A stretch of 64,000 nt of DNA from Nitzschia sp. pyKryTriq1 (Eukaryota; Bacillariophyta; Bacillariophyceae; Bacillariales; Bacillariaceae), in NCBI GenBank assembly GCA_956465555.1, contig OY101117.1, positions 2,790,001 to 2,854,000 on the forward strand. The letters run 5' to 3'. Positions 1 through 64,000 of this stretch are shown here, piece by piece (the stretch's first letter is position 1; every line of letters starts with the position of its first letter). Made by a program: the position numbers and the translations under genes. Under the pieces are notes generated by a model that saw nothing but the letters and a program-made list of their open reading frames with translations, was not told the origin of the DNA and did no database searches.

Positions 1-2
1 AG

Positions 3-1422
3 ACAAAGCAGGTCCCTCCTCTGAAACAACAACAAAGCATCATCGAGGAGAAGAAGGAGAAGAAGAAGGAGAAGGCGGCATTGTCGTCAGCAATCAAAGC
101 GCCACCCAGAAGGCACGCCGCACATCATGATAATAATAATAGCAATGCTGGACGTGCTCCAGTTTGGTTCATGGCCTTTCTGGGGGCGGCCGGGGTATTT
201 TCCATGTACCTCACTGTCACACACGAGGTATCGCCAGAACAACGCCAACGACGAAGCGACAAAAATGCCGTGCTACAGTGGAGACGATCGGCGCAGGTCA
301 GGTGTCAAAGATTTGTCGATACGATTCTCCACAACAACGGCGACGACTTGTTAGCTCCAAACACTCAACAGAAAAAGGAACGGATCGATCAGTGGGCCCT
401 TCAAAAAGTTCAATTTCCAAACGACACTACTGCTGAACAACAACAACAACAACACTCACAACAACCGTTTCATCACTCGGAGCTGCTACTATCAGAGGAC
501 ACATCATCTTGCAAGCACGTCTTTATCGATCTAGACAGTGGGAAAGGTGATGCCTTGGGAGCATGGATGGAATTGGCACTGGATGTCTGCACTCCTGTTT
601 GGCACTACCAACAGCCCGACCTTCCATGGATGCAACCCGAAATGTCTCGACCTCGATTCGACGTCGAGACACTTCAACTGTCGACGAGTAGTAATATCAA
701 TGGTGGTGATGGCAACCCATCATCATCGGATCATTCTTATTTATTGCCAGCCAGTCGGTTTCGTCAATTTCTTCATTCATGGTTGTGGAGGAACGATAAG
801 AAGTCCCTGATCTTCCCCGAAGATATTTGTATTCTCGGAATGGAAAACAATCATCGTCAGTGGACGGCAAGATTGCATGCGCTCGAAACGTTTGTTGCTG
901 GGATACGGCCACCGATTTTTCGGACCTTTCACATTGTTTCCGAGGAGGCTGCTACCGGCACAGGGGAAGACGCACACCCATTAGCCAAGGTGAGTTTTCG
1001 TTGCCGTTGTCGTCGTTTATCTGGAAATAAGCTTTGTCCTGTAGACGACTATCCGACTCATGCTCCTCATTGTCTATATTCCACGTCTTTTTGAACAGAA
1101 CATGGATGGGCAGACAGTGACATCATCTGAAAGACTGGCAAGGATTTTGAGGCAAGTCATGCTTCCTTTACTCCCAAAGTCTGCCAAACAAAACGGATCA
1201 GGCGGTCTCCTGATGATTCGGGTTGACTTGGACAGTAGTAGTGCTGTTCGAATATTGCAAGGTACAGTGACTATGCAAGTACTTTGCGATCTCCGTCGAC
1301 GGGGGACTAGCGTTTTAGTCCTGCTCGACTTAGGTGGCGATGTCTTTGATTTTCAAGAGCGGCAAAAGACCATCACCACGCTCGAAGAATGTGGAATAGT
1401 ATTCGAACATTTGAACAAGTAG
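3..1422 (+). CDS. Membrane-anchored FkbM-like methyltransferase-fold protein, 5' end missing
   Basis: The frame is open to the left edge without an ATG before the Ala/Pro-rich stretch at 81, so the start lies outside the window. Exon 1 runs to 989 and ends AAG|GTGAGT. A 109-bp intron (990-1098, acceptor TTGAACAG) leads to exon 2 (1099-1422), phase 0. One hydrophobic helix (WFMAFLGAAGVFSMYLTV) near the N-terminus suggests a type II membrane protein with a lumenal domain. That domain has VFIDLDSGKGDALG, like the SAM-binding motif of FkbM methyltransferases, then ILGMENN, and in exon 2 LLMIRVDLDSSSAVRILQG, which sits where FkbM proteins have the conserved D-x-E-G-x-E-x-x-x-L segment. The acidic/Gly residues are only partly kept, so catalysis is uncertain. 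The family call is inference from motif order; the exon structure is read directly. Confidence 0.6.
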
Positions 1423-1583
1423 ACTATTATAATATTGAACTTTCGCCAGTCGCGATTCTTTTTTTCGAGTCACCTTTAACAAAAAGCTTCACCCTACTTT
1501 TCTACTTTAACGATACATTACCAAATCTGGCGCACAAATCGCCCAATGCCTCCAGAGATTGATGGTCTAGGTCAAATCCATGA

Positions 1584-3578
1584 GACTGCAAGTACCTAGC
1601 TAAGAATGGATCCATTGATGCACTATTTTTTCTACAACTACTGATTCCCATCATGGATCCCTGCCACTCTGGGATTGAATGCGACAGTCGCATGCCGTTC
1701 CATTCAAATGTGTTGCGTTGGTCCAATATATATGCACACATGCATTTCAACACTGATGCCACTGTTGGGCATCAATTCAAAGTACTACAATTAACTGAGC
1801 TAATAAAGTTCGATGGAATCATAATTCGAAATGGTGTTCTTGGCGGTCATGTGTCTTTTCATTTGCGTTGGGATCTTACTGATTCATGTTACGACGCCAT
1901 CATTGCAAAGGCTTTGCCCTATCATCGCTTTCTTCAAATCAAGGCTGCGTACAAACTTTGCATTAACGAAGCAAAGCTACCGAAAACCCATCCGAGCTAC
2001 GATCCCGCCTACAAGTTCGAGTATATTTACCGCACGATGTGCAACAATTGCAACTGGGTCTCGAAAAAGGCGTGCGATGACCTCTGCGGCGACGAGACCA
2101 CTTGGGCGTTCAATGGCTATGGAGAGGCCGACAGTGGTCTCTGCGGCCTCATCCTTGGCAAGCCAGGCGTGACGAAAGGCGGCCAACTGAATCTCCTGAG
2201 CGATACAGACAGACTTCGGCCACGAGCTGTCATGTCACGTCACAACTGCCATGGATTCAATTTTGATTGGAACGAAAATTGCATGGGACCCAATGAGGTC
2301 CGTACATTGATGGGGATGATTCGTCCCCACATCGGCCCGGGAAAATTGTGGGCTACGGAGCCTCATTCGGTGTGGGACAATTTCTTCGCGTCCAACAAAA
2401 TATTAGATTGGATGGGCGAGGAAGGGTTTGGGATGACGGCCACCAACAGGCGTGACCGTTTGCTCCAGGGTGTGCCATCAAAATACATGCAAAAGATGAA
2501 GACTACGACCGACGGAAGATCAAAAGTGGCAAGATTCAATAAGCCAATCACAGCTGTGAAAGTTGTCCCCGCCCAAAATGGCAAAAAGAAATACGAAAGG
2601 GTACACGTGACGATGCAATCAACATCAAGTTGCAACTTTGCCACAGTAAATTCGCTTTGCGAAGTCAAATTGATGGTTGCTCCAAGAGAGCGTGGGAAGG
2701 GCGAGAACAAGCGCCATTGGGGCATTGAAATGAACGAAGCCCGTGCAACTTATCTACCACTGTACGGCGTCATCGATACGATTGACTACTTTGCGAAAGA
2801 GGCACGAGTTCGGTACATTACTAATAAATACTGGCATTCGCCAGTCAACCACGCAAAAGGCATCATTACTGCTGTTGCGTACGACATGTACAAAGAAATC
2901 GCCGAGGGGAAATTAGACCCAAGATTGAAAGTGGAAGGAATTGTGTCCTACCATAAATTTCGTGACCTACTGTCCCTTCAAATGATCAATTATGATCCCA
3001 AGAACCATCTTTACCCAGGCGATAACAAGGCAAGGGAATGTACGCAAATGAATGTCGCACGTCGAGCAAAGTTCAAGCGTGTGACACCCGGGGACGATTG
3101 TGCATCTGCCAAGAAGGTCACGTTGGAGTCCACGAAACGATTGAAATTTGGGGATAACACAACCCCAATCCGACTTTGCGGGGATCTGGACGAATTCACT
3201 AGCCACTGCAAATCACTAATAACTTCTGGAGGGAATACTGGGAAGTCCAAGTCTGGTTGGAAGTGCGCATTTTGTGGGGAACAAACGTGGACCAAATGTG
3301 GGAAGTGCGTTGACGCCGAAGGCAAGCACCCCCCGCTTCACTTTTTCCCAAAAAAGGGCGATTCGAACGGAAAAACATGCTTTATTGACTACCACAATGA
3401 CATGTGCTTTGGCCTAGGAAAAAAGGACGGGACTAGATATGGAATTACGGCAGAGAAGGATTGGCTGCCGAGCACAGAGCAAGGAAAAGCCCATCAAAGA
3501 ATTTATATGAGGAAAGCGATTGATCTTGTTTCTCCCAAGAGACTAGACACGCAATTCCAGCAACCGAATAGCAATTAG
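1584..3578 (+). mobile_element. piggyBac-type DNA transposase (PGBD4-like) coding region
   Basis: From the first ATG (1653) the frame encodes 641 aa with the DDE_Tnp_1_7 layout: an N-terminal helix region with the LRWDL and RFLQIK motifs (about 65-100), then GDETTWAF, KPGVTKGGQ, RPRAVMSRH, WDNFFASNKIL and GVIDTIDYF. The piggyBac acid triad is present as D147, D242 and D375 (with D378). A Cys-rich tail (about 537-590, CAFC...CGKC...H) matches the C-terminal zinc-binding domain. The frame is already open at 1584, and the residues just before the first ATG (FFLQLLIPI) look like family sequence, so the true N-terminus is probably an upstream exon or is lost. I found no convincing terminal inverted repeats or TTAA target duplication. 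It may be an element remnant or a domesticated copy; the reading frame itself is clean. Confidence 0.8.
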
Positions 3579-4241
3579 ATACTACTCTAGAGAGAGTAGA
3601 CTACTCTACTACTCTAGAGTAGAGTAGAGCTTGCTCGTACCACTGGTGCAGAGAGCTTACTACTCTAGTATCTACTAGTACAACTACTACTACTACTCTA
3701 GAGTACTGTACTACTACTGTACTACTACTCTACTCTAGTACTGTAGAGCTAGCTCCTACTGCAAAAGGACCGTTCAGGTACTGGTACTCTCTACGGTACT
3801 TGTAGTAGAGTAGATGATAGAGACAACACGGCAACTACCGTACCGGGATAGGAAAACCTTGGAAATTGTGTCAACAATCATTGTAGTCGAAGATACGAAT
3901 CACAGTAGTCTAAAACATGTACAGGTCTACGTGTTTTGGTACTTATGGTCTGAATCGGGGGTTCTCACCCCGGTTGCGGGCGCCGTGACGAAGCGATAGG
4001 ACACAGACCGTCTACCAGTCTACCAGGGGGAGCGAGACAACTGATGCATGACCCACTGCGGGGGGAGTGAACAGACCCATCTGCGTATGCGTTCGTACTG
4101 TATGTATCATTTTTGTCTTCATTGACCATTGAACATGAGATTATTGTTCTCCTCTCAGGGGATACAGCCTTACGACGCCTAGAAACACAGGGCAGGTGCA
4201 GAGATCTTGAAATTCAGGCGGATCGACAACATCGCTAGCGT
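3579..4241. repeat. Gene-free spacer with CTAGAG-rich simple repeat
   Basis: About 3579-3810 is a low-complexity mix of CTACTCTAGAG, AGTAGAG and TACTACTA words, many of them palindromic around CTCTAGAG or ACTAGT. The same vocabulary recurs near 27100, 32330, 41650 and 55130. The remainder to 4241 has no convincing gene; a 61-codon frame at 3814 has no recognisable content. It is the 3' flank of the transposase and the upstream region of HCF101. Confidence 0.6.
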
Positions 4242-6420
4242 TTGAGGCTGATGAGATCGAAACTCCAAAATCTTCCTCGTCGGTGGAGGGGCAACCTTCC
4301 AGACGCCCTTCCAGGCGCCCTTCCCTCTCTTCGAATGAGGAATTTTCATTTCATGGGAATAATTTCGTCATTTCCGAGTCCTATCAGGTATCCTTCTTTT
4401 GATCCTTCTTCCGGGCGACGAACTGATGGTTTTCTGCATTCACAACGACGACTTTTCCATAGAATACCTGGTACATCGACTCGCGACATGGCGGACATTG
4501 AGGATCGAGTGAGTTCCCACGTTGGTGTGTCCGTCAAGGATCCCGAAATCAACTTGCCCCTGAAAGAACTGGGATGGGTGAACAGGCGCCTCGCTGTATC
4601 GAAAGATGGGACCGTTCAGCTCCTGCTGAAAGTTCCGACCCTTCTACATCCCTCGCTCGATCAGCTGAAAGAACTTGTGAAGGATGCAGCTGAAAAAGAA
4701 ATCAAGATATGTCTTTCAGAAAAAGGGTTGACTGATGCTGCAGGAAGCACAATGGTAAACGTCGAAGCCATTGCCAACAAACCGATTCCATTTGCAAGCG
4801 GGGGGGGCGAAGATCCTGCCGAGATTGAATCAAGACTCGGACCCGGTCTTGTCAGTGTGGCTCATTGTTTGGCGGTGTACAGTTGCAAAGTGAGTGGGTT
4901 GACTGCTACTCGTATGTCGCCGTTTTTTGGGTCGCGTCTATGTGCTTCTAAAAATTGTTCGTATCGTCAATATTAGGGTGGCGTGGGAAAATCGACCGTG
5001 GCGGTAAATTTGGCGTACGAACTTGCCCGACTCGGAGGAAGAGTGGGATTGCTTGACCTTGACGTGTATGGGCCATCGCTTCCCGTTCTCGTCAAACCTG
5101 ACGATCTTTCCGTTAGGGGATCTCCTCTCGGTAAAGGTATGGTATACCCAATTGAACACAAGGGAGTCAAGCTTTTGTCTCTTGGGTATGTATCTTCCAA
5201 GGTACGTATTCGCTGATCCTCCACCGACATTACTTCATCGACGCCCATTATCTTTACACAACAACATTCAAATAATAAATGACTGTGCTATACAGAGTGG
5301 TGTTCCCGGTAGTGGCCAGGATGGTGGTGCCGCTGTGCTGCGTGGTCCCATGGCGGGGAAAGTTGTAACACAATTGTGAGTTTAATAGTACCAGGATGAT
5401 TCGAACCGGGCAATGCGCGACCTTTGGTTTCTCACCCGCTGAAAAGATTGAAAGGGACGGATTGGGGGGACCTTGATGTACTCATTTTGGATATGCCACC
5501 TGGAACCGGAGACGTACAACTCACATTGTTGCAAGATCTTGATCTGAGTGGGGCTGTGGGAGTGACAACGCCATCCAAGCTGGCAATCGCCGATGCTCGG
5601 AAAGGTATTGCAATGTTTTCAGAATTGGGCGTTCCGACAATCGCCATGGTCGAGAACATGTCATATTTCGAGGTAAGTAATGCGGTTTCTCATGTGCCCA
5701 TTCATAAGTCTGCGCTCCTCACCTCAGAGACTATGCGCTCCTCACATTCAGTGCGAAGGTGGCACAAAGCACTATCCGTTTGGGAAGGGCTTTAAGACCT
5801 TTATGGAGGACGTTGAGATCGGGAACATGAACAGAGAAAATGTGTGTCAGTTGCCAATTTCGTCCGCAGCAAATGATGCGAATGATGTAGGTATCCCTTT
5901 GAGTTTGTCGAGACCTGAGGCAGCTAGAAGTGAGTTGGAGGCTTTGTCACGGCTCGCTCGAATTGTATCGAAGGAGCTATTGACGTTACCCTTTCGACCG
6001 GAGAACAGCAGCGGCTCAGTATCGTTTGAGGACAACTCCGAGACGTTTGAGCTTTCGTCCATTCAACTCAGTTTGGATGGTGATGCCTTCTTGATTCGTG
6101 CATTTTCAGAGAACGGAGCCGTGCAAAAGCGTTTCCCCCCGAAAGATCTACGACGTCGAGACCCAAAGACGGGTTCGATACTCGAAGAGTTAAGGGAGGA
6201 GGAGGACAAACCTCCTGTGAAGTCAAAGCTTGGGATGGTGGAAATTCACCGCGCAGGTGCCATGAAAGATACCGGCAAGGATGTTCCTGAAAGTGTGGCG
6301 AAGAAATCAAAGGTTGGATACGAAGTTACCTGGAGTGATGGTGCCAAGTACATTTACTCAAAACGAGCCATCGTGCTGGCTGCTGGAGGCAAGGTTGATA
6401 AGCAGCAGATTCATGAGTAA
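4242..6420 (+). CDS. HCF101: HCF101/MRP-family Fe-S cluster carrier P-loop ATPase
   Basis: Five exons, 615 aa: 4242-4889, 4977-5201, 5296-5375, 5447-5672 and 5752-6420, with GT-AG introns of 87, 94, 71 and 79 bp. The joins restore family sequence each time, for example CKGGVGKST across the first junction and TQLLKGTDWGDLD across the third. Domains in order: a DUF59/MIP18-type domain (about 85-180), an Mrp/NBP35 ATPase with the deviant Walker A CKGGVGKST, LDLDVYGPSLP, VLILDMPPGTGD and VVENMSYFE...CEGGTKHYPFGKG, then a C-terminal DUF971 domain (VTWSDGAKYIY). This three-domain order is typical of HCF101, which assembles or transfers 4Fe-4S clusters (photosystem I in plants). The 80-residue leader is Arg-rich and gives no clear bipartite plastid signal, so a mitochondrial location is possible. 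A second in-frame Met lies at 4350. Confidence 0.92.
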
Positions 6421-6824
6421 CCCGGCAGTTGAAGCGAATGAATTGGTACATGTTGTAGAACTACAAAGTGCTCTACCGTGGAAGTAATCCAATTTAATTG
6501 CGAAGGGGTGTAGCCTTTTATTCTACTATACATTTACACATCTAAACCCGCAGGTGTCTTGGCAGGGTGACAGTCGCTGTCCAGGATACCCAAGTCTTTC
6601 AATCAAAAATTAGGGTGGTGAAAGTAATTAAATTGCGAATGCCTCGCACATAGCGACATTGCCATGCCAATCGAGATCCGATTGGTGGAATGAATGAATC
6701 AACAAGAATGGTCGTAACATAGTATGCCCAACCCGAGCAGAGCTTCTGCAACAGGCTTTAAAGATAGCGCGCGCGAGAGAGATGAGTTTCATAGATGTGC
6801 GTGCATTGAAACCGAATCATCTCT
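6421..6824. other. Spacer between convergent genes
   Basis: About 400 bp between the HCF101 stop and the stop of the minus-strand CCCH gene. It holds the two 3' UTRs, including a short GCGCGCGAGAGA purine run near 6767. I see no gene or RNA in it. Confidence 0.5.
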
Positions 6825-8624
6825 TCATGGTAGATAGAGACCCACATTTGATGCTGCATGTGGGGAGGTAGGAGATGGAGGAGTTTGAACAAGTGATTGA
6901 GCGTTTTCTTGGAGAGGCCGTCCACCATGACCAGTGCCATGCCAATGAAGGAAATCGTCGTCACTTGTCGATCCTTGCCGTTTCTGAAACCCATCACTTG
7001 TCTGGTAGTGAGCGTTTGATCGATTTCGAGAGTCGGGCCTGACAAGTCCAAGAACTCGATCATCAGCGGTAGCATGATCATAATACCCAGCAGGCGCTGA
7101 ATATTGGTTGGTATGATAGAGCCTCGCGTCTCCCGGGGTATCGGGTGATTGGACATTGTCCTTTATGGGATACTCAAGAGGGCGCATTTGTGGCGTGGAC
7201 ATATGCGATGAGTGTAGGGAATGTTCGTCGTAGTAACCTTCGTAATGCTCCCCGGCAGCCTCTTCCGGGGTATCCAGCATTGTTAACAAGGCCGATGTCA
7301 TCATGGATAGACCATCGTCCTCCTCGGCGCCCGAATGCTGTCTCCGCCTGACTCCTTGAGGCATTCTGCCACGAACCATGGGAGAGCGCTGGTTCTCATG
7401 TGATCTGTAATGACCAGACCCATCATGATGCTGATCATCTTCACGACCGTGATAACTTGAGGAAGGCAGCGCATTGTATTCAAAAGAATTTGACCTTTTT
7501 GCGCGCCAAGTCGGTCCACCTAGACCTTGAACATGTGTTGACGAGAGGCTTCGACCAGGAGCTTGAGGAGCGTCATAGTATACACTGCCGTTTTCGCTGG
7601 CATTGCTTGAGATAGACCCCACTCGAGGAAGGGGCACGTTGGGATCCCCGAGGTTTTGTACATAAACTGTTCGACCTGCTTGGACAACATGCTGGCGACC
7701 GCTGCCATCGGCAATGTTGAATGCACCAAGGCTGTTGCTGCTGTTATTTCTTCTCGGTCGATTCCATAGAGAGCTCGACGATGACTCGCCGTGAGAGCCC
7801 ATCATGTCCATGTTAGACATCGCCGTATCGTAGGAGGACGCAATGGAGGGTGTGGAGCTTGAGGCAGCAACATCTCGGCTGTGGCCGAGGGGTCTGCTTG
7901 CGCTTGGTGCGTAGATCACACCCTCTGAACTGCCTTGAGATACAGGTATAACTTGGGTAGATCCATCGATGGACAGGAATGTTAGCGTTCCATCTGTTAC
8001 CACAAAGTGTCCCTGCTGGTATGCAGCAGGTAATTGGGTCACGTAATGAATCTTGTGCATGTCATTGGAACCTTGTTGCACAGGAGCGTGCTGCCTGCGC
8101 TCTTCTCCAGTGCTGCTCGTAGGTCTCCGGTCGTGATAGTTAAGCGGATGGTGATAGCGACACGTTGATCCGTACTTGCAGCGACCATTCTTCAGGAAGA
8201 AGATGCAGTTCGGTTCGTCGGGTCTTTGAGGGAGTACCTGCGTGGTAGACTCTCCCCCAGCGCTGTTCCACATCATTTGTGGAGAGTCATTCTTCCTGCC
8301 TCCACCGTTTAGCATTGAGTTCCCGTTCAGCGGTGAACTAGACATTTCAGACTGAGGCGGGTGGTTGAACTTGCAGCTCTGTCCAAACTTGCACGTTCCG
8401 TGTTTCATGTAGTACTGGCAAATTGGTTCGTTCGGACGCACAGGAAACAAGGGTTCGGTAGGATCCAGAGGCATCTTCATACCACCTCCGGTCTGGACAT
8501 TCGAGGGGTGGTTGTACTTGCACGAAGCCCCGTATTTACACCGCCCTGTTCGAAGGTAGTCTCTACAGTCTTCCGCCGTTACCTCCGCAGGCTTCCTCTG
8601 CGGGAAAGGGGAAGAGACCGACAT
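6825..8624 (-). CDS. CCCH-type zinc-finger RNA-binding protein (three fingers)
   Basis: An uninterrupted minus-strand frame with three C-x8-C-x5-C-x3-H fingers near the N-terminus: CRDYLRTGRCKYGASCKYNH, a second starting CQYYMKHGTCKFGQSC and a third starting CIFFLKNGRCKYGSTC. Each is preceded by an RPxEP-type linker, as in plant CCCH proteins of the ZFN/HUA1 class that bind RNA or single-stranded DNA. The remaining two thirds is low-complexity (Ser, His, Gly, Asn), probably disordered, with no further domain. I chose the ATG at 8624 (MSVSSPF) because it directly precedes the fingers. The frame stays open to an ATG at 8798, which would add 58 residues of less protein-like sequence. Role inferred: post-transcriptional regulation. 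Confidence 0.85.
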   Translation of the reverse strand: MSVSSPFPQRKPAEVTAEDCRDYLRTGRCKYGASCKYNHPSNVQTGGGMKMPLDPTEPLFPVRPNEPICQYYMKHGTCKFGQSCKFNHPPQSEMSSSPLNGNSMLNGGGRKNDSPQMMWNSAGGESTTQVLPQRPDEPNCIFFLKNGRCKYGSTCRYHHPLNYHDRRPTSSTGEERRQHAPVQQGSNDMHKIHYVTQLPAAYQQGHFVVTDGTLTFLSIDGSTQVIPVSQGSSEGVIYAPSASRPLGHSRDVAASSSTPSIASSYDTAMSNMDMMGSHGESSSSSLWNRPRRNNSSNSLGAFNIADGSGRQHVVQAGRTVYVQNLGDPNVPLPRVGSISSNASENGSVYYDAPQAPGRSLSSTHVQGLGGPTWRAKRSNSFEYNALPSSSYHGREDDQHHDGSGHYRSHENQRSPMVRGRMPQGVRRRQHSGAEEDDGLSMMTSALLTMLDTPEEAAGEHYEGYYDEHSLHSSHMSTPQMRPLEYPIKDNVQSPDTPGDARLYHTNQYSAPAGYYDHATADDRVLGLVRPDSRNRSNAHYQTSDGFQKRQGSTSDDDFLHWHGTGHGGRPLQENAQSLVQTPPSPTSPHAASNVGLYLP

Positions 8625-8799
8625 GGTTTCTGCTTTTGCTTTGTGTTCAAACCAAATCACGCCCCTTCCCAGCACACCGTAACAACAGCGTAGCCCTCCT
8701 ATGTCACCCCGTTCTGCTCGCTTTCTAATCGCAGTGTTGTGTCCCGATCGAACAGTCAAGGCGAATCTTCCTGCGTGGATTTGCAGAGATGATTTCACA

Positions 8800-10478
8800 C
8801 AGGAGACCAGAAAGCATTCCTATCGTGTGCTTCACACGAACGAAACAGATGATCCCGGATATCTTAACGGTAGATCACCCAACAGTTTTCAGATTAACAC
8901 AACAGCTGCCTTGAACCCAAACTAACGTGTTGCTCTTGTCGTCTACAGTCGAAATGATGCTCGCAAGAGTATTGGTAGTACCGGTAATAGTAAAAGGACG
9001 CCTCTCAACGGGTGGGAGCGAGAGGGTGCAATGCAAATTCTGCCGAAAGAGAAGGATCGATGATGATGAGGGATTCTCGAAAATCGGAGCAAATTACTTC
9101 TTCGGAACCGTGGAAAACACAAACCACACCGACCGGAACGACGCAGAAAGGAACAGAAATAACCGCTACTTAACGATCCAAAGCAAAGACAACCCGTTAG
9201 ATACCGCGGGATGATGTCGTCGCCTGTTGGCGGGAGCCATTACCATTAAATAAAATGCTGCAACGTCGATTTGGAATGACACAAAATGGGCCAATCAAAA
9301 ATGATTCTGGACTGCCTCCGCCCAAAAAAGAAAGGAGCGCTCCGTCGTCGTCGGCTTCATCATTCGCACGGCTGAAAAAGATGAGAGGGTTTGCCACCAA
9401 GCAACCCGAAACACGAGAAAAATGACGCTCTTTCGATGGCTTCCTTTTACCGACCCAACGCAGCGCTGAAACATGCGAAATTCGAAATCATCAACAACAA
9501 ATGAAATAACGTGGACTCACCAGAAGGAGCAGTGGATTTTCCTTCAACTTTTGACTTTGGATCTTGGAACGATGATCCTGTCGCAGAGGCGCTGTAGTGC
9601 CCTTTGGCGCGTTGCGGCAGATGGTTTCGGCTTTTCGTTGCTGTCGTGTGGAAGAAGGAAACAAGCGAGGGGGAACCCATTTTAGTCGAAAAATGCACGC
9701 TGCGGTACCATGCATGCATACGGTACAGTACCAGGTACTTGTATCCCCAAGCAAATGGTGCCAAGAGATACTGCGGTTATGTACAAGTACCTGGTACCTG
9801 GTAGACCTACCGGTAGGTACCACCGTACCGGTACTACTCGCTCGGTGCAGTTGCGAAATTGAAAATGATGTAGCCCCGCCCGTTGACATGCGTGGCAGGG
9901 GCTACTTGTACCGGTACACGTGCCATCATGTGCATTCTCCGCTAAAGGTCGCTTCGCGCGCGGCAGCTGGCGAGTCCTGATGACGATGCTTCTTCGTCAA
10001 GGACGAAACAGCTCATCAACAGGTCTAATAGCATCTTAACTTCAACAAGGCTTAACCTCGCTTGGCGAAGGCCCCATTATTGCAGAGAACAATAATCGTT
10101 ACCCTTCTATAATTATATAAGCCCCTATTCAAACGATAATTATATTATTCTTCGATACTCATATGCCCCAGGCGGCGTCGAGCACCCGGAGGCGCGACAC
10201 GGTAGCCATCGGCTAGGTGGCGGAGGACAGACGCGAATAATTTTGGGGAGAACACGCTGTCATACCCGCCGGTATGTACCCGTACGGTATGATACATCAA
10301 TACTTGTACAGCCTCGCTGCTCCATGAGTGGTTTCTCTCTGTTCTCCCACCTCCCGCACCCACCACGATCCCTCTTTCCGGGTGCGGCTCAAAGCTCAAA
10401 AAGAAACCAATAATCAATCCACTTTGGGTTTCGGGTTGGTAGTATCTAATAGAAAGCGCCATTGAAAGGTTTGAAGAA
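8800..10478. other. Long spacer with GTAC-rich repeats and one doubtful small gene
   Basis: This 1.7-kb stretch separates the CCCH gene from the aquaporin gene. Around 9700-9850 and 9905-9925 it is rich in GTACC, GGTACC and ACCGGT palindromes. A possible small spliced gene is listed separately at 9198-9680. On the plus strand a 56-codon frame (9255-9425, starting MLQRRFGMTQ) is complete but unrecognised. The stretch 10080-10470 has AT-rich patches and is probably the aquaporin promoter. Confidence 0.4.
9198..9680 (-). CDS. Doubtful small two-exon protein, unknown function
   Basis: On the minus strand a frame from the ATG at 9680 (MGSPSLVSFFHTTATKSRN) has an Arg/Ser/Thr-rich, acid-poor start like a mitochondrial presequence. 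It reaches a clean donor (G|GTGAGT, about 9524). About 57 bp further on lies a TTTCAG acceptor, and splicing there joins to a frame that stays open to 9197. The intron would be shorter than every other intron in the window, and the second exon reads poorly as protein. The plus-strand frame at 9255-9425 overlaps it and is an alternative. I recognise no domain in either. Low confidence. Confidence 0.2.
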
Positions 10479-11450
10479 ATGGAATCTGAAAATGCTGCTG
10501 CCGCCGCCGCCGCCTCGCGATGTGCCTGCATCAGCAGTACGATAGCACAGAACAAAACCGAGAAACCTCTGATGACGAGTACCATTGGCGAAGAATCTTG
10601 CGATCCCAGCAAGGCTGAATGCATCCCAATCGATGATATAAATTGCATCCGACTGGCATATTCCATGTCCCCAGCACCCTTACCCGAAGATACTCCCGAG
10701 CTTAAAGTCTCGGACAAACTTCGGAAACTTGGCGCCGAGGTCGTTGGAACTCTTTTTCTTGTGATGATTGTGGTGGGAAGTGGAATCATGGCGGAACAAT
10801 TATCGGAAGACGTAGGTGTGCAGCTGCTCATCAACTCCATCGCCACGACTGCGGGTTTGTACGGTTTGATCATCATTTTTGGACCCATATCTGGTGCCCA
10901 CTTCAATCCTTGTGTGACCTTGGTGGACCTCCTTTACAAAGACACGACCCTAGCAAATTTTTTTACCTATGCGGCCAGCCAAATTCTGGGAGGTATTTTG
11001 GGGTGCATGTTGGCTAATGTTCAATTCGGCCTTCCTGTGGTGGAATTTTCTACGAAAGAGCGTTTCGGTTATGAATTATGGGTTTCCGAGGTTATTGCTA
11101 CAGCGACACTAATATTGATGATTCATGGCTGCATTCGAACAGGACACGAAGCATCAGTGCCCTCAGTGGTGTCTCTATGGGTTGGTGGTGGGTATTTCTT
11201 CACGAATAGTAGCATTTTTGCCAATCCAGCAGTCACGATTGGCAGAATGTTTACTGACAGTTTTACAGGCATTAGTCCCAAAAGCGCCTTTGTCTATGTT
11301 TCATTTCAAGTTATTGGAGCATTGTTGGGTTTCGTCTTGACAAGTCTCTTCTACCCCCTAGATCTTCAACCACCGAAAAAGGGCGACAATCTATATCGCC
11401 GAGCCTGTGTGCTTTCGATCAAGGATTTTATCAACAAAAAGACTTACTAG
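10479..11450 (+). CDS. Aquaporin/MIP-family channel, bacterial type, with NPC first motif
   Basis: Intronless, 323 aa. A 75-residue N-terminal cytosolic extension precedes six predicted membrane helices. The two half-helix motifs are SGAHFNPCVTL (N143-P144-C145, not the usual NPA) and FANPAVTIGR (N249-P250-A251). The usual arginine right after the second NPA is replaced by valine, with R256 four residues on. The stretches GTLFLVMIVVGSGIMAE, FGPISGAHFNP and FANPAVTIGRMFTDSFTGI resemble the proteobacterial 'MIP/aquaporin family protein' group more than plant PIP/TIP or animal AQPs (from memory of those families). The likely role is passage of water or a small neutral solute across a membrane. 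Substrate cannot be told from sequence. Confidence 0.88.
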   Translation: MESENAAAAAAASRCACISSTIAQNKTEKPLMTSTIGEESCDPSKAECIPIDDINCIRLAYSMSPAPLPEDTPELKVSDKLRKLGAEVVGTLFLVMIVVGSGIMAEQLSEDVGVQLLINSIATTAGLYGLIIIFGPISGAHFNPCVTLVDLLYKDTTLANFFTYAASQILGGILGCMLANVQFGLPVVEFSTKERFGYELWVSEVIATATLILMIHGCIRTGHEASVPSVVSLWVGGGYFFTNSSIFANPAVTIGRMFTDSFTGISPKSAFVYVSFQVIGALLGFVLTSLFYPLDLQPPKKGDNLYRRACVLSIKDFINKKTY

Positions 11451-11557
11451 TAGTCTAATAGCATGAAACTTCTGCCATCAAGAGCTATATTGAACGGATT
11501 CAAAATACTGGATGACCCACTTAGTCATAGTCGCTACACTGTGGTACTGAAAATTCG

Positions 11558-12112
11558 TCAGCAAGTCCGACAAGCAGCTGGACATTCCCGATTCATGTAG
11601 TGAGCATTGACTTCACACTCTCCCGCTAGACTCCAATGAGTACATAGTTCATGTTTGTTAATACAGGTGTTGAGTGATGCCACAGAGCGTTCTGCTTGCC
11701 AATGTTGATATTCCTGCGTTTCTACAAGTCGCTGCAATACTTGAGCTCGCGTCTCTTCCGAGGGCGCGATTTGCAAGACACCTCCTTGATGCAATCCTAT
11801 ACACGACTGACAGGACTTTCGGCAATGAATCAGCATGTATTGAGGATTTTTGGAACATTCTCCTTTTTCTTTCCACTGAGGACATTCGTCCACTTTGGCG
11901 TCCACACAGGGTACCCGAGCCGGTTCTGCAGGTAAACAGTGAAACGAAGATAACTCTTCATTGGTAGCTAAACACTCCGTCTTGGCAGAATTATGCTTCT
12001 CCGAAAGATCGACTGTCGGTTGGGCGGTGGGATTGAAGGTGCACGTCATTGTTAGGATCACGGCGACGGCGAAACACCTGGAAAAGATGGAAGAGTTCAA
12101 TTTTTGTAGCAT
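11558..12112 (-). CDS. Secreted protein with two ShKT domains
   Basis: 184 aa, single exon. Residues 11-30 (FAVAVILTMTC) form a signal peptide or signal anchor. Two six-cysteine ShKT modules follow: residues 69-104 (starting CVDAKVDECPQW, ending CRKSCQSC) and 149-184 (starting CINKHELCTHW, ending CRTC at the very C-terminus). Both keep the C-x-x-W and C-x-x-x-C-x-x-C spacing of the family. ShKT domains are disulfide-rich modules of extracellular proteins, often attached to prolyl hydroxylases or peptidases in algae; here no catalytic domain is present. The gene converges on the aquaporin gene with only 107 bp between stops. Function unknown beyond secretion. Confidence 0.85.
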   Translation of the reverse strand: MLQKLNSSIFSRCFAVAVILTMTCTFNPTAQPTVDLSEKHNSAKTECLATNEELSSFHCLPAEPARVPCVDAKVDECPQWKEKGECSKNPQYMLIHCRKSCQSCIGLHQGGVLQIAPSEETRAQVLQRLVETQEYQHWQAERSVASLNTCINKHELCTHWSLAGECEVNAHYMNRECPAACRTC

Positions 12113-12895
12113 TGCTTGATGCCAGAGTGAATGGTCGGTCTCTCTCTAGAGAAGGTTGCTACGGGTACCGGTAGTAGGAAGAGGGTGGAGGAGGCCCGTT
12201 GCCGGAAATGACTGATGATGAGAAAGCAAAAAAAATCTCACTTCATTCATCATTCAGCATTCTCATTGTCGTTGTGAGACGCAATAAGTGTCTGTACCTG
12301 GTACCAGGTACCTGGTACCTGTAGATTACTGTACCAGATACTGGTACCGGTATTGTAGTACAGTATGAATTGTTATGACGTCGACTTGATGGAATCAATC
12401 ATCTTTCTACGAGTAGTGCGCGCCTGGCAGTAGTATTGCGATTTATTTTGTATGAAGAAAGTTCGGTTGGCTGGACGTTTTTTTTTTAAAAGGAGCAGCG
12501 CGCAAGCGGGCGGCGCTCTCTGGGTGGCGCAACCGCGCTACCGGTATGTTCGTACCAGTACTGTACTCATAGCGGTACCGATACTCGCAACAAGCTCGCA
12601 ATGCGGCGACACTGGCAAATAATGGCAACTCGGATTTTCAGAGTGTGATGAGTGATGAATAAGGAAAGCTGTGAAAAAGAGTGCAAGAGAAGAGTATTGC
12701 CAGTATTCCCTCTTGTCATCTGCAGTACAAGTACTTTACGAACAGACGGATACCACATACGCAGTCTGCCTTGCCTCTCTTCCTGTCAGATTGTTCACTT
12801 CTTGAATCATCGACCGAGAGAAGTGCGCCCGCATCGATCGCAGTTTCCCTCTCCTCTCTCATCCCTCCGATTGCAACCGAAAAAGATCCGTCATC
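12113..12895. other. Divergent promoter region with GTACC repeats
   Basis: Spacer between the ShKT gene (-) and CENP-C (+). At 12295-12360 and 12537-12580 it carries dense GGTACC/GTACCAG/ACCGGTA strings; a T9 run sits near 12480. Frames in 12652-13244 on both strands overlap the CENP-C start and carry no recognisable domain, so I treat them as chance. Nothing else seen. Confidence 0.5.
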
Positions 12896-14777
12896 ATGGC
12901 TCGAAAACGAGCAGCTTCCAAGCTCCCGATTCAGGGCAAGCGAAGTGGTGTGGATATCCCATCATCAAGTACGGAAAATGGTAGTCAGTTGGAATCGATG
13001 GACAAACTCTTCGAAGAAGTTCGCAGTCCAGAAGAAAAGAAGGACGATGATCCGGTGGCAAAGGCTTCCGTGGCTGCCCGACGAAGCGCGCGAGCCAAGA
13101 AACCGGAACGGAAGGCACAAGAGAAGATTCGGCTGTCTCTTCCAGGCCAAGGGGGGACTCCTGCGGATGACGCTACAACTTCGAGCGAAAGTGATACAAA
13201 GCAACGAGTTTCCAAGACGCGAAGCCGTAGGATTATGGGACTAGCGAGTCCTTCCGATCTCTCCAAGGTCTCGACGATGCCGCCGACTCCTCGGTTCAAT
13301 GAAAGCGAGCTTCTGACGCAAGAAGAAGAGCCAGAAGCTGAGGACGAGGTTGAGGTTCCCAGGCATGCAGCAAACGAAAAAGAGGCGGCCGAGCAGCCAG
13401 GACTGATGAACGAAGATGCTGACTTTCCCATGCAGAATGATGATGATGATGGGGATGACTTGGCTCCTCCCGTGATGGATGACGACGATATGAATCAAGA
13501 TGAACCTGTCCCAGAGGCACAAGAAGACGAGGAGGAAGAGGATCGAAAACCAGCAGCCACCACAACACTTCCAGAGAACAGCCTGTCAGACACAGAAAGT
13601 GATGACGACAAGGAAGGATCAGGATTCAATATGGTGCACGATCCCGAGACGCCTGGGACCGCTGAAGAGGTGAGAGCCTCGGAAGAAGGGGAGAAGGTTC
13701 GTGGTCGAAAGAAAAAGTCGAAACGCCGAGATAGTATTGACAGCGACGACAAAACCCCCGCTCGAAAGTCGAAGAAAAAGAAAGGCAAGCGAGTCGTTTT
13801 TTCGCCGAAAGGCATCCCTATTGCAAACAGAGATTATGACAGGATTCCTATTGTCGAGCCTTCCCCCGGTGATAACGGTGGTGTCCGAAGATCAAGACGC
13901 GCCAAGACCTCGCCTCTAGAATTCTGGCGAAATGAAAAGGTGGAATATGGGCCTGCAGATGACGAACTTGCAGAAGAGGTTGGGGACATGCCAGTCCCAA
14001 AGGCTATTGTGAGAGCCTTGGACACTCCTTATCGCAAGCGTAAGGAGCCCAAGTCGAAAGTGCCTGCCAAGAGCAAGAAGGCCAAAGGGAAGAAGCGTTC
14101 CTCTCGAGATGCAGATGACGACGACGATGAAGACAATGAAACATTCGACGCTACCAAATTAAAGCGCAAGTTCAAGGATCGTTTGTTGGCAGGAGAGACA
14201 GCTAACGTGTGGGACGATGGGAACGACGATCTCAATGATCTAAGTAAGTCTTGCCGGTGTTGTTCCAGAGGCGGCGTTTGGACATTCTTTGTCTCATGTC
14301 CTTCTATGGTCTTGCTTCTTTGCAGAGGTTGTGTCGTATGCGGAACAAATGGAAGCGGCTGAGCTGCCATTGTCCACCACTCGAACAAAGGATGAAGGCA
14401 CCGTGGTGGGAAGTGCCGCTCAAGCCTTTAACGTTCCAAGCGATGCCAACGATAATTATGTGGGCTATATAATGGGGAATCTGCTTTTACCGCCTCGCGG
14501 AATCAAGGATGCAGAATCAGTTGGACCTTGCTCTCAAACCTTTACAGTCTGCACGGGACAGAAGAAAGCGCTTGAAGTGGCCTTTGCCGATCCGGACGGA
14601 CCCGAAGGAATGTTGGAGGACGATTCGGCGCAACGATTCTTGTTGGGACCGGGCGATTTATTCCGGGTCCCGCCGGGAAATACCTACCGCCTTGAAAATC
14701 ATTCCAAGACGAAACCATGCCTGTTGACTTGGACCATCATCCGGCCACGAAACCCTCCCGATCAAGAGTCGCCGTAA
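12896..14777 (+). CDS. CENPC: CENP-C/Mif2 inner-kinetochore protein
   Basis: Two exons (12896-14243 and 14326-14777) joined by an 82-bp intron (GTAAGT...TTGCAG) give 599 aa. The first 320 residues are charged and disordered with long Asp/Glu runs and basic Lys/Arg blocks. Residues 329-353 hold the CENP-C motif (VRRSRRAKTSPLEFWRNEKV), the nucleosome-docking element with the RR pair and the FW pair. The second exon encodes a Mif2-type cupin dimerisation domain (about 451-590), recognisable by GNLLLPPRG, FTVCTGQ and LGPGDLFRVPPGNTY. In known systems CENP-C bridges CENP-A (CenH3) nucleosomes and the outer kinetochore, and the cupin mediates dimerisation. Motif plus cupin make this call firm. The start (MARKRAASK) follows a pyrimidine-rich leader. 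Confidence 0.93.
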
Positions 14778-15566
14778 CCGAAAAAAATACCCGACCGAGG
14801 GGTACGTGTACTGTACTGTACTGTACAATTGCCGGTACGCCCGAGTAGAAAGAGCCAGCAAAAAGTTCCGAGTTCTCTACTATGATGCAGAAGCAGCTTT
14901 AAGATACTGTTGCACCATATCGTAGTTTAAAATTTGACTATCGACTAATGCTTGTAATCATAGTCTAACTAGAGATGATTGTACGGGTAGACTAGCAATC
15001 AGTTGTATGAAATCGTTTGGTACTATGCATGGAAGAGAAGCTTGCTATTCTACGTGCTAGTTGGCAGTAGACTGCTCTTACCGTATGTGTTGAATCAATC
15101 ATCACGCAAGCGAGATCGACGAAGGATGCAAGCACTTACTACTGTAGTACTTGTAGTGAATGGTGAACGGGGGGAAATTTTCAGGTGTTCTACTAGAGAG
15201 GCCGGAAATCATAGGCCGGAAGTACGCCGTACATTCCGGCCGGTCGTCTACTGCAAGATGAGAAAAAAAATCTCAACCGATCGTGCGTGGCGCGTGGCCG
15301 GCCGGCGGAGACGACGACGACGCGATGCCATCCACAGCAAACGAGGGACAAGCCGCTGACTACCGGGCGGTTCTGACTACATACTACTATAGTAGTAGCT
15401 AGAAAAAAGGCATTGCCACGTGTGGAATTTTGTGCAAGTCCGTCGGCAGACCCAACCCTCCGATGATGATTCCCGATTCATTCTCGCACGTAACATCACC
15501 ACATTACATACTTAAGTTGTAACTGGTACAGTTTGATTCATCCATCCATTATCATCATCAGCTGTC
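14778..15566. other. Spacer upstream of the acidic/basic nuclear protein
   Basis: About 790 bp without a convincing gene. Near 14800-14830 it has GTACTGTACTGTACTGTAC-type palindromic repeats. Frames such as 15003-15359 lack domains. The last 100 bp before the next ATG are AT-rich and include TCATCCATCCATTATCATCATC. Confidence 0.45.
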
Positions 15567-16424
15567 ATGTCTCATTCGGAAGAAGAAAAAGAGTTTCGGG
15601 ATGAAGAAGAATCGTCGGACGATGCCCCCATGTCCTCTCTACGAAACGGTGGTTCCGAGGCGGAATCACCCAGCAAGAGGCGACGATCCCAAGTGAACTA
15701 TGCCGAAGAGGAAAATGGCGACGAGGACGAGGAAGAGGAGTTTGACGGTGTCAATGACGACGATGAGGAGGAAGACGACGATGATGACGATGTTCCACTT
15801 TCGTCTCTGGCGTCTCCGTCTCCAAAGAAAAAGAAAGCAGCAGCAGCAGCCAAGGCCTCCAACGGAAAAACGAAGAAGGCAGCTGCTCCCGCCAAGAAAA
15901 AGGCAAAGAAGAAGTCGTCGACACCATCGGTAAGCGTATCGTCCGCTAAGAGTGCTAGCAGTAGTACTGACTACAAGTCTGCCTCTGCTGCCTTGTACGG
16001 TAATGCAAATGACAAAGGACTCCTGATTCAGCGCTTGCTGTGCCGATGGTGGTATGCCATTCAGTGGCCGGATGCATCTGCCATTCCCGACAAGCCTCCT
16101 CAACACTATGATGCATTGGATGGCTTCCCTGGTGTCTATTTATGTACAGCAGGTGACGAAGTGGGCGCGATCAAAGACTTTCGAGACAAGGAAAAATGCC
16201 CAAACTTTAATAATCTGGCAAAAAAATCATCGGAAGAGCTGCAGACTCTCTTGATAACAGCCCTGACGGAACAACGAAAACAACTCATCGAGGCTGAGGG
16301 TACGGGGACGGAAACGCAGAAGGAATTGGATAATCTACTCAAATGGGCAAATAAAGTCAAGCCAGCAGCTGCGGATAAGGCGGCTGAAAAGGTGTTGAAG
16401 GCAGCTAAACTTTCACTGAATTGA
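15567..16424 (+). CDS. Unknown acidic/basic (nuclear-type) protein with a conserved-looking C-terminal domain
   Basis: 285 aa, single exon. Residues 1-75 are strongly acidic (Glu/Asp runs, Ser-rich SEEEKEF and ESSDDAP), and 80-125 are a Lys/Ala-rich tail-like segment (AAAAAKASNGKTKKAAAPAK) resembling histone H1 or HMG tails. A compact domain follows from about 140: ALYGNANDKGLLIQRLLCRW, WYAIQWP, HYDALDGFPGVYLC, KDFRDKEKCPNFNN, ending in a helical Lys/Glu tail. I do not recognise this domain by name. Its Trp, Cys and Asp spacing looks constrained, so it is probably a real fold. Composition suggests a chromatin or nucleolar protein. The neighbour upstream is CENP-C on the same strand, but with 790 bp between them this is not evidence of shared function. 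Confidence 0.7.
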   Translation: MSHSEEEKEFRDEEESSDDAPMSSLRNGGSEAESPSKRRRSQVNYAEEENGDEDEEEEFDGVNDDDEEEDDDDDDVPLSSLASPSPKKKKAAAAAKASNGKTKKAAAPAKKKAKKKSSTPSVSVSSAKSASSSTDYKSASAALYGNANDKGLLIQRLLCRWWYAIQWPDASAIPDKPPQHYDALDGFPGVYLCTAGDEVGAIKDFRDKEKCPNFNNLAKKSSEELQTLLITALTEQRKQLIEAEGTGTETQKELDNLLKWANKVKPAAADKAAEKVLKAAKLSLN

Positions 16425-16552
16425 GTTGTTGAGCATCTACTACGAGCAGTACCATCATTCGGGGATAACCATTGACGACTCGGGCTACATATCTGTAATA
16501 AATCTTAGAAAATTTAATGTAGCTCTAGCTTTCATTGTTTTTGGTGCCGAAC

Positions 16553-19500
16553 CTATCCATCGTAGCTTGTGAATCCAGTCCGAGAGGCCTCTTCTTCACG
16601 ACGAATGTCAGGTCGAAGCGCGTTTCGGGCACCAAGTAGCGTGTACGACAGAGCCTCAGTAGCCCCCGTCACGGGTGCAACTAGCATGACTGGGATACCT
16701 CGAAGAACACTCGAAGCTGCCCCGGCTGCCCCATGTCGACCATACTCGCGAAAGGGGATGATCACGATCTTGTAGTTCGCTGCTTGAATACCTCGAGCAA
16801 TGCTCTCCATGGCGTGTCCCGAGACATCTCGGACACCTTTGGGGGCAAATGTCGGGCGCACAGGTAGTGGATTCGTGGCAGAGTTGTGATAACGACCGCC
16901 TATCACTGTTGCCATTTTATTGGCGGCGTATTCGGTCAAGCGAGAGGTAGTGGTCAAAGCTTGGAATGTCACGGTTTCAGCCAAGGACTTGACCCCCTTG
17001 CTCATAGCTCGTCGAATGTCCCCCCCATTCTTGAATGCCTCGTAAGGTAACACAACGAGATCGGACAACCCTTGGCCGACATCCGATATTGGTTCGAATG
17101 GTCGGGCATTAGCAAGGAATTTATGTAATTGAGTCGAAACAATTTCTTCCAACCAGTTGCTCGTCAACCCTCCCATGACATCGCCAAAGCCAACAACGCC
17201 CTCCACGCTCACTTGACTCAAAGTGATCACCATCCCATCGATAGGACTTATGTTGATCAACTCCACGATGCTACCTTCGCGTAAAGCTCCCACATCTATC
17301 TTCTGAGGGATGTAGTCGACCTTCAGCTTCCACGGCTTTACTCGGAACGCGCGGAACCTCGGCGGGGGAATGAGGTGCAAACGAGCGGACCACTTCTCTT
17401 TCTTTTCGGCTTCATCTTCTTCGTTGTGAAAGAATGCTCTAGCAAACTGGATCCCACGCTGGTCGATGATGGCGCGCATGGGAAGTAATTGCATGGTAAC
17501 CTCGCAGTCGTCGCTTTCAATTTCGTTTTCGGGTGTCAGTGGGTGCACGGGTTTCCAAGTGATCATCTGTAAAAATGGAGATAGATTTTAGTGAGGGCCA
17601 TGGCACAAGATCATAAAACAATTCTTGAAGTTGATCGGTGTCTTACCTTGAGCATGAGGGTACCAAAGCGTGTATCTCGAGGATGCTCGCTTTCGTTCAC
17701 CCATTCACCGAGCATTTTCACAGGGTATGGCAGGCTCGCTGTCTCAGCGATGAACATATCAGACACAGAAACACCCATAACAGATGCTAACCGATGGGTC
17801 GACGACTGTTCGTATGCATCCACCCGAACAGTTACGCCATTCGCAGATACTTGGAGATAGAGCTTGCTCTTCCGCGACAGTCGCCGGATTTCTGTCTCTT
17901 GCTCCATACTTCTAGCTTTCTCCTCCGGAAGTGGTGCATTTTCAAATGGAGACTTTTCGTCCTCATTCTCGTCGTTCGCCAGCAAATCGGCCATGATTGA
18001 AACTTTACGTTTGATGCTCGCAGCCTGTTCCCCAAGCTCCTCCTCTATCCCATTATTGACTTCCATAGCTAAAGCCTCCCTTGTCTTGGTGGCTTCGCTC
18101 CTCGCGAGTGGCTCGATAGCGAATTTCCCATTTTTCTTTAGGAATTTCTTCTGTCTGTCGGTTAACTTGTCAGGCCAGTCGTAGCCATCAAAGAATCGTA
18201 GCTTCGCAGTGAGTTTGTGAACAAGTACGCGTGACTTCAAAGTGAGAACGACTCCTTCGCCGCCATATTTCGATGCACTCATGTCACCAGAATCCATTGG
18301 GTTTGAAATAGAATGAAAGGGAAAGTGGTGATGAATGATCTTTCCTGGGAACCTCTTTGATTGACCTCCCACTGTACCCACCTGACGGGTCGGCGTTGGG
18401 CTATCAGGTCTCTCCCGTGAAGTCTTGTACCATCCTGCGATCTGCTCGTCCCCGTCGGGAATTTCCAATTCGCGGAGGGGATCGTGATCGATTTCTGTCC
18501 ATTCGTAGCCATCAAGAAGGAATACCTCAGAGGGCAAATCATGCTCTCGAAGTCCCGCTTTGTTGATCTCCTCTGGTCCAAGGTGTGGCGAAATAGTAGG
18601 GAGCGACTCCTTAGATTTTACGTTGGCAGTCATGTCTCTCCTTATCCGGGACATATCCTCGTCAGTAAGTGCGGTGAGCTTAGCCTGGAGTTCTCCAGCA
18701 GTTGTCGCAAAACAATTGAAGGAATCTTTGCATGCACTAACTGATAGCAACCCAAATGTGAGACTCGTCGTCGTTCCCGGATCGACTGATGGTTGTCTGG
18801 TTCGACCGGGACTATGCCATTTTGTGACCGCAACCACAGCATCCATCGAATCAAGACCCAAAACTTCAACAAATTTCATCTCTCGTAGAAGCGCCTCAGC
18901 AGTCGTTCCATGTATCGAAGTATTTTGACCTCTTTTTGATCTCGAATAATTCGTGGGCAAGATAAGTGCAGCTCGGCATAGCTTCGCGTCCTCTTCCGAG
19001 TACGGTATTCTTTGGTTGCTCACATGATAGGAAAGGTCTCCGAGTGATGCCGAATACGCTTGGTTCCGGGACACTGGCACCATAATGTTGCTCGAAAATC
19101 GAAAGTCTCCAAGGCGAACAATGCTTCGAGATTCCATTTCAAAATATCTAGGAGACGTGTAATCCAGATTACAATCGGCAACAGAAACAAAAACTCTCGT
19201 CATTGAGGGTCCCCCCTCATGTTTGGAGGTGTGCTTGGAAGTTTTGTCCAGGGTTGTTGAGCAACTTTCAGGGAGAATATTCTTCACTCTTTTAATCCAA
19301 TCCGAATCGATATCATAGCGGAACGTGAGATGGTACGTAGTGAGGTACACTTGCCTCTGTGTGAAGCCCTGTGCCACTGAGACAGAAGTTGTATCACGGA
19401 GATCAAACATGAAAGAGGGTGCGCCCTGGCAAATTGGAGTAAAAATCTGCGATCGATACAATATTGGAGTTACCAAAGCTTCTTTGTATATCCTGATTCT

Positions 19501-22500
19501 TTGCATCATCAAAGATACCCGCTGCAGCACGTCTCGTTCCGAACGTCCAACTTCTGCATCAATTCGAGAGTGCAAAGCTGGAATGCAGAAAAATGTGAGC
19601 TCTTAATATGTCCCATGAAATTGCAAATCGAAAAACGAAACTCACTCACCAGAGTATAGCCCTATGTCATGAGCAAGGACACGTAGGTGCCTGAGGTTGG
19701 ATCCGCTGAGAAGAGCATGCGTTCGAAAGTTGTTGATTGCGAAAAGGCACGAGAAACGGTCTTTCTTTGACTTGTCGCCGTACAAGTCTTCAATTCGAAA
19801 ATCTTCTTTCAACGACAATGATATCTGGTCCACGTTCAGAGAAATGCTGAGACTCGTTGATTGCGACTTCTCAACAGACTTTTCAACCTCCGCTGATGAC
19901 TGGTCTGAAGAAGCCGGAGGTTTGGCGAAGTCTACCATGTCAAGGACAGTTGTAAGCTCCGTCTTTGTCAAGTCGACAATAATTTCGGGGATACTAAACC
20001 TAACAACCGCGTCACTCTTTTCTGCGTCTGTGACCATTGCGATTTGAGGGTCGGTGCCTCTAAGATTTTTCCGCGAATCGGCATCAACATCATGGAGTTT
20101 CGAGAACAGCAAGCGATCAATCTTCAGCTCCTCGTCTTCATCCTCTTGACGTGCCTTAAACGAAGATATTGCTGGGACAATAGGAAAGGTTTCTCTACCG
20201 ATGGTACCGTCCTTTGATGATGGAAGCTTCTTCAAGTATTCGAGGGTTATTGGGATGTAAGGATTGACTTCTGTTCGGCCCTTCAAAAGTATAAAGTCTG
20301 TACGCTGCATTGTCGCACCTACAGATACTTTGTCGCCGACTGGAGCACAGGCAAACATTAGCATGTGGTAAAAGTTGAATTTCGCACACGATTCCAGATC
20401 CTTTTCGGTTGTTTCAGCATCCCCTTTGCTCCACTGGAAGTCGATTGTGTCCAGAGTAAGACCCAAAAAGGCATCTCGCGCCTGAACATTGTGCAGCGTT
20501 TCCCCGCATCGGTTGAACAAGGGTGCAGTTGACAGTCTTTTCCGTAGAGGTATCGTAACGACGAGAGAAGGGCAGTTACAAGCGAAAGATATCTGTGCAT
20601 CGGAAGAGTCTTTGGGTTCCACTCTGTGCGGAACATTGCAGCCTCCCGTAGTCTTTATGGATTGAGCCGTGAACTTTGTCAGGTTCTCCAGGGACCTCTG
20701 CCGGACCATGACCTCAATAGGTAACAGCGTAATATTGCAGTCAATCAACTTTGTACTTTTGTGCTCCTTTGATAGCTGGACGTGCAGAGCAATGCAGGGG
20801 GCTTGGGATACCATAAGTTCGCTTTCGTACTCATCACCATCCGTTGATCCAAAACTGAGCAGACTTCCAATGTCAATTGTACCAGGGCCCTTGCCCTTAG
20901 GACTCACGGTATCCAGCTGCGCATCTTCGATCTCAAAATGAGCGACGCTACACGTGAGCTCCGATCGACGACGGCCTGAGGACAAGGAGACATTCAAGCC
21001 GTCCATGGTAAGTAAGACGTATTCTTGGGGTACAGCATAGTGTTGCTGACGCTGCGAAAAATCCCGAAAATTGATTTTAATACATCCAGCGAGAAGATTA
21101 AGACGGACTTTTGTATGGACAGAATTGCCACTGCCACCGTCATCTGATGATTCATCATCCATCATGAGTACACTCTCCTTGAGCGTCGACGCAGCGTTGT
21201 AAAAGCTTTGATCATTCGCATCGAAAAACACGTCAAACGTCATGGCATCATCTTCTTCCAACGCATCCACATCATCCATGTAGGCATGGCTCGGCACCAA
21301 AATACCTCCCCGCAATTGATTATTCTCCGCCAGGTGATATGCCTCGCGATACTGTTTCATTATACCCGTAATGGCCTTGAGATCTTCACGGTCCGTTTCT
21401 TCGTCAGTACTAGTCATAGCAAACAAGGGATTTTTCAAACGCGAAGAAGAATTGTGTGCGGCCATCATCATCGCTTGCGACAATGGATGAATACCAGAAC
21501 TGTCGGATCCTTGGTCACTTTGCGCCAGACCGTCTGCCACCGTTTGAAGGTAGCGTATCGAGGACTGATCCAATGAAAAATTCAATTGATGATTGAGACT
21601 GACTTCAATGTCCTGGCTAATGTTGCGTGACGACTTGCTTGCGTTTTTGTTTTGTTGTTTAGAGGAGGTGACGGAGGACGAATACTCCATCATCCGGAAA
21701 AAGACACGTCCACTACCCTTTGCCATCGCCAAGACCGTCGATCGAGGATCATCGCCCTCTTCGCCGGTATGTATTGTAATATCCGATAATTCCAGGCTTT
21801 TGTTGAGTATTGTTTTGTACGCTGCAGATGCAATACTCTGCTCTACATCCAAGTCCTTGTAAGTCATGGAAGATAGTTTGACCTGCACCCACGTTTCTTT
21901 GTGACACATCTTGACGTTAATATTCGAAAGTTTCAAAGTCATTCGCAAGGACGCCAGTGCCGCGTCGACATATGATCCAATCATGGTGCGAGGATTATCA
22001 TCCGTCGTCATTTCCCCCTCGTCAGGAGAAGTCGTAGACGGTGTGGCTGGTGTCTGCCGTTCACTCGGATCCAGAGGCACCAACTCCAAGTCGACCCCAT
22101 GAACATGGATTTCGGCCACCAAGGAAACCGCTGGTAACGACGATTCCGCTGTGGTTCCACCTCCTAGCTTCATGGCGCGCCATGCCAAGCTCGATCTCGT
22201 GACAGGTCTCACCGTGTCGTCGTTTTGAGACGAAGAAGGATCCGAATAAGAAGCGACATGATTCTCACGAAGTGACAAGCAAATTTCCAGACGTTGTACG
22301 CTCGCTTTCCGGATCGAAAACGCGGAACCACTGCTTGCCAGTCGTTCCGATAAATATTCCGCATTCAAACTGACGTCCTTCAAGATGTACTTTCCTTCCT
22401 GCAACGAAAATTCTATGGAATCGTGTAATTTCTGTGTGGCCGAGGCATCCAGGTAGGGACCCAGAACACGCCGCATCAAGAAAGCGTATAAACGCTGTTT

Positions 22501-22512
22501 CCACTGAATCAT
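16553..22512 (-). CDS. ATG2: ATG2 autophagy lipid-transfer protein
   Basis: Three minus-strand exons, 22512-19650, 19577-17647 and 17566-16553, with GT-AG introns of 72 and 80 bp, encode 1,935 aa, about the size of human ATG2. The N-terminus is a chorein-type bridge start (WKQRLYAFLMRRVLGPYLDAS, then YILKDVSLNAEYLSERL). The middle is a long beta-rich rod. The last exon carries the ATG2 C-terminal region: RVKPWKLKVDYIPQKIDVGA, then LREGSIVELINISPIDGM, FEPISDVGQGLSDLVVLP and RAMSKGVKSLAETVTFQAL. ATG2 moves phospholipids from the ER to the growing phagophore and works with WIPI/Atg18 and Atg9. Splice joins restore frame exactly (GLYS-A-LHSRID and LMLK-MITWKP). Divergent from the hydroxylase/glycosyltransferase gene, with a 727-bp spacer. 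Confidence 0.9.
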
Positions 22513-23239
22513 GATGATGGTGCAATTTTTATTTTAGTTTGTGTGTGCACATACACATACACGTACACGTACTCCGAACTCCTACCACACAAAATGGTGG
22601 TCGTCGTTGGCGTATTTGGAGGGGTGGAATGTTTTATTACAGTGCACGCCAACTTGTCTGCTAGCAGGACTTCAATAACGGTAGATTGATTAGATGTCGG
22701 ATGTCGGATGTCGAAACCCTTGAGAATTTTCGGTAAAAGGCAAACAGAACAAATCAAATTTTGTCGACGTTTTCGACTTTCGCTCGAGACGACTCGAGAC
22801 GTTAGACACGACCTGATCGACCCAATGGATCACGGCGGCGTCGCGTGGCGTCGTGGACGTGTCTTGTGATAATTCCACGTGGAATAAAGAGGGAACCCGG
22901 AATTCCAAATTGAGAACAGATCACTCCCCCTCCCAATCACGCACTCCGCCCAATCGCGCACTGCATGCGGAGTGAGTGAGTGAGTCGTCGCGTCGGAAAG
23001 CGAAGATTTTTTGCATCGAGGTTCATCGACGAGGAGCGAGGAGCGAGGAGAGACGAGCAAAACGAAGATCTGCGATGATGATTCTTCAAGAGTCACGAGT
23101 CTCGAAGCAGATAACAGATGACCATGAACAATGATGATGATGTCTAATAATAGTGACCTCCTCTCATCGTTACTTGATGGTTCGCTACCCGACAAACCGT
23201 GATTCTCTCTCGATTAAACCAAGAAAAAGGCAATGAAGC
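22513..23239. promoter_or_regulatory. Shared divergent promoter region of ATG2 and the P4H-GT fusion
   Basis: The two ATGs face away from each other across 727 bp, so both promoters must lie here or in the first UTRs. It contains an alternating CACATACACATACACGTACACGTAC stretch (22547-22572), GATGTCGGATGTCGGATGTCG-like triplets near 22696-22711, and a direct GAGTGAGTGAGTGAGTCG run near 22970-22985. No TATA box or other element is clear enough to name. Confidence 0.35.
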
Positions 23240-25357
23240 ATGAGTGACCAGACAACGATTACAAGTACCAGTAATATCTTGAAGGGCTGGGCGCCGCTGA
23301 CCACTCGATTGTTGGAACAAGGTGGATCGTCTGCTTGGAATGTCATCGATGGCGCCGTGGGAGAGCATGTCTGCACAGGTGTACAGCAGGAACTTGTACA
23401 GTCGAAAGTTTTTGACAAGCTCATGCCGTCACGCACAAAAGGAGAAGTTGAAATCAATCAACTCATGACGCTGCTCATGGTGCAGGGGGCAGCGTCACCA
23501 TCTTCACCATCATCATCGCTGCCTCCAATGACGATGATTCGAGGTGACAAGAGCATTTTCTTGTCGCGAGAAACTCGAAGCAATACACGCTTCCGAGAAC
23601 GACATCCCAACCTCCACCGACTTATCGAGGTGGTTCAAAACACGGTTGTGACACACTTATCCTCTACCACTACCGGTATGCATCTAAACACTGCCCAAAC
23701 GTCAGTGCAGCTTGCCGTGTATCCAGGCGATGGAACGAGTGGTTACGTGCGACATTGCGACCGAGGGCAAGGAAATTGTCAACACGAAAATTGCGGTGAC
23801 GTCGCTGATGATGATGGTGATAATCCTGTAGGGCGTCTCATCACTGCCATTTACTATTTGACGGATCACGACTGGAGTGCGACAGATGACGGTGGCGCTC
23901 TTCGAGTATTTTCGTCGTCACAAACCAATCAAAGCAACGACATTGTTCCCTACCGTGATCGCCTCGTCGTCTTTCGATCGGATGGCGTAGAACACCAAGT
24001 CCTTCCTAGTTTACGGCGTTCGCGGACTGCTATTACTATGTGGTTTTATGGGAGACTCCTTCCGTCCAGTGTAACAACGACATCGCCTCCAAAAGAAGAA
24101 ACAATCAAGGCTGTAACTTCCGAAGAGCCAACTATCATTGAAAGTTCGGGGTCTTTTTCTTCCAGCCTGCTTGGTCCACCACCATTGCCAGTGTCTCCTG
24201 TGCAAACAGATGGAAGTGATAGTACCACCACCACCACCACCACCACCACCACGATGACCACCACCACTGTGACAATATTTGTCGGTATTTCAAGCTACCG
24301 AGACTCCGAAATTGTACCCACCCTTCGATCACTCTTTACTCAAGCTCAACGTCCAAGCCGTATCTCAGTGGGTCTTGTGCTTCAACTGGACGATAATGAC
24401 GATAATGATAAGAATATCTGGAGACAGATTCAAGAAATTACAAAAGCGTACCCAGATCAAGTTCGATGTCTTCGAATGTCGGCGAAAGACGCTTCGGGTC
24501 CGTGCTATGCTCGGGCGCTTTGTCAATCGTTACATCGCGGGGAGGATTATTTCTTACAAATCGACTCGCACATGCGAGTCCGAAAAAACTGGGATACCTA
24601 TCTCGTGGATGTACATTCTCAAGTCGTGACTAAGAAGAAGAACCATCGAGTAATTCTGACGACTTATCCCGTGGGGTATAACCTACCCAACAAGATACCC
24701 ATCGAAACACGGGGTACGGTCCTAGTCCCTTGGAAGTTTGACGAGTCTGGTTTCTTGAGACAACGTGGTCGGTTGATGCTACCTCGTTCCGATCCAGTCC
24801 CCTGCTATTTGATTGCCGCTGGCTTTTTCTTTGGACCGGCTCGAATGATCCAGGAAGTTCCGTACGATCCTACTTTGCACCAACTCTTTTTTGGAGAAGA
24901 ATTGAGCATGGCTGTCAGATTCTTTACCCACGGTTACGACTGCTTGGCTCCACCCGAAACAGTATGCTACCACTTGTGGAGTAGGGCCCATCGGCCAACC
25001 CAACAGCCCATGTCCTCTCGAGAAAAGAAGCAGAGAGAGATGTCTTGGAATATAGTGCGGCAACAGTTGATGGGTGTGAACGAATCATCATCTTTTCAAT
25101 CACAACCACACTACTATGGACTTGGTACACTACGGAGCGTGCCAGACTTTGCGAAGGCACTGGGAGTGGATTTCGCCTCTCGGATGTTTCTCAAGGATGG
25201 CGTAGAAAATGGGACCTTATCCAGTCAGGAGTTTGTTCCAGATCAATCACCCGAGCTCTATCCACAGGATAGCTTGGAACACAAAGTTGCTACTCTTGAC
25301 CTCAATACCCGGCGAATGATATCAAGATTCTTACCCGGGGGACTACCGATGGGCTAG
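23240..25357 (+). CDS. Prolyl 4-hydroxylase / GT60 GlcNAc-transferase fusion (Skp1-modifying type)
   Basis: 705 aa, single exon. Residues about 100-272 are a 2-oxoglutarate/Fe(II) prolyl hydroxylase of the PhyA/EGLN type: HCD (H172, D174) in GYVRHCDRGQ, ITAIYYLTDHDW, GGALRVF, RLVVFRSDGVEHQVLPS with distal H252, and R262 in SRTAITMWFYG for 2-oxoglutarate. A disordered linker with a 10-Thr run (ACC repeat) spans about 273-343. Residues about 344-650 are a GlcNAc-transferase domain of the GT60/PF11397 type: IFVGISSYRDSEIVPTLRSL, DASGPCYARALCQSL, and the metal motif DSH (442-444) in YFLQIDSHMRVRKNWD. In Dictyostelium and Toxoplasma, Skp1 is hydroxylated on proline by PhyA and then capped with GlcNAc by Gnt1. 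Here both activities sit in one chain. No signal peptide, consistent with cytosolic Skp1 as substrate. Confidence 0.88.
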   Translation: MSDQTTITSTSNILKGWAPLTTRLLEQGGSSAWNVIDGAVGEHVCTGVQQELVQSKVFDKLMPSRTKGEVEINQLMTLLMVQGAASPSSPSSSLPPMTMIRGDKSIFLSRETRSNTRFRERHPNLHRLIEVVQNTVVTHLSSTTTGMHLNTAQTSVQLAVYPGDGTSGYVRHCDRGQGNCQHENCGDVADDDGDNPVGRLITAIYYLTDHDWSATDDGGALRVFSSSQTNQSNDIVPYRDRLVVFRSDGVEHQVLPSLRRSRTAITMWFYGRLLPSSVTTTSPPKEETIKAVTSEEPTIIESSGSFSSSLLGPPPLPVSPVQTDGSDSTTTTTTTTTTMTTTTVTIFVGISSYRDSEIVPTLRSLFTQAQRPSRISVGLVLQLDDNDDNDKNIWRQIQEITKAYPDQVRCLRMSAKDASGPCYARALCQSLHRGEDYFLQIDSHMRVRKNWDTYLVDVHSQVVTKKKNHRVILTTYPVGYNLPNKIPIETRGTVLVPWKFDESGFLRQRGRLMLPRSDPVPCYLIAAGFFFGPARMIQEVPYDPTLHQLFFGEELSMAVRFFTHGYDCLAPPETVCYHLWSRAHRPTQQPMSSREKKQREMSWNIVRQQLMGVNESSSFQSQPHYYGLGTLRSVPDFAKALGVDFASRMFLKDGVENGTLSSQEFVPDQSPELYPQDSLEHKVATLDLNTRRMISRFLPGGLPMG

Positions 25358-25839
25358 TATTGTATTTTTGTAGCGAAACTAGTCCTCTTCTACTCGAGAG
25401 CTAGTGTGCGTATGTAGCATTCCTGTGATGGTACGTGAAGTACAGGTAGTAAAAATAGCCGATGATGAGCATGCCGACTGTGCTGTGTGGGCGTCGTACC
25501 TGTATGGGGTGGGGTAAAAGAAGTCGTATGGGTCGTTCCATTGGGAGGGAATTTTTCTCCCAATATTCGCGAATCATCATCATCATCATCATCGCGAACG
25601 GATTATTATTCTGCATTTTGCATTCGCGATCTTCTCGCGATGAGCGAGATGACCATGACGATGCGAGACGGAGAGACAAGAACAACGCATGGTATCTGTT
25701 TTACGAGTAGACACAAAAAAGACGACCCAAGAACGCAAAGAACAGCTACTGATAGGAGTATCACGAAGCTGTGTTATCTCTTCGACTTCAAATTTGGCAG
25801 GCTTCAAAAATAACGGTTCTCGGTACAAATCAAGCAAAG
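25358..25839. other. Short spacer before the RDD gene
   Basis: About 480 bp between same-strand genes. It contains an ATCATCATCATCATCATCG microsatellite near 25575-25592. Small frames on both strands show nothing recognisable. The RDD frame is open from 25771 but its first ATG is at 25840. Confidence 0.45.
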
Positions 25840-27042
25840 ATGCATCCGATCTCCGGCGTCGTCAACCATATTATCGAGGTGGCGGATATCGAAGGCGTCG
25901 TGCGAAAAATCGACGTGAATGATGTCGTCGAACGGATTGATGTTGACAAATTGGTCCAGCGGATCGATATGAACACTGTTCTATCGCGTATCGACTGGGA
26001 TAAGCAGCTCGGAAGAATTGACTTTGATGCCATTTTACGACGGGTCGATACCAGCTCCATTGTGGCTCGGAGCTCGACGGGAATGTTCACCACCTTTTTG
26101 GACACATTGAGAACTCAGGTCACTATGATTGATCTTTATCTTCGGATTGTTGCCAGATGTCGAATTTGGCGCGAGCAGCACCGTCAGAGTTGCTACTTGC
26201 CCCCAGCACCAGGTCACCATCGCCAGAGGGACGACCGTCGTTTGTACCCTAGAGGTCGGGCGAACAAAGCAGTTGCAGTACAAGGTCGTTACTGCGGATT
26301 TGTCAGCAAAACAATTTCGATCTTGATTGATATATTTTCCATTGCATTGCTATTTGGCATGCTATTCCGCCTGATTGAGTGGTGTCTAATATTTTTCCTG
26401 GGCAATAGTCACGACGAGGCCGAGAACAAAACAAAAGATTTTCAGCGGGAGGGAAACATGTTGATGTTGGTCGTGTACTGCTTTCTTTGGTTTTTCTATT
26501 TCTTTATTTCGGTTGCCTTGGCTGGGCAGACGTTCGGAATGGCTGTGGTGGGTCTGAAGGTCTGTGATTGCCGTCGTTCGAGTCCATACTCAACAGTGTC
26601 CATACAACAAGCCTTCATCAGAACGTGCCTTTTGCCAGTTACGCTGACTCTATTTCCGCCACTTGGAGTCATTGGTTTTGTTCGTAGAGATGGACGCATG
26701 TTGCATGATTTGGTCGCCAATACTGGCATGATCTACCTTTGGGACGCTGAACTCGCGAAAGCTCGTTATGAAGTCCTTCGAGAAGAACAAGGATCTGTAG
26801 TAAGCGATGGCGATGGAACTGATGAGTTGGATGAGCTTCTTGAGAATGAGTACGACGATGACCGTCAGGTCAATAACGGGGGGAACTTTCAAGGTCAGGA
26901 AGTTATTTGGCGACGGAATCGTGGTCCAAGACCTCAGTCCAACGCGGGATCGTCATCGATCCAAACTGGCTATTCGACATTTCCCTCAAACAGCCGCACA
27001 GATGAGAGGGTCGCTCGGCCAGGATGCTGCCACATAGTTTAG
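25840..27042 (+). CDS. RDD-family membrane protein with N-terminal VxRID repeats
   Basis: 400 aa from the ATG at 25840 (MHPISGVV), single exon. Residues about 10-72 are back-to-back 10-11-residue repeats of the form V-x-x-[RK]-I-D (VVRKID, VVERID, LVQRID, VLSRID, LGRID, LRRVD), then SSTGMFTTFLDTLRTQ. An RDD domain follows (about 165-300), with three or four membrane helices (KTISILIDIFSIALLFGM, LMLVVYCFLWFFYFFISV) and the motifs GQTFGMAVVGLKV and DGRMLHDLVANTGMIYLWD. This combination of ID repeats followed by an RDD domain is, from memory, characteristic of actinobacterial RDD proteins. The C-terminal tail is acidic and disordered and ends CCHIV, a possible CaaX-like lipidation site. RDD proteins are poorly understood; some have been linked to ion transport. 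Confidence 0.8.
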   Translation: MHPISGVVNHIIEVADIEGVVRKIDVNDVVERIDVDKLVQRIDMNTVLSRIDWDKQLGRIDFDAILRRVDTSSIVARSSTGMFTTFLDTLRTQVTMIDLYLRIVARCRIWREQHRQSCYLPPAPGHHRQRDDRRLYPRGRANKAVAVQGRYCGFVSKTISILIDIFSIALLFGMLFRLIEWCLIFFLGNSHDEAENKTKDFQREGNMLMLVVYCFLWFFYFFISVALAGQTFGMAVVGLKVCDCRRSSPYSTVSIQQAFIRTCLLPVTLTLFPPLGVIGFVRRDGRMLHDLVANTGMIYLWDAELAKARYEVLREEQGSVVSDGDGTDELDELLENEYDDDRQVNNGGNFQGQEVIWRRNRGPRPQSNAGSSSIQTGYSTFPSNSRTDERVARPGCCHIV

Positions 27043-27324
27043 AATGCAACATGGCCCTTGGCACATATCCCGGAAAGATTACCCCGGTTTTGCGTCTCTA
27101 CTAGAGTAGACCACTCTAGCTAGAGGGAGACAAGCCGATGGGCCAGCTTGGAGCACCCTTGGTGCTTTTAAATCTTGGCCCCATCCAACTTGAGCTGGAA
27201 ACGACAAATGATGTTTTCGTATTTTAAAAGAGCAAGCTATAGTGGTGGACCCAATAACAACAATATAGCTCTCTTGTGATGGCACCAGGATCTTTAAAAC
27301 CTCGAACTACACTAGGCTTGCGAG

Positions 27325-27331
27325 AAAAAAA
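27325..27331 (-). terminator. RNA polymerase III terminator of tRNA-Leu
   Basis: A run of seven T on the minus strand begins six nucleotides after the tRNA 3' end, the standard Pol III stop signal. Confidence 0.8.
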
Positions 27332-27337
27332 GAGAAG

Positions 27338-27417
27338 TGACGCCGACGGGATTCGAACCCGCGCCAATTAAGACAAGATCCTGATTCTTGCGCCTTAAAC
27401 CACTCGGCCACAGCGCC
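27338..27417 (-). tRNA. tRNA-Leu (anticodon CAG)
   Basis: The minus strand folds as an 80-nt type II tRNA. The acceptor stem is GGCGCTG paired with CGGCGTC (G-U pairs allowed), followed by discriminator A. The D arm is GGCCGAGTGGTTTAAGGC, and the anticodon stem CAAGA/TCTTG encloses loop ATCAGGA with anticodon CAG. A long variable arm and the T arm CGGGTTCGAATCCCG follow. A box (TGGCCGAGTGG, 27400-27410) and B box (GGTTCGAATCC, 27349-27359) are intact. The long variable arm and CAG anticodon identify leucine for codon CUG. No intron. Confidence 0.95.
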
Positions 27418-27934
27418 ATCACATTATGAGTAATAAATATGATATATAATTATATTAGAGTGAAGTTTGTACAAGTAGTAGTTGTCCTTCTCGAGACAGG
27501 AGAGGGCGGGAGGCGGGAACAGAGGACGATGATATAATGCGGAGAGAGGTGAAAGCAAAAGAGGATACAATATTACCAGTACTGTGCGAGTACGTGTACA
27601 GTTCAATTCGCCCCGTTTAGTACAGAGTTTCGATTACTATTTGTGTACGTGAGGTCACTCGGCTCTCGCCAAGCTCTCGCTCTCCGTCTCATCGAGGCCA
27701 TCTTTTGCTTCCACGTGTTGCTCGCCCCACGCGCAGGGCCGCGCCCCCGAACTTTGGCTCGGACAGATTTTTCGATTTTGGAATTTGGAATGAGATCTTT
27801 CGCGAAAAGACACATAATACAATACGCATCATCGTTCATTCCTAGCATCAGGGATTGGTCCCTGCCTAGCATGCATCATGCATCCGCAAGTTTTAGCCTA
27901 CAACATACAGTAGCACCGATACAATGGATGGATA

Positions 27935-30925
27935 ATGGACAACCCTAGTAGCGATATTGTGTCTGGGTTCGATCGAATCTGTTTTGAGTTTGGCGACGAG
28001 GATGCCATTGTACCGGCCCCTAGACGTGCTGGCACGAGTACTGGCATCGATACTTTTGATGATGATGATGGTGATTCTTCCCCGTCATCATCATCTGGCA
28101 CCCCGCCAGTATCATATTTCGAACTCCAGGATTATTCCAAGAATCTAGCCTACCAATTGCGTTGGCGGTTCCGACCGGACTATGTCTTGATGGATTGTAA
28201 AAAAATTGCAGGAGCCGAGGCAGTGGCGACATTGGCGTGTATGCGGATTCGGTGCCCCTTTGTTCCTGTTTCCTGTGAAGACCTTCATCGACCGGGGAGG
28301 CTCAATGTGGTGGTCGATCATTTGCGGGAAAAGGGAAGGAGCCGGTGGGGGCAAGGAATCCAGAACGATAGTATCGCCGTCGTGGCTATTACTGTTTGTG
28401 AGAACGACCTAGATCCGATACTGTCCGTCTTCCAGCAGGCAAATGTGCACCAAATTCTCTACTTGGACGAGACAGGAGGGATCCGAGAGCAAGTCCAGGT
28501 GCCCGACTATCTACCGGCATCCATCAAAGCCGATAAATCATTATCTTCTTCTTCTGCCGAAAAAATGAATGATGATCTCATGGTTCTATTTACTTCTGGC
28601 ACTACTGGTGGAACTCCAAAAGCAGTAGTGGGATCCCATGCCGCGACGTTGCGTCGGATCCAGTGGTTTCACCAGAATTTCGAGTCCAGCCCTCGTGTCA
28701 TTCGCAAAACAGCTCTTACCTTTGTGGATGGAATCACCGAGCTATGGTGCACTCTGCTCGACCGTAATTCAATGTTGGTGACGATACCGCCCATGACTCT
28801 CCAAGCCGAAGGATTAGCAGCGATACTACGTGCCAAACCAACCCAGCTCTTGCTCCTGCCAAGTCAGCTAGGGCAACTATTATTGCTCCCCAAATGTGAG
28901 ACGTTGCAGAGGATTATCATTTCTGGGGAGCAAGCTTCAAGAGTGTCAGTGGAACGGGTGTACTCTCAGTATCCCAATATTCAGCTCATCAATTTGTACG
29001 GACAAACGGAGACGTCGGGAGATGTTCTTTGTGCCGTTCTATCCGACATGGACGACTCGACTGCGTTTCAGGACGATACTGTGGCGGTAGGAAAGCCTAT
29101 TGCCGATACCATTGTACGCATCAATAATCACCAGGAGCTCATCATTTCGGGTTCACAACTTTCCAATGGATATTTGGGTCAGCAGGCTTTTGAATCGTTT
29201 GCCACTGGCGATCTAGGTTTTTACAAGGACGGCAACTACTACGTTAAGGGCCGAATCGACGATGTTGTCAAGTTGCATGGGATTTGGACGTGTCCGATGG
29301 AAATTGAAACAGCCTTTTGCCGCCTGTACCAAACCCAGGAGGCACTTGCCTGCTTTTTCCAGGACGAAGCATACCTTTTATGTCCCGATCACAATGTGTG
29401 TGACCTGTTTTCTCGCGAAGACATGTACCGCCGAGGGAAGCTCCCTTGGAATCTCATCCCTAAGCTCGTTTTTTGCCACAACATCCCCACCAGCCAAAGC
29501 TCGGGAGCTGGAAAGGCCAGTCGCAAGGAGGCTGAAAAGATTGTCGAGCAATTAGTATTGAACTCCTCGCAGCCAGAGTCAATCACAGCACCCAAACCAA
29601 CTTTGTTGTCAATACTGTGCCAGACGTTGAATCTACTAGAGAACGAATTTGACAAGCAAAAATCGTTTGTCGAATTGGGTGGAAATAGTGCCAAGGCGAT
29701 AACGGCCTTGTACCATCTGCGTCTAGCTTTCTCGAGTGCGACTCATTTGACTGCGGTGGATCTTCTAACTGTTGAGGCTATCAACGATCTTGAGCTGATT
29801 CTTACTGGGAAGCAAGAAGTTTCACGAAAGAAACCAAGGACAACTACTGATACGGCCGCCGACACAATCGAATTTGTCCCCAGACCAGCAATGCGGCATT
29901 CGGACAGACACGTTTCGCTGGATTTCATGGCGTGCGTGGATTCGAAGCCACTTATCCATGATGGTTCGATTTATGCTGCATGCCAAGGGGGCGTCATTTT
30001 AAAGTTCTCCCCGAGTGGAAGTGTCGAAGCTTCTCGGCAGTTAACTGGATGGATGATTCAAGCAGATCTTGTGTCAACAACGGACTCTCTAATCGTGTGT
30101 GCGTACAAGCGAAATCTTGACGCTGGTTTAGTCATGGCATTTTCTCTGGATTTGAAAGATGAACAATGGAAAGTGGAACTTGAACTTCCCGTTAAGGCAA
30201 CTCCTCTGCTTGTGGACACTTCGACGCTTTGGGTTACCATGGGCAGCAAACAAAATACAAGCGTTTGTCGTATATCAGTCAAGACAGGTACGGTCTGCGG
30301 TACAAGGATTCACCTTCCCTTTCCATCCATGTCAAAACCAGTATCAAGTAACCATAACATCTTTTACGGATGTTCGTCGTGGGAAGGTGGACTCTTTATC
30401 GTGGGTATCAATGACAAGGTAACGCACTTGTTTGAAGGGGAAGTTGGGCCAGTGAACGGCCGGGACCTAATCAGCAAACCAGATGGCAACATACTTGTAT
30501 CTGACGGCTACGGAGCACTCCACAGCATCAATGCCCACCAGATAGTTATCAAGACGATGCGGCTTTCCTCCACACCGCTAACTACGCCGCTTATTCGAGA
30601 TGATGGGAGTATCGTGGTTGGCTCGACTGACGGGTATTTGTATGCCGTCAACATGGAGACAGAGACAGTATTGTGGAAGTGTGAATGTGGGGCATCTATT
30701 CTTGGAAGACCTGTTTTGTCCCCAAATAATGATGGCACTTTGTCAGTTCGAACAACAGCTGGACACCTCATAATAGTCGATCCCGCCGGGAACATTAAAT
30801 GGAAACAGCGCATGGCCGAGGGCGAGATTTGGGGAGATGCTGAGGTGTATTCTGGAATCTCAGGGGATTTCTTGGTGTTCGGTGCCCGTGACGCTAGAGT
30901 TCATATAATAGCGAAACCTTTCTAG
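27935..30925 (+). CDS. AASDH: AASDH/ACSF4-type adenylation - carrier - PQQ-propeller protein
   Basis: 996 aa, single exon. An AMP-binding (adenylation) domain covers about 1-540, with the P-loop motif VLFTSGTTGGTPKAVVGSH (about 217-236), NLYGQTETSG, GDLGFYKDGNYYVKGRIDD and the terminal Lys region SGAGKASRKE. A carrier domain follows with FVELGGNSAKAI, whose Ser (about 584) is the phosphopantetheine site. From about 650 to the end there are repeated beta-propeller blades (SKPLIHDGSIYAAC, VGSTDGYLYAVNMETETVLW, FLVFGARDARVHI) of the PQQ/quinoprotein type. This architecture is that of animal AASDH (U26, acyl-CoA synthetase family member 4), reported to activate beta-alanine or related substrates, with the true role unsettled. 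Domain order is read directly; substrate is unknown. Confidence 0.88.
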   Translation: MDNPSSDIVSGFDRICFEFGDEDAIVPAPRRAGTSTGIDTFDDDDGDSSPSSSSGTPPVSYFELQDYSKNLAYQLRWRFRPDYVLMDCKKIAGAEAVATLACMRIRCPFVPVSCEDLHRPGRLNVVVDHLREKGRSRWGQGIQNDSIAVVAITVCENDLDPILSVFQQANVHQILYLDETGGIREQVQVPDYLPASIKADKSLSSSSAEKMNDDLMVLFTSGTTGGTPKAVVGSHAATLRRIQWFHQNFESSPRVIRKTALTFVDGITELWCTLLDRNSMLVTIPPMTLQAEGLAAILRAKPTQLLLLPSQLGQLLLLPKCETLQRIIISGEQASRVSVERVYSQYPNIQLINLYGQTETSGDVLCAVLSDMDDSTAFQDDTVAVGKPIADTIVRINNHQELIISGSQLSNGYLGQQAFESFATGDLGFYKDGNYYVKGRIDDVVKLHGIWTCPMEIETAFCRLYQTQEALACFFQDEAYLLCPDHNVCDLFSREDMYRRGKLPWNLIPKLVFCHNIPTSQSSGAGKASRKEAEKIVEQLVLNSSQPESITAPKPTLLSILCQTLNLLENEFDKQKSFVELGGNSAKAITALYHLRLAFSSATHLTAVDLLTVEAINDLELILTGKQEVSRKKPRTTTDTAADTIEFVPRPAMRHSDRHVSLDFMACVDSKPLIHDGSIYAACQGGVILKFSPSGSVEASRQLTGWMIQADLVSTTDSLIVCAYKRNLDAGLVMAFSLDLKDEQWKVELELPVKATPLLVDTSTLWVTMGSKQNTSVCRISVKTGTVCGTRIHLPFPSMSKPVSSNHNIFYGCSSWEGGLFIVGINDKVTHLFEGEVGPVNGRDLISKPDGNILVSDGYGALHSINAHQIVIKTMRLSSTPLTTPLIRDDGSIVVGSTDGYLYAVNMETETVLWKCECGASILGRPVLSPNNDGTLSVRTTAGHLIIVDPAGNIKWKQRMAEGEIWGDAEVYSGISGDFLVFGARDARVHIIAKPF

Positions 30926-31380
30926 AGAGTAGCAGAAAACAAAGTTGCTTCTTTTGTGCTACTATGGATCGTTTTAATGCAGCTATACGTATTACGAAGT
31001 CTACTCTGCTTTCGTAATAGTCTTCTCACTCCGTCCTCTGGTCGCCCGAACTATACATTATGTACTCGTATCTTTTTGACGACGACGACGACTCGGGACT
31101 CGGACGACCGGGTTCTGGGGGACCACTATTTTCAGGGGTTCTCCTTTTTGCGTTGCATTCTTATCTTTCCCTATTTTCGCCCCCCCCCCTCTTTTTGCAA
31201 TCCATCCTTGCTTCTTGCTTTATTCTTTTGCGCTTTGCGACCATGGTGGCATGACGCATGACGAAGAATGATGACAGAGAACAGAGAAACGAGGGACACG
31301 GGACACAGGCTGCACTGGCACCGTATAATACTCAACAGACGTGGAATTGAAGGAACGATTACAAAGCGCCTTCCTGAGTT
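30926..31380. other. Spacer, nothing recognised
   Basis: 455 bp between same-strand genes. It contains a C9 tract near 31181, a GACGACGACGACGACT run near 31078 and pyrimidine-rich sequence. I see no gene or structured RNA. Confidence 0.45.
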
Positions 31381-32193
31381 ATGATGATTCACCCACTTCA
31401 TTTGTCCAGGCCCTGTACATCCAAGTTGGTTGCCGCTTCCAAGCTGTCGTTGCGGCGGCGACAGCGTCTTGATGTTATTGCCGTCGAGAAGCCCATCCAG
31501 CATTCTCGTCTCTTCTCTGCTACAACCACGCCGAAGCGATCCACAGAATCATCATCATCGAAGCGCGGCCACGATAAAGATTCGCTTCTCCAGCTGTATC
31601 AACGCGATGGGGACAGAATGAGGATGCCACGAGCAGCCTTGGGCATGTCGGCACTCAATACAACCTATTGGCTTTGGTACTCTTTAGACTTTATACCAGC
31701 AGTGAATGCCTCACCGTTGCATGATTTGCACATCGATCCAAAGCTTGGATGGGGTGCCCTAGCACTGGGAGTGGTGATCAATGGTTTGACGGCCCTATAT
31801 CCATCTTTGTTGGTATCACGGCTGAACTATGACCCCGGACAGAACCAACTTTTGGTTTATCGGCATAGTTTCCCTCTACTGAGTCCATCCACCCAAAGCA
31901 CCAGCTATGCGTTGGGTGAAGTCAGCATTGCTCATTCCGACTCGAACTTGAAAAAGATTCTAGGGGATTACAAAGGGGACTGGAGGAAATACAAAGGCCA
32001 TTTGGCTTTGAAACGGAAGAACCATACTCTTCCCTTGCTAATGGAGATTCAAAATGGACGAGAAGAAGTCAAGGACGGAGAAATGTTACTACAGGTCCTA
32101 TTACGGCCAAAGGCGTTGTCGTCAACAATAAGCGAGAGGCGAAAGTCAAATAATGCAAAGAGTGGTGCCAAAGGAAAACGATCGAGAAAGTAA
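31381..32193 (+). CDS. TMEM223-like mitochondrial membrane protein
   Basis: 270 aa, single exon. Residues 1-55 are rich in Arg, Lys and Ser and nearly free of acids, like a mitochondrial targeting peptide. LLQLYQRDGDRMRMPRAALG follows, then two membrane helices (about 88-110 and 118-142) and a beta-rich soluble part ending in a basic Lys/Arg/Ser tail. The 'L-Y-x-R-D/H-x-x-R' entry motif, the two closely spaced helices and the following domain match the TMEM223 layout. In humans TMEM223 is a mitochondrial inner-membrane factor linked to COX1 translation. Overall similarity is low, so this is a suggestion; a related TMEM186/TMEM70-type protein is an alternative. Confidence 0.5.
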   Translation: MMIHPLHLSRPCTSKLVAASKLSLRRRQRLDVIAVEKPIQHSRLFSATTTPKRSTESSSSKRGHDKDSLLQLYQRDGDRMRMPRAALGMSALNTTYWLWYSLDFIPAVNASPLHDLHIDPKLGWGALALGVVINGLTALYPSLLVSRLNYDPGQNQLLVYRHSFPLLSPSTQSTSYALGEVSIAHSDSNLKKILGDYKGDWRKYKGHLALKRKNHTLPLLMEIQNGREEVKDGEMLLQVLLRPKALSSTISERRKSNNAKSGAKGKRSRK

Positions 32194-32796
32194 GAGAAAA
32201 TAAATTGTTACAGGCCGTTGATGATTCGACGATACAGAATTCGGAAAGGTCTCTGTACATGACACATGACGAATATCTCTAACTAGAGACTACGTCATAG
32301 AGCTACTAGCATCTGGGGTATCAGTATCTCTAGTAGCGTAGAGAGAGTACTCGCGTACCAGGTACCGGTACTGTAGCTCTCTCTCTCTCTCTGCTCTACT
32401 CTACTAGAGTACTGTAGTAGTACGAGTTTTTCATCGAAACATACGGCGGTTCGAACTGTGCACATCGAAATTTAGTAGGTGGTCGTACAAGTCGAATTCA
32501 AGTCGCCAGGCTGCGGACGTGCCTTCCAGGGCCGTTTCCGAGCGTGAGAGACGACTCGTTTGACTTCTACCCGCGATCCCCGATCCATGCCCCGATCATC
32601 CCCGTTGATGATCGATTTTTTGATGCGTTATTTTGTGAGCGAGGCGCGCGAGTTGCGATGATACGAGTACATACAGTACAGATATATTCCTCATCTTGAT
32701 CCACCTTCCATCTTTGCGCTAGATTGGATCATATTTCATATAACATACCTTCAGGAAGACCAGTACCGGTGGCCTTTTCTCAAGACTTCTTCCATC
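32194..32796. repeat. Spacer with CTCTCT and GTACC/CTAGAG repeats
   Basis: Between about 32280 and 32430 lies a cluster of simple repeats: CTAGTAGCGTAGAGAGAG, ACCAGGTACCGGTACTG, a CTCTCTCTCTCTCTCTG run at about 32376-32392 and CTACTCTACTAGAGTACTG. The remaining sequence to the next ATG has no recognised element. It is the upstream region of the first CIA30 gene. Confidence 0.5.
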
Positions 32797-33741
32797 ATGA
32801 TCTTGCGGCGTTTCTTTCCTTCCTCCTCCAGCGCGAGTGCGGAGCCCGCGAACACCATGAAGCGATGGTGGCGGTTCCAACAGACCATGAACAAGAAACG
32901 CTGGTTCGAGATGGATCGTGAACGGAACGGTCCGATATCGTTATGGGACTTCTCGCGCTTGGAGGATGCCCAGGATGCAGCGTGGGTCGACGAGACAGCG
33001 AAACGGGGTGGTTGGCGTATTTCGGACGATTCAGTGATTGGAGGATATTCTCGAGCCACTCTGCAACTGGTACAAACACCAGCAGATTACCAATGTCTTC
33101 TTCGGGGAGAGCCTTCGTTGTCCATGGTGGACCCTTCAAGAATACAAGAACTGTCAACTCCTCTAGTAGATGAAGAGGCCGGCGATAGAGAACAAGACGA
33201 TGTGCCCTTCGTTCCCTTTATTCGGTGGGAGGGAGCACTTGATACCCGTATCAATCCTAGCAAAGAAAGCAATCTGGAGGAGTCAGGAAAGAATATTCAA
33301 AGGTCGGGATTTTGCGCCATTCGATCATCGGAATATCCTTTTGGTGGGGTCGATCTGGGAGGACGATACAATGGACTAGAAATCACGTGTCGATCCGATG
33401 GTAGACCATATTCTGTTAACATGAAAGTTGAGAGTTTCATCCAAGACGACATGTTTCAATGTTTCATCAGTATTCCACCGACGATCGATGAGGAATCCTC
33501 TGAAGAGAAAGACAAAATAACGGGCGGACGCTTCGATCAGGTGGTCCTGTTATTTCGACACTTCATAGTCACATCAGGAGGCAGACTGCGAACCAATCAA
33601 CGTGTTCTGGATAATGCTATCAAGATTCAATCAATAGGGTTTACGCTGATGGATGGAGTGGATGGAGACTTTCGATTCGATTTGGCGAGGATTCGGGCGG
33701 TCAACTACGACGAAACAGGTGTCATCGGAGAAGTAGATTAG
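32797..33741 (+). CDS. CIA30/NDUFAF1-domain protein
   Basis: 314 aa, single exon. A basic Ser-rich start is followed by a CIA30 domain from about 48 to 300: SLWDFSRLEDAQDAAW, GGWRISDDSVIGGYSRATLQ, FCAIRSSEYPFGGVDLGGRY, NGLEITCRSDGRPYSVNMKV and IQSIGFTLMDGVDGDFRFDL. A long acidic insertion (about 95-150) separates the first two strands. CIA30 domains occur in the complex I assembly factor NDUFAF1 and in other galactose-binding-like proteins of algae. The N-terminus (MILRRFFPSSSSASAEP) could be a mitochondrial presequence, which fits complex I assembly but does not prove it. The gene converges with the DFGDF-repeat gene, 30 bp between stops. A second CIA30 gene lies at 62861-63728. Confidence 0.8.
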   Translation: MILRRFFPSSSSASAEPANTMKRWWRFQQTMNKKRWFEMDRERNGPISLWDFSRLEDAQDAAWVDETAKRGGWRISDDSVIGGYSRATLQLVQTPADYQCLLRGEPSLSMVDPSRIQELSTPLVDEEAGDREQDDVPFVPFIRWEGALDTRINPSKESNLEESGKNIQRSGFCAIRSSEYPFGGVDLGGRYNGLEITCRSDGRPYSVNMKVESFIQDDMFQCFISIPPTIDEESSEEKDKITGGRFDQVVLLFRHFIVTSGGRLRTNQRVLDNAIKIQSIGFTLMDGVDGDFRFDLARIRAVNYDETGVIGEVD

Positions 33742-33771
33742 ATTAGATTACGATCAAGGGACGTGTTAGAG

Positions 33772-36700
33772 CTATTTCTTTGGCAAGACAAGTTTTGATT
33801 CCAGCATAAAGCTCAAGTCAGGGATCTTGCGAAGCAACTCCTTGACCGAAGCAGATTGCGCTTGCTGCGAAACATCCACTTTACTTTCTAGAATAGGAAA
33901 TTGCAAATCTGTCGCCCCATTTAAGGACGGCCCTGTGGTTTGCGATCTTCTCTTGGATTTGGGCGAAGAAGCTTCCAACGGGTTTTCTTCTCCGGTTGGT
34001 AGCTGGATGGGTAAGACATCAGGCACATGCAAAGTTACAAGCGACACCCGTCGACCACGTCGCTGCCTTTCCATCTCCTCCTCCGAAGTCGGTAATCCAG
34101 CAGTAGGAAAGTCGAACTGCGCAAAAGGGCCTCGCCCATCCTCTTCAATAATTCGCTTCAAGGCGGATGTTGTAGATTCGGTGGTTCCACCGTTAATACT
34201 ATTCAACCATCGCACCAATGACACCGACCCAGAAAGCACTTCACCGTCGTCCTTGGTTTCGCCAAGTTGCTGTAACATAAGTGGAACGAAAGGGTATTGA
34301 GTCAGTCCCGGTCAAAGGTCCACTATCTCCAACAGTCAATCAAAAGCAACTCACCAAAAAATCACTCAATGAATCTTTTGACGTGATGGGTCCATCCGTC
34401 GCCTCAATTGCGGCAAATGTGTATTTGCTTTGCAAACGAGCCAACAGGTTTCGCGCTACTTCCAAGTCCTGACCACCGAGCTGAGTTTCCATAGCGGGTG
34501 CCTTGGAGATTCGTTGCGAAGGTGCCGCATCGAAGTCTCCAAAATCATCGCCATGTAAAACTTCTGGCTGCGAAGGTGCTGCTGCCGTATCAAAGTCTCC
34601 AAAATCATCATCATCGTCGGATGCGAGTGTAGCTTCTGGCTGCGGAGGTGCGTCACCAAAGTCTCCAAAATCGTCATCATCATTGGACGGCGTAGCTTCT
34701 GGTTGCGAAGGTGCGTCACCGAACTCTCCGAAATCGTCACCGTCGTCATTTGCTGTTTCAGCTTCTTGTTGCGCAGGTGCCGCATCAAAGTCTCCAAAAT
34801 CGTCATCATCATTGGACGGCGTAGCTTCTGGTTGCGAAGGAGCGTCACCGAACTCTCCGAAATCGTCACCGTCGGCGTTTGCTGTTTCAGCTTCTGGTTG
34901 CGCAGGTGCCGCATCAAAGTCTCCAAAATCGTCATCATCATTGGACGGCGTAGCTTCTGGTTGCGAAGGTGCGTCACCGAAGTCTCCGAAATCGTCACCG
35001 TCGTCATTTGCTGCTACAGCTTCTGGTTGCGCAGGTGCCGCATCAAAGTCTCCAAAATCGTCATCATTGGACGGCGTAGCTTCTGGTTGCGAAGGTGCGT
35101 CACCGAACTCTCCGAAATCATCACCATCCTTTGAGAGCGCAGCAACTCCTGGCTGCGATGATGATACTGCTACTGCTGCATCGAAGGCTCCGAAATCATC
35201 ATCGTTAGGTGAGGAAGTTTCCGGTTGCGAAGGTGCCGCATCAAAGTCTCCAAAATCGTCATCATCATCTTTTGATAGCGCAGCTTGTGGCTCCAATTGA
35301 GCCGGGACGTCAACAGCAGAAGAAATTTGTGGTTCGGATGATGCTGCATCAAAGTCTCCAAAGTCGTCTTTATTATTTGACGAATAAGTTTCTGGTGGAG
35401 ATTGTGTAGCGCCAAAGTCTCCAAATGCTTCCGCGTTCTCTGACTGAGATGCTGCTGGCTGGGACGGGGCTGCTGCTTCACCAAAATCTCCAAAATAATC
35501 AGCGCTATCGGAAGGTGTAGATTTCATTTCCGCTCTCAATGCTGCGCCAAAGTCCCCAAAGTCATCGCCCTCGTCCGGAGATGTCTCTGGTGGCCCTGGT
35601 GCTACTGCATCAAAGTCGCCGAAATCATCATCATCGTTTGATAGTAGGGCTTCTGGTTGTGGCGGCTGCGCGTTGTCACCTACGTAGGAGGCTTGCGGCT
35701 GTGATGGTTCTTTTGCCGCACCAAAGGCTCCAAATTCGTCGTTGTCGTCAATGGATTGTGTCAATGTTACGTCCTGTGGCTCATCATTTATTGGCTGGGA
35801 TGATGGTACTCCATCAAAGTCCCTGAAATCATTGTTGTCATTATTTTCTGGCGCACCAGGTTGATCCGACATCAATGTGGCATCCAAATCACCACTGACA
35901 TTGTTGCCATCCGCTTGCGGACTGCTACTACTACTACTACTACTACGAGTAGGTGGCTGAGGAATTGTTTGCATCTCTGAAGAATCATCATTTTTGGCTG
36001 GATCTTGGCACTCCTTCTCACCATTAAAAGCTGGATCCGATGGAGCGGCATCAAAGTCTCCAAATTCGTCCTCCCAACTAGACGTAGCGCCAACATCCGT
36101 TTCGGGTATGTCTGTTATCTGCTCCATTGGATCCATATGATTAACATGATTTGTTGGAGGGGTGGATGCTGATGATTCTTCCTTTGTCGTAGCAGAAAAT
36201 TCACCGCCAAACTCATCCTCGACTGCTGGTGTCTCCTCGGCCACCGGTAGAGGGGACGACGACTCGTCAACGCTAGTTGAAAGCGATGTCATGCTGGGCA
36301 CTGTCGTTGCCGAGGTGGGATCTGGCATTATCATTTCTTCGGCTGGGGGGACACCATCTGCCGAATTCGGTGTGACCGCCAACAGATCATCTAGCAATCG
36401 GCTCGGCGTTCCCGGTGGTAGGTCCACCATGTCTGTCGGTAGATCATCATCGGCCGAATCAAAACTAATGTTTTGCTCCAAGCCTTCAAATGAAATAGCT
36501 TCTTGAACGACTCCTTCTCCTTCGTCGTCCCCAAAGTCCTCGACCGCCCCTGATATTTCCGATACCAGTGACTCGGTCGACAATGCTTGAAGAAGAACGT
36601 CTCCACTTTCTCCATTTTGATCTACACTGCCCGCCGTACCGGTATGTGTAGCATCATTATCATGCTCGTCGATACTACTCGTATTTGTTTTTCTATTTCC

Positions 36701-37081
36701 AGTCATTGCCACCACGACGTCGTCGTCTGAGGATGAGGCAGGCACTTCCACTTCTTCCTTTTCTTCTTTGTGTGGCGGCCGCCAGGTCTCCACGAGTTCT
36801 TCGCGATGCTGCCTTAGAACTTGCGAAAAATCTTGCACTTTCGGAACCTTCTTTCCCTTTTCTTCCAGTACTTGTTTGCGCTGCTTTCGGAGTTGCTTGG
36901 CAAAGTCGATTTCACCACTGTCACTGAAATCCGCAGAGCTTTCCGAGCGGCAAGAAGAATCGTCCAACAACAAAGCGGCGTCGGTGGCCGAGGGAGCTGT
37001 ATCAATTCCATTCAATGAAACTACCGGGACTTCAAACACGGATTCACTCAAATGCTCACTGTCCTCTTCAATGATGTCCAT
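33772..37081 (-). CDS. Acidic DFGDF-repeat protein, probable adaptor/clathrin-binding trafficking factor
   Basis: Two minus-strand exons (37081-34355 and 34269-33772; 85-bp GTGAGT...TTACAG intron) encode 1,074 aa. Most of it is disordered and acidic, with about twenty D-[DE]-F-G-[DE/A]-F motifs, the type of short motif by which aftiphilin-like and other endocytic proteins bind AP-1/AP-2 and GGA ear domains. Between residues about 610 and 860 the motifs sit in tandem 43-aa units. The C-terminal 230 residues, spanning both exons, are folded-looking and free of repeats (LEVARNLLARLQSKYTFAAI, then SVSLVRWLNSINGG, SLVTLHVPDVLPIQLPTGE and the end ELLRKIPDLSFMLESKLVLP). They may be the functional core. 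I do not recognise that core. A role in vesicle traffic is inference from the motifs. Confidence 0.75.
34680..35130. repeat. 129-bp coding tandem repeat
   Basis: Units of 129 bp (43 codons) are repeated three and a half to four times within the DFGDF gene; near-identical copies of GGACGGCGTAGCTTCTGGTT occur near 34685, 34814, 34943 and 35067. Units differ by few bases, and one is 3 bp shorter. Each unit carries two DFG[DE]F motifs, one followed by DAAPAQPEA, the other by GDAPSQPEATPSN. Older, more diverged units flank on both sides. The high identity suggests recent unequal crossing-over or slippage. Confidence 0.8.
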
Positions 37082-38422
37082 GATACGTACAGTAGTACAG
37101 GATGAATGCGGCCAGAGATGTACGGGCCTGAGTGACTTTTGTACAATTACGTATTGGCAAACTAGTACCGGTATGATGGCTGTGATATCGTTGTTGCAAT
37201 ACTGTAGGAGCTACCGTATGTATCTGGTGAGACGGCAATGATTTCACCGTACTGTAGAACTGCCGAGAGACGCTGCGAGTGAATGTGAATCCAAATAGTA
37301 CGAGTATAGAAGAGGATTGCTCGTGTGTGGGTGTTACAAGCTACCTGATACCGGTACCGATAGTTGATCCAAAGGATGCGGCAGTGGGTCTTCAATGCCG
37401 TCAGGCGGATGCGATGGTTGCCGGTACGGTTACAAGTACACTTGTAACGGTATCATACGTGTATGTACTTGTTCATTGTAACGCATATGATCGTGCGTGG
37501 ATGCGGTGCGCCTCGCTTCTCTGTCCTCTGCCTACCAGTATGGTACTCGTACAGTACCCTACGGTAGTCGGTAGAGTACGGTAGACGGTACTGATGGTAC
37601 CTACCGGTAGTACCGGTGCCGGTATGTCGTGAATTGGATTCGCGATGTACAGAAACAGTCCCAAATGGAGATCCAATCGGATGAGTCTGCGATTCAATCG
37701 GACGGTAGTCTTGGAAGCGACGTTCCAGCGGAAACTATTGTTTACTATACATGAAGAATGAACAATGCAATCCAACGATTGTGATTCCCTAAACGGAGCG
37801 AAAGGCTACCATAACAGGAAAGAATGTGGGATAGAGATATAGACAGTTGGGAGCGAATATTAGTATCTTCATCGCGGAAGATATGATTAATTGGATCCGG
37901 CAGTTCCAAGACTGATCGGCGAGAGCAATGAGACAGGTTCGTGCATCGGAAGATCAGACGAACTACTCTAGTAACACTACACGACACGGGACTGAGGAAG
38001 TAGTCCCACGAGTCATTAGGCAGCTGACGAAGTACAGACTACGGAGATTTCAACACCGGTACAGTACCTGGTACGCAGTACGAACCAGGTACATACCGGT
38101 GGTAGAGGGGGCGGGGGGGGGGGCGGGTCCGGTACAGTACCATAGGACTGGTATGTACTGGTACCGTACGTGCCTTTGCCTTTATTTCTGCCTCCCACCT
38201 CCCACCTCCCACTGCCGCATTTTCATTTTTGAATTTTCTTTTTTGTTGTCTCTCTCCACTCGAGCGATGAACTTCTTTCCATAGTCTAAATGCTGGTACC
38301 TGGTACTGTAGATGGATTGCATCATTACGGTACGAGTATTGCATTGAAGCAGCCAACAGAAACTGCGCTGTAGCACTCCTACGTACGCATATTTTTAAAA
38401 AAAAGAATATAAAGGAATAACC
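37082..38422. repeat. 1.3-kb GTACC-rich divergent promoter spacer
   Basis: Dense GTAC-centred palindromes (GGTACC, ACCGGTA, CCGGTACC) at 37160-37180, 37345-37375, 37415-37460, 37530-37625 and 38055-38170, plus a G-rich tract (G6-C-G11-C-G3) near 38110-38132. Small frames on both strands are made of these repeats and carry no domain. It lies between the DFGDF gene (-) and the Popeye-like gene (+). No RNA gene recognised. Confidence 0.55.
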
Positions 38423-39553
38423 ATGGTGGAAATCGTAACCCCTTTATCATTATGGATCCAGTTAGCAAGTCTGTTTTTCTTCATGTCGGGTATTTTTGGG
38501 GACCTACTGGTGATTCGTTTCTTTCTTGTCCTGGCGTACATCATGTTGCTGACCAATGCCGTTGTCGGATCCCCGCTCTGGCCCGACCTGACAGGCCACG
38601 ATGGAACCCTGGCAGTCGATAGTCTCTGCTGGGCGATCATCAGTCTGTATGTGCACGGCTGTTCCTTGTGGTGCTTACTTCTGGACGAACGCAAGGTGCC
38701 ACTCAGCGACGACGAGGCGGCTCTGTGGAGAATGTTCTATCGAACGGGAGGTCTTTCGCAACGACTCTTTTACAGTATTGTGGCATGCCATTTGAAAGTG
38801 GTGGAGTTTGAACCAGGGCAAGAAATTCCCACCCGCGATGATTTCTATATCATCTACAGCGGACAAGTGAAACTACAAGTCTATGATGATGTGTCCCACA
38901 AATATGATCGAATCATGGTGTCAGGAGAAATGTTTGATTTGAACTTTTTGGGATTATTCTCGGAAAAGACAGTCTTTGAACGAACAAGGATTCAATGTAA
39001 AAGTATCACGCGGACGAAACTATTTCGAATCCATCGAGACGACATGCAGAAGATCGCCCGAAATGGTCGAGCCAAGGGCATCCGACAAGCCTTGCTGATC
39101 AATCAACTATCTTTTATTGTGGAAAGTTATGCAGAACAAACCCCACTCTCCCGAAGAGCAGCGGAAAAACACGATCGTATCTTTGAGCCACTGGAACCTT
39201 GGGAAGAGCCTCGTTCCGTATTGGCAGGATCGGGAACCGCACTGAAACAGACTCTAGCCCATCTGATGTACTATGTCAAGACCTCTTTCAGTCCTCCCCT
39301 TCCCTTTGCGGGACACCCCGTAGGAATTCGACAAACACAGCTTCCAGCTCCTCCCGAACGAGATTCCTATGAACGTCCCGATGAGTTACCGCGTTTCCAC
39401 TTTCGAAAATTCCTCTTTTCGCAGCGGCGCATGACGGGCCGATCCACCAGTAGTGCCAGCGATACCGCAACCAAAGAAGCCGCCCAGCAAGCGGCGGCAG
39501 CATTGCAAGAACAGACCGAAGTGGAGGATTCTAGGGGCGAGCAGAGCTGCTGA
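38423..39553 (+). CDS. Popeye-like membrane protein with cyclic-nucleotide-binding-type domain
   Basis: 376 aa, single exon. Three membrane helices lie within residues 1-90 (LWIQLASLFFFMSGIFGDLL, IRFFLVLAYIMLLTNAVVG, DSLCWAIISLYVHGCSLWCL). The layout then matches the animal Popeye (POPDC) family: LSDDEAALWRMFYRTGGLSQRLF, then a CNB-type jelly roll (about 120-215: VVEFEPGQEIPTRDDFYIIY, GQVKLQV, VSGEMFDLNFLGLF, CKSITRTKLFRIHRDDM). The tail is Pro/Arg/Ser/Ala-rich and disordered. POPDC proteins bind cAMP through DSPE and FQVT motifs. Neither is exact here, so ligand binding cannot be claimed. The three-helix-plus-CNB order is read directly; membership of the Popeye family is inference. Confidence 0.7.
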   Translation: MVEIVTPLSLWIQLASLFFFMSGIFGDLLVIRFFLVLAYIMLLTNAVVGSPLWPDLTGHDGTLAVDSLCWAIISLYVHGCSLWCLLLDERKVPLSDDEAALWRMFYRTGGLSQRLFYSIVACHLKVVEFEPGQEIPTRDDFYIIYSGQVKLQVYDDVSHKYDRIMVSGEMFDLNFLGLFSEKTVFERTRIQCKSITRTKLFRIHRDDMQKIARNGRAKGIRQALLINQLSFIVESYAEQTPLSRRAAEKHDRIFEPLEPWEEPRSVLAGSGTALKQTLAHLMYYVKTSFSPPLPFAGHPVGIRQTQLPAPPERDSYERPDELPRFHFRKFLFSQRRMTGRSTSSASDTATKEAAQQAAAALQEQTEVEDSRGEQSC

Positions 39554-39931
39554 AGTGGCTGGACTAGTGATTGCATGGAGACTGCGAACGACGACTACTG
39601 TACTGGAAACGGTTGGATTATTGTCAGATTGAGTGGTTCTTCAACTGCTCGCTAGCTATGTGAAATGATTATTATTGGGAGATGCGTTTCGAAGCATTGT
39701 ATGTAACAACACCTCATCGTCACATAGCATAGCGAATGCATCTTCCCTCCAGTGCAACGCTCTCTCAAACCTGGGTCAATCTGCGAACTACTCGTAGCTT
39801 GTAAGATACCAAAACTCCAGATGTATCGCTACAGTAGTGTAGTGCAGAGACCAAAGAACGAGTAGAGATACAAAGTTTATCAGTATATCAATAGCTAATA
39901 GACACAGTACACGTAGCAATCACAATCACGA
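39554..39931. other. Spacer between convergent genes
   Basis: About 380 bp of AT-rich 3' flanking sequence between the Popeye-like gene (+) and the glycosyltransferase-like gene (-). No gene, repeat or RNA recognised. Confidence 0.5.
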
Positions 39932-41233
39932 TTATTCTACAGGAATGATAACTTGCTTTAGTCGATCTTTCAAGTCAGTGTGCGTCCAATTGTACAAGAA
40001 CCGGCGCGTCATTATATCGAGCGATGACCCGCAACGCTCTCGAAGCCGTGGGCTGTCCCGTGTGTACAAGAGAATCATCTGGGTGTGCCCCAGCATGGCC
40101 GCCCAAAAGACAAAAGTCGACTGGAAGTTTCCCACCAATTCCTTTTTACTTTGGAGCAGAAAGCAAAAGTCTTGAGGACCCGATTGACCTTCAATAACGC
40201 GTACTTGTAATCCTCTCGATGTCAGGGCATCTACATACCGTTGCAACTGCTCGTTATGCACCCGGGTTGTGATTGCCACCTTGTCACCCTTTCCCAAATG
40301 TTGCAACAACACTTCAGCTGTTTGACGAGGACTCACGTCTTCCAATCCACTGTCGCTGCCGGGAAGTTCTGTGATAAAATTGCGAAAATGTAACACCACC
40401 TCATCTTCGTCAGGGGATTGATCCCCGCAGCATGATCCAAAATCGAACTGAAATAGATTTCGAAGATGATCTAAGTACTGATCCACAACCATTGTATTTT
40501 CTAGAGATTCAGAGAGCAGGAAGGGGATTGAGACCATGTCATTGTTGGTACTGCCGGACTGGGAGAACGACGGAGAGAAGACTTTGGACGCCGGTCGGTC
40601 CACTCGATGCCATAATGTCTGAAGTATCGATAGCGTTCTGTTCCAATCCTGAGGCTCCGCTGGCTGTGGATCTCGCCGAGATATCACACCCTGCCAGGGC
40701 CGACCATTGATATAGCCAAGATATTTTCTGGTGAGTGGCGGTAGCCACTGCCTCTGTTGACGGTCACTATCATAGAATTCTCTCCATGTACTGCCTCGAT
40801 CGAAATTCCACGACCGAAGATTAGGGAAACACTGCCTTAAAGTCTCACTTGTGGGCTTCCATTTGGGGCTGTCTTCATCTTGTGAGCCAATCGTAAGGAC
40901 TTGATGGCGTAACAGTGGCTGCAGGTCCATCCCGAATACTCTGGAAGCGTACCATTTGACACCCATGCCGTGAGCAATCGCACTCAAATGATTGCCCATT
41001 TCTCCCCGTAGTTGGATTATTAGCGTCGGATCCTTCGCGTTATGATTCGAATAGGAAGCCTGCCCCGATAGGGCAGGCGAAAGAGCATGTTCGAGAGGAT
41101 TACCTGATAGGTGGGACAAGGCTCCCAGCGCAAGAGCCAAATTGCAGAGCACAGTAATCATGATCAGGCCCGCAATAACATATCTGGTAATATGCCGTCT
41201 CTTTTCGATTGTGCTGGCAAGAGCCATACTCAT
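39932..41233 (-). CDS. Type II membrane protein, fucosyltransferase-like
   Basis: 433 aa, single exon. A short cytosolic tail with KRRH is followed by one membrane helix (about 18-40, YVIAGLIMITVLCNLALAL), the layout of a Golgi glycosyltransferase. The lumenal part begins with LIIQLRGEMGNHLSAIAHG, resembling the GxGNxLxxxA start of GDP-fucose-using transferases. VVLHFRNF and, near the C-terminus, QDFCFLLQSKKELVGNFQST with FVFWAAMLG follow. That last block is like the acceptor/donor-site signature (D-x-x-x-[LM]-x-x-[CS]-x-x-x-[IV]-x-x-x-S-T-F-x-x-W-A) of GT11/GT23-type enzymes. The donor is not provable from sequence. Several Cys and Asn-x-Ser/Thr sites fit a lumenal domain. Confidence 0.6.
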   Translation of the reverse strand: MSMALASTIEKRRHITRYVIAGLIMITVLCNLALALGALSHLSGNPLEHALSPALSGQASYSNHNAKDPTLIIQLRGEMGNHLSAIAHGMGVKWYASRVFGMDLQPLLRHQVLTIGSQDEDSPKWKPTSETLRQCFPNLRSWNFDRGSTWREFYDSDRQQRQWLPPLTRKYLGYINGRPWQGVISRRDPQPAEPQDWNRTLSILQTLWHRVDRPASKVFSPSFSQSGSTNNDMVSIPFLLSESLENTMVVDQYLDHLRNLFQFDFGSCCGDQSPDEDEVVLHFRNFITELPGSDSGLEDVSPRQTAEVLLQHLGKGDKVAITTRVHNEQLQRYVDALTSRGLQVRVIEGQSGPQDFCFLLQSKKELVGNFQSTFVFWAAMLGHTQMILLYTRDSPRLRERCGSSLDIMTRRFLYNWTHTDLKDRLKQVIIPVE

Positions 41234-42330
41234 GGCTGACTATCGGAGCCCTGCTACCTGGCGCTTCTTAGAGTACCGGTGGAGGTGCCAGCCTTTCTTG
41301 AAACGTGAGATCAAAATCAAGACGTCGGACTTTTATATTTTCATCAGTGCCCCATTGCCTCAAACTTTTAACTTTCCCTTGTTTTGCAAGGCTACCGTAT
41401 CGTACGTCGCCAAGGTAAGCATTATAAAAAGAGGAACGAGCAAAAGGATGTTCGAGGATTGTCACCATGGTTGTTGGTTATTGCACAACGGAAGTAGGTT
41501 CATGCGGCAGGCGGCTTGCGGCATGCTATTTTTTTTAAGAATATTATTATGCGCGGAGGCTAGGCTCATCGCAATATGTCGGCGGTACGGTCGGCGGTAC
41601 ATAATGAACTAAAATAGCCCCAATTTGATCCCAGTCTCGCTCTCTCTCTATTTTGTACCGTAAAACTCTCTCTCTAGTAGAGTAGAGTAGCTATCTCCAG
41701 CTACTCTAGCTAGAGTAGAGTAGGTGTAGAATACAAGTAGAGGATGAGTATGAGTACGGTACTGTGTAATTTTTTATCGAGGCCTAAGGTCACTATCGTA
41801 TGTCGAGGAGCCTCGTCGGGGGATCTCGTCGACGACGAAAATACTACCGGTACAGTGTAGAGGTATGGGCATGTATCACTGTTTTTACCACACAACTATG
41901 TCTTGTTCTCTTCTCACTTTCCATTCACATCGACCTTTTGATCCGCTTGCAGTTTACTACCTTACAGACCTTTTCGGATCTGTCACAGACTAGAGATTGA
42001 CATTCACTTTCACTCCGTTCTACTAGTAGTTTTAGTTCCTACACCAGACACATCTGTCCCGGATTTCTCGATGAGTTTGTCGGCCCCAAGATTCATTCAC
42101 AAGGTCATGTCTAAGCCATTGTTGTCTTCAAGCACAATGTAAAAACAACTCCTGTGCCCGAGTTTCGAACGCATTCCCACACTCTTTTTGACATTTACGT
42201 GGATACATTTCCTCTGACAAGGAATCTACATTTCATTCCATAAGCCATGCATTGCGACATACCGGAAGCTATCTATGAGCTTCCTCGTCTTCGCGGGGAT
42301 AGAAATTAATGCATCATCATAACATGGTGG
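41234..42330. other. Gene-free spacer with CTCTAGAG repeats
   Basis: About 1.1 kb between two minus-strand genes. A block near 41640-41730 consists of CTCTCTCTCTAT, CTAGTAGAGTAGAGTAGC and ACTCTAGCTAGAGTAGAGTAG words. A GGCGGTACGGTCGGCGGTAC duplication lies near 41580-41600. The last 300 bp (42000-42330) look like ordinary unique 3' sequence. Frames on either strand lack recognisable content. Confidence 0.5.
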
Positions 42331-43461
42331 CTAGAATATGTCTGGATACTTCTCCTTTAGCCAGTCTCGCCCTTTCTCAAGAGTCTTCTGTCGTCCTCGC
42401 AAATAGTTTGCAACAAGATCATCCCCCTTCATAGTAGCTTCATCTGCACCATTCTTCGCATCGTATAAGGCCTCTTCCAGCTCCCCAGCAATCAAAGCAA
42501 ATACCTCAATGTCGTTTCGTTTTGAAATCTTGCCCATTCCGTTCCATGTTTCCTCCAGCGTCTCGATTTCTGCTGGTGTTGCCACAGCTACTCTAAGGTC
42601 CGCCAAACTCAGCTGATTTATCATGTTGTCAATGGAGCCCTTGCTGTCAACAACGAGGAATGATGTTGCCTTGCCCAAAAGACGCACTCGGAAGGTTTCT
42701 TCGTTCGTTGCGTTGTCTTCTTCGACGAAGCCATAATTCAATAGAGTTTCCATGTTGTCGAAGTTGCCATATGATACATATACCTCCGCTTCCTTCTTAT
42801 ATGGGTCTCCACCGCTGCCCCCAAAGATTCCAAAAAGCTGATCTGTCCAATCTCCTTTCTTGGCTTTGTCGCCACCCCCAAGTATTGATTTCGACTCCAC
42901 TTCAAGCAAGAAACGATTGCTTCCATCTAGCCGTGCTGTGGTTTTCACGTTTGATTTATGGTTGAACATATCAAGCATTGGAGTCATCGAATAGGTATTG
43001 TCTGGCAGGAAATTTGATCTGGAGTCTACCACTGCTAGTGCCCATTGGTCGTCGACTTGATTGTATCGAAGTCGATCGATCTCCATCCTTGCCTCAAGCT
43101 GACGACTGTCGTACTTAGAAACAAAATCAAGTCGATCAGAGTTCCAAAATCGTGGCATTCCTTGGAGATCATCTAGCGTTGGAAACAAATCTAGCCATGG
43201 CCCGTAGTCAGAGTCAGATCCCTTGGCTTTCTCGTACTTGAGCTTTTCGCACAAAGTCTCCCAGTCTTCACCGACAATACATGCTTCCATAGGAGCCGTC
43301 ACGATGTTGATAGAGTCTGACGACGTAGACTGGCTTCGCAGCGTATCTTTGTCGGCCGGTAACGCCATGTACCGATACGCGCCATTGCTGACAAGCTCCA
43401 AAGGCGTGGAGATGCCTTTCGCTTGACTCCATGCGAGGAATGGTGCCAAATCAGTTCTCAT
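42331..43461 (-). CDS. SET-domain protein, Rubisco-LSMT/SETD3-like
   Basis: 376 aa, single exon. It begins FLAWSQAKGI, like the F-x-x-W-x-x-x-x-G start of the LSMT class. GPWLDLFP, SMTPMLDMFNHKSN (the N-H pair at 167-168 of the SET core) and EVYVSYGNFDNMETLLNYGF (Y231 of the core, with the LSMT-type N-x-x-L-L-x-x-Y-G-F) follow. A helical C-terminal half (about 260-376) is like the Rubis-subs-bind domain. The N-terminal G-R-G motif of the SET fold is replaced by NGAYRYMAL, so S-adenosylmethionine binding may be altered. The family methylates lysine or histidine on Rubisco, aldolase, actin and other proteins. No targeting peptide precedes the first Met; an upstream exon is possible. Confidence 0.78.
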   Translation of the reverse strand: MRTDLAPFLAWSQAKGISTPLELVSNGAYRYMALPADKDTLRSQSTSSDSINIVTAPMEACIVGEDWETLCEKLKYEKAKGSDSDYGPWLDLFPTLDDLQGMPRFWNSDRLDFVSKYDSRQLEARMEIDRLRYNQVDDQWALAVVDSRSNFLPDNTYSMTPMLDMFNHKSNVKTTARLDGSNRFLLEVESKSILGGGDKAKKGDWTDQLFGIFGGSGGDPYKKEAEVYVSYGNFDNMETLLNYGFVEEDNATNEETFRVRLLGKATSFLVVDSKGSIDNMINQLSLADLRVAVATPAEIETLEETWNGMGKISKRNDIEVFALIAGELEEALYDAKNGADEATMKGDDLVANYLRGRQKTLEKGRDWLKEKYPDIF

Positions 43462-44006
43462 TTTTTAATTACAGTATATTCATGCGTGACAGATGAGTTC
43501 GACGCTACTATTCTCGCTTTCTTCAAACCGTACACGTTACACGTATCTCGGGTAGAGGAGACAGAGTCAGAAATTGGAACATGTCAACAGCAGACAGCAG
43601 ACAGCAGACAGCAGACAGCCCACAGTACTGGTACCATGGTACATGGTACAATAGTTTGGTGGGTGGAGGCGGGGGTGGCGGGTGCGTGTCAGGGATGAAG
43701 GACGGCATGTTATCGGGGAAATGGGCCAATAGTCTAGCAGACGGCATCAAAAGGGACGAAACACGAAAACACGTCACTCGCCCGTGGGCGGGACTGTGAA
43801 TCACGGATCATTGGCTACAACGATTATATAAAAATACCGGTACATACTTGCTCTGAGAGAACCGGTTCGTAGCAGGAGAGAGTTGAAGCCTTCAGCTTAC
43901 TGTAGGACCTACCCAGCATCCTTTCTTTTCTATTCTGGTTCAAATAGTCGTACACCAGAACCCAAAGGAGTAGTCCGGGTGCCTAGCTTCCATTTTGCAG
44001 AACAAA
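43462..44006. repeat. Spacer with (AGACAGC)n microsatellite
   Basis: Positions about 43583-43622 hold four to five copies of the 7-bp unit AGACAGC. ACTGGTACCATGGTACATGGTAC follows, then a G-rich stretch (GTGGAGGCGGGGGTGGCGGG, near 43664). No gene recognised; frames across it are repeat translations. Confidence 0.6.
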
Positions 44007-45290
44007 CTAGCTTAGTGTCGATTGTACCACCATGTCGTCGCTTCCTTTCTCCACCATTGCACTGCGTTTGATGTACAGCAATCGGTCTCGATGAACCGAC
44101 GAAAGATAGGGGGCACCTTCAAACTTGATATAGTTCTTTGAGGATCCTTCGTTCCTACTCATTTCCAATTCACGTTTTACATACGGTTCCAAGACCCACT
44201 TCCGAGAAATCAAGAGGTATGAATCAGAATGAATGTCGGCCAAGTGGAGAATACCATCGTGCCGGAGTGCTCGGAATGTGTTCAGGAGAATCCGATCCAC
44301 AAGCACCTTCATTTTAGCGTCTTCTTCTTTCTTGTTGTTGTCTTTAAATAGTACTGTTGATGCAATCGCCCGAAGTTTCGGGTTAATTTTGATTCCCTTG
44401 TACGGAAACATCAGTTTCTTTGCATGTGTTGCCTGCACCCCCAACAGGTGAATTAGTAACGCATCTCGGAAGGCGAACTGTGGATCCAATGGCTCAACTT
44501 TTGCCTGGCAATGGCAATATAGAAGTTCCGCTTTGTAGTCCAAGTCACAGGTGCAGGACGTCCCAAAGATTCGCCATTCCCCAAGCATATCATCCATGGC
44601 CGGCAAGTGGCGCCGTGCCTTGACCTGGGACGTAATTTCGGGGCCCAACACTTTCAAATACCCCAATGCATTGAATTTTGTTGGATCTCTAGTCATGGAT
44701 TCTTCCCTTTCGGCACAGGCTTTCCAGTGCCGTGCTTCTTCGTTGGGCCCGTCGATTCGTTCTACCAAACTTGCTTGGATTTCGCGTACCACAAAGGGCT
44801 CGTTGTAACCCCCATCGTGTTCCCCTTGGATGGTGACACATTGAAGTTTACCAAAAACCTTGACAATTTCACCGAGTCCTATATTATCGTTGGATCCGTA
44901 TTCACCCGAATTGCCGTGGTCTAAAACCAACGATGGAAGATGGAAAATATCATTTTCCGTGTTGTTGGCCCACACCAAACAATCAATGAGGCCTGTCCCA
45001 TCATCTAGGACGTACAGGATAGATTCATCGGAAGAACGAACCGTAGCATTCACAATGCACCCAACCAATACGCACTTTGAAACCGGCACATGCTGCTTGC
45101 CGTCCCCAGAAGACCAGCAATGAACACCGTTGACCAATTTCAAGTCGTTGATACCGGAAATCGTCATTGGAACGTGGGCCCAGAAATTCGGTGCGATCCC
45201 TACAAGAAAAGGCTCTGCTCCTGTCCATCGGTGGTCTACTACACGTGCCGACGCATTGCTGAGATCACTGTCAGGCGGTATCGGCGGCAT
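44007..45290 (-). CDS. STN1: STN1-like telomere-capping OB-fold protein (CST complex)
   Basis: 427 aa, single exon. The N-terminus has the STN1 layout: a short lead (PNFWAHVPMTISGINDL), then an OB fold at about 67-185 starting PVSKCVLVGCIVNATVRSSD and continuing ESILYVLDDGTGLIDCLVW, with VKVFGKLQCV as a later strand. The D-D-G/S-T-G-x-I-x-C-x-x-W pattern is the family signature. The C-terminal half is helical (winged-helix-like) with a Cys/His-rich insertion (CTCDLDY...CHCQ, about 258-275) that I do not know from other STN1 proteins and that could bind metal. STN1 works with CTC1 and TEN1 on telomeric single strands and in DNA polymerase alpha fill-in. Other OB proteins (RPA2-like) are the main alternative. 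Confidence 0.72.
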   Translation of the reverse strand: MPPIPPDSDLSNASARVVDHRWTGAEPFLVGIAPNFWAHVPMTISGINDLKLVNGVHCWSSGDGKQHVPVSKCVLVGCIVNATVRSSDESILYVLDDGTGLIDCLVWANNTENDIFHLPSLVLDHGNSGEYGSNDNIGLGEIVKVFGKLQCVTIQGEHDGGYNEPFVVREIQASLVERIDGPNEEARHWKACAEREESMTRDPTKFNALGYLKVLGPEITSQVKARRHLPAMDDMLGEWRIFGTSCTCDLDYKAELLYCHCQAKVEPLDPQFAFRDALLIHLLGVQATHAKKLMFPYKGIKINPKLRAIASTVLFKDNNKKEEDAKMKVLVDRILLNTFRALRHDGILHLADIHSDSYLLISRKWVLEPYVKRELEMSRNEGSSKNYIKFEGAPYLSSVHRDRLLYIKRSAMVEKGSDDMVVQSTLS

Positions 45291-47560
45291 GTTTATTTAT
45301 TGGTCCAGCATCGAGGCCGGAATGCTCTCACAGACTCGACTCTCGTCTCCAACAATAATCACGGCTTGAAATTATTTAGAATAAAGAACAACCTGGGAGC
45401 AAAGATCAATGTACGGAATTCGCGGCGAGAAAGGCCTTAATAGTACATACAGTAGCTCACAGGTTCCCAAAAGTAAGTCGAGACAAGTATGGTAAGTTCA
45501 TTGTCCAGCGATTTTGTTTTCCAGCGTTGCGTTTTGCGTTTTGGATGTCCTGAGTCCTGTTCTGGGGGGAGGTCACAACATATCCCAGATCCCAGCCACG
45601 AAAATGATTGTGGCAAACGCCTCTAGTAGAGGCGGCGACGGAACTGTGGTGCAGCGGATGTGTACGTAGGTGTAGTACTGCGGAGGTACACTAATGGCAG
45701 GAGCACTGTAGAGGCAAGGCCCGCAGTCGAGTACGAGGTACGTACTCGTACGGGTAGAGTACGACAACGTAGGAACCGTAGAAGAGGAGTTTTCGCACAA
45801 TCGTGCGAAAAGAGCGCGGGCGCCAAGGGTACGTCTCTACCCGTAGGGGAAGGATCTTTTCGGTCTGTTGTGGCGTACTACAGTAATATGGAGAGGATTT
45901 CAACGTTGGTACAGTATGAGTATGTACCAGGTTGTAGAACGGAAGAGGGGGGGAAACGTAAAGTGAGAATATTCCATAGTATACGATGGATTATCACGCG
46001 TAGTTTTGTTCGGAGGATGGCAACAAATCGACAAGAAGAACAACACCAACGCAGCAACTAAATCGACAACAAGAACAACACCGACGCATAATTACTGACC
46101 GTTCTCGTCTCTCTATTTGTTTTCTCCCAGTTGAAGTGGCACTGTGACATGAACAAATGTCACCTTGTTCCACCGGTAAGGGACATCACTCACCCAAAAT
46201 GGCCGTTGACTTGTATTTTCCGCTTGAGGAAGGGAGATTATCAAGTTTCATGTACCAGCCAAACAGAGGGAGCCGCGGTAGACGACCGACCCGGAAAGAA
46301 ATCACTGTCAACAAAGATGCAGTGCTTTTATTTGAGACCTGTACGTTTTATCACGCTATGAAACCTATTAATGAGGAAACGGAGACGAAAGATCTTCCTC
46401 CTTGGTGCCTGTACTCCAAGACAGAAAATACAAATTTGAGTTTGTTATCTCACTTTATTGGAATATTTAACTTTAATGGAATATTTTAAATTTGACTGTG
46501 GGTTAACGAAGTGCGCTATCATAAATTAATGAGCTGAATGCTCTACTGATGAAATGAACTTTGGTTCATTTCTAATTTCTTGAATGTGTTGACATGTATT
46601 TCGATAGAAGTCCTTTGGCTTCTTACAGTTTCTTGGGGGATCATAGATCGTCTCCGAGAGGAGTCTTAGAAAGTAACTTGGAGTCGTGCGTGATCCATTC
46701 GTGTGACATGTGCGGGTTTGCGTAATCGTGAACGCTGGTCGCGTCCGGCCGTCGTTCCGTGAACGTTCGATGGAGATATTCGAACAAGCGGGCCCCCCAC
46801 TGGACTCGGAAGCTATCATACCGGTCGGTACGTATCTCGAATACGCTATGGAAAAAATATAATATACGTACTGTACCTGTAGTACATACGTACCGTACGG
46901 TAGGTTCCCCCCCGTTCGCCCCGCCCCCCCCCTCCGCGGCGTTCCCGCTGGGCGGGTCTTCTCTTTGCGTTGCTCCCGTGTTCCGAACCTGCCAAAAAAT
47001 GTCTCTACCTAACCCATACCGGTACGAGTACGCACGGTACCAGTACTCGTACCTCTATGGGTACCGGTCCTGTACGTAGACGAGACGTGTAGCGAGCGGG
47101 CCCCTCACTGGACACGGAAGCTACCGGTCGGTACGTATCTCGAATACAACTACTTTCTACTACTAGTCATTGTTCTAGTTAAAAAAGTATTGGTGTTTGT
47201 AATAATATGCAGGTTGCGTGGTATTCCAGAAATAGTGCGACACCATTTCATAAGCCCCCAAACCTTGGTAGGACTGCCCACGTCAAAATGCCATAAATAG
47301 ATACCAACCTGGAACGAGCAAGAAACTTTCGTAAAACCATTTCAAAATTTTCGGTCGGTCGCGGTATGCGTGTGGGCGATCGATGGTCTATTGTCGATGG
47401 TCGATGGTCGATGGCTTCCCGCCAAATAAAATAACGAAAGACGAAAGTCAAACGAAAAACCTTCTCGCTTGCTAGTTGTTGCATTCATTCGTTCAATTCA
47501 AACAACCGCAAGTTTTCAGTCACCTTCATTTGTTGACCCTGATTGGAATCATTCATCATC
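45291..47560. other. 2.3-kb spacer with repeats, no convincing gene
   Basis: The longest gene-poor stretch. From 45650 to 45960 it is rich in GTAC and CGTACGTACTCGTACG words. Two runs of AACAACACC-like triplets occur near 46030-46085. A frame at 46202-46489 (starting MAVDLYFPLEEGRL) has fairly protein-like composition but no recognisable domain. Poly-C tracts (C8 and C9) sit near 46907-46930. A direct repeat (46787-46844 and 47095-47147) flanks a GTAC-rich block. A tandem TCGATGGTC/TCGATGG repeat lies near 47380-47412. Confidence 0.5.
46787..47147. repeat. Pair of ~55-bp direct repeats, 308 bp apart
   Basis: The segment beginning AGCGGGCCCCCCACTGGA at 46787-46844 recurs at 47095-47147 as AGCGGGCCCCTCACTGGA. 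Both continue through CGGAAGCT and end CGGTCGGTACGTATCTCGAATAC. The first copy has a 5-bp insertion (ATCAT). Between them lies a GTAC/poly-C-rich stretch. They could be ends or parts of a dispersed repeat family; no coding sequence lies inside. Confidence 0.65.
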
Positions 47561-48586
47561 ATGTATGCTTTAGAAACAACAATAGCGGTCAATCAATCTG
47601 GAGATGCAAAATTGAAGTACGAAGCATCGCATTGGCAAGCTGATACGGCGTTCGTCGGCCGGCCCCTTGGGCCTTCTCAAAAGCGGCGCCACGAGGCGAT
47701 TTCTGCCGTGGAACGTCGAAATGAGCCTTGGATGAAAAATCTGACTCTATCTTCCAAAGATTTGATATGGGGATCATGCAGCAACAAGGAGGAAGAATTC
47801 ATGGAAGCTTTACATCCGAAGAGCTCTTCCGTTTCTCAGAGCTTCGGTTCCATGCCCTCGGACCCGCTAGCGAAGATGGCCGCCGCATTGTCATCCATAG
47901 CAGGGAATCATACGAGACTTTCAATGCCCACCAATGCTGGTAGCGACCTCTCGATCAAATGCAATCAACAGCAACAACATGGAGGCTTGCCACGGTTCCG
48001 GCAAGATAAAATCATGGATCATGGTGACGTCGAGCTCAAAATGCAAGAGTTTCAAACTTCGCTGCTGAGATCCATGTCGTCGGACAGTCTCCCTCCCTCT
48101 GCTCTAGAAATGCCTCAGCTGTCTTATTCACACAGCTTTGTTGCATCGCAGCGAGAGATCATGTCTCAGATAGTGCGAGATTCGGAGTCTCGTATTAGTC
48201 GTGATTCAGAGGACAACGCTTCCTTTTCTTTGGAACAAGGTGCTACCCACAGTGACACCGACGGTAGTTCTCAAATGGCACTTTCTGCTACAAGATTATT
48301 ACGGTCACCGGAACCATCGCTCCCATTTCTAAAATATTCAGAAGAGACCCTGAATGGAATGGGTTCAAAGGTCCGGATTCACGACGAGGAACGGGTGTTT
48401 GCTGCCATGGACGAAGGGACGGCGAGCTTGATTCGGTGCGTGGGGTGCGCCAGACATATGATGGCGACCAGCGATATGAAACTCGTCTATTGCCCAGGCT
48501 GCAGTACTTTGACTCCTTTTGGAATGGGACTCGTCTCAGCAGGCGGCACTACTAGTGGGGCTGATGCCGAACCGCCAAAGTGGTGA
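47561..48586 (+). CDS. Unknown protein with C-terminal CxxC...CxxC zinc ribbon
   Basis: 341 aa from the ATG at 47561 (MYALETTIAV), preceded by TCATCATC, single exon. Residues 1-280 are Ser/Gln/Met-rich, probably disordered, with several Ser-rich phosphosite-like stretches (SRISRDSEDNASFS). The only structured part seen is near the end: RIHDEERVFAAMDEGTASLI, then CVGC (293-296) and CPGC (311-314) separated by a short hairpin (ARHMMATSDMKLVY), a single zinc ribbon. I do not recognise the protein. Similar C-terminal ribbons occur in small diatom proteins of unknown role. The four cysteines are read directly; zinc binding is inference. Confidence 0.7.
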   Translation: MYALETTIAVNQSGDAKLKYEASHWQADTAFVGRPLGPSQKRRHEAISAVERRNEPWMKNLTLSSKDLIWGSCSNKEEEFMEALHPKSSSVSQSFGSMPSDPLAKMAAALSSIAGNHTRLSMPTNAGSDLSIKCNQQQQHGGLPRFRQDKIMDHGDVELKMQEFQTSLLRSMSSDSLPPSALEMPQLSYSHSFVASQREIMSQIVRDSESRISRDSEDNASFSLEQGATHSDTDGSSQMALSATRLLRSPEPSLPFLKYSEETLNGMGSKVRIHDEERVFAAMDEGTASLIRCVGCARHMMATSDMKLVYCPGCSTLTPFGMGLVSAGGTTSGADAEPPKW

Positions 48587-49677
48587 AACACGAGGAGTCG
48601 TCGCCTCCTCCTCGAGGGGCGCTCCTGTAGCTCTGCCCGGACCAGCCTATTCTTGTTTGTCGCCTTGTGTCATTGGCACGTTGTTTTGTTCAACAGTGAG
48701 ATCACTCTTACATAAGAGACACTCGCCAAATCTAGATTTATTCTAGTTTACTACTCCTAGTACTGCAGTCTACTACTTGCGCCTTCGTGCTGGTGATTCT
48801 AGCTATTGACTTTGACAAGTACTACTTGTTCTTGTTGTTTTGCCACCATTCGTCTTCCCGATACCACCAATGCTTCAACTTCCTTCCTGTCTGTTCGATA
48901 GCCCTGAACTTTCCACATGCTGCGCTGTGCTTCGTCGTACGTTTTATCTATCATCTCCACCATTTTTTATATTTCCTCACGTGAAGCCTACTCTTTTAAG
49001 ACTTGTTCTAGAAGAGTATCTTCGCGCTCATTCTTTTGGGCGGGTCTCTCCCTCAAGTAAATCCTCTACTACTAGTTGACTACTCCTATGTAGACTAATC
49101 TTCTCTTCTTATGTCGCATCACATCCCACTCCTTCGCTAATCTTCGGGGTGTCACTCGGCTGCAACCATAAGCAATATGTAGACTAATCGTCTAAGAATA
49201 CTAGTACTATAGTAGTACTGTAGTAGTAGGGGGTGGTGGTGCGAAAAGACGTGGATCATCGAGGAATAGCGTCTGGTGGAAATTCGCGGGGTTTTTAGTC
49301 CAGTTTGTCAAAGGCGGACCAAGTCGAACAATTTACCAGGGTACTCGTACCGCTACAGTACATGTACCGGTAGATCGTAGAACAGTACCAGTACTTTGCG
49401 AACGAGTCGAGTATGTACAGTACCAGGTGTGATACCGTACACGTACCGGTACGTGTACTGTATGTATTGTTTTGCAGCCATCAAAAATCAAAACGTCGTT
49501 GCAGGTTGCAGTAGTCTATTTTACCGGTATCACTTCGACGACGATGACATTTTCCCCTGTGGTGATGGCATTAGAGTTTGAATTCATTTCCGCCTACTTC
49601 TCACGTAGCCGAGAAACAATACACTACCAGGAGCCCTATATTCGTGTTGGAAGAATCAATCGCCATATCGACTCAAG
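48587..49677. other. Gene-free spacer with GTAC-rich repeats
   Basis: Pyrimidine-rich 3' flank to about 49100, containing several short CTACTACT/ACTAGT words. GTAGTAGTACTGTAGTAGTAG lies near 49208-49232. A GTAC/ACCGGTA-rich block (CAGTACATGTACCGGTAG, GTACACGTACCGGTACGTGT) spans 49345-49465. No gene or RNA recognised. Confidence 0.5.
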
Positions 49678-50621
49678 ATGCCGCCTGCTGGATACAAGCG
49701 GTCGAGAGCCTTGTGGGACGAAACGCGTCGGCCAGAGGCAACGCCTCTGGCCTACGTTCGTGCAATTATGTATGAATTGCAGCCCATTCGATTTTCCAAG
49801 ACAAATCAACGTCAATTCGTCTTGTTTCTCAGAAAGGTTGCTTCTACTTTCATTGTCGTGCTTCGATCGATTCCTGGTGTGGTTGTGGCTATCTTCAAGT
49901 TTCTTCGAACCCTCCAACTACAACACTGGTTGGCGATCGGGGGAGTTGTTCTGTATTACTATTTTGTTCGCTTCATGCACGAGTAAGTCTGACGGTGACA
50001 ATCTTTAACTCGAAGAATGCTGAGAATATACCTGTGAAATCAGTTGCTGACTTCTGCCGTTGTTTACGTATGTATAGACTCTTGTTGGCTGGCCCGGTGA
50101 TTGTTATCGCCACGGCTCTTTCGTTGATTTTCACTGTTGGTTTGGGCGATAATAAGGATCGAGACGGACTTTCGGCGTATGCGGTGTTCAATCGTGGTTT
50201 TGAGCGACTTCTTGGATCAGTCGATGCCGAAGCACTCATGGCTCAGCATGTCGGTGGAGGTTTAGGTGGTGGAGGCATGATGGGCGGTCTTCCTCCTCGG
50301 AATGAGGATGATGCTGAACGAGACCGTGGAGTGGCTCGACGCCGACGACCGAATCGAGCCAACCCAAACAACAATAACAATAACGACAATGAGAGAAACA
50401 ACAACGACGCGGTGGCAAACGACAACAACAATAATCGACCGCGCAAGTCTGGAAAGAAGGCACGTCGGCGGGATTTGGAACAACGTCGTGAGATTCAAAA
50501 CCAGCGAGAAGCAGCTGCCGCCCTCGGAATGCCAATGGGACATGAAGCCATGGAAGAACAAGTCGCCATGCAACGGTTGATCGAAGAGCACGTAGCCGCT
50601 GAGAATCGAAACGAGGAATGA
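49678..50621 (+). CDS. SAYSvFN-domain membrane protein (SAYSD1-like)
   Basis: Two exons (49678-49982 and 50078-50621; 95-bp GTAAGT...TATAG intron) give 282 aa. Two hydrophobic segments lie near 50-100 (FLRKVASTFIVVLRSIPGVV and HWLAIGGVVLYYYFVRF). After the junction comes LLLAGPVIVIATALSLIFTV and then GLSAYAVFNRGFERLLGSVDAE, the SAYSvFN signature followed by its L-x-G-x-x-x-A-x block. The C-terminal half is a Gly-rich, Asn-rich and Arg/Glu-rich disordered tail. Human SAYSD1 sits at the ER translocon and helps clear stalled, UFMylated ribosomes; a similar ER role is inferred. The motif is close but not exact (SAYAVFN). The splice junction restores a continuous membrane helix, which supports it. 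Confidence 0.75.
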
Positions 50622-50761
50622 GTGAGTACGAGACCACTCTCACCAGCACGATGGAACGTCCCTGCAGTACGTACACGCAGTCTACAACATTATTTGCTAC
50701 TCCTGAAGCAAATATGTTTAATCATAGTCTGCTAGTACCTCACTGTATGTAATGTAAATTA

Positions 50762-51838
50762 TCAATAGATCGGTCCTTGACTACTAGCAACTGTACATAC
50801 CAAATCTGACGTGCCCACCACAAGAGGAATATCCAGATACAATCTCACAGCATCCAGAAGGATAAGAATCATCATGCCATATCCACAACTCGAGACTAAC
50901 GTGTCCCAAACTGTCAAGACTCTTGTCTGGTTTTTAGGGTCGTCAATGAATTCGTCAAACCGAAAGAATGCGGGAAACGACACGATGAAATAAATCCCAT
51001 AGAATGCGGAACCAACCGTATACGCCATGTCTCGATCCTCAAAGGAATAATCGGGATACGCCGAGATTGTCAACGTCTCCATAAAGGCAGTAAAGTAAGA
51101 GAAACAAAGCACGACCGACACAAATAGCAACGTTCGCAAAAGTCCAGGTTGGTAGCCCGTCACCACTTTTCGAAGCATGGCATTGGAAAAGAAGTGGTAT
51201 GTCGAGAAGTAAAAGTGCGTGGCGAAAAACATGGCTAGTGGGACGTTGTTGAGTCGGTGTGCAGGCATGGTATATTTCGCTTTCAAAACAGAGTAAAAGT
51301 CTATACCGTTGGCATCATCGTATCATCATCGGCCGGCGGGAGAAAAAGAGGAGAGTGAGAATCCAGTCGCAATGATTTGCATTCGTGGATTTTTGGCGAA
51401 TTTTCAAGAGATCGCCACATAAAAAATAATCTTACAATGGGTGTACCAGTAATTTCCAATAAAAGAGTACATTGCAAGCCAAACATTCGCCTTGAACGAA
51501 TACCGCTGCAGGAGAGGCCTCGAGGCATCCGGGGAATCCGACCCAGCAGAAGGCAGCAAAATCGGCTGCAGAAGAAACGGCAAGGCCAAGCCAAGACAAA
51601 CATAAATATAGGCCCACTTGTCGAAGGTTTCATACCAGCCGAAGGCGACAATGCACGCAAATGCCAGGATCCAAATCGGCGTGTAGGCCATGACAAATAA
51701 TTCGTAGGCCCTTTTCGACGGTTCGAGAGCCAAGAAGCTCCCCCCAGTTTTGCTTTTTGATTGCATCACTACCAAACCAGCAATCCCTGCCAGCATAGAG
51801 CCAAGAATCATGACCATTTGAACAGCAACATCAATCAT
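50762..51838 (-). CDS. CPI1: Cycloeucalenol cycloisomerase (sterol biosynthesis)
   Basis: Two minus-strand exons (51838-51436 and 51300-50762; 135-bp intron GTAAGA...GGTATAG) give 313 aa. The join yields GNYWYTHYFYSVLKAKYTMP, matching the plant CPI1 block GNYFWTHYFFKVLGASYTFP closely. Other family features are PSKRAYELFVMAYTPIW, LNNVPLAMFFATHFYFSTYH, FSYFTAFMETLTISAYPDYS, and AFYGIYFIVSFPAFFRFDE. About eight membrane helices are expected. The enzyme opens the 9-beta,19-cyclopropane ring of cycloeucalenol to obtusifoliol in the cycloartenol-based sterol route of plants and algae, which supports an algal source for this DNA. Located in the ER membrane by family knowledge. Confidence 0.93.
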
Positions 51839-52410
51839 CGTCGGTTAATTCTTGATATTTCAAAGGTTGGGAAGCGACAATAGCATATGACTGCTGCTAC
51901 TATTGTACCGGTAATGCTTCACCAGCATCCTGACGAATCCAGTCCTGCGCTCGTCGTTGAGGTTGAGGAGTGAGGAGGATTATTTCTTCTTTTGTGTCTT
52001 TTCGTCGTCATCGTTCGTCATTGCCACCGCATCGTCCGTCTCCGTACGTTTTTCATGTCGATCTGACACCTTATTTTAAAAATGATTTAAAAAATGATTT
52101 ATGCGTGATTATTCGAATTTGCTATCGTCTTGCTATCGTTGTCGTTTATCCGAGAAATAAACGCGTTAAAAATGGTGATTTCGGAGATGACGTTTCTTGC
52201 GATCTTTATTTTTATGATTGGATCTTTAGTTCTATCTGTTCGCATCACTTCCACCATGTTCATGTCATTACCACCGGTACCTGGTACCAGGTACTGTTAC
52301 AGTATCTTGTTCGTCAGTCTCAGTTCTAAATCCCCTCCCAGAAACACGTTGCAAGTACTGTATATCGTCGGTGTATACTTGTACTTGCACTTGTACAAGT
52401 ACCCATCATC
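51839..52410. other. Divergent promoter spacer
   Basis: About 570 bp between CPI1 (-) and the SGNH gene (+). It contains AT-rich sequence near 52070-52110 (repeated AAAATGATTT) and a GGTACCTGGTACCAGGTAC block at about 52277-52296, plus alternating ACTTGTACTTGCACTTGTAC just before the SGNH start. Frames across it have no recognisable content. Confidence 0.5.
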
Positions 52411-53671
52411 ATGTCATATGGATACAACGGAAAAGTCCGCTCGTCGCGATTCTATGGTGAATATCATGGCCACAAAGTCCGAGATTTAGAAACGTTGTAC
52501 CCGGCACTTCGAGCAAGTTGCGATTCACTGATTTGGACCGCTGGAGACTCAAGTCTTGATAACAAGTACTGGTTCCGTGATCATCGACCTAGCGTCGGGG
52601 CGCATGCAAGCGTATTGGAGCCTCCTATAAGCATTGCCGATATTACCTACTGGCTGAACTACCTTTGCGAAGAACGGGTTCCGGTGCTGGCTAATTATAC
52701 TAGCAACAATCCCACCAAGCGAGCAGCAATCAACACTGCAGTGGAGGCTACTACCTTGAACGAGCGAAGCTTTCGGTTGCGTCCCCAGGACATATTTTTA
52801 CGAGACAATATTCGGGAATCGGATGTCTTGGTGGTGAGCGTGGGGGGGAATGATGTTGCCTTGGCGCCTTTACCCTGCACAATTTTGTCCATTTTGAGTT
52901 TGACATGTTTGCCCTCCAGCTGTATAGAACGAAGCTGTGTCGCAACGAAAGTTCCTGTGAGTTACTGACCAGTGACAATGAGAGTGTAACTATTATGGTT
53001 AGAGAGGTATCTTGCTCACTAAAATTGTTCTGTACCGGTACTATTACCCTTGAAAAGGTGGACGACTGCTGCTGCGGGTGTGGTGCCTCACTGCTTTCCT
53101 GTGGCGGTGCATGTCCTCCTTGTTTAGGATATATGGCTCATCTATTTGGAACTCGAGTAGAGAAATATATTGAACGACTCACTGCCAAAAACAAGCCAAA
53201 AAAGATCCTTGTCTGTATGATTTACTATCTCGATGAAAGGACAACACCTGGCTCTTGGGCTGGGCCAGCCTTGTCAGTGTTGGGATACAACGACAATCCA
53301 GAAAAGCTTCAGCTGGTCATTCGCAAGCTCTTTACAGAAGCAACATGGTGAGTTCTAGCTACGAAGATACATGGTACCACCAGTTGCAATGATGTGTGAT
53401 ATGTAATCTCATATTTTTGTCGTCAACATGCATACTTAGCAAAATTTCAATCCCGGGAACTGAAGTTATCCCGGTTCCTCTTTTTAATGCATTGGACGGC
53501 AAAACTCCGAACGACTATGTTGCTCGAGTGGAGCCATCCTCTCAAGGTGGCCGAAAAGTGGCAGAATATTTGTTGGATGTGATAGAAGGTCGTTCTCCCA
53601 GCCAGCACTATGGATCGGTACTACCGGCGACTTCGCAACCGATCGAATCCCAATACATGGGAGGAAGATGA
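52411..53671 (+). CDS. SGNH-hydrolase-like protein with Cys-rich insertion
   Basis: Three exons (52411-52956, 53058-53347, 53440-53671; introns 101 and 92 bp) give 355 aa. The SGNH blocks are IWTAGDSSLDN (nucleophile Ser in G-D-S, about 45-47), DNIRESDVLVVSVGGNDVAL (Gly and Asn of the oxyanion hole, 146-148), and a C-terminal block (GKTPNDYVARVEPSSQGGRK) where the catalytic Asp/His block is expected, though no D-x-x-H is clear. Between blocks lies a Cys-rich insertion (DDCCCGCGASLLSCGGACPP, from about 183), followed by HLFGTRVEKYIERLTAK and KILVCMIYYLDE. No signal peptide is seen, although the insertion is hydrophobic enough to touch a membrane. Splice joins restore family-like sequence (FTEAT-C-KISIPGTEV). 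Likely an esterase or lipase-like enzyme of unknown substrate. Confidence 0.75.
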
Positions 53672-53770
53672 GTATTTGCCTTTGCACTAGTTGTACTTTT
53701 GAATACCCAACACAAGGTTGCGATTCAGACTTAGGGCAATTGCAGACTACCAAGACTACTCGTAGTAATA

Positions 53771-55051
53771 CTAGAGTATATTACTATTTGCAAGTATGAT
53801 ACGTCGATGGCACGTCTTACAAACAAGTCGACCTTCGGCTGTTGGATACAGTGATATTGTTTGCTTGCCACACATCTTACACGCAATTCCGCCCACTGAT
53901 AGTGCTGGTGGATTCGTACTTGAAGAATCTGCCGACCTTTTCAATTGCAAGGATTGTTCTTTTACAGCCGATTCGTTCGCGGGCCCGGTATCCCTTAAAG
54001 GCAAAGTATTGTTGTGTTCCCCATTTATTAGCTGGTGCCGCGAGATGGAGAGATCTACGGCCTTTCCCAATGCCGCTTGAAAAGCGGCCTGCCAAGACGA
54101 AGTCAAACACATGCCTTTGCCACCACCAACTTGCTCGCAGTCGAGACATCCATCAATACTCGACAGGTGAAGAGGAGGAGGAGGGAGGTCATCACACATT
54201 GGATTCTTTGACCTTTCTCCCAAGATAACCGTCGTTTGGTCTGCTGCACTAGAAGTACTAGTTTCGTCACCCCTCTGCAATTTCTCATCGGTCTCATCGG
54301 CAGCCCGTAATAGTAGTGCTATGCATTTCGTCCAGTCGGCCACTCCGCCAGCCACCGCATCCCATCGAGCGACGCTCTCACGCTCGTGTTCTTGCCGTGG
54401 ACAAATTTCTTGTGCCACTTGCAGTGGTGTTCGCGACGAGGAATCTTTGGCTTGCAGAGCTACCTGGAGTTGACGTCGTGCCGAAAGTTCTTCCAAAAGA
54501 AGTTGTATGGCCAAATAGCGACCCCCCGCCGAGGCTTTGTGCAAAGGAGTTTTCAGGTCTCCAAACGATGTATCTTGTGCAAGAAGATTGCAGTTTTTCT
54601 CTTGAATTAATAGCCGAATGGTAGCCGTGGCACCAGAAAAGGCGGCGCGGTGCAATGGTGTCGAACTTTGATTTCGTTTTCTTGTCGCGCTATTAGTAGC
54701 AGCAGCAGAATCACCACCGTCTACTGGATGGTCATTCGTACCGGAATTATTTTCACTGCTGGCATCCACAATCTCGCCATTGACATCGGCCCCGAGTTTC
54801 AATAGTAGAGATGTCGCGGCAACATGATTGTGTTGCGCTGCCAAGTGCAGCGGAGTGTATCCTGCTTCATCTGGTCGGTTCCAGACGTCCGGGGTGGTGA
54901 TACCCGAAGAGTATGGCCGCTTATAATTGCGATGAATCAACGAGTGCACATCCCCGAATTCCGCCGCTGTGAAGGAGGAGAGAGACCAAGGCAGATTTTT
55001 ACAGGGACACGTTCTTTTCTCGGAAGGAGTACCCGTAGTAGACGATGTCAT
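53771..55051 (-). CDS. Ankyrin-repeat protein with C-terminal zinc ribbon
   Basis: 426 aa, single exon. Ankyrin repeats: AGYTPLHLAAQHNHVAATSL (about 63-95), SSTPLHRAAFSGATATIRLL (about 128-160), LKTPLHKASAGGRYLAIQLL (about 168-200) and a weaker SSRTPLQVAQEI. An N-terminal half-repeat (FTAAEFGDVHSLIHR) precedes them. Serine/Asp-rich spacers separate repeats one and two, giving a long insertion. Near the C-terminus CKMCGKQ...CKTCHRRI forms a CxxC...CxxC ribbon. Ankyrin arrays bind partner proteins; the ribbon may bind zinc or act as a second docking surface. No enzyme domain is present. Partner unknown. Confidence 0.78.
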   Translation of the reverse strand: MTSSTTGTPSEKRTCPCKNLPWSLSSFTAAEFGDVHSLIHRNYKRPYSSGITTPDVWNRPDEAGYTPLHLAAQHNHVAATSLLLKLGADVNGEIVDASSENNSGTNDHPVDGGDSAAATNSATRKRNQSSTPLHRAAFSGATATIRLLIQEKNCNLLAQDTSFGDLKTPLHKASAGGRYLAIQLLLEELSARRQLQVALQAKDSSSRTPLQVAQEICPRQEHERESVARWDAVAGGVADWTKCIALLLRAADETDEKLQRGDETSTSSAADQTTVILGERSKNPMCDDLPPPPLHLSSIDGCLDCEQVGGGKGMCLTSSWQAAFQAALGKAVDLSISRHQLINGEHNNTLPLRDTGPANESAVKEQSLQLKRSADSSSTNPPALSVGGIACKMCGKQTISLYPTAEGRLVCKTCHRRIILANSNIL

Positions 55052-55570
55052 GCGTTTGGACAGCTGTGTGTTTTAGAAAGCGAATGAAAGTGAATCAATC
55101 GTACATCGTAGTGTACAGACACCCTCTCTACTACTAGCTAGTAGAGCAGAGAGGTTATTATTGGAAGCCCCAGCACATGCCGCCGGCGTACCTGGTACAT
55201 ACGTACCGCTAAACCTGGTAGAGAGACATACTCGTACGAGTATTTACGTATTTACCGTGGTAAATCTACCGCCTTCATTCATTCATTCACCCGCATGTGT
55301 TTGACTCAAAGGATTCTAGTTCGAGTGGTCGGATGGGTCGGACTACGAATCTCACGCACGCACCACGCACCACCACATCTTTTCAGCAATCAGCAAAAGC
55401 AAGGCAAAAGCACCGCATGCGCATCGCCGCCCGCCGCGCTCCGCGACGATGACGACGGAAAATCAAAATCCGAAACCGTTGTTACAAAAAATAATAATTT
55501 ATTTCGGTAACCGCATGAACGACCTCAACGGCATGAAGAGGCAAAACACAAGAGACGAAGACTCATCATC
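55052..55570. other. Divergent promoter spacer
   Basis: About 520 bp between the ankyrin gene (-) and the BRAP2-like gene (+). It contains CTCTACTACTAGCTAGTAGAGCAGAGAG near 55128-55153, GTACCTGGTACATACGTACCG near 55187 and an ACTCGTACGAGTATTTACGTATTTACCGTGGTAAAT stretch, all palindromic in type. No gene or RNA seen. Confidence 0.5.
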
Positions 55571-57466
55571 ATGCCCTCGTCATGTACTACATTCTCGCTA
55601 CAAGTAAAGTTGGGTTATGGATGTGACAGCTCGGTGGAAGAGACGCTGAACAAAGCGTGCCAAGTGGCAATTTCTCCGCCAACGACTGCCAGTCTAGTGG
55701 GCAGCCTCGCATCCAGCTTTTTCAGTTCCTCGACAGCGTCAAAATCGTCTGGGGAGTCGTCGTCTTCCAACCATAACCATGATCGATTCTTTGTGGCGTC
55801 AGCGTCTCATGTCGAGATGTCCATTGATGAACGCAAGCAATCTACTGCTCTGGTGGCTGTCCTGATCCCTCCAAAACTGATTGATGAGATTCTAGAAAAG
55901 TATACTTCGACAACGAAAATACATGCCTCTGGTTCCTGTTTCTGGATCAAGAACGCTGCTGCTACCAAACTATCAAAGGATTTACTTCCGTCCATACACA
56001 TATCGCTGCTCAAAAGTCAGATTCGAGGCATCATAAGAACAAGTATCGCGGCGGAAGACAACGCTCCCGCGGAATTTGTCTTGCTAGAGTTGCCTGCCAA
56101 GGACATGCTAATTGAAAATGTGCTCCAAGCAGCCAATGGACAAGCATTGAATGCAGATGCAACGGCAGTTCTCAAAATATTACCCCTTTCCAGTGTGCAA
56201 TTTGAACTTCCAGCGGCGGCAGCTTCAGCACCTTCGGTGTCGTCTAGTTGGTTGAAGTCTCCGCCGCCATCAACGACACAAAGCAATTCATCAAGACATC
56301 CTTTAATACCGACCTGCGCTGTGTGTTTACATCGGATTGATCCAGTGCGTTTGGGGCTTCCACCGCCCGCCATTGAACATCTATGTAGCAAATTCTGTCC
56401 TCCACCCAACCTGATCAGTTGGGCATCCGAACAGGAACAGACCTGTTCCAAGCAACGATTTTTACAGCCGTGGTCCAAGGGAGCCCGGTGTCGAGCCTGT
56501 CGAGTGATTCAACAGTACTGGGATCATCATATTAATCATGGTGTGGGGCTTGGCTCCGATTTGGGGGACGAAGACGAGGCTGCTGCGAGTTTGTATTGTC
56601 TCCAATGCTCCATGCACAAAACACTTTGGGTGTGCCTCACTTGTGGGTACGTGGGATGCGGTCGATATTCCAACCGACATTCCGTCCAGCATTTTCAGGA
56701 TACCCAGCATCCATATAGTCTGGAATTGGCAACGCTTCGAATATGGGATTATGTTTCCGAGGATCGTTTTGCCCATCGCGTCGACCTCCTCGAATGCCCC
56801 AGCAGTCCACCCTTGACACAACCCTGGATGCCCCGACCGCATTCCGATCGAGCATCCTATCATCCAGCACCTGCTTCCATGGCCTACTCGACCCCCATGG
56901 CCATGTATGCGTCACACGAGAAATCTCCCAAAAAGGCCACCATGATTGGAGAAGAATATGAAGCGTTGCTTCAGAGTGCGCTGGAAGATCAAGCCCAGCA
57001 CTACGAAGGAGAAATCGCTCATCTACGAGCCGAACTGACAACATCCTTGGTGGATTATACGACTTTATCGCCCAAAGAACAAGCTGAAATGGAAGAACTA
57101 CAAACCGATATTTCCAAATTGCGATCGGAAATCGAAGCTGCCTGTCGCGACTTGTTGGATGCTCAAGCTCAAGAGGCAGGTCATCGTGCCACTTCTCAGC
57201 AGCTCTTGCAGGAGCAACAGGAGGCGAATACTCTGATTCAAAAGATTGAACGAGAGGCACGCCAAGAAGCTCAACAGGGGAAACTACAAGTGGAGGATTT
57301 AGAGCAACAGATTCGGGATCTAAGTACCAATCTGAAAATGAGACAACAGTTTTCGCAAAGTGAAGAATTGAACGAAGCACAAATCTTTGGGACGAATGAA
57401 ACCCCGAGTAGTAACAAGAACTCTGGAAAACGAGGCAAGAAGAAAGGACGCTTCTTCCGAAAATGA
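55571..57466 (+). CDS. BRAP2-like E3 ubiquitin ligase (BRAP2 N-domain, RING-like, UBP zinc finger, coiled coil)
   Basis: 631 aa, single exon. Residues about 75-195 correspond to the BRAP2-type N-domain (RRM-like beta strands SKDLLPSIHISLLKSQIRGI and EFVLLELPAKDMLIENVLQA). A RING-type Cys cluster follows at about 248-315: CAVCLHRIDP, HLCSKFC, CSKQRFLQPWSKG, CRACR. The UBP zinc finger (about 316-400) has CLQCSMHKTLWVCLTCGYVG, CGRY, HSVQHFQDTQHPYSLEL and RIWDYVSEDRFAHRV, a firm match. The rest, about 470-605, is a long coiled coil, ending in a basic GKRGKKKGRFFRK tail. In animals BRAP2 retains partners in the cytoplasm and is a Ras-responsive ligase. The RING spacing is expanded by an insertion after the first C-x-x-C, so ligase activity is inference. 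Confidence 0.85.
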   Translation: MPSSCTTFSLQVKLGYGCDSSVEETLNKACQVAISPPTTASLVGSLASSFFSSSTASKSSGESSSSNHNHDRFFVASASHVEMSIDERKQSTALVAVLIPPKLIDEILEKYTSTTKIHASGSCFWIKNAAATKLSKDLLPSIHISLLKSQIRGIIRTSIAAEDNAPAEFVLLELPAKDMLIENVLQAANGQALNADATAVLKILPLSSVQFELPAAAASAPSVSSSWLKSPPPSTTQSNSSRHPLIPTCAVCLHRIDPVRLGLPPPAIEHLCSKFCPPPNLISWASEQEQTCSKQRFLQPWSKGARCRACRVIQQYWDHHINHGVGLGSDLGDEDEAAASLYCLQCSMHKTLWVCLTCGYVGCGRYSNRHSVQHFQDTQHPYSLELATLRIWDYVSEDRFAHRVDLLECPSSPPLTQPWMPRPHSDRASYHPAPASMAYSTPMAMYASHEKSPKKATMIGEEYEALLQSALEDQAQHYEGEIAHLRAELTTSLVDYTTLSPKEQAEMEELQTDISKLRSEIEAACRDLLDAQAQEAGHRATSQQLLQEQQEANTLIQKIEREARQEAQQGKLQVEDLEQQIRDLSTNLKMRQQFSQSEELNEAQIFGTNETPSSNKNSGKRGKKKGRFFRK

Positions 57467-58044
57467 AGTCATTAGCTTTTCGACGAGTCAGTCGAGTCAC
57501 TTTCTCCTGGCCATGTTATTCCGTTCTAGAGCTAGCTGCAAGTACCATGTCAAAGCAAGAGCTCTTGGCCTTGTTGGGGCGTTCTCTACCGGTAGACTGG
57601 GCCCCCGATATGAAACTCTGACACGTACGAGCACAGGGGCCTGACCGACTAACTCACTCACTCTGAGCCTACGTCACGCTTACGCAAATCAACCAGGATG
57701 TCGCCTCATGGACGAATGGAACAACGGCGAACTATAGAATGGGGTGAATTGAAACATGTAATTATACAGGTTACAACACGCATAATACTAGGGACCCTAT
57801 GGATAGACTGGAGACTTATGTTGTCTCTTTCAGCTTGCAGTCATTCATTCTTTCTTTCTTGATGGATTCCCTTCCAGTTTCGTTCCAGCCCAAGTCAAGG
57901 CGCAGAATAGTAGACACCAAGAGGCATGATATTGGTGCAACTGAAAGGTTCGAATGTACTGATCTACAGTACTCGTACGTGCAACATCGGTACGATCGAA
58001 ACAAGTAAAGTACCCCCACCCCCGCCGGCAGAGGACCGCAACTA
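57467..58044. other. Spacer between convergent genes
   Basis: About 580 bp of 3' flanking sequence for a plus-strand and a minus-strand gene. It has a GATCTACAGTACTCGTACGTGC stretch near 57960 and a poly-C block (CCCCCACCCCCGCCGG) at about 58012. No gene or RNA recognised. Confidence 0.5.
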
Positions 58045-58539
58045 TTAGTGTTGTTGTTCTGCCAAGGCCTTGGCCAAATTCAGAAAAGACTCCCTTAATT
58101 TCGTCTCGCAAGTCTTTCGCAACTTTTTTGTTCTAAAACACCGAGTAATACAGTTGAGACTGTCATACTTTCTTCGGTACTCAATGACCGCCTCAAACGC
58201 TTCGGTGTAAGCTTGTACTGCCCCCACGCGAAAGGAATCCCCACTTTCTTCAATGATTTGTTTCGCCTCCCGGGCCGCGCGACTGGCCGGTGTTTCATCT
58301 CTTCGCCCCGCTGTTTGTACCCCGAAACAAGCGTCCAAGACGTTGCCATGAGCCAGGGCCATGAACGCCAAGGAAATGTCTTTGTTTTGAGCAGCAGTCT
58401 GTCCAGCAGACTCCGACGCCCCACCCAACAGGACGAGGTATCCGTGGGCGACAGTTTCACTCATTGACATCATGCACTCAGCATCGTATAGTTTATGAAG
58501 GTTCCGGTTTTCCTGTAACAAGGCGTCGGCGGAAGACAT
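58045..58539 (-). CDS. Unknown helical protein
   Basis: 164 aa from the ATG at 58539 (MSSADALLQENRNL); the frame is open 42 residues further to an ATG at 58665, giving 206 aa. The sequence is almost all predicted helix (AECMMSMSETVAHGYLVLLG; QAYTEAFEAVIEYRRKYDSL; ETKLRESFLNLAKALAEQ) with two Cys near KYDSLNCITRCF. It resembles the regular heptad spacing of a helical bundle. I do not recognise the family. I chose the shorter start because the upstream segment is less protein-like, though its Arg/Ser/Asn content could be a mitochondrial presequence. The next gene upstream is more than 1 kb away. Confidence 0.55.
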   Translation of the reverse strand: MSSADALLQENRNLHKLYDAECMMSMSETVAHGYLVLLGGASESAGQTAAQNKDISLAFMALAHGNVLDACFGVQTAGRRDETPASRAAREAKQIIEESGDSFRVGAVQAYTEAFEAVIEYRRKYDSLNCITRCFRTKKLRKTCETKLRESFLNLAKALAEQQH

Positions 58540-58910
58540 GGTGAAATTGTGAATTGGGTGAACCACAGCGGCGAGATACGAGGCGTCGACACGTCCAGCG
58601 GCGGAAGAGTTCAACAGACGATGAGAAATTTTTCTGGTTGTTTTGTTCGAGGAGTGACTGACCAACCGCTAGTAGCGAGGTAGACACTCAAAAAGGATAG
58701 AAGTTGGTGGAATGGATAGGTTGCTGCACTATCTACACGAGTACTGTTGTTGGCACCTCTTTCGTGTCAACACCAATTATCAGTAACGAAATAATAATGA
58801 AAACGAAGGGTTTTGCGAGCGCGAGGGTGCAGAACGAACGATGGATGTTTTTTAGCGAGGCAATCTTGTCTTTCCCGCCCGCGCGCTCGCCCGCGATGAG
58901 GAGTCTGCTT

Positions 58911-59050
58911 GGTACTATTATGGTACCTGGTACGGTACCAGTACCTGCTGCTGGTACCTGGTACCACCAGGTACAGTACCAGGTACTGGCAGGTACCAGG
59001 TACCAGGTACCTGGTACCGGTACGCAGTAGCTACTACTACTGTACGAGTA
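58911..59050. repeat. GTACC palindrome cluster
   Basis: Over about 120 bp the sequence is nearly all GGTACC, CCAGGTAC, CAGTACC, ACCTGGTAC and ACCGGTAC words, ending GGTACCGGTACGCAGTAG. It is the densest example of the GTAC-palindrome class seen in many spacers of the window. Confidence 0.7.
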
Positions 59051-59298
59051 CTGAACTGATGATGACGATGACCCGAGTTCGCAAAATAATTGGTTCGCTA
59101 CACCGCGCAAATGCGCGGAGAAAGCGGAAAAAGGTGAAAAATATTTTTGTGGCCCCGCTGCTCTTGCGCAAAGCGCTATAGTCCGTCTTGTCGTGCTCCT
59201 GGAGACGTAGACGAGAAATTTAGATAGGATATTACGTAAGTGACCAATTTAGCCATGATATTCCACTACAAGAAGTAAGAAAAAAGACGCAATAGACG

Positions 59299-59652
59299 AT
59301 GCCAAGGGGAATCCAATCATCAAAGCATTGGGGCATAACAGTGGGATCCAGGTCGAAGGGGCGGGGGCATCATTCGTCCCACAGCCACTGCAGCCCCAGC
59401 CGGCACCGACCAACAGCACCCACACAACATTTTCCACCAAGAACGTTGCCTCCACCACCGCCGTTGCCACTACCACAAACACAGCCACAACATTTTCCTG
59501 TCCCGATGATTCCAGCACCATTCATCTTTCCTCTACCCACATTTGTCATAGGACCAACTGATGATCGAAAGCGCAAGCGACAAATTTGTCAGCATTGTTC
59601 CTCGCCCAATTGCAGGCGTCCCTGGAACAGGAAGGGTGTGTGCAATAAGTAA
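59299..59652 (+). CDS. Doubtful small Pro-rich protein with CxxC/C motif
   Basis: A 117-codon plus-strand frame, rich in Pro and His in the first 85 residues, ending in TDDRKRKRQICQHCSSPNC and then RRPWNRKGVCNK. The end looks like a small zinc knuckle of the sort found in transposon-related or DNA-binding proteins, and the stop overlaps a possible splice donor (AATAA|GTAAGT), so this may be one exon of a longer gene or an element remnant. The Pro-rich part also reads open in another frame, so low complexity may explain its length. I would not rely on it. Confidence 0.25.
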   Translation: MPRGIQSSKHWGITVGSRSKGRGHHSSHSHCSPSRHRPTAPTQHFPPRTLPPPPPLPLPQTQPQHFPVPMIPAPFIFPLPTFVIGPTDDRKRKRQICQHCSSPNCRRPWNRKGVCNK

Positions 59653-59697
59653 GTAACTTTGAATTCTGGTCGAGATACAACTACTACTGGAAGATGA

Positions 59698-59830
59698 TTA
59701 CTAGCGCTATCGCGAGATATTGTATGAAATAATGTCTATTACTAGCGCTATCATGTGATATTGTATGAAATAATGTATATTACTAGCGCTATCGCGTGAA
59801 ATAATGGCATAAAATATTTTTCCTCGCGTG
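59698..59830. repeat. 41-bp tandem repeat, three copies plus degenerate ends
   Basis: A unit beginning ATTACTAGCGCTATCGCG and running through GATATTGTATGAAATAATGT repeats with a 41-bp period: CTAGCGCTATC recurs at 59701, 59742 and 59783. The third copy is truncated and followed by diverged pieces (GCTATCGCGTGAAAGATTTC) to about 59880. Copies differ at a few sites. No spacer variation of the kind a CRISPR array has. Confidence 0.75.
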
Positions 59831-60171
59831 CTATCGCGTGAAAGATTTCTATTACGAGTGCCATCGATCGCGAGAAATGGGTGTCGCCGGCAAGAATTTC
59901 AATAGGTTATGAGCCTGAAGGAACACGGAATTTTCGCCATAGTCTTCGAAAAGACCTGTATAAATAATAATAAATGAATATTTCCCCGCCCCGTACAAAA
60001 AGGATGAATGGTAGAAATATAATGACGACTACGACTCGGAATGTTCAACAAAAATGCGTGTTTCACACGACAGAAGCGACTGCAGGTCTTGTAAAAATGA
60101 CCGACAAGAAAGGACCGACTGCACGACGACGCGACGACTCCATCATCCATCATCACAAGACGTAAGACATC

Positions 60172-60199
60172 TTCTTTCTTTCTTTCTTTCTTTCTTTCT
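60172..60199. repeat. (TTTC)n microsatellite
   Basis: About seven uninterrupted TTTC units, 150 bp upstream of the FEA1-like start. A simple-sequence repeat, likely length-polymorphic. Confidence 0.85.
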
Positions 60200-60348
60200 T
60201 TGATCGATCCATCGACACTGGCGGCAACAAACCGAGACAAAAGGACCCAAACAATAGAAGCTTGATCACCTCTACTACAATACAAGCAACTCTGTCGATA
60301 CTTGTATTCTCTACTTCGTACGAATACGCAAGCAAACGACAAACGACG

Positions 60349-62655
60349 ATGAAGATCCGGTGTTATAGCCCGTTGTTAGCTGCTCTCTTGGCGGCAAATA
60401 ATTCGGTGGTCGAGGCACAAACCGAGTTAGGCGGCGGGGTCGTCACTAGAACGGATGTGGAATATATGGCGGACCTCACCTTGGACATTCGGGACATGCA
60501 GGATGTTATTGGCAACGAGGGTGGATCTGACGCGGCCTTGGCGATTTACCTGGATGGAAAGAACTCCGAACCCCAAATCGGCACGCGTTTCAAGTTGACA
60601 GAACTAAGCACGCGGTTAGCCTCGAATGGAGTCGACAAGGCGACTCCGCCATACTTGTTTCATCTCTATGGAATGGCAGAACGCGATGCTAGTCGACTCT
60701 CGGACAACTTGTCTTATGCCGACAACTATGTCCGAAGTGCGATCCTAGTGGGTCACAAACAAGCTCCCACGGCAGCGTTAGTATTGAACGTTTGGATGTA
60801 TGCCGCTCATGTTCTGTTTCAAGGTTTGGATACTTGCCAAAAGCTTTTAGAAGCGGATAACCCGTCGCAGTTTGATCTTGGAACGGCTGGCTTTGATGAA
60901 TTCATTGCGCTCTGGATTGGTACTGGCTCAAACCCCGGATCCGAAAATGGCGACAGCCTCTACGCAATTTCCGAAGAAGCTTACAACTTGTTTGGCGGAG
61001 ACCTCGACGAGTCGGAAACAAATACACGAATAAAGTCACTGTACCAAGAGGGTTCTGCGCAACTCAGTATTCCAGGAGTCTGTACCAAAGAACACCCCGA
61101 AAGTCCTCGCTTGATCTGGTCGATTGCCACTCAAATTATTAGTCAAATGACCGTGCCCTTGATTCGTCAATTGATTGTCGCGGTTCTCGAAAAAGATGTT
61201 AGAAAGACTGAAGTATTTGCCATGGCGGTGGTACCTCAAGCAGCTCAGTGCCGACCCAGTGCCTACAAGCGTCTTCGAGACTTTCTCCTTTCCGAAACCC
61301 CTCGATTTGACAAGACCAAGGTCATTCTACGAGACCTCCAAGATATTTACTCCTGCTTTGGATTGACTTGCGATGATATCGGAGATGTTGTCGATAAAAA
61401 TGGTGTTGATATCCCGAATTGCATTGCAGCCAATCCGCGGTCCTCATTGGCTCAATATAACCCCAGTACAGATGTTCATTCGGTAAGTCGATTTCGTCAT
61501 CCAGCAGGCAACGACTGCATTCTGTTACATTGTGTATAGTGCGGCTGGCTAACTCCTTGTTCTTTTTCTATGCATCTCTAGATTGCTCGCATGGATTTGG
61601 ATATCTTGCAACTTCGAATCTTGACATCCTTGGGCTCGTTCAACTACGCCAAGCTTTGGTACCTGTATGGGCGCAATTCTCCAGTCGAACAAAAGAATGA
61701 CAATGATCCGTTTGAATACTACTCCTTGGCGGATCTGGCGATAGCATCCTCTCGTCGGACTGCGGACCCATGGTATTCCGAGTTTGTACGATACCACAAC
61801 AACAACAATTATGCTGACAAAATCGTTCGGGATACCTTGGAAGGAAACGGTAAATGGGACAGCTCCAAGTCGGTCGCTCAACGATCTGCTGTGATTACCG
61901 AAACTAGCTCCTTTATGATTTTGTACTTGCATTTGATTGCTCAAATCAACGATGCGGTGAATCTATGCAAGGGATTGGAGAGCCATGCAGAATACGATTT
62001 ATCGCACCCGTGGGACGAAGTCGCAGCTCTCTTGATTGGATCCTTGGAGGGAACCCAAGAGGGAGGCTCCTCGGACGCGGAAGATGGCCAACTTTTATGG
62101 TCGCTCGGCAGTCGTCGTGCCTTTCAATTCCAAAGTATTAACAACGAAGGATATGCCAAAGTCAATTCGAGACTGGAGGATTTACTGTATGCTGGAAAGG
62201 GGGAAATTGATGCGATGGAATGTACATCATTTGAGAAGACGGTGGAACAAATCAAGTTGGTGACCATGGTGCCAATTATGCAAAGTGTCATGCGATATGC
62301 CCTTCAGAATGAACAACTATCTACGACGTCGGACAGTGCCGATCTGGCCTTGGGTGAAACCTTTGCCTTGGCCATTATTCCGATCATGGAGACCATTGAT
62401 CCATCAGCTTCTGCCATTGTCCAAGAAAATATGATTTTCCAGAGTGGCATTCAACCTACAAGAGACGGTGCTCAGGCTGTCGCTGATGCCATCGGCAGCT
62501 TCGCCGTGGCATCCGGCCTGAGATGTGGTTTGCTCGGCTATACTCCTCAAGCCCAACCTTGTCGGTATCACGGTGGTTCGGCAGCACCAAATATGGGCCC
62601 CGTCGTGTGGACTACTCTGGCCTCTGCTGCACTTTCGTTATTTTTCCTCTTGTAA
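60349..62655 (+). CDS. Two-lobed FEA1-like secreted/GPI-type surface protein
   Basis: Two exons (60349-61482 and 61582-62655; 99-bp GTAAGT...CTCTAG intron) give 735 aa. The start (MKIRCYSPLLAALLAANNSV, then VEAQ) is a signal peptide. The C-terminus ends in a hydrophobic tail (WTTLASAALSLFFLL) with no residues after it, typical of a GPI-anchor signal. The mature part is an internal duplication. Lobe 1 has IYLDGKNS, YADNYVRSAILVG, FDEFIALWIGTGSN, YAISEEAYNLFGG and YSCFGLTCDDIG. Lobe 2 has LWYLYGRNS, YADKIVRDTLEGNG, WDEVAALLIGSLEGTQEGG and LLWSLGSRRAFQFQ in the same order. These motifs resemble, from memory, the FEA1/low-iron-inducible periplasmic family of algae. Metal binding is not shown here. 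Confidence 0.7.
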
Positions 62656-62860
62656 ACGATCCAACCTTTGGTCGCTCCTCCACTGTACGACTTGTCTCTT
62701 TCTAAATGGGGTTTCCAGAAAGCGCCTGTTCGCATTATAGTCATCATAATTCTTCTCTAGTAGTGTCATAGCCTGCCATTATATATTGTGTGTTTGATCA
62801 ATGACCTCACCAATAGCAAATGTAGTAATCATTATAATTCATCGATAATGGTGCACTGGA

Positions 62861-63728
62861 CTAAAGTATGCTGTCAATCGACTCGACCTTGAGAGAAAAT
62901 AGAAAAATTCCTTCCCCGAAGGTTTCCTTGGGATTGGGACTACCATCGGCTAGCTTGAGTGATAGCATGAGCCCCATTTCTTTCATCTCCTTGCAATCAA
63001 ACTTATACTGGGATGCATCGGAAGGCGTCCGCGGTCCAAATGAGGGCGACAGCTGGTCGAATGGAATCTCCACGTCCTGCCATTCGCCGTCTGAGTTATT
63101 ATTGTTGGTGGGAACATCCATTTGCCACGATGGATTCCTCGACATGGGTCCTCCACGACTACCATCGGTCATGAAGAATTTGTACGTCTTTCCATCTCCC
63201 TGTATTCGCAACCGTAAGCCTTTGCACGAAGAAAGGTCGATCGTCTCTGGAATTGCAGAACGGATCGATGCAAATCCGCCACCATTGGTATTGATGGTCC
63301 CTTTGAAATGCAGATATCCATCCTCCACAGTGTGCTCCGTGTGCGATTGACCCCCCATCACAGGATCATCCAATTTGTACCAACTTAAACTGTGGCTTGC
63401 CATCTGAACACAGTAGAGGTAAATACCGAATTTAGAGCAGGCGACGAAGCGTTTCCTTGATGAGAACCTAAAAGAATAAATTGCTAAAATCTCCAGCTCC
63501 ACTTCTAGCTGGCGGCCGCCCACCTACCTTTAACGCAGAGACTGCATTACGCTCATTGGCCGCCCTATCATATTTCACCATTCGCATGGCCTGACCCATC
63601 TTCTTGAAGAATTCGAGGATCCCTCGTCGAGCAACGACAGTATCAAATAAACCAAGGAGGAGGATGCTTGCTAGCAGGGGTACACGTACGACGACGCGAA
63701 GAGAACTCTTGCTCGAATAACGAATCAT
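62861..63728 (-). CDS. CIA30-domain protein with N-terminal hydrophobic signal
   Basis: Two minus-strand exons (63728-63528 and 63403-62861; 124-bp intron GTAGGT...TGTTCAG) give 247 aa. Exon 1 supplies a hydrophobic start (SLRVVVRVPLLASILLLGLF) and a short charged segment. The join gives SALK-MASHSLSWYKLDDPVM, leading into a CIA30 domain (about 68-245): LDDPVMGGQSHTEHTVEDGY, LHFKGTINTNGGGFASIRS, DLSSCKGLRLRIQGDGKTYK and the C-terminal strand EGIFLFSLKVESIDSIL. The D-D-x-V-M-G-G-x-S pattern is the family signature. Unlike the CIA30 protein at 32797-33741, this one looks like a secretory or plastid-directed protein, so it need not be a complex I factor. Exon 1 alone is weakly supported. Confidence 0.8.
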
Positions 63729-64000
63729 TGAATTCTCAAGAACGAATCATCAATTTGGAAACGCGACGCCCCCACAAGCAAGCAGAAGACTTAGCGCTTT
63801 CTCTGTCTTTTCAGTTGATTGCAAATTGCAACATCTTGATCGTCGTTCGTCTCGTCGCAATAAAAGTCGCAATTTATTCGCGTCGTGCGTTGTACGTGTA
63901 GCGTGTCGTCCATCTGGCAAGAAAGTTGTTTCTCGACTCATTCGACCTCAAAGCACCTGTCGTCTCGCGTGTGAGAGCGCCCGGGGCCCGGGGCGGGCCC
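63729..64000. other. Upstream flank of the second CIA30 gene
   Basis: Holds the likely promoter and 5' UTR of the minus-strand CIA30 gene up to the window edge. The last 30 bases are a GC-rich palindromic run (GCGCCCGGGGCCCGGGGCGG). No gene recognised. Confidence 0.4.

Follow-up and report, generated by a model that had tools for sequence, protein, structure and literature searches.

A prolyl hydroxylase fused to a GT60 domain: a candidate dual-function PhyA/Gnt1 enzyme of Skp1 modification

A single open frame in the window (the whole stretch of 64,000 nucleotides analysed here) raises the question of whether two successive steps of cytoplasmic Skp1 modification, prolyl hydroxylation by PhyA and GlcNAc addition by Gnt1, are carried out by one protein. 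An earlier note, made from the letters of the window, had proposed this fusion and linked it to oxygen control. We followed up the proposal in the window and across the 20 contigs (40.65 Mb) of the genome. The parts of the gene on which the argument rests are as follows.

23240..25357, + strand: whole fusion gene, 705 aa, with no interrupting intron seen; the frame is also open in a second copy
23645..24052, + strand: catalytic core of a prolyl hydroxylase (EGLN/PHD-type 2OG-Fe(II)), aa 136-271; 5la9 at 1.3e-13, PF13640 at 4.7e-17; H172, D174, H252 and R262
24053..24271, + strand: Thr/Ser-rich low-complexity linker, aa 272-344; the second copy lacks three of the Thr codons
24272..25177, + strand: GT60 GlcNAc-transferase domain, about aa 345-646; PF11397 at 1.4e-64, two six-frame matches; D442-S-H444

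Two domains in one open frame

The frame is bounded by ATG 23240 and TAG 25357, and the computed chance of an open frame this long at the local base composition is ~1e-15. PF13640 and PF11397 both match within its 705 residues, which places the hydroxylase and GT60 halves in one frame, as the earlier note had read them. Because the frame is uninterrupted, we infer that the gene is a single exon.

The N-terminal part has the hallmarks of a PHD-type oxygenase. PF13640 (2OG-Fe(II) oxygenase) matches aa 157-270, and its sister model PF13661 is also matched (E = 1.7e-9; both Pfam). The closest solved structure is Egl nine homolog 1 (5la9, aa 137-271), which we take to be PHD2, the oxygen sensor of animals. 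All four proposed active-site residues (H172, D174, H252 and R262) are in place, giving the family match together with the HxD...H and R expected of PhyA/EGLN-type enzymes. An oxygenase profile search of the genome returned 52 matches. When 30 of these loci were ranked against the PHD half, the two copies of the fusion gene scored 671 and 669 bits, against 42 bits for the locus in third place. That locus (L025) has a match of 1.6e-4 to prolyl 4-hydroxylases but none better than 0.044 to Egl nine chains; judged by these matches it is not EGLN-like, and on the 30 of 52 matches ranked another PhyA elsewhere in the genome appears unlikely.

Between the domains, residues 271-345 include 22 Thr and 13 Ser among 75 positions, a composition that bears out the Thr-rich linker described before. 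Beyond it, PF11397 (GlcNAc, GT60) scores 219 bits in two parts, of which aa 394-646 matches best (Pfam; cut-off 21 bits). The proposed D442-S-H motif is present at that position, and D442, H444 and a GEE triplet are invariant across all five aligned segments. Tested for other glycosyltransferase families, the C-terminal half matched GT60/PF11397 alone (Pfam, E up to 1). Searched as a single sequence, this half matched no solved structure (E up to 1), and the GT60 profile found two weak matches, the best to the polypeptide GalNAc-transferase 6s22 (3.3e-4). NCBIfam yielded no match at E 0.01, and a scan of viral contigs with the whole fusion yielded one pattern match, to a stretch that is not a relative.

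The fusion gene occurs twice in the genome, at C3:2813240-2815357 (the window) and at C1:3957586-3959694, with 99% identity. The C1 copy has 2,109 bases including the stop and encodes 702 aa in an open frame; neither copy has an internal stop. Between them are 8 silent and 2 replacement base changes, spread over 9 codons, and the linker of the C1 copy is three Thr codons shorter. The open frame of the second copy, the mostly silent changes and the three missing linker Thr codons together argue for a real coding gene. If three quarters of unselected changes are taken to be replacements, two among 10 is a low count (P about 4e-4, in a rough test on few changes), which suggests that selection maintains the full frame. 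The same comparison bears on whether two genes have been run together through a mistaken reading, with a hidden intron or separate promoters. The low-complexity linker between the halves could be taken to mark such a junction, but this reading is scarcely credible given that both copies have uninterrupted frames, that their 9-base length difference is in-frame and that the changes are mostly silent.

Skp1 as the candidate substrate

Across the genome, PF11397 has 20 matches, which we read as about ten genes, two of them the fusion copies. Hydropathy peaks were compared with those of six GT60 paralogues, leaving aside C1:492509 and C1:1568459; these are peak values and not the output of a dedicated anchor predictor. 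The peak is 1.25 in both fusion copies (one frame per locus) and 2.36, 2.47, 2.59, 2.06, 2.79 and 1.77 in the paralogues (L001, L002, L005, L006, L007 and L008, respectively), in which the strongest hydrophobic segment lies near the N-terminus in five cases and near the C-terminus in L008. The fusion therefore has no strong hydrophobic segment like that of the six paralogues and, by hydropathy, no signal anchor, as expected of the Gnt1 branch. Since this segment is missing and the domain is fused to a hydroxylase, the GT60 half would belong with Gnt1 and not with the Golgi-type GT60 enzymes. It is very improbable that the half is instead a Golgi-type, mucin-like O-GlcNAc-transferase, joined to a hydroxylase and acting on secreted proline-rich proteins: other GT60 genes do exist in this genome, five of the six scored with an N-terminal hydrophobic segment, but the low peak of the fusion and the soluble PHD-type region that comes first in the chain do not fit such an enzyme.

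Skp1 itself was found at three genomic places by PF01466 (C1:4274184, C3:3134870 and C4:682730). The C1 and C3 genes encode an identical protein with the C-terminal end NITNDFSPEEEAQVREENKWCEEA; the Skp1 at C4 is split across frames and carries NISNDFTPEEEAQVREENKW. The target proline, whose retention had been posed as a check, is kept in all three stretches, as NDFSPEEE in two copies and NDFTPEEE in the third. Five solved Skp1 chains that were aligned read NDFTEEEE, with Glu where Skp1 of this genome has Pro; the best-matching of these Glu-bearing chains are presumably human. We assume that Hyp143 of Dictyostelium and Pro154 of Toxoplasma both lie within the NDF(S/T)PEEE motif. These are the modified Skp1 residues of the two organisms (PMC3515798 and PMC12101541, respectively).

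A later enzyme of the pathway also seems to be encoded. The GT8 profile PF01501 has nine genome matches, and two of the proteins (L044 and L046) were compared with solved structures. L046, at C2:2544596, matches 6mw5 at 9.3e-34, compared with 1.9e-13 for the best glycogenin; the record is named UDP-galactose:glucoside-Skp1 alpha-D-galactosyltransferase, and we take it to be Gat1 of Pythium. On this match L046 is the Gat1 homologue, and a 173-aa part of it was found at one genomic place only. L044 was rejected as Gat1 because its best solved matches are LgtC-type galactosyltransferases. PF04488 (14 matches; sought for Glt1) and PF00535 (7 matches; sought for PgtA) are family profiles that do not single out a pathway enzyme. 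Just downstream of the Gat1-like gene, at positions 5928-6761 of the segment C2:2540001-2547000 (L063), is a frame that by eye resembles a retrotransposon RNase H region, flanked by two copies of a repeated stretch (at about 5806 and 6817, also by eye).

We consider it highly probable that the fusion serves the cytoplasmic pathway of Skp1 modification as a dual-function PhyA/Gnt1 enzyme. The evidence counted for this comprises the two domains, the active-site residues, the Skp1 proline, the Gat1 homologue, the lack of a strong hydrophobic segment, the wide score gap between the fusion copies and the next of the 30 ranked oxygenase loci, and the published fusions of this type. In the proposed mechanism, the N-terminal oxygenase, with O2 and 2-oxoglutarate as co-substrates, would hydroxylate the NDF(S/T)PEEE proline near the Skp1 C-terminus, and the GT60 domain of the same chain would transfer GlcNAc from UDP-GlcNAc onto the resulting hydroxyproline. 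Other enzymes, the last a Gat1-like galactosyltransferase, would lengthen the glycan, which would tune the pairing of Skp1 with F-box proteins. The enzymatic activity, Skp1 as the substrate, a cytoplasmic location and the hand-over of hydroxy-Skp1 between the domains are predictions from sequence. Domain matches do not name a substrate, and PHD relatives in other organisms have other substrates (PMC7864055), so a dual hydroxylase/GlcNAc-transferase acting on other cytosolic proteins, with or instead of Skp1, deserves consideration. We regard this as unlikely, given the proline in each Skp1 stretch found and the homologue of an enzyme named for Skp1 in the same genome. The earlier view of oxygen control as a single-gene trait is too strong, because there are two near-identical gene copies and the later steps need other enzymes.

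Fused enzymes already in print

The earlier note could not say whether such fusions were known in stramenopiles; fused enzymes are in print, and the idea of a PhyA/Gnt1 fusion is not new. A dual-function prolyl 4-hydroxylase/GlcNAc-transferase of the plant pathogen Pythium ultimum is the subject, by its title, of van der Wel, Gas-Pascual and West (2019, Glycobiology 29:705), and PMC9485057 cites that paper for this organism. Further sources describe P. ultimum as a stramenopile (PMC11570480) and its Skp1 as hydroxylated by a PHD-type oxygenase (PMC7864055), list diatoms among the groups with Skp1 pathway-like genes (PMC3515798) and offer 'processive processing' as a possibility for PhyA/Gnt1 fusions (PMC8724618). 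One close comparison, drawn from that title, is with P. ultimum, in which both activities are likewise in one protein with Skp1 as the target, and which shares the stramenopile lineage with the source of the window if the placing by the earlier reader is right; a difference is that both the fusion gene and Skp1 are present here in two near-identical copies. The same fusion is stated for many PHYa genes in PMC6437050. In Dictyostelium and Toxoplasma, PhyA and Gnt1 act in turn on a single Skp1 proline, as the fusion would do, but there they are two proteins and here one. Our literature search, which covered few subscription journals, found no text naming a PhyA/Gnt1 fusion in an alga, although one may well be listed in Table S2 of PMC6437050. 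The fusion opens no new kind of system; the known distribution of fused PhyA/Gnt1 gains a genome in which the gene has two matching copies and Skp1 bears the proline. The apparently intronless gene should be easily expressed, allowing tests of the passage of hydroxy-Skp1 between the active sites of the fusion.

The shared stretch and neighbouring genes

The second copy of the fusion lies in a longer match between contigs. In sampled blocks, C3:2793996-3612244 (window position 3996 onward) is near-identical to C1:3938312-4741679 over about 0.8 Mb, to the ends of both contigs. Five of the six block pairs sampled match (at the window edge, the fusion and Skp1, plus two nearer the contig ends), with identities of the matching pieces mostly between 93.9 and 99.6%, one at 88.7% and two short ones at 79%. 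The block at C3:2640000 has no match to C1 at the offset used, and the block at C3:2789001 is largely unmatched over its initial 5 kb, except for two short pieces. We dropped the idea of a sharp start inside the window: a GT2 pair (C3:2754914/C1:3900779) precedes the start of the long match at C3:2793996, which suggests that the shared stretch extends beyond that point. Within the match, C1 carries an insertion of ~1.2 kb, and a 164-base inverted piece follows the fusion gene.

The shared stretch may be a genuine duplication, represent two haplotypes or come from an assembly join. The fusion and Skp1 are 0.32 Mb apart on both C1 and C3, and two paired GT8 places lie further out (C1:4376739/C3:3241147 and C1:4602270/C3:3460016). 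From this spacing within a near-identical stretch on two contigs, it is conceivable, if doubtful, that enzyme and substrate were duplicated together, doubling the whole O2-sensing front end, with a possible gain in the dosage of oxygen control.

Three further frames lie near the fusion in the window. At 19642-22512 (- strand), a 956-aa frame adjoins it on the opposite strand and has no Pfam match at E 0.001. The frame at 25771-27042 (+ strand) encodes 423 aa with an RDD domain (PF06271, 1.2e-12). The third, at 27935-30925 (+ strand; 996 aa), combines an AMP-binding domain (PF00501, 4.2e-25) with an ACSF4-type beta-propeller region (PF13570, 2.6e-22, below the curated cut-off), and its predicted product looks like a homologue of the beta-alanine-activating enzyme.
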